Source of the DNA: Clostridiales bacterium
GTDB taxonomy: Bacteria > Bacillota > Clostridia > Oscillospirales > Oscillospiraceae
Length of the DNA: 33,767 nucleotides
Reading direction: 5' to 3'
NCBI GenBank assembly: GCA_020860385.1
Contig: JAJBUK010000010.1
Coordinates: 1-33,767 of the forward strand
Shown here: piece after piece, positions 1-33,767 of the stretch
Numbering within the stretch: position 1 is the stretch's first letter
Layout: each line of letters starts with the position of its first letter
Made by a program: the position numbers and the translations under genes
Notes under the pieces: generated by a model
Told to the model about the DNA's origin: nothing
Database searches by the model: none
What the model saw: the letters and a program-made list of their open reading frames with translations, nothing else

Positions 1-3000
1 CGGCGCTGGGTCGACAACGCGCAGCAGGCTGTCGCCGCATTGAACTCCAAGTAGGGCTGCGGCTTCTATCTGTTCTACCGGGAGCCGACCTATGCCCGAC
101 GGGACAGCTGTTGGCGGGGCTGGGAGCGGAAGCGGGGCGCCCTCCTGGAGCTGGCCCGCTATTTGCGGAAGCTGCCCTCCGGCATCCGTGTGCTGGAGGG
201 GGAGGAAGCCGACCTGTTGGGTACCCGGTTCCTCCTGACTCTGGACGAGGATACCCGGCTGCTGCCGGATACGGCGGAAAACCTGATCGCCACCCTGCTC
301 TGCCCCCTGAACCGGCCCAGGCTGGACGGGAACAAGCGGGTGGTGCAGTCCGGCTACGGGATTTTGCAGCCTGCCGTAGGGGTTGCGCTGGAGGAGGAGG
401 GGGCCACCGCCTTCGCCCGGCTGCACAGTGGGCAGGGAGGTACGGAGCCCTATGCCTTTGCCTCCAGCGAGTTGTATCGGGACGCCTTTGACCGGGCCAG
501 CTACACGGGGAAGGGCCTCATCGACATCGACGCATTCCTCACCTACCTGGACCACCGGTTCCCGGAGGGGCAGGTGCTGTCCCACGATTTGCTGGAGGGG
601 GAATACCTTCACACCGGCCTGGCGGGGGACTGCCCCGTGCTGGACAGTGCGCCCCAATCCGCCCTGGCCTATTACCGGCGGCTGCACCGCTGGACCCGTG
701 GGGACTGGCAGACCCTCCCCTGGCTCAGAAAAACGGTGCGGAATGAGTTTGCACAGCGTGCGGAAAATCCTTTGAGCGCCCTTTCCAAGTGGAAGATTTT
801 GGATAATTTGCGGCGCAGCTTGGTGCCTGTCGCCCTGGTTTTGGCGCTGACGCTGGGTGCCTGCGGAGCGGGACGGGTGTTCTGGCCGGGAGCTGCGCTG
901 GCGCTGGCGGTCAGCGTGGAGGGCGTGCTATTCCAGGCGCTGGCCTGCTTCCTGCGCCGGGGGAGACGGGGAACCGCCCATTACCGGACAAAAACGGTCT
1001 CCGGCCTGACCGGGGCGGTCAAGGTTGCGGTGGCCCGGTTCCTCCTGCTGCCCTGTGAGGCGTGGGTGCAGCTCTGGGCGGCGGTGACCGCCCTGGTTCG
1101 CATGGGCGTCACCCGGCGGGGCCTGCTGGATTGGACGGTCAGCGCCTCCGATGAGGACAGCACCGGCGTGTGGGCGGTGTGGCACAGGCTGCTGCCCGCC
1201 TCCGCCCTGGGGCTGGCGGTGCTGGTGCTGGGGCAGACGGCGGCGGGAAGGCTGCTGGGAGCGCTGTGGCTCCTGTCCCCGCTGCTGGCCTGGTATCTGA
1301 GCCGACCGGAGAAAGCCGCCATCTTGCCGGAACGGGAACAGGTGTTCCTGCGGGAGGAGGCCCGGGCGCTTTGGCGCTACTTTGACACCTTCCTGACCCC
1401 GGCAGATCACTTTTTGCCCCCGGATAACGTTCAGGAGCGTCCGGCGGGGGGCATTGCCCACCGCACCTCCCCCACCAACATGGGGCTGGCGCTGACGGCC
1501 TGCCTGGCCGCTCTGGACCTGGAGCTGACGGAGCGGAGCCGGGCGCTTTTTTTAATCGACCGGCAGCTGACCGCTATGGAGAGGCTGGAGCGGTGCCACG
1601 GCCACTTTTATAACTGGTATGACACCCGGCAGGCGGAACCCCTTTACCCCCGCTATGTGTCCACCGTAGACAGCGGCAACCTGTGCGTAGCCCTTATAGC
1701 CCTGGCTCAGGGGCTGCTGGAGCTGGGGGAGCCGCAGCTGGCCCGGCGGGCTCAGCGTCTGGTGGAGGAGATAGACTTCGCCTTTTTGTACGATGAGGGG
1801 CAGCACCTCTTCTATATCGGCTACGACGCGGAGTGCGGCAGCTATACGAACAGCTGGTACGATTTGATGTGTTCCGAGGCCCGCACCGCCAGCTATATCG
1901 CCATCGCCCGGGGCGAGGTGGAGGGGCGGCACTGGCGGCACCTGTCCCGGGCGCTGCTGCGCTCCGGGCGGTACGCCGGTATGGCCTCCTGGTCGGGTAC
2001 GGCCTTTGAATACTTGATGCCCCAGCTCTTTCTGCCCGCGCCCAGGGGGTCGCTGCTCCGGGAGACGCTGGCCTTCTGCGTGGCGGAGCAGTACAGGGAG
2101 CGGGGGCGGCAAAACGGCGTTTGGGGCGTGTCTGAGTCCGCCTTCTTTGCCCTGAACGGGGACGGCAGCTATTGCTATCAGGCCAACGGCACCCCGTCCC
2201 TGGCCCTGGAGCGGGAGACAGGGCGGCGGGTGGTAGCGCCCTACGCCTCCGCACTGGCGCTGCCGGTGACGCCCCGGCTGGCGGCGAAGAACCTCCGGAG
2301 GCTGGATGCGCTGGGGATGAACGGGCAGTACGGCTTTTATGACGCGCTGGATCTGACCGTTCCCGGCGGGGCCATTGTCCGCACCTGGATGGTGCATCAT
2401 CAGGGGATGAGCCTGCTGGCCATTGACAACGCGCTGCACCAGAACATTTTTGTGCGCCGCTTTTTGCGGGAACCGGCCATGGCGGCCTTTGCCCCTCTGC
2501 TGGGGGAGGCGCTGCCCACCGGACCCGCCATGAGGCGCAGGGAGGATACCATGAGGGAACCGAAACAGCCGCCGGTGGCGGCCTTTGTGCGGAGCGGCGT
2601 CGGCTTCGACCCGGCGCTGCCCGCCGCCCATCTCTATTCGGACGGCAGTTTCCACAGCCTGTTGACTGCGGACGGCGGCGGCTGGTGCGAGTTCGGGGGG
2701 AAGCGGGTGACAGGTGGCTCCAGCGCTCTGACCGTATCTGTCCGGCTGGAGGGGAAGGAGTACGCCGTCTTTCCCTGCGGCCAGGCGGACAGCCGCCTGG
2801 AATGGCGCTTTGAGGAGGAGCAGGCTGTGCTGACCCTGACGCGGGACTCCTTCCGCGTCAGGCAGGAGGTTGCGCCGCGCAACGGCCTGAACGGGGCAAG
2901 GCACACAGTTCTTGTGGAGAACCGCAGCGAATCCGCCCTTACCGTGCGCTGCATCCTACAGCCGGTACTGCTGGAGGAGGACGCCTACGCCGCTCATCCG

Positions 3001-6000
3001 GCCTTCGCCCGACTGGCAATCAAGAGCGAGCCGCGCCCTCAGGGCGTCCTGTTCCGCCGCCGGCCCAAAGAGGGGCGGGAAGCCCTCTGCCTGGCGGCCC
3101 TGTGGGACGGCCCGGTGGTGCGCTGGGACACGGCGCGGATACACGGGCCGCAGCCTGCCGGGCATACGGGGGCGGTCTGCGACCCGCAGCTGACGTTGGA
3201 ACTGGAGGTTCCGGCGGGGGAGACCGGGCGGCTTGTCCTGGCCCTCGCTGTGGGGGAGGAGGGCCAGGCGCTGCGGAACGCGGAAGGGATTCTAGGCGGG
3301 TTGAAGGCGGAGCAAACGCCCTTTGCCCTCCAGCTTTCCGAGCGCTACGGCCTCACCCCCCAGGAGCGGCAGGAAGCGGACAGGCTGCTTTCCAACCTGC
3401 TGCACTGGCAGACGAAGCGGGTATCAGACGGCATCCCAGGCCCACAGGCGCTGTGGCCCTTCGGCATTTCTGGCGACCTGCCCATCGCCGTGGCAGAGGC
3501 GGGCGGGAACGATTGCCAGCGCCTTGCCCGGTTTGCCGCCGAACAAGAATTGCTGGCGGGCTGCGGCTACCCCTTTGACCTGGTGTTTCTGGATAGGGGT
3601 GGAGACTTGCGGGAGCCGCTCAGCGCCAGCCTGCAACAGCGCCACATCCCCGCCACCTTTGGGGGCAGCGGCGGCCTGCATCTGGTCACTGCGCCGCCGG
3701 AGCAGTGGATGCCGCTCTATGCCGGGGCAACAATCGTGCTGCAAAACGAGGTGCCGCAGCTGCCGACAGACGTTGCCCTGCCCCTGGCAGAGGGCATTCC
3801 CATCCCGCCCCAGGAAGGAACGTGTCAATGGGAGTGGCTGGAGGAGGGGGTTCAGCTATCCCTGAACAATGCGCTGCCGCCCCGGCGCTGGAGCCACATC
3901 CTGGCCAACGAGTCCTTCGGCTGGCTGACGAACGAGTGTGGCACAGGGCACCTGTGGTACGGCAACGCCAGGGAGAATCAGCTCCTCCCCTGGGAGAACG
4001 ACCCCCTGGCCCAGCAGGGGCCGGAGGACCTGCTGCTCTCCGCAGAGGGGGAGGACATCTCCTGCTTTGCCCGCCGGGACGGCTGGGAGACGGTGGTGCG
4101 CTACAGCGCAGCCGCCGCCTCCTGGCAGAAGAAAAAGAATGGAAAGGAAATTACCCTTACAGCGGAGATTCCCCTTGGGGAGAACCGGAGAAGCTTTCAT
4201 CTGACCGTTTCCGGCTTCCAAACCCCGGTACAGCTTCGCTGGAAGCTGTGGCCGCAGCTGGCGGAGCGGCGCAGAGATGCCCGTTTTCTGCGGATTCAGC
4301 GGGAAAACGGCGGCGTTTCCCTGACGAATGGGGCAAATCAGGATTTCCCCGGCGTAAAGCTGCTGCTCCAGGCGGAGGGCTGTCCGCTGGAGCTTGCCAT
4401 GCTGCCGGACGGCGGTATCTGCCTGTCCTGCCCCATGACCGGAGTGTTGGATTTAGTGACAAGTGTTTCAACTTCACAGATAGAGAAGCCGCAGCCGTCC
4501 CTCCTGCAGCCGGATTATGACTGGCCGCAGCTGGCCTCACCGCTGCGGGTGGAGACGCCTGACCCTGCGCTGAACCACTACCTCAGCTTCTGGTGCCTCT
4601 ATCAGGTGGTGGCCTGCCGCCTGTTCGGGCGCACCAGCCTGTACCAGTGTGGGGGTGCCTTTGGATTCCGGGACCAGCTTCAGGATGTCTGCGCCCTGAT
4701 CCCCACCGCGCCGGAGCTGGCCCGCCAGCAGATTTTACGGGCGGCGGCGCATCAATTTCGGGAAGGCGATGTGCAGCACTGGTGGCACCCCAGAGGGACG
4801 GCGGAGCCGGAGCGGGGCGTCCGCACCCGCATCAGCGACGATCTGCTGTGGCTGCCCTACGCCCTGGCCTGCTGGAGGTCGGTGACGGGGGACGCCTCCC
4901 TCCTCCGGGAGCGGGTGGGCTGGCTGACCAGCGAACCCCTCCAGCCCCAGGAGCAGGAGCGCTACGAGGCTCCGGGACGAGACGGGGAGGCCTCCACCCT
5001 GTATGAACACGGCTGCGCCGCCATTCACTGCGTCATGGCCCGGGGCACCGGCGCCCACGGCCTGCTGCTGATGGGTGGCGGGGACTGGAATGACGGACTG
5101 AACCGCATCGGCGCAGATGGAAAAGGAGAGAGCGTCTGGCTGACCTGGTTTGCCGCGCTGGTGATGGAGCGATGGTCGGCGGTGGCGGAGGGGCAGAACG
5201 ATGCTGCCCGGGCCGCCCGCTGTTCACAGCGGGCGAAGGAGTTGGCCCAGGCGGCCAACCGGGCCTGGGACGGGCACTGGTACCTCCGGGGCTATGACGA
5301 CGGGGGCAAGCCCTTTGGCGGGGCGGGTCATCCGTTCTGCCAGATGGATTCCATCGCCCAGAGCTTTTCCGTCTTTGCGCCGAACCCCCAGCCGGAGCGG
5401 GGCAGGGAGGCGGTGCTGCAAGCGGTGTCCGCCCTGTATGACGCCGACCATGGCACAGTCGCCCTCCTGCGCGGCGGATTCCAACCCGGCAGCGAGGCTG
5501 GCTATATTCAGAGTTATCCCATCGGTGTGCGGGAGAACGGCGGACAGTACACCCACGGGGCGGTTTGGCTGGCCAGGGCCTGCTATCGGCTGGGAGAGTG
5601 GGAGACCGGCTGGCGGCTCCTGCATGACCTGTTGCCGGAGCATCACGACAGCGGTGTTTACGAAGGGGAACCCTATGTGCTGGCTGGGGACGTATCCACC
5701 GCGCCGGAGCGGGCGGGACGCTGCGGCTGGAGCTGGTACACCGGTGCGGCGGCTTGGTATTACCGCACGGCGACGGAGGAGCTGCTGGGGATACGCCTCC
5801 GGGGCGGCAAACTGTACCTGACCCCTCAGCTGCCGGAGAGCTGGGAGGGCTACCGGGCCACGCTGCGCCTCGCCGGAAAGACGCTGCATATCAGCGTCCA
5901 TTGCGGCGGGCCGTGTCAAATCCTGGTGGACGGTGCGCCCAGGGAGAACGGCATTGCCCTGGACAGCCTGGGGCGGCAGACGGAGCTGACCGTATTTTGC

Positions 6001-6021
6001 GGGAAATCAGCGGGACGCTGA
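1..6021 (+). CDS. ndvB: Cyclic beta-1,2-glucan synthase (GT84 + glycoamylase-like + GH94), 5'-partial, interrupted by an in-frame TAG at 52-54
   Basis: Giant membrane enzyme that makes, trims and cyclises beta-1,2-glucan from UDP-glucose. Its N-terminal part lies outside the window. One frame is open on both sides of a TAG at 52-54; the residues after it (GCGFYLFYREP, then WERKRGALLEL) match this family, so coding really starts upstream. Over 1,950 codons remain. Order seen: GT84 core with DEDT metal motif (about 244) and an RLHRWTRGDW motif (about 680-712); three hydrophobic spans between about 810 and 1300; a glycoamylase-like domain (TNMGLAL near 1475, RTWMVHHQGMSLLA near 2380); beta-sandwich regions; a C-terminal GH94 phosphorylase domain with FRDQLQDV (about 4665) and GDWNDG (about 5080), which carries the expected catalytic Asp. 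The first start candidate after the stop is TTG at 163, which would lack part of the GT fold. The gene may be a pseudogene, or the stop may be an error. Family assignment is firm; functionality is not. Confidence 0.88.
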
Positions 6022-6030
6022 AAAAAGGTA

Positions 6031-6058
6031 GTGCAAAATCTGAAAAATGCTGTATAAT
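6031..6058 (+). promoter_or_regulatory. Candidate sigma-A promoter for lgt
   Basis: A perfect TATAAT at 6053-6058 follows the ndvB stop. The -35 is weak (GTGCAA at 6031-6036, 16-nt spacer). Transcription would begin near 6065, giving a leader of about 200 nt before lgt. Confidence 0.55.
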
Positions 6059-6088
6059 AGAAGCGCATAGTTCGTTACCAAGGGAAAG

Positions 6089-6225
6089 CCGGTCCCCTGG
6101 GCCTGCTATAGCGCCTGCCTTCAGGGGCCGGGCAGCCGCTTAATATAGCGCTGTCCGGCCGCCCCGGGGCGGCTCCGGGGCGTTATGCGCCCCAGGCGGA
6201 AGCAGCGCCTGCCGGTGAGACGGCA
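6089..6225 (+). other. Hairpin-rich 5' leader of lgt
   Basis: Five consecutive inverted repeats lie between the promoter and lgt. They are CCGG(t)CCCCTG with CAGGGGCCGG (6089-6099/6122-6131); CAG(c)CGC with GCGCTG (6133-6153); the perfect 16-bp palindrome GCCGCCCCGGGGCGGC (6158-6173); GGGGCG with CGCCCC (6177-6182/6188-6193); and TGCCG with CGGCA (6210-6214/6221-6225). None has a T-run, so none is a typical terminator. I recognise no known riboswitch or small RNA class. It could be a structured regulatory leader, or simply GC-rich palindromic DNA. Confidence 0.5.
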
Positions 6226-6266
6226 TAGAGTTTGTGCGGATGCGCATATGGAGGTCTGTGTACATT

Positions 6267-7313
6267 ATGAATCCTATTGTATTTCCGGGATTGGGGCTGA
6301 CGTTCCAAATCGAGCGGGTGGCCTTTTCCGTCTTTGGAAAGGACATCTACTGGTACGGCATCATCATCGCCTGCGGCTTTTTGCTGGGGGTGCTGTGCGC
6401 CTGCCACCTGACCAGGGAGTGGGGGCTGAAATCGGATACCGTGCTGGATATGCTGTTCTTCGCGGTCCCCATCGCCATTATCTGCGCCAGAGCCTATTAT
6501 GTTATCTTCTATCAGAGCCTTTACTACAATGCGGACGGCACGTTTGACTGGGCGGAGGCCATCGCCATTTGGGACGGCGGGCTTGCCATCTACGGCGGCA
6601 TCATCGGCGCGGTAATCACCTGCCTGATTTTCTGCGCGGTGCGCCACCACAAGTTCGGAGCGGTGGCGGATGTCTGCTCCTATGGCCTGCTGATTGGCCA
6701 GCTGATCGGCCGCTGGGGCAACTTCGTGAACCAGGAGGCTTACGGCGGCACCTGTACCGCCGTCTGGCGTATGGGCCTGACCCTGCAAAATGGCGACTAC
6801 ATCGAGGTCCACCCCACATTCCTGTATGAGTCGCTGTGGAATCTGTTGGGGTTCCTGCTGCTCTATTTCCTCGTCCGCAAGCATCGGAAGTATGACGGAC
6901 AAATCTTCCTTTGCTATCTGTTCTGGTACGGCCTGGGCCGCTTCTTCATCGAGGGAATGCGGACGGACAGCCTGTACCTGTTCAATACCGGTATCCGGGT
7001 GTCCCAGCTGGTGGCGCTGGTGACGGTAATTGTTACGGTGCAAATTTTGGTGATTCAGCTGTTCCGGAAGCACCCGAAGGAAAATCTCTTAGTCAACAGC
7101 CCACGCTCCGAACTGCGGGAGGCGCAGGCAGAGGAGCCGGAGGCCACCCAGGAGGAGGCGCAGCCCCAGCCTGGCGCCGATGCCCCGGAGGAAACAAACG
7201 CAGGGGAACCGGAAACCGCCGCAGAGGAACCGGCCAACGTTGCGGAGTCGGAGAAATCCGCAGAGGAAGCCGTTGCAGCGCCAAAAGAGGACGGCGAACC
7301 TGCCGCAGAATAA
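6267..7313 (+). CDS. lgt: Prolipoprotein diacylglyceryl transferase
   Basis: Transfers diacylglycerol from phosphatidylglycerol to the lipobox Cys of prolipoproteins, in the cytoplasmic membrane. The 348-residue protein begins MNPIVFPGLGL and has at least six hydrophobic segments. The family signature GRWGNFVNQEAYGG is complete, as are GGLAIYGGIIG and HPTFLYESLWN. I chose ATG 6267 because GGAGG at 6250-6254 lies 12 nt upstream and the family usually starts about here; an in-frame ATG at 6234 would add an unlikely basic stretch. After the last membrane helix comes a hydrophilic tail of about 75 residues, rich in Glu, Ala and Pro, not needed for the core enzyme. A strong terminator follows, so lgt appears to be a single-gene unit. 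Confidence 0.93.
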   Translation: MNPIVFPGLGLTFQIERVAFSVFGKDIYWYGIIIACGFLLGVLCACHLTREWGLKSDTVLDMLFFAVPIAIICARAYYVIFYQSLYYNADGTFDWAEAIAIWDGGLAIYGGIIGAVITCLIFCAVRHHKFGAVADVCSYGLLIGQLIGRWGNFVNQEAYGGTCTAVWRMGLTLQNGDYIEVHPTFLYESLWNLLGFLLLYFLVRKHRKYDGQIFLCYLFWYGLGRFFIEGMRTDSLYLFNTGIRVSQLVALVTVIVTVQILVIQLFRKHPKENLLVNSPRSELREAQAEEPEATQEEAQPQPGADAPEETNAGEPETAAEEPANVAESEKSAEEAVAAPKEDGEPAAE

Positions 7314-7340
7314 GGCAACTCCATATTTTATATGTATGAA

Positions 7341-7379
7341 AAGAACGCTCTCAGGGTCACACCTGAGGCGTTCTTTTTG
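7341..7379 (+). terminator. Rho-independent terminator of lgt
   Basis: The stem AAGAACGC-t-CTCAGG pairs with CCTGAGGCGTTCTT (7341-7355/7362-7375), with one bulged base, and runs into five T's. It separates lgt from the spoIIIA operon and argues against starting spoIIIAA upstream of it. Confidence 0.9.
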
Positions 7380-7400
7380 TTCTATGCCTGTCCCGCTGCG

Positions 7401-7408
7401 CATAGAGT
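7401..7408 (+). promoter_or_regulatory. Possible sigma-E -10 element of the spoIIIA operon
   Basis: CATAGAGT resembles the sigma-E -10 consensus (CATACAnT) and lies about 55 nt upstream of spoIIIAA. Known spoIIIA operons are transcribed by sigma-E in the mother cell. I could not find a convincing -35 element at the expected distance, so the call is tentative. Confidence 0.35.
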
Positions 7409-7463
7409 GGCAACAGGAAACAGGGGCGCGCCTGCCTGCGCACCCCGGAAAGCGGGGTATACC

Positions 7464-8372
7464 ATGAACGACACGGCGTTGGAGCAGGCGGCGGCCTGCC
7501 TGCCAAGGGAGCTGCGGCTTGCCGCCCTGGCGAAGGGGGAGCGAGGCCGCTATGAGGAGATTCGCCTGCGGGCGGGACGGGGAATGTTCCTGACCGGAGC
7601 GGACGGCAGGGAGGAGCAGGTCCTGCTGGGGGGCGAGGTGCTGCCGGTGTCGGCGGACGACCTTTCCCTGGTGGTGGAGCTGGCCACCCGGGCTAGCTTC
7701 CAGAACGCGGCGGAAAAGCTGAAATCCGGCTTCCTGCCCCTGAAAGGGGGGCATCGGCTGGGGCTGTGCGGCACAGTCACGGTGCGGGAGGGGAGCATCA
7801 CCGGCTTCCGGGAGTTGTCCTCCCTGGCCATCCGAATCGCCAGGCCGGTGCAGGGTTTTGCCGAGCCGGTGGTTGCCCAGGTATACCAGGGGGAGCGGCC
7901 CGGCAGCACCCTGATTCTCTCGCCGCCGGGCTACGGCAAGACCACCCTGCTGCGGGATTTGATTCGCCTCATCAGCCTGCGCTACCATCTGCGCATCGGC
8001 CTGGCGGACGAGCGGGGGGAGGTGGCCGCCCTGTGGAAGGGGGTCCCCCAGATGGATGTGGGGCCCACCACCGACGTGCTGGACGGCTGCCCCAAGGCCC
8101 AGGGGCTGATGCAACTTCTGCGGGGCATGGGGCCGCAGCTGTTGGCGGCGGATGAAATCACCGCGCCGGAGGACGTAGCGGCCCTGAGCAGCGCGGCGAA
8201 CTGCGGCGTGGCGCTGCTGGCCACCGCCCATGCCGCCGGGGTGGAGGAGCTGGGCCAGCGCCCCCTGTACCGGGAGCTGCTGGAGCAGGGGATTTTTCAG
8301 CAGGTGTGCATCCTGCGCCGAGAAGGCCAGCGGCGGTCCTGCACGGTGGAGGCGCTGCCATGCAAAGGCTGA
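7464..8372 (+). CDS. spoIIIAA: Stage III sporulation protein AA (secretion-type ATPase)
   Basis: Cytoplasmic ATPase of the SpoIIIA-SpoIIQ channel that links mother cell and forespore during engulfment; related to type II/IV secretion ATPases. The 302-residue protein has the N-terminal domain with the FQNAAEKLKSGFLPLKGGHR region, then a Walker A GYGKTTLL at about residues 156-163, and a Walker B-like LLAADEIT. ATG 7464 is the first start after the lgt terminator. The frame stays open upstream to 7332, but that part lies inside the terminator. First gene of a contiguous eight-gene operon; its 3' end overlaps spoIIIAB by 13 nt, implying translational coupling. Confidence 0.95.
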   Translation: MNDTALEQAAACLPRELRLAALAKGERGRYEEIRLRAGRGMFLTGADGREEQVLLGGEVLPVSADDLSLVVELATRASFQNAAEKLKSGFLPLKGGHRLGLCGTVTVREGSITGFRELSSLAIRIARPVQGFAEPVVAQVYQGERPGSTLILSPPGYGKTTLLRDLIRLISLRYHLRIGLADERGEVAALWKGVPQMDVGPTTDVLDGCPKAQGLMQLLRGMGPQLLAADEITAPEDVAALSSAANCGVALLATAHAAGVEELGQRPLYRELLEQGIFQQVCILRREGQRRSCTVEALPCKG

Positions 8373-8866
8373 TAGGGGGAGGGCTGGTGGTGCTGGCCTG
8401 TGTGGGCGGAGCGCTGCATCTCACCTGGCAGCGCAGAGAGGGGCTGCGCACCCTGGAGCAGCTGATTGCGGCGCTGCTGCTGATGGAGCGGGAGCTTGGC
8501 CGAGGGGAGCCGGATACGGAGACCCTGCTGGCGATGGCGGCGCAGTCCGCCACAGGCCCTGCGTCCCGCTTCTTCCGGAACGTGGGGGAGGCGCTGAACC
8601 GGAACGCGGAGCGGCCCCTGGCGGCGCTTTGGCGGGAGGAAGGGGAGGCCCTGGCGCTGCCCCCTGCCGCAAAGGCGGCGTTTGACGCGGTGGGGCAGAT
8701 TTTGGGCCGGTATGACGCCCAGGAGCAGCGCAAGGGGCTGCACGCCGTTGCCCAGACCCTACAGGAGATATTCCAAAGCGCAAAGGAGGAGGAAAAGCAA
8801 ACCAGCCGCCTGACCCTGGCCCTTGGCTCCTGTGGGGCGGTGTTTCTGCTGGTGCTGCTTTTATAA
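8360..8866 (+). CDS. spoIIIAB: Stage III sporulation protein AB
   Basis: Membrane protein of the SpoIIIA complex, related to type II secretion F-domain proteins. It has 168 residues, close to the usual 170. An N-terminal hydrophobic segment (residues 3-16) and a C-terminal one (about 150-168) flank a helical region containing EQLIAALLLMERELGRG and PASRFFRNVGEAL, typical of the family. ATG 8360 overlaps the end of spoIIIAA; a longer in-frame start at 8306 would extend the overlap and adds no family-like sequence. The protein ends directly after the second hydrophobic segment. Order and spacing match spoIIIA operons elsewhere. Confidence 0.93.
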   Translation: MQRLIGGGLVVLACVGGALHLTWQRREGLRTLEQLIAALLLMERELGRGEPDTETLLAMAAQSATGPASRFFRNVGEALNRNAERPLAALWREEGEALALPPAAKAAFDAVGQILGRYDAQEQRKGLHAVAQTLQEIFQSAKEEEKQTSRLTLALGSCGAVFLLVLLL

Positions 8867-8872
8867 GATGAT

Positions 8873-9073
8873 ATGGAAATGGATGTCGATCTCATCTTCA
8901 AAATCGCCGCCATCGGCATTTTGGTGGCGGTGCTGAATCAGGTGTTGACCCGCTCCGGCCGGGACGAGCAGGCCACCATGGTCACCCTGGCGGGGCTGGT
9001 GGTGGTGCTGATGCTGGTGGTGCAGGAAATCAGCGACCTGTTTGAACTGATCCGCACCCTTTTTGACCTGTGA
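8873..9073 (+). CDS. spoIIIAC: Stage III sporulation protein AC
   Basis: Small membrane protein (66 residues, two hydrophobic segments) of the mother-cell/forespore channel. It begins MEMDVDLIFKIAAIGI, very like known SpoIIIAC proteins. The start could also be the ATG two codons later (8879), as family members often begin close to the DVDLIF motif; no strong SD decides between them. It lies 6 nt after spoIIIAB, and its stop overlaps the next start in a TGATG arrangement. Its hydrophobic partner SpoIIIAD follows directly, as expected. Confidence 0.93.
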   Translation: MEMDVDLIFKIAAIGILVAVLNQVLTRSGRDEQATMVTLAGLVVVLMLVVQEISDLFELIRTLFDL

Positions 9074-9459
9074 TGGAGGTGATGCTGCAAGTGGCGGCGG
9101 TGGCGGTGGTCGGCTCCGTCTGCGCCGTGCTGCTGGGCAAGCAGCAGGGAGAGCTGGCGCTGCTGCTGGGCTTGGGTACCTGCGGGGTGGTGCTTTACCT
9201 GGTATTGGAGCAGTTCAGTGGATTGGTGGCCCTCATCCGGGAACTGGTGGACTGCGCGGAGGTGGACAGCGACCTGGTGCGCCCCCTGATGAAAACGGCA
9301 GCGGTGGCCATCGTCACCATGCTGACGGCCTCGGTGGCCCGGGACGCGGGGCAAACCGCCATTGCCGCTACGGTGCAGCTGTGCGGCTCTCTGCTGGCGC
9401 TGTGTCTGGCGGCGCCGCTGATTCACGCGGTGCTGACGCTGGTGGCGGAGCTGCTGTGA
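9073..9459 (+). CDS. spoIIIAD: Stage III sporulation protein AD
   Basis: Polytopic membrane protein of the SpoIIIA complex (128 residues, about three to four hydrophobic segments). The conserved core VARDAGQTAIAATVQLCG is present, followed by a hydrophobic C-terminal helix. I took ATG 9073, which overlaps the spoIIIAC stop codon. GTG 9070 is one codon longer, and ATG 9082 is possible but has its SD-like GGAGGT too close. Translation is probably coupled on both sides, because the stop also overlaps the GTG of spoIIIAE. Confidence 0.92.
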   Translation: MEVMLQVAAVAVVGSVCAVLLGKQQGELALLLGLGTCGVVLYLVLEQFSGLVALIRELVDCAEVDSDLVRPLMKTAAVAIVTMLTASVARDAGQTAIAATVQLCGSLLALCLAAPLIHAVLTLVAELL

Positions 9460-10559
9460 GGCGGTGGAGTGCGGTGGCGGCAGCCGCTTTGCTGCTGTGG
9501 CTGGCCTGCGTTCCAGCTGCGAAGGCCGCTGACATCCTGGACGAGGTGTGGGATGCCGCCGGGGCGGATGCGGTGGCCGAAGCGGGGGAGGACGTGGTGG
9601 AGCAGACCCTGGACTGGGACATCGACCTGGCTGCGGGCCTGGGCGACCTGCTGGACACGGCGGAGGAGGAGTTGGCGGGGCTGCTGAAAGCGGCCCTCCG
9701 CTCCGGCATCCTGCTGCTGCTCACCGTGCTGCTGGCCGAGATGATGGCGGGGCTGGGGGCGAGCGTGCCGGGCGGGTGGAAGGACGGCGTCCGCGTCATT
9801 GCCGCTTTGACGGTGACGGGGCTGGCGGTGGCCGATGCGGGGAACCTCATCGACCTGGGGCGGGAGACGATTCAGGAGCTGGACGCCTTCACCCAGATTT
9901 TGACCCCCGTGATGGCGACGGCCTGCGCCGCGGCGGGGAATGCCACCGGCGCGGCGGTGCGGCAGGCGGCCACGCTGCTCTGTTCCAGCGTGCTGATGAG
10001 CCTGGTGGACCGGCTGTTCCTGCCCCTGGTGTACGGTTACATCGCCATGACTGCGGGGGCCTGCGCCACCGGCAACCGGGGGCTGTCGGCGGTGGCAGGA
10101 TTGCTGAAATGGTGCGTCACTGCGGCGCTGAAAGGGGTCCTGATGGTGTATACAGCGTTCCTCTCCTTCGCCAGCCTGGCGGCAGGAGGTACCGATGCTA
10201 TGACGGCCCGGCTGACGAAATCCGCTATCAGCGGCCTGGTGCCGGTGGTGGGGGGCATTCTGTCCGACGCCGCCGATACCCTGCTGGCCGGGGCAGGGCT
10301 GCTCCGCAGCGTGCTGGGCATCTTCGGGGTGCTGGCAGTGCTGGGCTTCTGCCTGACCCCCTTCCTCCGGCTGGGGATGCAGTACCTCCTGTACCGGGCG
10401 GTGGCGGTGCTGGCGGCGGTGTTCCCCAGCGCGGGGCTGTCCGGGCTAATCGAGGAGCTTGGCTCCGCCTTTGGGCTGGTGCTGGGGATGACGGGGGCCT
10501 GCGCCCTGATGACCCTCATCTCCATCTTCGCGGCCATGGCGGCGGTGCTGCCCACATGA
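9456..10559 (+). CDS. spoIIIAE: Stage III sporulation protein AE
   Basis: Large polytopic membrane subunit of the SpoIIIA channel. From GTG 9456 (overlapping the spoIIIAD stop as GTGA) the protein has 367 residues. It starts with a clear signal peptide: basic RR, a hydrophobic stretch, and PAAKA before the mature ADILDEVWD. Several membrane segments follow, with the family-typical sequences ITAGACATGNRGLSA-like (near residue 195) and a Gly-rich PVVGGILSDAADTLLAG. Another GTG six codons downstream would cut into the signal peptide. The same frame runs open upstream through spoIIIAD, but that part has no family similarity. It ends overlapping spoIIIAF (ATGA). Confidence 0.93.
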   Translation: MRRWSAVAAAALLLWLACVPAAKAADILDEVWDAAGADAVAEAGEDVVEQTLDWDIDLAAGLGDLLDTAEEELAGLLKAALRSGILLLLTVLLAEMMAGLGASVPGGWKDGVRVIAALTVTGLAVADAGNLIDLGRETIQELDAFTQILTPVMATACAAAGNATGAAVRQAATLLCSSVLMSLVDRLFLPLVYGYIAMTAGACATGNRGLSAVAGLLKWCVTAALKGVLMVYTAFLSFASLAAGGTDAMTARLTKSAISGLVPVVGGILSDAADTLLAGAGLLRSVLGIFGVLAVLGFCLTPFLRLGMQYLLYRAVAVLAAVFPSAGLSGLIEELGSAFGLVLGMTGACALMTLISIFAAMAAVLPT

Positions 10560-11065
10560 GCGGCATGGGAAGCTGGCTGCTGAGCATTACGGCGGCGGCC
10601 CTGTTGGTGGGCGTTCTGGAGGCCATGATGCCGGAGGGCAGCGTGAAGGCGGTGAGCAGACTTGGCTGCGGTCTGCTGCTGTTCTTGGTTCTGGTGCGCC
10701 CCTTGCTTGGGGACGGATATGGAACCCTGTTAGAGGAGCTGCACAGTTGGCAAAGCGAGGCGGCGGAGGAGACGGAGCGGCTGAATCAGGTGGAAACTTC
10801 GTTGGAGGAAACCATCATAGCGGAGGAAGCGGCGGCATATATTCAGGCAGAGGCCGAGGAGCAGGGAATTTCATGCAGCGTCGCCGTCACCTGCGCCCGG
10901 AGCGAGGACGGCCTGCCCCTGCCTGTGGCGGTGGAAATCGGGGGCGTCGCCCAGGAGGACCAGCGGGAGGCGCTGCGGGCGCTGATTGAGGGGGCCTTCG
11001 CCCTATCAGAAGAACAAATACACTTTACGGAGGCGGAAGAGGTGAGACAGGATGCAGGCCCCTGA
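10556..11065 (+). CDS. spoIIIAF: Stage III sporulation protein AF
   Basis: Membrane protein of the SpoIIIA complex, 169 residues. Two N-terminal hydrophobic segments (MGSWLLSITAAALLVG and LGCGLLLFLVLVRPLL) are followed by a soluble alpha/beta region with an amphipathic, Glu-rich helix; the C-terminal part resembles the ring-building motif found in SpoIIIAG/AF. ATG 10556 overlaps the spoIIIAE stop. The frame remains open far upstream through spoIIIAE, but this is a shadow. The last 14 nt overlap spoIIIAG. Confidence 0.9.
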   Translation: MSGMGSWLLSITAAALLVGVLEAMMPEGSVKAVSRLGCGLLLFLVLVRPLLGDGYGTLLEELHSWQSEAAEETERLNQVETSLEETIIAEEAAAYIQAEAEEQGISCSVAVTCARSEDGLPLPVAVEIGGVAQEDQREALRALIEGAFALSEEQIHFTEAEEVRQDAGP

Positions 11066-11567
11066 CTGGAAAAAGGGGAAGGAACTTTTAAAACGTTTTC
11101 AATATGCGGGCATCGTGCTGCTGGCGGGCATCCTGCTGCTGGCGATTCCCATTGACTGGCAGACGGAATCAGACGCGGAGCAGGCGGACGAGGCGGAAAC
11201 CGCCGTGGAGGAGTTCGATGTCACCGCCTTAGAGGAGCGGCTGGCAGCCGTTATCGGGCAAATCGAGGACGTGGGGGAGGTGGAAGTGCTGGTCACCCTG
11301 TCTGCCAGCAGCAGGCAGGTGTTGGCTACGGATGAGACGGTGGGGGAGAGCTCCACCAAGACGGAGACGGTGCTGACCAAGGACGGCAGCACGCAGCAGT
11401 CCACCGTCACGGTGCAGACGATTTACCCTACCTTTCAGGGGGTGCTGGTGGTCTGTGACGGGGGAAACGATGCCGCCGTCAAGCTGCAGGTGCTGAGCGC
11501 CGTCAAGGCGCTGACCGGGTTAAGCGCGGAGCAAATTTCAATCTGTGCGAGAGCAGGAGGTTCGTAA
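11052..11567 (+). CDS. spoIIIAG: Stage III sporulation protein AG
   Basis: Ring-forming bitopic protein that builds the mother-cell side of the engulfment channel. It has 171 residues, shorter than the roughly 230 of the Bacillus protein, with a short cytoplasmic N terminus, one membrane helix (about residues 18-36), an acidic linker, and a ring-building domain containing IGQIEDVGEVEVLVTLSAS and an extended TKTETVLTKDGSTQQSTV loop region. ATG 11052 lies inside the end of spoIIIAF. spoIIIAH begins only 2 nt after the stop. Confidence 0.92.
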   Translation: MQAPDWKKGKELLKRFQYAGIVLLAGILLLAIPIDWQTESDAEQADEAETAVEEFDVTALEERLAAVIGQIEDVGEVEVLVTLSASSRQVLATDETVGESSTKTETVLTKDGSTQQSTVTVQTIYPTFQGVLVVCDGGNDAAVKLQVLSAVKALTGLSAEQISICARAGGS

Positions 11568-11569
11568 CA

Positions 11570-12205
11570 TTGAAAATCTGGAAACGGAATGCTGTGGTGG
11601 CAGCCATCGTGCTGTTCGTCTGCGTAGCAGTCTATTTAAACTGGTCTTATGACCAGACGGAGAGCGTGTCAGGCTCCACCTCGGAGTCGGTGGCGGAAAA
11701 GACTCTGGGGGAGACGGAGCTGGTCAGCGCCCAGGAGGAGCTGACGCTGGAGGACAGCGTGGATACGGCCTCCGGCGAAAGCGAGGAGGAGGACGCCCTT
11801 TCGGAACATGCCCTGACGGAGGAGGACACGGCACAGACCGCCGCCGAGGCATCCGACTACTTTGACACCGCCCGCCTGAACCGGGAGGAGGCCCGGGACA
11901 GCGCCCTGAGCATCCTCCAGGAGACGGTGGATGACCCCTCGGCGGACAGCGAGGCGGTCAACACGGCGGCGGAGTCCATCACGGCCATGGCTGCGGCCAC
12001 CCTGGCGGAATCCCAAATTGAAAGCCTGGTGACGGCGAAGGGCTATGCGGACTGCGTGGCCTTCATCGGGGACAGCTCCGTCAGCGTGGTGGTCAGCACG
12101 GAGAACGGGGAGTTGGAGGCCTCCGACATTGCGAAAATCACGGACATTGTCTGCGGGGAGACGGAGTTTTCCGCCAGTGATGTTAAGGTCATTACCGCGG
12201 AGTGA
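11570..12205 (+). CDS. spoIIIAH: Stage III sporulation protein AH
   Basis: Bitopic mother-cell membrane protein that, in Bacillus, binds forespore SpoIIQ across the engulfment space. 211 residues: a basic N terminus, one membrane helix (about 7-25), a long acidic Ser/Glu-rich linker (about 28-95), then a ring-building domain at the C terminus with the ARLNREEARDSALSILQE helix and AAATLAESQIESLVTAKGY. Translation starts at TTG 11570, supported by AGGAGG at 11555-11560 with a 9-nt spacing; no ATG fits. Last gene of the operon. No clear terminator is visible before the next promoter at 12234. Confidence 0.93.
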   Translation: MKIWKRNAVVAAIVLFVCVAVYLNWSYDQTESVSGSTSESVAEKTLGETELVSAQEELTLEDSVDTASGESEEEDALSEHALTEEDTAQTAAEASDYFDTARLNREEARDSALSILQETVDDPSADSEAVNTAAESITAMAAATLAESQIESLVTAKGYADCVAFIGDSSVSVVVSTENGELEASDIAKITDIVCGETEFSASDVKVITAE

Positions 12206-12233
12206 AAAGCAATGAGGTACCTTGAAATAATAC

Positions 12234-12262
12234 TTTACAACTCCGGCTGAATCCTATATAAT
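12234..12262 (+). promoter_or_regulatory. Sigma-A promoter for the nitroreductase gene
   Basis: TTTACA (12234-12239), a 17-nt spacer and a perfect TATAAT (12257-12262). It lies 40 nt upstream of the ATG and immediately after spoIIIAH, so the nitroreductase is a separate vegetative unit. Confidence 0.85.
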
Positions 12263-12302
12263 AGTATTACGAACCAATGACACAGCAATGGAGGAATTTA
12301 CG

Positions 12303-12830
12303 ATGGAAGCATATGAGGCAATTATGACCAGAACCAGCGTCCGCAGCTATCTGGAGCAGCCTGTCAGCGACGATGCGGTGCGGAAGATTTTGGAGGCCGG
12401 CATGAGCGGCCCCAGCTGCGCCAACCGGCGGGACTGGTCCTTTGTGGTGGTGCGGGACAGGGAGACGCTGAACAAAATGGCGGACGCCAACGGCCGCCCG
12501 GCCACCCCGCTGCGGAAGGCGGCCCTGGGCATCCTGGTGTGCGGGGACCTGCAAAAGGCATTCCAGCCCGCCCCGGACTATTGGATCATTGACGGCGCTA
12601 TCGCCGCGCAGAACATGATTCTGGCGGCCCACGCCATGGGCATCGGCTCTGTCTGGCTGGGCACCTACCCCCAGATGGAACGGGTGGAGAAGCAGGCGGC
12701 GCTGTTCGGCCTGCCGGAGCACATTGTGCCCCACTCCGTCATCGCCTTTGGCTACCCTGACCCGGAGGAGGAAGAACCGGCCAGGGAGAAGCGCTATGAG
12801 GCGGATTGCGTTCACTTTGAAACCTGGTGA
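12303..12830 (+). CDS. Nitroreductase family protein (FMN-dependent)
   Basis: Small flavoprotein oxidoreductase of the nitroreductase superfamily, 175 residues. The N-terminal FMN-phosphate motif RTSVRSY is at residues 10-16, followed by GMSGPSCANRRDWSFVVV, the usual LEAA..APS..N.QPW-type segment, here with RRDW. AAQNMILAAHAMGIGSVWLGTYP is the typical middle helix and loop, and VIAFGYPDP is near the end. ATG 12303 is chosen because GGAGG at 12290-12294 sits 8 nt upstream; an in-frame ATG at 12288 overlaps this SD. Single-gene unit between its own promoter and terminator. The natural substrate (nitro compound, quinone or flavin) cannot be told from sequence. Confidence 0.9.
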   Translation: MEAYEAIMTRTSVRSYLEQPVSDDAVRKILEAGMSGPSCANRRDWSFVVVRDRETLNKMADANGRPATPLRKAALGILVCGDLQKAFQPAPDYWIIDGAIAAQNMILAAHAMGIGSVWLGTYPQMERVEKQAALFGLPEHIVPHSVIAFGYPDPEEEEPAREKRYEADCVHFETW

Positions 12831-12838
12831 CGCTGCAT

Positions 12839-12880
12839 AAGACCGGCTTTCGGGCGACCGAAGGCCGGTCTTTCTCTTTT
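12839..12880 (+). terminator. Terminator of the nitroreductase gene
   Basis: AAGACCGGC pairs with (G)GCCGGTCTT around a small inner hairpin (TCG...CGA), followed by TTTCTCTTTT. Confidence 0.85.
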
Positions 12881-12901
12881 GTGAGGAATGTCAGACTGGA
12901 C

Positions 12902-12930
12902 TTGCCAAAACCGGAAGAACGTGGTATGAT
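12902..12930 (+). promoter_or_regulatory. Promoter for the ABC ATPase-glmM pair
   Basis: TTGCCA (12902-12907), 17-nt spacer, TATGAT (12925-12930), ending 29 nt before the ATG at 12960. Confidence 0.7.
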
Positions 12931-12959
12931 GAACGTAATCTGTGAAAAGTTGTGATAGT

Positions 12960-13829
12960 ATGAGTTTTTTTGAATCGAATCAACGCCAGCAGCAGGAGGC
13001 AATGGTGCAGGCCGCAGCGGCGGAGCAGGAGAACCTCCATCGGCCCGCCATTACTGCGAAGGACGTCTACCTGAGCTACCGTTCCATCGCGCCGGTGAAG
13101 CGCCGCAATATCAAGCAGGCCTCCGGCTTTAAGGACGATGCTTTTAAGCAGAAGGGCCGTGTGGAGCACTTCGAGGCCCTCCACGGCGTCTCCTTCGAGG
13201 TGGAAAAGGGCGAAATCATCGGCCTGATTGGCCGGAACGGCAGCGGCAAATCCACCCTGCTGCGGGTGCTGGCCGGTATTTTCGAGCCGGACAAGGGCAG
13301 CGTGGATCTGCATGGGAATACGGTTTCCCTGCTGGCGCTGGGCGTGGGCTTTCAGACGCAGTTGTCCGGACGGGAGAATATCTATCTCTCCGGTCTGCTG
13401 CTGGGCTTCACCAAGGCTGAGATTGACGACCAAATCGATGAAATCATCGAATTTTCCGAACTGGGCCGGTTTATCGAGCAGCCGGTGCGCACCTATTCCA
13501 GCGGTATGCAGTCCAAGCTGGGCTTTGCCATTACGGCCATTCTCAAGACGGACATCATTCTGGTGGACGAGGTGCTGAGCGTGGGCGACGCCCATTTTAA
13601 AAAGAAGAGCGGGCGGAAGATGGCCGAGCTCATCAGCGAGAAGAGCCGGACGGTGGTCATCGTCTCCCACAATGCGGAGACCATCCGCACCAACTGCGAA
13701 AAGGTGATTTGGCTCCACGATGGCGACATCCTTAAAATCGGCCCCACGAATGAAGTGGTGGACGAATATGAGGCGTTCATGGCGCAGTACGACGTGGAAG
13801 CCTGGGAGAAGCCGAAGAAAAAGAAATGA
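12960..13829 (+). CDS. Polysaccharide/teichoic-acid type ABC transporter ATPase (TagH/Wzt family)
   Basis: ATP-binding subunit of an ABC-2 exporter for lipid-linked polysaccharide or wall teichoic acid; 289 residues. The N terminus carries a roughly 30-residue Gln/Ala-rich extension, then the TagH-like stretch YLSYRSIAPVKRRNIK. Walker A is GRNGSGKST (about residues 89-97), Q-loop VGFQTQLSGRENIYL, signature YSSGMQSK, Walker B IILVDEVLSVGD, and H-loop VSHN. It ends in a lysine-rich tail (KPKKKK). The start ATG 12960 follows the promoter by 29 nt, and its SD is poor. No permease gene is adjacent, which is unusual for this family, so the membrane partner must lie elsewhere. glmM follows after 36 nt, probably in the same transcript. 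Confidence 0.88.
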   Translation: MSFFESNQRQQQEAMVQAAAAEQENLHRPAITAKDVYLSYRSIAPVKRRNIKQASGFKDDAFKQKGRVEHFEALHGVSFEVEKGEIIGLIGRNGSGKSTLLRVLAGIFEPDKGSVDLHGNTVSLLALGVGFQTQLSGRENIYLSGLLLGFTKAEIDDQIDEIIEFSELGRFIEQPVRTYSSGMQSKLGFAITAILKTDIILVDEVLSVGDAHFKKKSGRKMAELISEKSRTVVIVSHNAETIRTNCEKVIWLHDGDILKIGPTNEVVDEYEAFMAQYDVEAWEKPKKKK

Positions 13830-13865
13830 CGCAGCGCTGCGTGTGAGAGGGAGGGCCTAATCACA

Positions 13866-15221
13866 ATGGGAAAGTATTTTGGCACGGATGGATTTCGCGG
13901 GGAGGCGAACGTGTCCCTGCGGGCGGAGCACGCCTACCGCATCGGACGCTATCTGGGCGCCTGCTACCATAAGGCGGGCGAGCGGTGCCGGGTGGTTATC
14001 GGCAAGGACACCCGCCGCTCCTGCGATATGCTGGAAAGCGCCCTGGCCTCCGGCCTGAACGCCTCCGGCGCGGACGCCTATATGCTGCGGGTGACCACCA
14101 CCCCCAGCGTCTCCTATATCGCCCATACGGACGGGTTTGACTGCGGCATTATGATTTCTGCCAGCCACAACCCCTATTATGACAACGGCATTAAGCTGCT
14201 AAACAGCCGGGGCGAGAAGATGGACGAGGAGACCATTGAGAAAATCGAAGCCTATCTGGATGAACCGGTGGACACCCTGCCTCTGGCCCAGCGGGCCGAG
14301 GTGGGCCGCGTGGTGGAATACGAAGCGGGCCGCAACCGCTATATGGGCTACCTGATTGCCCAGGCCATCTACTCCTTCCGTGGGATGCGGGTGGGGCTGG
14401 ACTGCGCCAACGGTAGCGCTTCCTCCATCGCCCGCAGCGTGTTTGATGCGCTGGGGGCGACCACCTATGTCATGGCCGACCAGCCAGACGGGGTGAACAT
14501 CAATGACGGCGTCGGCAGCACCCATATCGAGGCCCTCCAGTCCTTTGTGGTGGAGCACAAGCTGAACGTGGGCTTCGCCTATGACGGGGATGCGGACCGC
14601 TGCCTCTGCGTGGACGAAAAGGGCAACGTGGTCAACGGCGACCTGATTATGTATATCTACGCCAAATATATGAAGGAACGGGGCAAGCTGCTGACGAATA
14701 CGGTGGTGACCACCGTCATGTCCAACTTTGGCCTGTACAAGGCATTTGACGCGGCGGGCATCGATTATGCCAAGACCGATGTGGGGGACAAGTACGTCTA
14801 TGAGTATATGACCCAGCACGGCAACCGCCTGGGCGGCGAGCAGTCGGGCCACATCATCTTCAGCAAGTACGCCACTACCGGAGACGGCATCCTGACCAGC
14901 CTGAAAATGATGCAGGTGCTGCTGGCGAAGAAGATGCCCCTGTCCGAGCTGGCTCAGCCGGTGCGTATCTATCCCCAGGTGTTGAAGAACATCCGGGTGC
15001 GCTCCAAGCCGGAGGCCCAGAACGACCCTGCGGTGCAGGCGGCTGTGCAGAAGGTAGCCGACCAGCTGGGAGACAGCGGCCGCATCCTGGTGCGGGAGAG
15101 TGGCACAGAGCCGCTGATCCGCGTCATGGTGGAGGCGGAGACCCAGGAGGAGTGCGAGCGCTATGTGGACTCTGTGCTGGAAGTCATCCGCGCCCAGGGC
15201 CACGAGGCGAAAACAGAATAA
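13866..15221 (+). CDS. glmM: Phosphoglucosamine mutase
   Basis: Converts glucosamine-6-phosphate to glucosamine-1-phosphate, the precursor of UDP-GlcNAc for peptidoglycan and polysaccharides; cytoplasmic. 451 residues, normal length. It starts MGKYFGTDGFRGEAN, as GlmM does. The phosphoserine loop ISASHNP puts the catalytic Ser at residue 100; the metal-binding loop DGDADR lies near residue 242; GGEQSGH recognises the sugar; and the C-terminal phosphate loop is RESGTEPLIRVMVEA. GAGGGAGGGC about 10 nt upstream is a good SD. Likely cotranscribed with the preceding ATPase. A palindrome separates it from the convergent SEDS gene. Confidence 0.96.
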   Translation: MGKYFGTDGFRGEANVSLRAEHAYRIGRYLGACYHKAGERCRVVIGKDTRRSCDMLESALASGLNASGADAYMLRVTTTPSVSYIAHTDGFDCGIMISASHNPYYDNGIKLLNSRGEKMDEETIEKIEAYLDEPVDTLPLAQRAEVGRVVEYEAGRNRYMGYLIAQAIYSFRGMRVGLDCANGSASSIARSVFDALGATTYVMADQPDGVNINDGVGSTHIEALQSFVVEHKLNVGFAYDGDADRCLCVDEKGNVVNGDLIMYIYAKYMKERGKLLTNTVVTTVMSNFGLYKAFDAAGIDYAKTDVGDKYVYEYMTQHGNRLGGEQSGHIIFSKYATTGDGILTSLKMMQVLLAKKMPLSELAQPVRIYPQVLKNIRVRSKPEAQNDPAVQAAVQKVADQLGDSGRILVRESGTEPLIRVMVEAETQEECERYVDSVLEVIRAQGHEAKTE

Positions 15222-15226
15222 GGAAA

Positions 15227-15250
15227 GGCGCCGGACAGTTGTCCGGCGCC
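15227..15250. terminator. Bidirectional terminator-like palindrome between glmM and the SEDS gene
   Basis: Perfect 10-bp stem GGCGCCGGAC/GTCCGGCGCC with a 4-nt loop, lying between convergent genes. The T-tract is weak on the plus strand and better on the minus strand (TTTCCTTATT), so it may serve both directions. Confidence 0.7.
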
Positions 15251-15265
15251 GTAGTTTGTGGGAGG

Positions 15266-16477
15266 CTATTCCATAATTTGGCGATGCTGCTCGCCGTTCG
15301 TCCCCCATTTGATGTCAGAGCGGTCTCGCAGCCAGTTGGGCAGTGAGCGGGACTTGATGCCCGACAATATCCCCATGGCGACGAAATTGGTGATGATGGA
15401 GGAGCCGCCGTAGCTGATGAAGGGCAGGGTCAGGCCGATGGTGGGCACCACATAGAGGCAAACCCCCACGTTGATGACGATTTGGGCCAGCAGCATGGAG
15501 CTGTAGCCCACGGCAATCAGGGCATAGAAGGAGTCGCTGGCGGTCAGGGCGATATACAGGCAGCGCAGCACAATGGCCGCCAGCACCAGCAGCAATACCG
15601 TGCAGCCCACCAGCCCCCACTCCTCGGCGCAGGAGGAGAAGATGAAGTCCGTCGTGCGCTCCGGCAGTGAGTTGGAGTTGGAGGATTGGGTGATGGAGCC
15701 CTGTAAATAGCCCTGCCCGGTCAGCCCACCGGAGCGGATGGCAATCAGGGAGCGCCGCTGATGGAAGCCCACCCCCTGGGGGTCATAGCTGTGATCCAGC
15801 ACCACCAGGATGCGGCGCTTCATATAGTTGGTGTCGGGCAGGATATTCCACAGCACCAGTCCGGCCGCGCCTACACAGGTCACGCCCAGCGCAAACCAGC
15901 GCTTTTTGATGCCGGCGCACCACAGCATGGCGAGCCAAATCACAACATAAATCAGGCAGGAGCCCACATCGCCGGTGACCACTACCATAAAGCCCACGGG
16001 CACGGCCAGGGCCAGCACCAGCAACACGACGGAGGAAAAGCTGCTGGGGTCGCCCCGCTTTTGGAGGTATACCACGAAGCCGGCCAGCAGAATGGTGAAG
16101 AACAGCTTGTTGATTTCGGCAGGCTGGATGGTGAAGGGGACGCCGGGGATGTCCACCCAAGCCCGGTTGCCGCTGGTGGCATTGGCCGCAGCGGGGAATA
16201 CCAGCACCAGCAGTTGGAAGGCCACACACAGCGGAACCACGATATACCATCGTTCCATCAGCACCCGGATGTTCAGCTGGCTCATGACGAAATACAGCAC
16301 AATGCCGATGCCAATACACATGGCCTGCTTCATGGGCATATTGTGAAAGCCCTCCCGGTACCGGGAGGCGGAGTAAATCAGCACCAGACCAAAGGAGCTG
16401 GCCAGGACGCAGAGGGAGAGCAGGATATGGTCCGCCCCCTTCAGGGCGTCAACGATTAAATCGCGTATTGCGGACAT
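15266..16477 (-). CDS. SEDS-family peptidoglycan polymerase (RodA/FtsW type)
   Basis: Integral membrane glycan polymerase that extends peptidoglycan strands from lipid II with a partner class B PBP. 403 residues with about ten hydrophobic segments. The N-terminal LIYSASRYREG resembles the SEDS GLVMVYSASS segment. The large extracellular loop contains the QGVGFHQRRSLIAIRSGGLTG region and the motif LPERTTDFIFSSCAEEWGLVG, whose TDFIF Asp is the essential SEDS residue. SYGGSSIITNFVAMGIL is the conserved C-terminal signature. The DPQGVGFHQ..SLIAI pattern and the isolated locus fit RodA better than FtsW, but I cannot settle this. A strong divergent promoter at 16550-16522 drives it. There is no PBP gene beside it. 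Confidence 0.92.
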   Translation of the reverse strand: MSAIRDLIVDALKGADHILLSLCVLASSFGLVLIYSASRYREGFHNMPMKQAMCIGIGIVLYFVMSQLNIRVLMERWYIVVPLCVAFQLLVLVFPAAANATSGNRAWVDIPGVPFTIQPAEINKLFFTILLAGFVVYLQKRGDPSSFSSVVLLVLALAVPVGFMVVVTGDVGSCLIYVVIWLAMLWCAGIKKRWFALGVTCVGAAGLVLWNILPDTNYMKRRILVVLDHSYDPQGVGFHQRRSLIAIRSGGLTGQGYLQGSITQSSNSNSLPERTTDFIFSSCAEEWGLVGCTVLLLVLAAIVLRCLYIALTASDSFYALIAVGYSSMLLAQIVINVGVCLYVVPTIGLTLPFISYGGSSIITNFVAMGILSGIKSRSLPNWLRDRSDIKWGTNGEQHRQIME

Positions 16478-16521
16478 GGTTTCACTTCTTTCTGGGGTAA
16501 ATGGGAAACGATAACAAGCCT

Positions 16522-16550
16522 ATTATAACACGAAAGCGGAATGATGTAAA
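16522..16550 (-). promoter_or_regulatory. Extended -10 promoter for the SEDS gene
   Basis: On the minus strand: TTTACA (16550-16545), 17-nt spacer ending in TGT, TATAAT (16527-16522), about 45 nt before the ATG. Confidence 0.85.
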
Positions 16551-16556
16551 CAGCTT

Positions 16557-16585
16557 TTGCATCTTCGGGGCGGGTATGCTATAAT
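16557..16585 (+). promoter_or_regulatory. Extended -10 promoter for tsaE-tsaB
   Basis: TTGCAT (16557-16562), 17-nt spacer ending TGC, TATAAT (16580-16585). It lies back to back with the SEDS promoter; the two -35 boxes are only 6 nt apart. Confidence 0.87.
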
Positions 16586-16612
16586 GGCAGCGATACTGCG
16601 GGAGACTTTGCA

Positions 16613-17059
16613 ATGGAGAGGAAGCGACTGCCCATGGAATATGAAACCCATTCCGCCGCCGAAACGGAGGCGCTGGGGGAGCGCGTGGCCTCCGCCCTGA
16701 GCCGGGGCGCCGTGCTGGCCTATACCGGCGACCTGGGGGCAGGAAAGACGGCCTTCACCCGGGGCCTGGCCAAAGGTCTGGGCTTCACCGGACGGGTCAC
16801 GTCCCCCACCTTTACCATCGTCAATGAGTACGAGGGGGGACGGCTGCCCCTGTTCCACTTCGATATGTACCGGCTGGGCAGTTCTGACGAGCTGTACGAC
16901 ATCGGCTGGGAGGACTACCTGGCCCGGGGCGGCATCTGCGCCGTGGAGTGGAGCGAAAATGTGGAGGACGCCCTGGAGGACTGCGTCCGGGTGGATATCC
17001 GCCGGGGCGGCGATGAGGAGAGCCGCAACATCACGATAACGGGAGTGGAAGGATTTTGA
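16613..17059 (+). CDS. tsaE: tRNA threonylcarbamoyladenosine biosynthesis ATPase TsaE
   Basis: Small P-loop ATPase that, with TsaB and TsaD, installs t6A37 on ANN-decoding tRNAs. 148 residues from ATG 16613, with GGGAG 8 nt upstream. Walker A GDLGAGKT is at residues 39-46, the TsaE-specific SPTFTIVNEY at 64-73, and HFDMYRL at 82-88 carries the conserved Asp and Tyr, followed by the late WSENV motif. An alternative ATG at 16634 (MEYETHSAAETE) is a more family-like start and also has a purine-rich SD. tsaB begins in the overlap with the stop codon, so the two are translationally coupled. Confidence 0.94.
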   Translation: MERKRLPMEYETHSAAETEALGERVASALSRGAVLAYTGDLGAGKTAFTRGLAKGLGFTGRVTSPTFTIVNEYEGGRLPLFHFDMYRLGSSDELYDIGWEDYLARGGICAVEWSENVEDALEDCVRVDIRRGGDEESRNITITGVEGF

Positions 17060-17772
17060 AGATTTTAGCGCTGGAATCCTCCGCCAAGGCGGCGTCGGTG
17101 GCTGTGTGCCGGGACGCCTTCCTGCTGGCGGAAGCGTATCAGAATAACGGCATGACCCACAGCACAACGCTGCTGCCCATGTGCGAAAGCCTGCTGAAAA
17201 ACGTGGGGCTGACGCTGAGCGACATCGACCTGATCGCCTGCGCCAACGGCCCAGGCTCCTTCACCGGGCTGCGCATCGGCCTGTCCACGGCAAAGGGGCT
17301 GGCCTGGCCGGAGGAGAAGCCCTGTGTGGGGGTGTCCACCCTGGAGGCGATGGCGTGGAACGCCAGCATGGTGCCCAGCGTGATTTGCTGCGCCATGGAC
17401 GCCCGGCGCAGCCAGGTGTACAACGCCCTGTTTGAAAGCGACGGCCGGGGAACGCTCACCCGGCTAACGGAGGACAGGGCTATCAGCCTGGAGGAGCTGT
17501 TTGCCTCGGAAAAAATGGGGAAAACCCCGCAATTTCTAGTTGGCGATGGGGCGGAACTGTGCTATAATTATGGGAAGGAGAGGGGCTTTGACCTGGTGCT
17601 TGCCCCGGAAAATCTGCGGCATCAAAGGGCCTGGGGGGTTGCGCGGGCGGCCCTCCGGCTGCTGGAGACGGAGCAGCCCCGCACCGGCAGTGCACTGGAG
17701 GCCCGATACCTTCGGCTGAGCCAGGCGGAGCGGGAGCGCCGTGAACGGCTGAACGCGAAGCAGACCCCCTGA
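17056..17772 (+). CDS. tsaB: tRNA threonylcarbamoyladenosine biosynthesis protein TsaB
   Basis: Non-catalytic ASKHA-fold partner of TsaD in t6A synthesis. 238 residues from TTG 17056, which overlaps the tsaE stop (TTGA) and has GGAAGG just upstream. The N-terminal [15 protein letters not shown] is typical, as is the hallmark [22 protein letters not shown] (residues 63-84, quoted in parts: [10 protein letters not shown], then [12 protein letters not shown]). [12 protein letters not shown] is the expected beta-hairpin region. The C terminus ends in a charged ERERRERLN tail. rimI and tsaD, common neighbours in Firmicutes, are not here. A promoter-like sequence inside the gene (17540-17568) may drive upp. 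Confidence 0.94.
17540..17568 (+). promoter_or_regulatory. Promoter-like sequence inside tsaB, candidate upp promoter
   Basis: TTGGCG (17540-17545), 17-nt spacer ending TGC, TATAAT (17563-17568). No promoter is visible in the 46-nt tsaB-upp gap, so this element 250 nt upstream is the best candidate for independent upp expression. Confidence 0.5.
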
Positions 17773-17818
17773 TGCGGTCAGAGGCCACAACTTTCAAGAT
17801 AAGAAGGAGCGCGTTTCT

Positions 17819-18463
17819 ATGTTGTACAAAGACAATCCGAAGCTGCACGTTCTGGAGCATCCGCTGATTTCCCACAAGCTGGCGATTTTGCGGAATGAAA
17901 AGACCGGCACCCATGAGTTCCGCGTCATCGTCGCGGAGATTGCCACCCTCATCACCTATGAAGCCACCCGGAATATGCCTACGGAGCCGGTGGACGTGCA
18001 GACTCCGGTGGGCGTTGCCCATTGCCAGACCCTCAGCGGCAAGAAGGTGGCCATCGTGCCCATCCTCCGCGCCGGGCTGGGGATGGTGGACGGCATACTG
18101 AACCTGCTGCCCTCCGCCAAGGTGGGGCATATCGGCCTGTACCGCGACCCGGAGACCCTGGCACCGGTGGAGTATTATTGCAAAATGCCCCCGGACATTG
18201 CGGAGCGGGATGTCATCATCGTGGACCCCATGCTGGCCACCGGCGGCAGCGCATCTGCGGCCATCCAGTTTATGAAGGAGTACGGCTGCAAAAAAATCAC
18301 TATGATGAACATTATCGCGGCTCCGGAGGGGATGGACTGCATTGCCAGGGAGCATCCCGATGTGGAGATCTATGTGGCTGCGTTGGACGACTGTTTGAAT
18401 GAGCACGGTTACATCGTCCCCGGCCTGGGCGATGCCGGAGACCGAATTTTTGGCACAAAATAA
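17819..18463 (+). CDS. upp: Uracil phosphoribosyltransferase
   Basis: Pyrimidine salvage enzyme: uracil plus PRPP to UMP and pyrophosphate, in the cytoplasm. 214 residues, close to the usual 209. It contains [11 protein letters not shown] at residues 82-92, the PRPP-binding loop [10 protein letters not shown] at 136-145, and the uracil-binding C terminus [20 protein letters not shown] 17819 has a good SD (AAGAAGGAG, 9-nt spacing). It is followed by a strong terminator, which closes the housekeeping part of the window. Confidence 0.97.
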
Positions 18464-18477
18464 GAGAATCGCAGGAG

Positions 18478-18517
18478 CGGGCGGAAAATACGAATCTGTA
18501 TTTTCCGCCCGTTTTTT
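18478..18517 (+). terminator. Rho-independent terminator of upp
   Basis: A 14-bp perfect stem, CGGGCGGAAAATAC with GTATTTTCCGCCCG (18478-18491/18498-18511), with a 6-nt loop and six T's. Confidence 0.95.
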
Positions 18518-18819
18518 GCTGGAAAATGCAGGACGGATGGAACCGGTGACAGTGCATACGGCAGCGCGGATTTTGAAAAGAAAAAACGAAAATACGTTTA
18601 AACGCGGTCTGAATTTATAAAAACAGACTTATTTGATGAGCCTCCAAGTGCAAAAGCGGGAGCGAGGCATCTTTGGCAAAACATGCGTGAAGGAGACAAA
18701 AACAACCTTTTTTCTGCACAAAAAATCCCCGGATAAATCAGACGCTGATGGACGACTGTCGGAAACGACTCCAGGAGCAGACAGGGTGGGAAAGGTTGAC
18801 GCGCGGGTCAGAAATGCCG

Positions 18820-18843
18820 AAAACGTTGATAAATCAACGTTTT
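18820..18843. repeat. 24-bp near-perfect palindrome upstream of the capsule promoter
   Basis: Arms AAAACGTTGAT (18820-18830) and ATCAACGTTTT (18833-18843) are exact inverted copies separated by AA. It lies about 90 nt upstream of the -35 box and ends 16 nt before the G tract. It could be an operator for a dimeric regulator or a recombination site; there is no real T-run, so a terminator is less likely. Confidence 0.6.
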
Positions 18844-18859
18844 CATGTTAAAAATACGT

Positions 18860-18869
18860 GGGGGGGGGG
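18860..18869 (+). repeat. Ten-G homopolymer upstream of the capsule promoter
   Basis: Ten consecutive G's, followed by TAGACACC. The tract begins 72 nt upstream of the -35 box. Similar G tracts lie in two capsule-modifying genes (26897-26904 and 31586-31594). The GGGTAGACACCT sequence it forms is nearly the same as a unit of the repeat cluster at 25104-25114. Confidence 0.8.
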
Positions 18870-18931
18870 TAGACACCTTCTCTTCCAACTAAACGAAAAC
18901 AATTTCGTCCTGCAAAATTTGCAGAAACTAG

Positions 18932-18959
18932 TTGACTTTCATTTCCATTGTGCTATAAT
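18932..18959 (+). promoter_or_regulatory. Main promoter of the capsule/EPS operon
   Basis: TTGACT (18932-18937), 16-nt spacer ending TGC, TATAAT (18954-18959): a strong extended -10 promoter. Transcription would start near 18966, leaving a leader of about 360 nt before the first gene. Confidence 0.85.
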
Positions 18960-18965
18960 AGCTTC

Positions 18966-19326
18966 AGTCGCTTGAGTGCTTTTTATTCATGATTTGGGTA
19001 GATTTTGCTGGAAAACGGTTGCTTGCCCTTCAACATGAGGGGAACCTTGCATCAAATATGGTGATTTTGATTGCAAAGGAATTGGAACCGGCCTGAATTT
19101 TGTGCAATATGTCCGGCCGGACGGCGTGAGCTATGGAATTTGAATGCGTTAGGGTGTGAAGCCGTTTCACACTAGGAGTTAATTGACGTCAAGCCGAGCT
19201 GGCTGACTAGCACGTTTAGGGCGTGCAAAGCCGCTTTGTTTTAGGAGGTAATCGATACAACGGCTCCTCCAGTGATACAAGTGCTCAGGGAAAGCCTATA
19301 GGCGAAAGTACACAAGGAAAGGAATC
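18966..19326 (+). other. Long structured leader of the capsule operon with a tandem hairpin repeat
   Basis: About 360 nt of non-coding leader. It contains a perfect palindrome GTCCGGCCGGAC (19111-19122) and two imperfect copies of one element about 68 nt apart. Copy 1 starts at TAGGG 19150, has hairpin GTGTGAA/TTCACAC around GCCG, then TAGGAGTTAATTGA. Copy 2 starts at TAGGG 19217, has hairpin CAAAG/CTTTG around CCG, then TAGGAGGTAATCGA. In copy 2, AGGAG can also pair with CTCCT at 19264-19268. A GCC-TATA-GGC hairpin follows near 19295. I recognise no known riboswitch. The long structured leader before a polysaccharide operon suggests attenuation or processive antitermination, which is inference. 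Confidence 0.55.
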
Positions 19327-20118
19327 ATGAGTGGCATGAACGAGGAACAGAATCGCAATCCCAGGGAGAACAGCGATGAGGTGGAGATCGATCTCCTGCC
19401 CCTGCTGAAGGCGCTGTGGAAGGGGGCGTGGCTGATTGTCACGGCGGCGCTGCTGGCCGGAAGTATCTTCTACCTTGGGACGAAGACGTTTGTCACCCCC
19501 ACTTATCAGGCGAGCTTTACCGCATATGTGAATAACCGCACCGCCTCGACCGAGAGCACCTCTACCCTGACCAGCTCCGATCTGACTGCGGCCAAGTCTT
19601 TGGTTTATACCTATGTGCAGATTTTGACTGGACGCACCGTGCTGGAATCTGCGGCGGCAGAGGCCGGCGTGGATTATGATTATACGGAGCTGTCGGAGTA
19701 CATCTCCGCAGACGTGGTGGATGACACGGAAATCATCGAAGTAACGGTGACGGTGGATTCCCCCGAAACGGCGCTGGCGCTGGCGGAGGCCATGGCGGAT
19801 ACTGCGCCCGATTATGTTGCTGAAATCGTGGAGGGGTCCTCCATGCAAATCATAGACGCGCCTGTGTTGCCTACCAGCATTTATTCCCCCAGCTACCTGA
19901 AGAATGCTGCTATCGGCGGCTTTTTGGGCGCTGTTCTGGCGGCTGCGGTGATTGTCCTGCGTGAGCTGCTGGATGACACTGTGAAGGACGAACAGGAGAT
20001 CGAAAAGCGCTTCGGTGTCAGCGTAGTGGGCGTCATCCCCGATTTGGCATCGACGGAAAAGCAGGGCTATGGTTATGGCTACGGCTATGGGCAGAAGAGG
20101 AAAGGGAGCGCTGAGTAA
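19327..20118 (+). CDS. Wzz/CpsC-type polysaccharide co-polymerase
   Basis: Chain-length regulator and activator of the partner tyrosine kinase in Wzy-dependent capsule synthesis. 263 residues: an acidic N terminus with EVEIDLLPLLKALWKG, a first membrane helix (about 38-55), an extracytoplasmic Wzz domain, the Pro-rich LPTSIYSPSYLKN before the second helix (about 200-216), and a cytoplasmic tail. The tail ends with GYGYGYGYG, a short Tyr-Gly repeat not usual in the family; these tyrosines could be kinase targets (inference). ATG 19327 is preceded by AAGGAAAGGA. First gene of the operon; the kinase gene starts directly after the stop. Confidence 0.93.
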   Translation: MSGMNEEQNRNPRENSDEVEIDLLPLLKALWKGAWLIVTAALLAGSIFYLGTKTFVTPTYQASFTAYVNNRTASTESTSTLTSSDLTAAKSLVYTYVQILTGRTVLESAAAEAGVDYDYTELSEYISADVVDDTEIIEVTVTVDSPETALALAEAMADTAPDYVAEIVEGSSMQIIDAPVLPTSIYSPSYLKNAAIGGFLGAVLAAAVIVLRELLDDTVKDEQEIEKRFGVSVVGVIPDLASTEKQGYGYGYGYGQKRKGSAE

Positions 20119-20832
20119 ATGGCTATTTTCGGAAAACAAAAGAATAAGAAGCGGGATGGAGACAGCGATGAATTTTTGCTCCGCGAGGATGCCTCCTTTT
20201 CCATCCAGGAGGCATATAAGGCGCTGCGGACGAATGTGCAGTTCTCCATGCCGGGCGGGGGAGCGAAGTGTATCGGTATCACCAGCTCGGCCCAGAGCGA
20301 AGGCAAGAGTATGAATACAGTGAACCTGGCGGTATCCTTTGGCCAAATCGGGAAGCGTGTCTTGCTCATTGACTGCGATATGCGCCTGCCTACCGTTGCC
20401 ACCAAGCTGAATGTACCGGGGCAGCCCGGTCTGAGCAATGTGCTGGTGGGAGAGAGCACTTTGGATAAGGCGATTCGGTCCGCAGAGGCCGAGCATATTG
20501 ACGTACTGCCCGCTGGTACGATTCCGCCTGACCCTACCAGCCTGCTGGAGTCTGAGCAGATGGAAAAGCTGCTGGAGACGGTGCGGCAGGATTATGACTA
20601 TATCTTTATTGACCTACCTCCGGTGACAACGGTGGCGGATGGTCTCATTTTGGCAAAGCATGTTGATGGATTCCTGCTGGTGGTCAAGCACGGCCAGTCC
20701 CAGTATCGGGCGATTAGCGCCATGATGAATCAGCTCAAGTTCGCCAACGCGAAGGTGTTGGGCTTTATCTATGCGAATGCCCCGGCCAGCGGAAAGAAGT
20801 ACTATCATGGCTACTATGGCTATGCAAAATGA
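20119..20832 (+). CDS. Capsular tyrosine-protein kinase (BY-kinase, CpsD/EpsB type)
   Basis: Cytoplasmic autokinase that works with the Wzz-like protein to control polysaccharide assembly. 237 residues. It has Walker A TSSAQSEGKS at 55-64, Walker A' LLIDCDMRLP at 82-91 and Walker B IFIDLPP near 164-170. The C terminus is a tyrosine cluster, KKYYHGYYGYAK, the classical autophosphorylation tail. EAYKALRTNVQFS at about 31-43 is the usual oligomerisation motif. Its stop is followed without a gap by overlapping phosphatase translation (11-nt overlap). Confidence 0.95.
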   Translation: MAIFGKQKNKKRDGDSDEFLLREDASFSIQEAYKALRTNVQFSMPGGGAKCIGITSSAQSEGKSMNTVNLAVSFGQIGKRVLLIDCDMRLPTVATKLNVPGQPGLSNVLVGESTLDKAIRSAEAEHIDVLPAGTIPPDPTSLLESEQMEKLLETVRQDYDYIFIDLPPVTTVADGLILAKHVDGFLLVVKHGQSQYRAISAMMNQLKFANAKVLGFIYANAPASGKKYYHGYYGYAK

Positions 20833-21565
20833 AGGCCGCTATTACGACCTGCACAGCCACATCCTGCCCGGAATGGATGACGGCTACCGCAGCTGTGAGC
20901 GCTCTGCTGAGGCGCTCCGGCTGAGTGTGGAGCAGGGCGTCGCCGGGATGATGGCCACCTCTCACTATTATCCAAAGGAGACGGTGGGACGCTTCCTGGA
21001 GCGCAGGGAGGCGGCGTATCAGTCGCTGATGGCGTACCTTGAAAAAGAGGGAAGCCCGGCCCCGGAGCTGTGTCTGGGGGCGGAGGTGGCGTATCATTCC
21101 GGCCTGATTTATGAGGAACGGCTGGAGGAGCTGTGTCTGGGCGCCTCCAGGTATCTGCTGTTGGAAATGCCCTTTTCCAGGTGGGCGCCCAGCGTGCTGC
21201 GGGATGTGCAGGCGATGCGCAGCGTGCGGGGAATCACCCCGGTGATTGCCCATGTGGAGCGCTATTGGCAGATGCAGGATAAACGTACCATGGCCAGCCT
21301 GCTGGACATGGATGTGCTGATTCAAATGAATGCGGAGGTGTTCCTTGCCCCGCGGATCCGCAGAATGGCGCGGAAGCTGCTGAAGCAAGGTGTTGTTCAG
21401 GTGATGGGGTCCGATACGCATAATCTGGACAGCCGTCCGCCTAACCTTGGGCTTGCCCTACAGGAATTGGAGTCCGGAAGGCTGGCAGAGTACTGCGAAG
21501 AAGTGAACCGTCACAGCAGAAGGGTTTTTATGGCAGCCCAGGGCAAAGGAGAGAAAAGAGCATGA
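20822..21565 (+). CDS. PHP-type protein-tyrosine phosphatase (CpsB/YwqE family)
   Basis: Mn-dependent phosphatase that dephosphorylates the BY-kinase. 247 residues from ATG 20822. Metal-binding motifs are all present: DLHSHILPGMDDG at about 9-21, GAEVAYH near 87, AHVERY near 143 and GSDTHN near 200. Earlier in-frame ATGs (20771, 20807, 20816) lie inside the kinase gene; I prefer 20822 because the family starts just before DLHSH. The kinase-phosphatase pair is transcribed together, as in streptococcal and Bacillus EPS loci. Confidence 0.93.
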   Translation: MQNEGRYYDLHSHILPGMDDGYRSCERSAEALRLSVEQGVAGMMATSHYYPKETVGRFLERREAAYQSLMAYLEKEGSPAPELCLGAEVAYHSGLIYEERLEELCLGASRYLLLEMPFSRWAPSVLRDVQAMRSVRGITPVIAHVERYWQMQDKRTMASLLDMDVLIQMNAEVFLAPRIRRMARKLLKQGVVQVMGSDTHNLDSRPPNLGLALQELESGRLAEYCEEVNRHSRRVFMAAQGKGEKRA

Positions 21566-22554
21566 AGCGAGCGGGAAAGGTCGTCCTGTGCCTGTTGGCG
21601 GTGGCGCTGGCTGCTTATCTGATGCTGGTGGATTATCCGGCGCTGATGGCGACGTTGAACGGAAACAACGAAGCGGAGCGCTCTGTTGAAGTTCAGAATG
21701 CGGCGGATTCCAGCGAGGCAGAGGCGGAGAAATCGGAAGCGGCTGCCGAGGATGATGGGGAGAGCAGTGCAGAATCCCTGAAAGAACAGAAAGCGGAATT
21801 GGAAGCAGAGCTGGAAGCGCTGTATCAGCAATGTGAACCGACCAGTGTGGCCCTCTGCTTTGACCAGCTATCCGCCCTTGTGTACACAGACATTTATCCC
21901 GCCCTTTCCGAGGCTGGGGATGTTGGCACAGTCGTGTTCACCAATAGCTGGCTGACCGGCGACAACGGCAGGATTCAAACCGCAGGATTTACTGCCATGG
22001 TGAACGCAGGCTGGAGTTATGCCGTAGGCGGGGACAGCACGCTGGAGTTGACCGGAACGGAGGAGGAAATAGTCGCTGCCTGGCAGGCTCGTCTGGAAAC
22101 CTACCTGGACCGGATTCGGGTCCGCTCAGGGGTAAGACCTACGATTTACTGCTTCCGGGAAGGGGAATACCTGCCCGCTTATGATGAGATTTTGGAATCC
22201 CTTGGGTTTACGACAATTCGTTACTACCCGGAGGACGCAGCGGAGGATGATGGGGAGAGCGCACTGTTGAAAGTAGTGGGCATTCCGATTTCGGAGGAAT
22301 CAGAGGCCAATGAAATTTTGGACGAACTGCGGGCGTACCCTGGCGCAATACTGGTCGCTCAGGTGACAAATAATGCACAGGCGGAACACTGTCTGTCCCT
22401 GGTAGAGGAATTGAAGGAAAGCGATGCTGTGACTTTCACAGCATTTCATGCAGCGGCAGAGGCGGCGGCGGATGAGGAGCAGCAGGCGTTGCGCACGGAG
22501 ATATTGGAGAAAGAGGCGGCGCTGGACGTGCTGAAAGCGCAGACAGCCGAGTGA
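21562..22554 (+). CDS. Membrane-anchored, probably inactive polysaccharide-deacetylase-like protein
   Basis: 330 residues: a signal anchor (about 7-25), an acidic low-complexity segment (about 40-75), a coiled coil (about 75-93), then a region laid out like a NodB deacetylase (SVALCFDQ, VYTDIYPALSEAGDVGTVVF, FTAMVNAGWSYAVGG, and RPTIYCFREGEYLPAYDEIL). The usual FDDG and HxxxH metal motifs appear as FDQL and YAVGG, so catalysis looks lost. The C terminus is again helical (EKEAALDVLKAQ). Start ATG 21562 overlaps the phosphatase stop and has AAAGGAGAG upstream. Its place in the operon suggests a structural or sensing role in polymer assembly. The fold call is pattern-based and uncertain; function unknown. 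Confidence 0.6.
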   Translation: MKRAGKVVLCLLAVALAAYLMLVDYPALMATLNGNNEAERSVEVQNAADSSEAEAEKSEAAAEDDGESSAESLKEQKAELEAELEALYQQCEPTSVALCFDQLSALVYTDIYPALSEAGDVGTVVFTNSWLTGDNGRIQTAGFTAMVNAGWSYAVGGDSTLELTGTEEEIVAAWQARLETYLDRIRVRSGVRPTIYCFREGEYLPAYDEILESLGFTTIRYYPEDAAEDDGESALLKVVGIPISEESEANEILDELRAYPGAILVAQVTNNAQAEHCLSLVEELKESDAVTFTAFHAAAEAAADEEQQALRTEILEKEAALDVLKAQTAE

Positions 22555-22597
22555 GCCGCAGGAGTCGGGAGCAAAGAGGAACACGGAGGTAAGGAGT

Positions 22598-23290
22598 ATG
22601 AAGGATTTTATGTTGGAGAACGCGGAAAGTGCAGCCCAGCAGGATGAAGTGGTCTTGGATCGCAAAGCAGAGCTGTATCGTAAACGCCGTTATTGGGTGC
22701 TCCGGAGGGGGCAGGATATCCTCTTTTCAACAATCGCGTTGCTGGTTTTATGGCCGTTCCTGTTGTTGGTGGCGCTGGTGATTTACATAGATGACCCCCA
22801 CGGAAGTCCCATTTTTAAGCAAACCCGCTGTGGCAGAAACGGCAAAACCTTTCAACTCTACAAATTCCGGAGTATGTATGTGGATGCAGAGGAGCGGCTT
22901 GAGGAGCTTCTGGATGAAAATGAGATGGACGGGCCTGCGTTTAAAATCAAGAATGACCCCCGTATCACCAGAGTCGGGCATATTCTGCGGCGCACCAGCA
23001 TTGATGAGCTGCCCCAGCTTTGGAACATTCTGAAAGGCGACATGAGCATCGTAGGCCCCCGTCCGGCGCTGCCCCGGGAGGTCGAGATGTATGACAGCTA
23101 TCAGCGGCAGCGGATGTACGTCACGCCGGGGTTGACCTGCTATTGGCAGATTCAGCCGAACCGGAACGAAATTTCATTTGAAGATTGGATGGCACTGGAT
23201 ATTCAGTATATCCAGGAGCGTAACTTCTGGGTGGACTGGAAGATCATTTTTAAGACAGTTAAGGTCGTGCTGACCGGGCAGGGCGAGTAA
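22598..23290 (+). CDS. Initiating sugar phosphotransferase (WcaJ/CpsE family)
   Basis: Transfers the first hexose-1-phosphate to undecaprenyl phosphate, committing a sugar to the polysaccharide repeat unit; membrane protein. 230 residues: a basic N terminus, one hydrophobic segment (about 41-64), then the catalytic domain with FKQTRCGRNGKTF, KFRSM, RRTSIDELPQLWNILKGD and MSIVGPRPALPRE, all hallmark motifs, and a C-terminal WQIQPNR. It is the short form without the polytopic N-terminal domain. SD GGAGGTAAGGAG lies upstream of ATG 22598; ATG 22610 is possible. Last gene of the GC-rich assembly module. Confidence 0.95.
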   Translation: MKDFMLENAESAAQQDEVVLDRKAELYRKRRYWVLRRGQDILFSTIALLVLWPFLLLVALVIYIDDPHGSPIFKQTRCGRNGKTFQLYKFRSMYVDAEERLEELLDENEMDGPAFKIKNDPRITRVGHILRRTSIDELPQLWNILKGDMSIVGPRPALPREVEMYDSYQRQRMYVTPGLTCYWQIQPNRNEISFEDWMALDIQYIQERNFWVDWKIIFKTVKVVLTGQGE

Positions 23291-23986
23291 CGCTGTGGAG
23301 CGTGATAGCGGCCCGGACGTTCCAGGAAAACTGGGCTGCGGTTGCGCGATAGGGGATTGATGGAAGCTGCGTTCAGAGACTGAGATGAGTGCGAAGAAGG
23401 GCAAATGGGAGTTTGTAAAATAATAAGGGCGACAATCTGAGGAATCGCTGATTTTTCGGTGATTTCTGATGGGGCTTGACATAGAGATATTCGAGAGGGA
23501 ATAAGCAAGAAGGAAAAAGTCAGTTTACATAACGGTATTGCGCCTGTTACAGATGATGGAGACACAATAGGGATAATATAAGAGATATAATAGAGACAAA
23601 CCTGGGAAAGAGCTTGAAAACTCAAGGTCAACTGCCCGCCGGGTTCATCTCCAAAAGCCAATTTTGTGCAAGGTCAAGATCAAGGCGGGCAGCCTAAGAG
23701 GAACAAAGAAAAACTGTTTCAGGCTGCTCTCTATTGACCCAAAAAAGAAAGAGCACAAAATTGAAGAAGGAGGAGGTTGAACCAGACCCGCGGCGGATTG
23801 TCCAGGAGACGATCACAGCGAGTCTGGTTTTGTTGCGTAAAAGGAGTACAGATAGGATGAAGAATCGAGTACGAGGCAGTTCAAAAGAGGCAGGTACATC
23901 AAATGGGTATGACAGTTAATGCGTCCTCCTGGACTCAAGAAAATCATCAATGCCATATTGCGAAATAAACGAGGAGAGAACGAGAA
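23291..23986. other. Structured non-coding segment at the composition boundary
   Basis: About 700 nt with no supported gene. It holds a promoter-like TTGACA (23476-23481) with AATAAG 18 nt later, and an inverted repeat CTGCCCGCC/GGCGGGCAG (23632-23640/23684-23692) whose right arm overlaps a second one, CAGCCT/AGGCTG (23690-23695/23721-23726), so the two stems would compete. A long hairpin lies at 23780-23829. GC-rich sequence gives way to AT-rich sequence across this segment. Confidence 0.55.
23780..23829 (+). terminator. Long hairpin with T-rich tail upstream of the dehydrogenase gene
   Basis: Outer arms AACCAGAC (23780-23787) and GTCTGGTT (23822-23829) enclose an inner stem GATTGTC/GACGATC (23796-23802/23808-23814), and TTTGTTG follows. 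It could end transcription from the upstream module or act as an attenuator before 23987. Confidence 0.5.
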
Positions 23987-24688
23987 ATGAGCAACTTGAA
24001 AATTGCAGTAGCTGGAACTGGTCATGTTGGACTATCAATTGCAACGCTACTGGCTCAACATAACACAGTGACAGCGGTAGATATTATACCGGAAAAGGTG
24101 GAACTGATAAATCAACGAAAGTCCCCCATTCAGGATGAGTATATAGAAAAATATCTGGCAGAGAAGGCGCTTGACCTGACCGCCACACTGGATGGTAAGG
24201 CTGCATATTCTTCTGCTGATTTCGTTGTTATAGCGGCACCGACCAACTACGATAGTAAAAAGAATTTCTTTGACACATCTGCTGTGGAAGCAGTTATAGA
24301 ACTGGTTATTGAGAACAATCCTGATGCAATCATGGTGATCAAATCTACGATACCGGTTGGATATACGGCAAGTGTAAGAGAAAAGTTCCATTGCGACAAT
24401 ATCATATTTAGTCCAGAGTTCCTCCGAGAGTCTAAAGCACTTTATGATAATCTGTATCCTTCGAGAATTATTGTCGGTACGGACGTTGAGAATGCAAGGC
24501 TTGTTAAAGCGGCTAACACCTTTGCAGGATTACTACAGGAGGGCGCGATTAAAGAGAACATTGACACCCTCATCATGGGATTTACAGAGGCGGAAGCAGT
24601 AAAACTGTTTGCAAATGTTTACCCAACAAAAAAAGTTTTAAATCTCAGCGTCAGCGCTAGTATAAAACACAGTTTTTTGGCAGCCTGA
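23987..24688 (+). pseudogene. UDP-glucose 6-dehydrogenase, 3'-truncated
   Basis: The N-terminal NAD-binding half of a UDP-glucose/GDP-mannose dehydrogenase: [10 protein letters not shown] (8-17), [39 protein letters not shown], and [14 protein letters not shown]. After about residue 213 the sequence leaves the family ([21 protein letters not shown]) and stops at 233 residues; intact enzymes have about 390-420. The missing part carries the catalytic Cys (GGYCLPKD-type motif) and the UDP-sugar site, so it cannot make UDP-glucuronate. SD GAGGAGAG precedes ATG 23987. A 12-bp inverted repeat, GTTTCAGGCTGC (23716-23727) and GCAGCCTGAAAC (24680-24691), flanks the ORF. Truncation probably came from recombination at the repeat cluster that follows. 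Confidence 0.85.
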
Positions 24689-24715
24689 AACGGCCTGAAA
24701 AGCTCCAGAAAAGTA

Positions 24716-25166
24716 AAACTTCTATGGTAGACGATTTGTAGGGTAGACCTATGGTAACGAATGTTTCATAGGCTATGGGAAACAAAATGTAGGGTAGACA
24801 TGGGTGTTGAGACTAATCAATGATGAGATTTGAATTTGTTGAAGTATTACAAAACGCAGTTATAAACTCCAACATTCCTTTGTAATAAATGAACAAGAAA
24901 TCTATAGTTTCCTCTTTCGTAGGGTAGATATGGTTGAAGATGTGTTCTGTATTGAGCTTGAAACTTTTTCTGTTGGGTAGAGGGGCTTAAAGATATGTGC
25001 CATGTTGAGGACAGTAAAATAAGGAACTTTTGCCGTAGTGTAGACCTGCTTCAAATTATGTACCGCTTGTAGGCGGCTGTGTAGAATTAAAACTTCTGCT
25101 GTTGGGTAGACACCTCGGAAGATATGTACGAGAGGGCGAATATGAAACTTCTATCGTAGGGTACAC
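24716..25166 (+). repeat. Cluster of degenerate GGGTAGAC repeats
   Basis: Seven core copies of a motif close to AAACTTCTGCTGTTGGGTAGAC followed by a GAAGATATGTAC-like part (given here in two pieces) occur in the same orientation. Cores begin at 24738, 24789, 24919, 24972, 25035, 25101 and 25156, plus a shortened copy at 24716-24732. Spacing is 51-66 nt, with one 130-nt gap that looks like a lost copy. Copies vary at many sites. There is no coding potential, and the spacing and divergence do not suit a CRISPR array. A sequence resembling one core occurs at the G tract upstream of the capsule promoter. Confidence 0.75.
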
Positions 25167-25205
25167 CCAGTTGAGAGTTTCATAGTGCTGATGAGGTAGA
25201 TAAGA

Positions 25206-25220
25206 CTGTGATTATCACAG
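25206..25220. promoter_or_regulatory. Palindrome CTGTGATTATCACAG, possible operator
   Basis: Seven-base arms around one T, about 80 nt upstream of the GT4 start codon. It is the right size for a dimeric regulator site. No strong promoter adjoins it; the best candidate is TTGAAG-16-TATAAA at 24839-24866, further upstream. Confidence 0.4.
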
Positions 25221-25298
25221 CATTAATGTAACTGTCAATGCCAAGAGCGGTATTCCGCCGCTTCATATAGAGGAGATTCATAAAGGGGAAGAGAGATT

Positions 25299-26438
25299 GT
25301 GAATGACAACAGAAGACTAAAGATTGCCATGCTCGGTCACAAGACCATGCCTGCAAGAGACTCCTCGTGTGGCGGAATTGAGGTAGTTGTGGAAGAGTTG
25401 TCAACCCGTATGGCAGCACAGGGACATGAGGTTACCTGCTATAACCGGACAGGTTGTGACAATGGTGGGTTACAGGAGTACAAAGGAGTAAAGCTCAAAT
25501 CAGTTTACACAATACATAAAAAAGGACTCGCGGCGATGACATCATCGGTGTTCGCTGCGTTTCATGCTGCTTTTGGAAAGTATGATGTGGTGCATTTCCA
25601 TGCAGAAGGACCATGCGCGATGCTGTGGCTTCCTAAATTGATGGGGAAAAGATGTATCGCAACGATCCATGGTCTGGATTGGCAGCGTGAGAAGTGGGGT
25701 AAAGGCATCGGGTCGAAGTACATACGGTTCGGTGAGAAGACCGCTGTCAAGCACGCTGACGAAATTATTGTTTTAAGTAAAGGCGTCCAGGAGTATTTCT
25801 GGAAGACATACCACAGGAAGACTGTGTTCATCCCGAATGGTGTGAACAGGCCTGTGATTAAAGAGGCTAAAGAGATTAAAGAGAAGTTTGGATTGATAAA
25901 AGACAGTTACATCCTGTTCCTGGGACGGATCGTGCCGGAGAAAGGATTGAGATATCTGGTTGAGGCCTATAAAGGGTTGAACACGGATAAAAAACTTGTG
26001 ATTGCGGGTGGCTCGTCAGATACGGATGAGTTTACTGAAGAATTGAAAAGAATGGCTGGCGATAATGTGATTTTCACAGGATTCGTATCCGGAAGATTAC
26101 ATGAGGAACTGTACAGCAACGCTTACGTTTATGTACTGCCCAGCGATCTTGAGGGAATGCCGCTGAGTCTGCTAGAAGCAATGAGTTATGGTAATTGTTG
26201 TGTAGTCAGTGACATAGAAGAATGCACAGAGGTTGTTGAAGATAAAGCTGTTATGTTTCGGAAAGGCGATGTAGCAGAACTGCAGGAGAAATTGCAGGCA
26301 CTGTGTGATGATGCTGAAGCTGTGGCACGTTATAAGAGTGAGGCTGCTGAATTCATCTGCAGGAAGTACAGCTGGGATGATGTGAGTGAGAAGACAGTGA
26401 AGTTGTATAGGAAAACAAGAACGAGGGCAAACAAATGA
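25299..26438 (+). CDS. Glycosyltransferase family 4
   Basis: GT-B retaining glycosyltransferase, 379 residues, probably adding a sugar to the lipid-linked repeat unit at the cytoplasmic face. The N-terminal domain has SSCGGIEVVVEELSTRMAAQGHEV and the acceptor-side TIHGLDWQREKWG; the C-terminal domain has LFLGRIVPEKGLRYLVEAYK and the EX7E region (DLEGMPLSLLEAMSYGNCCVVSD, given as DLEGMPLSLLEAMSYG then NCCVVSD). Start is GTG 25299 with GGGGAAGAGAG upstream; the first in-frame ATG lies too far in. Donor and linkage cannot be predicted. It is the first intact gene of the low-GC cassette and overlaps the acyltransferase by 4 nt (ATGA). Confidence 0.93.
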   Translation: MNDNRRLKIAMLGHKTMPARDSSCGGIEVVVEELSTRMAAQGHEVTCYNRTGCDNGGLQEYKGVKLKSVYTIHKKGLAAMTSSVFAAFHAAFGKYDVVHFHAEGPCAMLWLPKLMGKRCIATIHGLDWQREKWGKGIGSKYIRFGEKTAVKHADEIIVLSKGVQEYFWKTYHRKTVFIPNGVNRPVIKEAKEIKEKFGLIKDSYILFLGRIVPEKGLRYLVEAYKGLNTDKKLVIAGGSSDTDEFTEELKRMAGDNVIFTGFVSGRLHEELYSNAYVYVLPSDLEGMPLSLLEAMSYGNCCVVSDIEECTEVVEDKAVMFRKGDVAELQEKLQALCDDAEAVARYKSEAAEFICRKYSWDDVSEKTVKLYRKTRTRANK

Positions 26439-27461
26439 TTTTGACGGCATTGATTTTAATAATTTATTGTGTGATTGCCCTTATCGGTGCAAAAAAGAAC
26501 ACCATAGAGGAGGCTGATTGTAGATTCTTTTCTAAGGATTATACCACAGTGCTTAAAGGGCTGTGCTGTGTTATTGTAGTGTTTGTCCATGTGCCAGATG
26601 GCTTTAAAAACACTGTGCAAGACTTAATAGGTAGTTTCGCTTATATATGCGTGACCATCTTTTTCATGCTGTCGTCTTACGGACTGAGATACAGTTTTGA
26701 AAATAAAGAAGGGTATTCAAAGACTTTTTTCAAGAATAGAGTTTTAGTTTTACTTGTACCGTATATCATTTCATGTTTGCTCAAAGTCGTGTGCGGGTTT
26801 AGCCCATATTCTGGTGGGGTGAGATTTGTATACGTTCTTCTGCTGTTTTATATCATAACATTTATAGCTTATAACCTGCCGATTCTGAAATCTGGAGGGG
26901 GGGGTACTCATATGCGGATGCGTTCTCCTTTACAGTTTAGTGGGTTATCTGACGGGTATAGGCAGCAGTTTGGGATTTAGTTGGAATGTTGAAGCTCTTG
27001 GATTTATGTACGGATTTTTGCTGGCTGATAGAAAAAAACTTGATTGTATCAAGACGACAATCAAGAAGCACTCCTTCTTATGCGGAGGCTTATCAATTGC
27101 AGTTGCATTAATCGCAGGGATTGCTTATCTGAAATTTAAGAATGTGTACTTTTTCGGGGAATACCTATTACGCATTGTTTTAGGAATTGCGATCCTCTCA
27201 GTTGTTTTGCTATTTACATATAGAGTGCAGATAGGCAATGCAGCGACAAGGTTTTTAGGGAAAATTTCATATGAGGTTTTCTTGATTCATGGGTTTGTTA
27301 TGAGTGTGCTTTCAGTAGTGAGCGAGCAGGTTATAAAACTGAATTCGGGCGTCTTTATTATGCTGACATTTGCATTCTCTATTGTATTTGCTTACTTGTT
27401 TAACTTAGTGAACACAAGGATCACTAAGGCTATCAAAGGTATAGGAGTTACAGCTAATTAA
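26435..27461 (+). CDS. Acyltransferase family 3 membrane protein, frameshifted in a G tract (phase-variable, currently OFF)
   Basis: Polytopic O-acyltransferase that would decorate the polysaccharide. Two open frames meet at eight G's (26897-26904): the first half (from ATG 26435) has VLKGLCCVIVVFVHVPDG with the conserved His, FFMLSSYGL and several membrane helices; it then runs out of frame to a stop near 26980. The second half continues in the next frame (VLICGCVLLYSLVGYLTG, GFSWNVEALGF, LGKISYEVFLIHGF). Removing one G joins them into a continuous 341-residue protein of normal family length. As read, translation gives a truncated protein of about 180 residues. ATG 26435 overlaps the GT4 stop. 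The G tract is the classical form of a slipped-strand switch; a sequencing error in the homopolymer is the main alternative. Confidence 0.87.
26897..26904 (+). repeat. G8 tract within the acyltransferase gene
   Basis: Eight consecutive G's at the exact point where the reading frame is lost. Seven or ten G's would restore the full-length protein. Confidence 0.88.
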
Positions 27462-27477
27462 AAGGAGAAAATAAGTT

Positions 27478-28653
27478 ATGGCAGAAAAAAAGTTAAACGG
27501 AACAGTCATCGTAACATATCGGTGCAACGCACGCTGTTCTATGTGCAATCGTTATAAAGCACCTTCCAAACCAGAGGAAGAAATTAGCATTGAGACAATC
27601 AGAAAGTTGCCTCCGATGTATTTCACGAACATTACTGGTGGTGAGCCATTTATAAGGACAGACATCCGTGACATTGTAGCAGAGCTTCGTAAGAAGAGTG
27701 ACCGAATTGTCATTTCTACGAATGGATTCTTCACGGATCGCATTGTGGCACTGTGTAAGGAGTTCCCGGATGTCGGCATTCGTATTTCCATCGAGGGTTT
27801 GGAACAGACCAACAACGAAATCCGTGGTCTTCAGAACGGCTATCAGCGTGGATATGGTACTTTGAAAAAGTTGGTCGAGATGGGGATTAAGGATGTAGGC
27901 TTCGGAATGACCGTCCAAGACAAGAATGCTCCGGACCTTGTGCCACTTTATAAAATCTCCGATGAGATGGGCATGGAGTTTGCCACAGCGTCTCTGCATA
28001 ACAGCTTTTATTTCGTGGAAGCTAAGAACATCATTCATGATCGCCCAATGGTTGCGAAGAATTTCGAGGATCTGGTTAATGAACTGCTCCGTTCTAACAG
28101 TCCTAAGAAGTGGTTTAGAGCGTACTTCAATCATGGCCTTATCAACTACATCTACGGACAGCCAAGACTTCTGCCTTGTGATATGAGCTTCGACACATTC
28201 TTTATCGATCCTTACGGGGACGTTATGCCTTGTAATGGCACGAAGGATAAAGAGGTCATGGGCAACCTGAATACACAGACTTGGGACGAACTGTGGAACA
28301 GTCCGGAAGCAGAAGTTGTCCGAAAGAAAGTACGTTGCTGTGACCGTCAGTGTTGGATGATTGGGTCGGTTTCTCCAGCTATGCACAAGTATTTCATGAA
28401 ACCGGCATGGTGGGTTGTGAAGCATAAGGCAAAGGCTCTCTTTACCAAGCATCCGTATTCCATGTACGAGAATAAGATTTGTTGTGATTACAGGGATGGC
28501 AAGGTGACAAAGGAGCAGCTTGATAGATGCAGCACATGTGATTTGTCAGCTGTGGTCAATGATGGCCTGAGTGCTGCATCGAAAGAGCAGCTAAAAGGCA
28601 AGACTGGCGAAGAAATTGTGGATGCTGATATCGCAGCACAGATGAAGGGATAA
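27478..28653 (+). CDS. Radical SAM protein of a polysaccharide cassette, Cys-rich C terminus
   Basis: 391 residues. The radical SAM cluster motif CNARCSMC puts the 4Fe-4S ligands at Cys16, Cys20 and Cys23, followed by the SAM-binding ITGGEPFIRTD and ISTNGFF. The C-terminal part carries SPASM-like cysteines: Cys234 and Cys252 (FIDPYGDVMPCNG), then RCCDRQC (287, 288, 292), ICCDY and RCSTCDLS, enough for at least one extra cluster. Strong SD AAAAGGAG precedes ATG 27478. It sits between the acyltransferase and a sialyltransferase-like gene, 3 nt before the latter, so it is cotranscribed. The substrate is unknown; a role in modifying a sugar or sugar nucleotide of this polysaccharide is inference. 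Confidence 0.88.
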   Translation: MAEKKLNGTVIVTYRCNARCSMCNRYKAPSKPEEEISIETIRKLPPMYFTNITGGEPFIRTDIRDIVAELRKKSDRIVISTNGFFTDRIVALCKEFPDVGIRISIEGLEQTNNEIRGLQNGYQRGYGTLKKLVEMGIKDVGFGMTVQDKNAPDLVPLYKISDEMGMEFATASLHNSFYFVEAKNIIHDRPMVAKNFEDLVNELLRSNSPKKWFRAYFNHGLINYIYGQPRLLPCDMSFDTFFIDPYGDVMPCNGTKDKEVMGNLNTQTWDELWNSPEAEVVRKKVRCCDRQCWMIGSVSPAMHKYFMKPAWWVVKHKAKALFTKHPYSMYENKICCDYRDGKVTKEQLDRCSTCDLSAVVNDGLSAASKEQLKGKTGEEIVDADIAAQMKG

Positions 28654-28656
28654 ATC

Positions 28657-29649
28657 ATGCAAAGAGACGTGTATGTATGTGTTACACCGTATCACTTGTA
28701 TCTATCTTTACTTCTCATAGAGAGTAAAGGTAACAGAGACAACAGTGTGCTACTACTTAATGCTAATGATACGAAAATATATGAGCAATTCTGTTCAATC
28801 AAGGAAAAGCTAGAGAGCAACCGATTTAAAGTTGATGTAAGAATAAGAGACAAGAAGAAAGACATTCTTGGCCTAGAGGAAATAGAAAATAAGAAGCAGT
28901 ACAAAACTGTTTGCTCTATGTTTGGCGAGGATATTACCGGAGAGTTTGTCTTATATAATTTTGCATGGAACTGCCAGTACGTCTATACTACTGCAAATAT
29001 TTACTACAAAAAATGCAAGACAGCTGTATTCGTAGAAGAGGGTGCGCTGACAGCAATTAATCCACCACAGCCTTTGGTAAAAATTTTAGCGAAAAAGATT
29101 CAGGGCGGTTCAGTAGATTTTTATAAAGATGAAAAACTCGAAGGCATTTATGTCCAGCAGCCTGAAATCTATTCAAAAGAATGGAAAGATAAACTGAAAA
29201 AATTGGATGTAACTAGCCTTTTGAATAAGCTGAAAGCCGAAAGTAAAAAAGTGATAGTTAATATCTTTTTGAGTGATTTGGCGGATACGTTAAAAAACCA
29301 ACTGGTTGATGTAGGAATTATTTACACACAGCCATTGTCCGAAGATGGTTTCATTACTGAAGAAGAAAAGATAGATTATTTCACCCAAATGGTGAATTAT
29401 TACTCGAAGTACGGAAAACCTGTACTCAAACTGCATCCAAGGGACGCAAGTACATACAATGTTGCAAGTACCTGTACAGTTCTACCGGCATATTTCCCCA
29501 GCGAGTTGCTGAATCTGCTGAACATACATTTTAAATATGCAGTTGGAATATGTACGAGTGCAGTACCAACGACCGATGCGGAATATAAGTTGAATATAAA
29601 TGAAAATTTTTTAACAGACAGACGTTTCCGGCTTCTCCCGCTTGAATAG
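28657..29649 (+). CDS. GT52-like sialyltransferase (CMP-nonulosonate transferase)
   Basis: 330 residues, GT-B fold expected. The N-terminal VYVCVTPYHLYLSLLLIESKG (in parts: VYVCVTPYHLY, LSLLLIESKG) is typical of the GT52/polysialyltransferase-like group. The two bacterial sialyltransferase motifs are visible: an acidic pair before Gly (VEEG, residues 126-129), which supplies the catalytic base, and the CMP-phosphate motif HP in KLHPRD (258-263). Ser/Thr residues follow near the C terminus (CTSAVPTTD). It would move a sialic-acid-like sugar from CMP to the repeat unit. Neighbouring neuB and neuA genes support this. ATG 28657 has no strong SD and may be coupled to the radical SAM gene. Linkage and acceptor are unknown. 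Confidence 0.78.
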   Translation: MQRDVYVCVTPYHLYLSLLLIESKGNRDNSVLLLNANDTKIYEQFCSIKEKLESNRFKVDVRIRDKKKDILGLEEIENKKQYKTVCSMFGEDITGEFVLYNFAWNCQYVYTTANIYYKKCKTAVFVEEGALTAINPPQPLVKILAKKIQGGSVDFYKDEKLEGIYVQQPEIYSKEWKDKLKKLDVTSLLNKLKAESKKVIVNIFLSDLADTLKNQLVDVGIIYTQPLSEDGFITEEEKIDYFTQMVNYYSKYGKPVLKLHPRDASTYNVASTCTVLPAYFPSELLNLLNIHFKYAVGICTSAVPTTDAEYKLNINENFLTDRRFRLLPLE

Positions 29650-29702
29650 TTTTTGCGGCAGTCGGTTAATGGAAAATATATTTTCTTATGGAGGAAACTA
29701 CT

Positions 29703-30572
29703 ATGTACAAGAAACCTTTTGTTATCGCTGAGGCGGGTTGCAACCACATGGGACAGATGGAGGTTGCCAAGGATTTAATAGAGACAGCGGCACATTTCTG
29801 TAAGGCGGATGCCATCAAGTTCCAGAAGCGTTGCCCGAAGGAACTGCTGACCCCGGAGCAGTATAATGCTCCCCATCCGAATCCTGTGAACTCTTATGGC
29901 AAGACTTACGGTGAGCATCGTGAGTTCTTGGAGTTCACTGTGGATCAGCATGCACAGCTGAAGGAGTGGTGCGAGGAAGCTGGCATTATCTATTCCACTT
30001 CTGTTTGGGATATGACCAGTGCAAAGGAAATTGCTTCTCTGAACCCTGTGTTCATTAAGATTCCATCTGCTTGCAATACCCATTACGAGATGCTCCGGTG
30101 GCTGTGTGATAACTACGGTGGAGAAATCCAGCTTTCCTTCGGTATGACAAGTCACGAAGAGGAAGAGCAGATTGTTCAGCTGTTCGAGAAGAACGGCCGC
30201 GCGAAAGACCTCGTTCTGTTCAACTGCACTTCCGGATATCCTGTGCCGTTTGAAGATGTATGCTTGCTTGAAATTAATCGTATGCGTGAGGCTTATGAGG
30301 ATCGCGTTAAGGCTATCGGTTTCTCTGGTCATCACCTTGGTATAGCTGTTGATGTGGCGGCGTACACACTTGGAGCAGATGTGATCGAGCGTCATTACAC
30401 ACTTGACAGAACATGGAAGGGAACTGACCACGCTGCATCTTTGGAGCCGGACGGAATCCGCAAACTGGTGCGTAATTTGAACGCAGTTCATGAAGCACTT
30501 ACATATAAGCCGTCAGAGATCCTTCCGATCGAGCAAGTACAGAGGGACAAGCTGAAGTATCGCAAGCACTAA
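29703..30572 (+). CDS. NeuB-family nonulosonic acid (9-phosphate) synthase, without SAF domain
   Basis: Condenses PEP with a hexosamine or hexose (or its 6-phosphate) to a nine-carbon acid. 289 residues. It starts FVIAEAGCNHMGQ, with KFQKR and FIKIPSACNTHY, then LSFGMTSHEEE, FNCTSGYPVPFEDVCLLEI, and GFSGHHLGIAVDVAAYTLGADVIERHYTLD (in parts: GFSGHHLGIAVDVAAY, TLGADVIERHYTLD), all TIM-barrel hallmarks of NeuB. The usual C-terminal antifreeze-like (SAF) domain of about 60 residues is absent; the protein ends after KPSEILPIEQVQRDKL. In known dimers this domain closes the partner's active site. ATG 29703 has GGAGG 8 nt upstream. The linked HAD phosphatase suggests a 9-phosphate product. Confidence 0.9.
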   Translation: MYKKPFVIAEAGCNHMGQMEVAKDLIETAAHFCKADAIKFQKRCPKELLTPEQYNAPHPNPVNSYGKTYGEHREFLEFTVDQHAQLKEWCEEAGIIYSTSVWDMTSAKEIASLNPVFIKIPSACNTHYEMLRWLCDNYGGEIQLSFGMTSHEEEEQIVQLFEKNGRAKDLVLFNCTSGYPVPFEDVCLLEINRMREAYEDRVKAIGFSGHHLGIAVDVAAYTLGADVIERHYTLDRTWKGTDHAASLEPDGIRKLVRNLNAVHEALTYKPSEILPIEQVQRDKLKYRKH

Positions 30573-30626
30573 ATTGCCCTTTCTATGGATTTGCATTATT
30601 TGAAGGGAAAAAAGGAAAACAGATAG

Positions 30627-31385
30627 ATGAATGATAATTTAACGCTCTTCACTGTGTCTCCAGATATATCAGTAAGGGATGCGTTGAAGAAGATAGACGA
30701 AAACAAAAAAGGATTTCTTATCGTAATAGATAATGAAGATACCGTTCTTGGAACCCTGACGGATGGAGACGTCCGTCGGGCATTCCTGAAAGGTGCGTCT
30801 GTGGATGATAGCGTTGAGGGACTCTATACCAGAAACTCAAAGTGTCTTAAGCAGGCTGATGGTATTCCAAAAGCGACTGAAATGTTTAAGAATGAGTCTA
30901 TCAAGTTCCTGCCAATCGTAGATGATGAGGATCGTCTGTTGAACGTAATAACAAAGAACCAGATGCACGCCCTGCTGTTGCAGGATATCCACGCTGACTT
31001 GGGATATGATTTCATGAGCCTTGATGAAGGAATCGTGGATTACGAGATTTTCCAAAGACCATGGGGCTTCTACAAGACAACTGTGATGAATGACTATTTC
31101 CAGTCAAAAATTATCAGTGTCAATCCGATGTCACAGCTCAGCCTGCAATCACATAACCACAGGGAAGAACACTGGATTGTTGCTCACGGCGTGGGAACCG
31201 TACAGATAGATCAGTCGATTATAGATGTTCATTGTGGAAGCTCTGTGTTTATCCCCAAAGGTGCAAAGCATCGTTTGACGAACACAGGAGACAAGGAATC
31301 GCTTATAGTTACAGAAGTCCAGATTGGCGATTATTTCGGTGAGGATGACATCATCAGATATGAAGATAACTATGGGAGAATATAG
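30627..31385 (+). CDS. CBS-domain pair fused to a type II phosphomannose isomerase-like cupin
   Basis: 252 residues in two parts. Residues about 1-118 form a CBS pair (VSPDISVRDALKKIDENKKG, GTLTDGDVRRAFLKG, FLPIVDDEDRLLNVITKNQ), like those at the front of sugar nucleotidyltransferases, a nucleotide-sensing module. Residues about 138-252 match the C-terminal isomerase cupin of ManC-type proteins: PWGFYKTT, SLQSHNHREEHWIVAHGVG with metal-binding His/Glu, IPKGAKHRLTN, EVQIGDYFGEDDIIRYEDNYGR. The nucleotidyltransferase domain that normally accompanies either part is missing. A likely role is making mannose-6-phosphate (or an epimeric sugar phosphate) for the NeuB step, controlled by a nucleotide; this is inference. 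SD AAAGGAAAA precedes ATG 30627. Confidence 0.82.
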   Translation: MNDNLTLFTVSPDISVRDALKKIDENKKGFLIVIDNEDTVLGTLTDGDVRRAFLKGASVDDSVEGLYTRNSKCLKQADGIPKATEMFKNESIKFLPIVDDEDRLLNVITKNQMHALLLQDIHADLGYDFMSLDEGIVDYEIFQRPWGFYKTTVMNDYFQSKIISVNPMSQLSLQSHNHREEHWIVAHGVGTVQIDQSIIDVHCGSSVFIPKGAKHRLTNTGDKESLIVTEVQIGDYFGEDDIIRYEDNYGRI

Positions 31386-31388
31386 GTA

Positions 31389-31823
31389 ATGAACGGATTT
31401 CATAGAATGCTTCACAGAGGACAGTTCCACAGGAAAAAGGGACATAAAATCCGTGCAGCTATATATGCAAGAATTATACGAGGCATTTACCAGAACGATA
31501 TAAGCCTTAAGGCTGATATCGATGATGATGTTTGGTTCTGTCATAAAGGATTTGGCGTAGTAATTAATCCCGCCGCAATCGTTCTGGGGGGGGGTACCAC
31601 TGTTCAACACTGTGTAACGATAGGAGAACTGGATGGTTCTGGTGAGGCACCACATATCGGACATAATGTTTTTATTGGTGCAAAAGCAACAATCCTGGGC
31701 AATGTGAATATCGGCGACAATGCAAAAATTGGTGCAGGAGCCGTTGTTCTTTGTGACGTTCCTGAAGGATGTACGGCTGTTGGTGTGCCGGCACGAATTA
31801 TTGACAAGGTGGAGAATATTTAG
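31389..31823 (+). CDS. Hexapeptide-repeat O-acetyltransferase with in-frame G9 tract (phase-variable, currently ON)
   Basis: 144-residue left-handed beta-helix acyltransferase of the serine acetyltransferase (CysE-like) type: [40 protein letters not shown] (in parts: [39 protein letters not shown]), then [16 protein letters not shown] and [19 protein letters not shown]. The catalytic His lies in VQHCVTIG. It sits directly between the CBS-cupin and neuA genes, so it probably O-acetylates the nonulosonic acid, as sialate O-acetyltransferases encoded beside neuA genes do elsewhere. Nine G's (31586-31594) encode the three glycines; losing or gaining one would truncate the protein. The neuA start follows the stop codon with no gap. 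Confidence 0.85.
31586..31594 (+). repeat. G9 tract within the O-acetyltransferase gene
   Basis: Nine consecutive G's in frame (Gly-Gly-Gly). At this length slippage is expected, and a one-base change abolishes the C-terminal half including the remaining hexapeptide turns. Confidence 0.88.
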
Positions 31824-33008
31824 ATGAACATAGCTTTTATTCCGGTAAGGGGCGGAAGCAAATCAATACCTCTGAAAAATATAAAACCTATTTGTGGTAA
31901 GCCGCTCGTTTACTGGACAGTAAAAGCTGCTTGCCAGTGCAAATACATTGATGTAGTCTACATTGCTACAGACAGCGAAAAGATTAAAGAAACTGTGGAA
32001 GCGTTTAAGTGCGGGGAGGAAGCGGAAAATTTCTCCAAGGCACAAGTAATTGGAAGAAGTGCAGAGTCAGCGTCTGACACAGCATCCACAGAATTTGCAA
32101 TGCTTGAGTTCGCGGCAAATTATGAGTTTGACAACATTGTTCTTGTCCAGGCCACGTCCCCCATGCTTACGGCAGCTGATTTGGATGGCGGATTTGAGCT
32201 GTTCAACACCGATGGAACAGATTCTGTACTCTCTGTTGTCCGCCAGTATAGATTCCTGTGGGACAAGGATAAGAACGGAAATGTAAATCCGAGTAATTAT
32301 GATGTTTTTCATCGTCCCCGCCGCCAAGAGTTTGACGGTTACTTGATGGAAAACGGTGCATTTTATATTTCTTCCAAGGCTGACCTGATTAAGTATCAGA
32401 ACCGTGTTTCAGGCAATATCAAGGCCTATGAAATGTGTGAGGACAGCGCATTTGAGATTGACGAGCTAAGTGACTGGATCATCATTGAGGCGTTGATGAG
32501 GAAGAGTGGGGTTGCCAAAGAACAGGGTGTCGCTGAAGAGAAGAAGAGCATTCCTGATATCAAGATGTTCCTGACGGACTGTGACGGGTGTCTGACTGAT
32601 GGCGGGATGTACTACTCCGAGAATGGAGATGAGTTAAAGAAATTCAATACCAGGGACGGTATGGGATTTGCGTTACTTCGTGCCAAAGGAATAATTACGG
32701 GAATTGTTACATCGGAGTCCGTTGACCTTAACAGAAGACGAGCAGAAAAGCTAAAGCTGGATATTCTTGAATCTGGCTGCAAGGACAAGGTAGCAGCCGT
32801 GAAGAGGTTGTGTGAGCAGTATGGAGTTGAGATGGAAAATGTTGCGTATGTTGGCGATGACATAAATGACATGGAAGTTATCAAAATGGTAGGTTACGGA
32901 TGCGCTCCTGCGGATGCAATGCCACAGGTGAGGGCTGTTGCAGACTATGTGACTAAGGCTAAAGGCGGCGAGGGCGTTATCCGGGAAGTGGTGGAGATGC
33001 TTGTATGA
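31824..33008 (+). CDS. neuA: Bifunctional CMP-nonulosonate synthetase / HAD phosphatase (NeuA-HAD)
   Basis: 394 residues. Residues about 1-230 are an acylneuraminate cytidylyltransferase: IPVRGGSKSIPLKNIKPICGKPL (in parts: IPVRGGSKSIPLKNI, KPICGKPL), YIATDSEKI, LVQATSPMLTAADLDGG, and ENGAFYISSK. Residues about 248-394 are a KdsC-like HAD phosphatase: LTDCDGCLTDGG with nucleophile Asp252 and Asp254, VTSESVDLNRRRAEKL, and GDDINDMEVIKMVG. A fused phosphatase next to the cytidylyltransferase is the arrangement used when the NeuB product is a 9-phosphate, so this protein may dephosphorylate and then activate it with CTP. ATG 31824 follows the O-acetyltransferase stop directly and overlaps nothing; the next gene starts inside its stop codon (ATGA). 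Confidence 0.93.
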   Translation: MNIAFIPVRGGSKSIPLKNIKPICGKPLVYWTVKAACQCKYIDVVYIATDSEKIKETVEAFKCGEEAENFSKAQVIGRSAESASDTASTEFAMLEFAANYEFDNIVLVQATSPMLTAADLDGGFELFNTDGTDSVLSVVRQYRFLWDKDKNGNVNPSNYDVFHRPRRQEFDGYLMENGAFYISSKADLIKYQNRVSGNIKAYEMCEDSAFEIDELSDWIIIEALMRKSGVAKEQGVAEEKKSIPDIKMFLTDCDGCLTDGGMYYSENGDELKKFNTRDGMGFALLRAKGIITGIVTSESVDLNRRRAEKLKLDILESGCKDKVAAVKRLCEQYGVEMENVAYVGDDINDMEVIKMVGYGCAPADAMPQVRAVADYVTKAKGGEGVIREVVEMLV

Positions 33009-33767
33009 TAGATTCACAAGAGGATTTAATATCTGTAATTGTACCAATCTTTAAAGTAGAAAAGGATTTACCATCTTGCGTAAAAAGCATCCAAGCTCAA
33101 ACGTATACAAATCTTGAGATATTCTTGGTTGATGATGGCTCGCCAGACAATTGTCCCCAAATTTGTGATGCCTTGCGGGAGTCAGATTCGAGAATTCAGG
33201 TGATTCACAAAGCGAATGGTGGCTTATCTGATGCTAGAAATGTTGCACTCGACAAGTGTACGGGAAAGTATGTGATTTTTGTTGATAGCGATGATTTGGT
33301 TCACCCAGAAATGATAAAAATACTTCATTTACTTTGCGTAGAGAATAAAACGGAGATTGCAGTCTGCAATTATTTATCTGTAGCTACAAGGGATTTTCAA
33401 TATAATGCTCTCGTAAATGCTCATACGAGAAGCAGTGAGATTGAAATATTATCACCCGAAGCTGCTTTGATTTACATGATGGATGTTTACAAAAATTTTC
33501 AAGTTGCTGCTTGGAACAAGATGTATGAGAGAAAATTATTTGATCATGTGAGATATCCTGTGGGTATATATTATGAGGATATCGCAACCACGTATAAGCT
33601 AATTGGACAGTGCAATTCTGTTGCATATACACATGAACAGTTATACTTCTATCAATTGCGGGATAGTTCAATAACGCGGTCGGGATATAATTCTCGCGAC
33701 TTAGATAAAGTTAAAAATTCGGGAGAACTATTATCTTATGTTGAAATTAACTACCCATCAATAAAGG
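33005..33767 (+). CDS. Glycosyltransferase family 2, 3'-partial
   Basis: Inverting GT-A glycosyltransferase; 254 codons are visible and the frame is open to the window edge. It has the family-typical start LISVIVPIFKVEKDLPSCVKSIQAQTYTNLEI (in parts: ISVIVPIFKVEKDLP, SIQAQTYTNLEI), LVDDGSPDN with the nucleotide-binding Asp residues, NGGLSDARNVALDKCTGKYV, the DxD motif VDSDDLVHPEM, and the YYEDIATTYKL segment that supplies the base. ATG 33005 overlaps the neuA stop, so it belongs to the same operon. The specific sugar cannot be told. Confidence 0.92.
   Translation, partial: MIDSQEDLISVIVPIFKVEKDLPSCVKSIQAQTYTNLEIFLVDDGSPDNCPQICDALRESDSRIQVIHKANGGLSDARNVALDKCTGKYVIFVDSDDLVHPEMIKILHLLCVENKTEIAVCNYLSVATRDFQYNALVNAHTRSSEIEILSPEAALIYMMDVYKNFQVAAWNKMYERKLFDHVRYPVGIYYEDIATTYKLIGQCNSVAYTHEQLYFYQLRDSSITRSGYNSRDLDKVKNSGELLSYVEINYPSIK

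Follow-up and report, generated by a model that had tools for sequence, protein, structure and literature searches.

A probable poly-G contingency locus in an acyltransferase gene of a clostridial nonulosonate island

A single acyltransferase-3 (AT3) gene (PF01757, Acyl_transf_3) in a draft clostridial genome is spread over two reading frames between positions 26435 and 27461, and raises the question of whether it is a gene that is switched on and off, a pseudogene, an assembly error, a site of recoding, or two separate proteins. We analyzed it within a window of 33,767 nucleotides, comprising positions 1-33767 of one contig in a 2.53 Mb draft genome of 142 contigs. The GC content of the window drops from 61% to 43% from about 23.9 kb, where a glycan island (23900-33100) begins, and the features of the island are listed below; homologous loci referred to throughout are L044, in the Lachnospiraceae MAG C.3_1 (genome G059), and L099 and L112, both in genome G240.

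25299-26438, plus strand: GT4-type glycosyltransferase, overlapping the AT3 start (Pfam Glycos_transf_1, 109.1 bits); order kept in L044 and L112
26435-26980, plus strand: N-terminal piece of the AT3 gene, whose frame enters the tract (Pfam PF01757, 36.2 bits, profile positions 6-140 of 326)
26897-26904, plus strand: G8 tract, the place of the frame change and the proposed slippage site; tracts at the matching place in L044 (G9) and L099 (G8)
26940-27461, plus strand: C-terminal piece of the AT3 gene, in the other frame (PF01757, 32.1 bits, profile positions 184-324 of 326; dN/dS 0.21 against L044)
27478-28653, plus strand: radical SAM/SPASM protein, directly 3' of AT3 (Pfam; 97% identity to its L044 counterpart)
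28657-29649, plus strand: GT52 or polysialyltransferase-like glycosyltransferase (Pfam PF07922, 40.3 bits; PF07388, 30.3 bits)
29688-30572, plus strand: NeuB-family nonulosonate synthase (Pfam NeuB, 237 bits)
30627-31385, plus strand: CBS plus mannose-6-phosphate-isomerase-like cupin protein (Pfam)
31389-31823, plus strand: hexapeptide (CysE/EpsC-like) acetyltransferase, open frame (Pfam Hexapep; NCBIfam EpsC, 100.5 bits, cut-off 150)
31824-33008, plus strand: CMP-sugar transferase fused to a HAD phosphatase, KDN-9-phosphatase-like (Pfam; NF058599, 171.2 bits, cut-off 180)

The first AT3 frame starts with the ATG at 26435, passes into the G8 tract and ends at a stop at 26980, and the second is open from the region of the tract to 27461, with a GTG at 26940 as its first listed start codon. 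Both pieces, matched over 26435-26977 and 26940-27458, score above the Pfam gathering score of 31 bits for Acyl_transf_3, placing the gene in this family, and this is the sole domain match in the window pieces as well as in L099, with no SGNH domain found. The first-pass annotation had described two halves in adjacent frames with the change at the eight G residues, and its coordinates are right, and the frame arithmetic behind its proposal that one G fewer would yield a continuous protein of 341 residues agrees with ours. The tract is an uninterrupted repeat within a coding frame, and the frame changes at the repeat, as in a contingency locus. At eight residues it falls short of the G9 cut-off that one study chose for Neisseria, and in which siaD, with a G7, is described as switching too slowly to be efficient (PMC5953494), while the L044 tract reaches G9. 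On the other hand, lengths of eight and nine G residues are seen to vary in cgtB of Campylobacter jejuni (PMC6437147). The window tract may switch slowly.

The surrounding operon appears to be devoted to a surface glycan. The HAD phosphatase part of the terminal fusion resembles KDN-9-phosphatase, with a score below the cut-off of that model, and KDN, or a different nonulosonic acid, may therefore be a component of the glycan. As for the host, the earlier description as spore-forming fits a Bacillota member of this kind: three window ORFs match the stage III sporulation proteins AA (247.5 bits), AB (46.3 bits) and AG (69.6 bits), all below the curated NCBIfam equivalog cut-offs, and these are their only NCBIfam matches, a fourth ORF giving none.

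When the genome collection was scanned with the C-terminal piece, six loci were returned, the best of which is L044, with the gene order GT4, AT3, radical SAM, GT52-like, NeuB, CBS-cupin and CMP-transferase/HAD, and without a hexapeptide acetyltransferase gene at the corresponding place. The L044 AT3 gene is likewise broken, its register matching that of the window, and has a G9 tract (L044:5956-5964) at the place corresponding to the window G8. The two AT3 proteins are 67-68% identical after the tract, and the synonymous difference between the loci is close to saturation (pS 0.56-0.75 in the five operon stretches compared); at identical residues with degenerate codons, the codons agree in 0.32-0.52 of cases. 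The bases directly 5' of the tract differ between the two loci, and the G run is kept. For the part of AT3 after the break dN/dS is 0.21, with dS about 1.0, compared with 0.05 for the GT4 gene, 0.02 for NeuB and 0.08 for GT52. Because this ratio exceeds those of the three neighbours the constraint is relaxed, and the comparison indicates that this part of AT3 is held under protein constraint weaker than that on its neighbours rather than drifting freely; for the part before the tract, saturation at synonymous sites meant that no ratio was formed. L044 also contains a second G9 (4062-4070), which is intergenic ahead of the GT4 gene and has no clear promoter placement.

The tract recurs in a more distant relative. 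L099 contains an intact AT3 of 347 residues, about 35% identical and scoring 70 bits with Acyl_transf_3, in which a G8 lies in the same loop and before the same helix as the window tract, the offset of the tract within the matched span being 462 in the window, 466 in L044 and 493 in L099. The L099 gene comes after a GT4 gene, with a radical SAM gene three genes further on. Both states therefore exist, although in different species: broken in the window and L044, and intact in L099. Directly after the intact gene G240 has a second AT3 (L112:8247-9289, minus strand) that is split at a G7, its pieces matching profile positions 4-255 (60.6 bits) and 271-325 (21.9 bits, below the cut-off).

In the family of the L044 genome six of 397 genomes matched at E 1e-15, G240 with L099 among them, and with the L099 protein as query matches were found in four of 392 genomes in its order, both counts including the L044 genome. 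The same query matched one of 394 genomes in the order of the window, its own, and four of 311 in the class of G240, G240 included. AT3 matches were found in four of 59 relatives and in four of 32 genomes of the window's genus, its own genome being counted each time, and the re-matching relatives have no runs of at least seven. No close AT3 homologue was found in plasmids (tblastn with the L099 protein), and no AT3 relative in the viral contigs scanned.

The homologue survey drew on 26 sources, of which L009 gave no match and L004, L041, L100 and L112 were repeats, leaving 21 distinct homologues. Four of these have a G run of at least eight, three of them at the same place, and the other 17 have no G/C run of at least seven in the matched span (partial for L008 and L043). 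With 0.0095 expected per gene, 0.2 homologues with such a run would be predicted (P 6e-5, a simplification that treats genes as independent and of window-like composition). On the same assumption of independence, the tract is kept beyond what composition and divergence account for, three homologues sharing the loop. In L219, about 23% identical, the G8 sits in a different loop, within an open frame of 456 codons. L107, with the order GT, AT3, radical SAM, is unbroken and lacks G runs of at least six, and the tract is therefore not needed for function. Outside the 21, a Pseudobutyrivibrio plasmid locus with an acyltransferase beside a radical SAM gene (L067) has no G/C run of seven.

We consider it probable that the AT3 gene is a contingency locus, in which slippage in the G tract toggles between a truncated and a full-length enzyme that acylates the nonulosonate surface glycan of the operon. 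Replication slippage would change the length of the tract by single units and so shift the AT3 frame; the assembled length would give a truncated and inactive form, and another length the full-length membrane protein, which would then acylate the nonulosonate-containing glycan made by the surrounding genes. AT3 proteins are reported to acylate extracytoplasmic glycans (PMC9558356), and for this gene we infer the slippage, its reversibility, the substrate and the O-acyl product. The contingency-locus design put forward in the first-pass annotation gains support from sequence and comparison together, through the poly-G tract, the frame change, the intact relative and the glycan locus. Decay, or an isolated assembly error, is less likely because the assembly of another genome is broken at the same tract.

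Of the competing explanations, a decaying pseudogene survives best. An indel in an easily hit run would have inactivated the gene, which would now be on its way out, in keeping with its being broken in the window and L044 alike and with a dN/dS after the break above that of the neighbouring genes. However, this part has stayed open for about 184 codons in both copies at a dN/dS of 0.21, no second frame change or stop is seen in either, the G run survives nearly saturated synonymous divergence, and in the distant relative L099 the gene is unbroken and has its G8 at the matching place. We therefore regard loss of the gene as unlikely.

More doubtful still is the explanation that the window's G run was sequenced or assembled wrongly. 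Poly-G stretches are typical of two-colour short-read chemistry, and the 142-contig draft does have such stretches at some contig ends. But the L044 assembly (contig NODE_23, coverage 16.7) is broken at the same tract, and among 105 G/C runs of six or seven in a sample of the window's own genome that includes the window, 87 are intact through a gene and one lies at a frame change, the rest being unclassified.

Slightly less probable again is programmed recoding, in which polymerase or ribosome would slip on the G run and produce both a short and a full-length protein from unchanged DNA. In its favour, the frame is lost with a matching register in the window and L044, and slippage can occur on homopolymers at least eight long (PMC3711429). 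L044 and the in-frame L099 also share the codon phase of the run (phase 1), but the window has phase 0, so that among the three sequences compared no fixed codon pair seems to be kept; moreover, L099 is in frame with its G8, and the characteristic slippery motifs named in the same source are runs of A or T. It is highly improbable that the locus encodes two proteins of a split enzyme, with the downstream ORF translated from a start of its own: a GTG does follow 36 nt beyond the tract in the window's downstream frame, but the L044 start lies elsewhere (TTG at L044:6079, 115 nt after the tract) and tract-less homologues are single-chain.

The contingency-locus reading can also be set against base composition. 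Over the whole window there are nine seven-G matches against a shuffle mean of 13.6, with at least nine in 85 of 100 shuffles, and there is no whole-window G7 excess because the first 24 kb have 61% GC. Within the island two G/C runs of at least eight are present against a simulated mean of 0.06, two being reached in 0.001 of 1000 simulations, and in the AT3 gene alone one run of at least eight arises in 0.0095 of 2000 simulations. The shared place of the tract in homologues makes a stronger case than these statistics. The window contains two other long tracts:

31586-31594, plus strand: G9 tract, in frame, inside the hexapeptide acetyltransferase gene
18860-18869, plus strand: G10 tract, intergenic, ahead of polysaccharide genes, 62 nt upstream of a promoter-like site

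The G9 is a possible second switch, which would be ON in the present assembly. No relatives of this acetyltransferase were found in the 397 genomes of the L044 family (E 1e-25, in a scan without positive control), and 46 plasmid records contain distant relatives of less than 60% identity. The G10 was considered as a promoter switch and dropped, since it lies that far upstream of the best promoter-like site (TTGACT-N16-TATAAT at 18932-18959) and outside the spacer.

Across the window's own genome a non-G followed by eight G residues occurs at 17 places, seven of which were dropped as lying at or near contig ends (C63, C65, C90, three in C100, and C128). Three of the ten interior runs of at least eight fall in the window, which is 1.3% of the genome (P 2.7e-4, post hoc), and the remaining ones lie, by eye, outside glycan genes. 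No G or C run reaches seven at the three other AT3 loci of this genome, and a 0.23 Mb sample without the window gave G/C run counts of 606, 101 and 6 plus one G10, with no clear excess. An in-frame G9 is present in mutS (L054, contig C96, about 5088-5096; Pfam MutS III, IV and V), and could switch the mutation rate. The ends of contigs C63 and C100 (L051, L055) have poly-G stretches as long as 51 bases, which are probably sequencing artefacts.

The genome containing L044 has 29 matches to the same pattern of a non-G and eight G residues, one of them next to a block of N and five in a single anomalous contig (C22). We sampled 60 stretches (0.99 Mb) and excluded three from the run-length count, the anomalous contig and two that had been picked for runs already known, so that 0.95 Mb remained. 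G/C runs of lengths five to ten number 780, 58, 4, 2, 6 and 1, so that nine runs of eight to ten are seen against 0.35 predicted by geometric decay from the step between five and six (P 1.5e-10). A/T runs of six to nine (883, 291, 39 and 2) have no second peak, and in a 0.29 Mb sample of G240 that includes the chosen AT3 stretch G/C runs of five to nine (145, 16, 3, 2 and 1) show no clear second peak.

Several of the runs in the L044 genome interrupt genes. A DUF6056 membrane protein is split at a C9, each piece exceeding its Pfam cut-off (L082); a hexapeptide acetyltransferase is split at a G9, with the second piece alone matching Pfam (L088); and two membrane-type ORF pairs without firm family are split at runs (L070, L072). 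In-frame runs are found in a GT-D-like protein (L087) and in L084 and L086 (kinase-like, by eye). Of the 29 pattern matches six could be classified and four of these lie at a frame change, among them L074, and the count is weak because the L074 frame change is probably a wrong-strand artefact. For comparison, 44 of 526 classified G/C runs of five or six in the sample lie at a frame change, no run of seven having been classified, as do 10-15% of A/T runs of six to eight (57/495). At three loci (L071, L073 and L083) poly-G lies between a TTGACA and a TATAAT-like box, with spacings of 16, 18 and 19 nt. The promoter-like spacers of L071 and L073 stand ahead of ORFs that by eye are lipoprotein-like and secreted-protein-like, respectively, and downstream of L083 no ORF of at least 60 codons starts within 250 nt on the same strand. 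In L095 of this genome a G8 closes one open frame, and another open frame follows.

Switchable O-acetylation of a nonulosonate polymer is known from NeuO of E. coli K1, which differs from the window gene in that it belongs to the hexapeptide family, has heptanucleotide repeats and is prophage-borne. In Neisseria the repeat of pglI is poly-G. PglI is, like the window AT3, an AT3-family O-acetyltransferase acting on a surface (pilin) glycan, and its gene was phase variable in 82 of 122 loci (PMC5953494); however, PglI is an AT3-SGNH fusion (PMC9558356), whereas the window gene is AT3 alone, in another lineage and with another glycan. The same source describes oafA of Haemophilus influenzae, a phase-variable AT3 that O-acetylates a surface glycan, but which has tetranucleotide repeats in place of poly-G and acts on lipooligosaccharide, and oafB of Salmonella, a phase-variable AT3 acting on a surface polysaccharide, but controlled epigenetically through DNA methylation without a coding tract (PMC9558356). 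In cgtB, one of the poly-G contingency genes of Campylobacter jejuni, a coding tract of eight or nine G residues toggles a glycan enzyme (PMC6437147), although this is a galactosyltransferase, and the window gene encodes an acyltransferase in another phylum.

The type of mechanism is thus an old one, with phase-variable AT3 genes already described from Neisseria, Haemophilus and Salmonella. The apparent novelty lies in the lineage, in a tract placed alike in different families, and in the suggestion of a poly-G repertoire. The first-pass annotation had called the design rarely described in spore-forming gut Clostridia, with which the open-access literature that we searched agrees: among the matches listed we recognised no poly-G phase-variable gene in Clostridia. 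The examples of phase variation in gut bacteria given in one source are mostly DNA inversions, including invertible promoters in C. difficile (PMC11868660), and in a chicken-gut Firmicute cholera toxin B was bound by part of a culture, a pattern called reminiscent of phase variation (PMC6437147).

A broader reading, which we put forward tentatively and take to be rather short of an even chance for all its parts together, is that gut Clostridia, or at least the Lachnospiraceae, run a genome-wide poly-G phasome of the Neisseria and Campylobacter type. It would comprise coding tracts in acyltransferases, DUF6056 proteins and glycosyltransferases, together with poly-G in promoter spacers; nonulosonate islands would carry switches across family borders, with two independently switchable acyl- or acetyltransferases in the window; and the window's host has the in-frame G9 in its own mutS. 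If tract slippage does govern glycan acylation in Clostridia, a clonal population would be mixed for surface structure, with possible effects on phage sensitivity, on antibody recognition, and on the binding of lectins or toxins. Genes switched in this way would be counted as pseudogenes in consensus assemblies.

The upstream edge of the island has features of its own. A truncated UDP-glucose-dehydrogenase-like ORF lies at its start and loses its frame near one arm of a 30-nt inverted repeat (24616-24645), the second arm of which is at 25083-25112. After the arm near this ORF there are degenerate direct repeats around TGTTGGGTAGACA, spaced by 51-66 nt, and the region between 24616 and 25175 resembles what is left of a transposon end bearing multiple transposase sites. 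The intergenic G10 at 18860-18869 is followed by TAGACACC, and the same motif is present in the repeat region at 24.7-25.2 kb.
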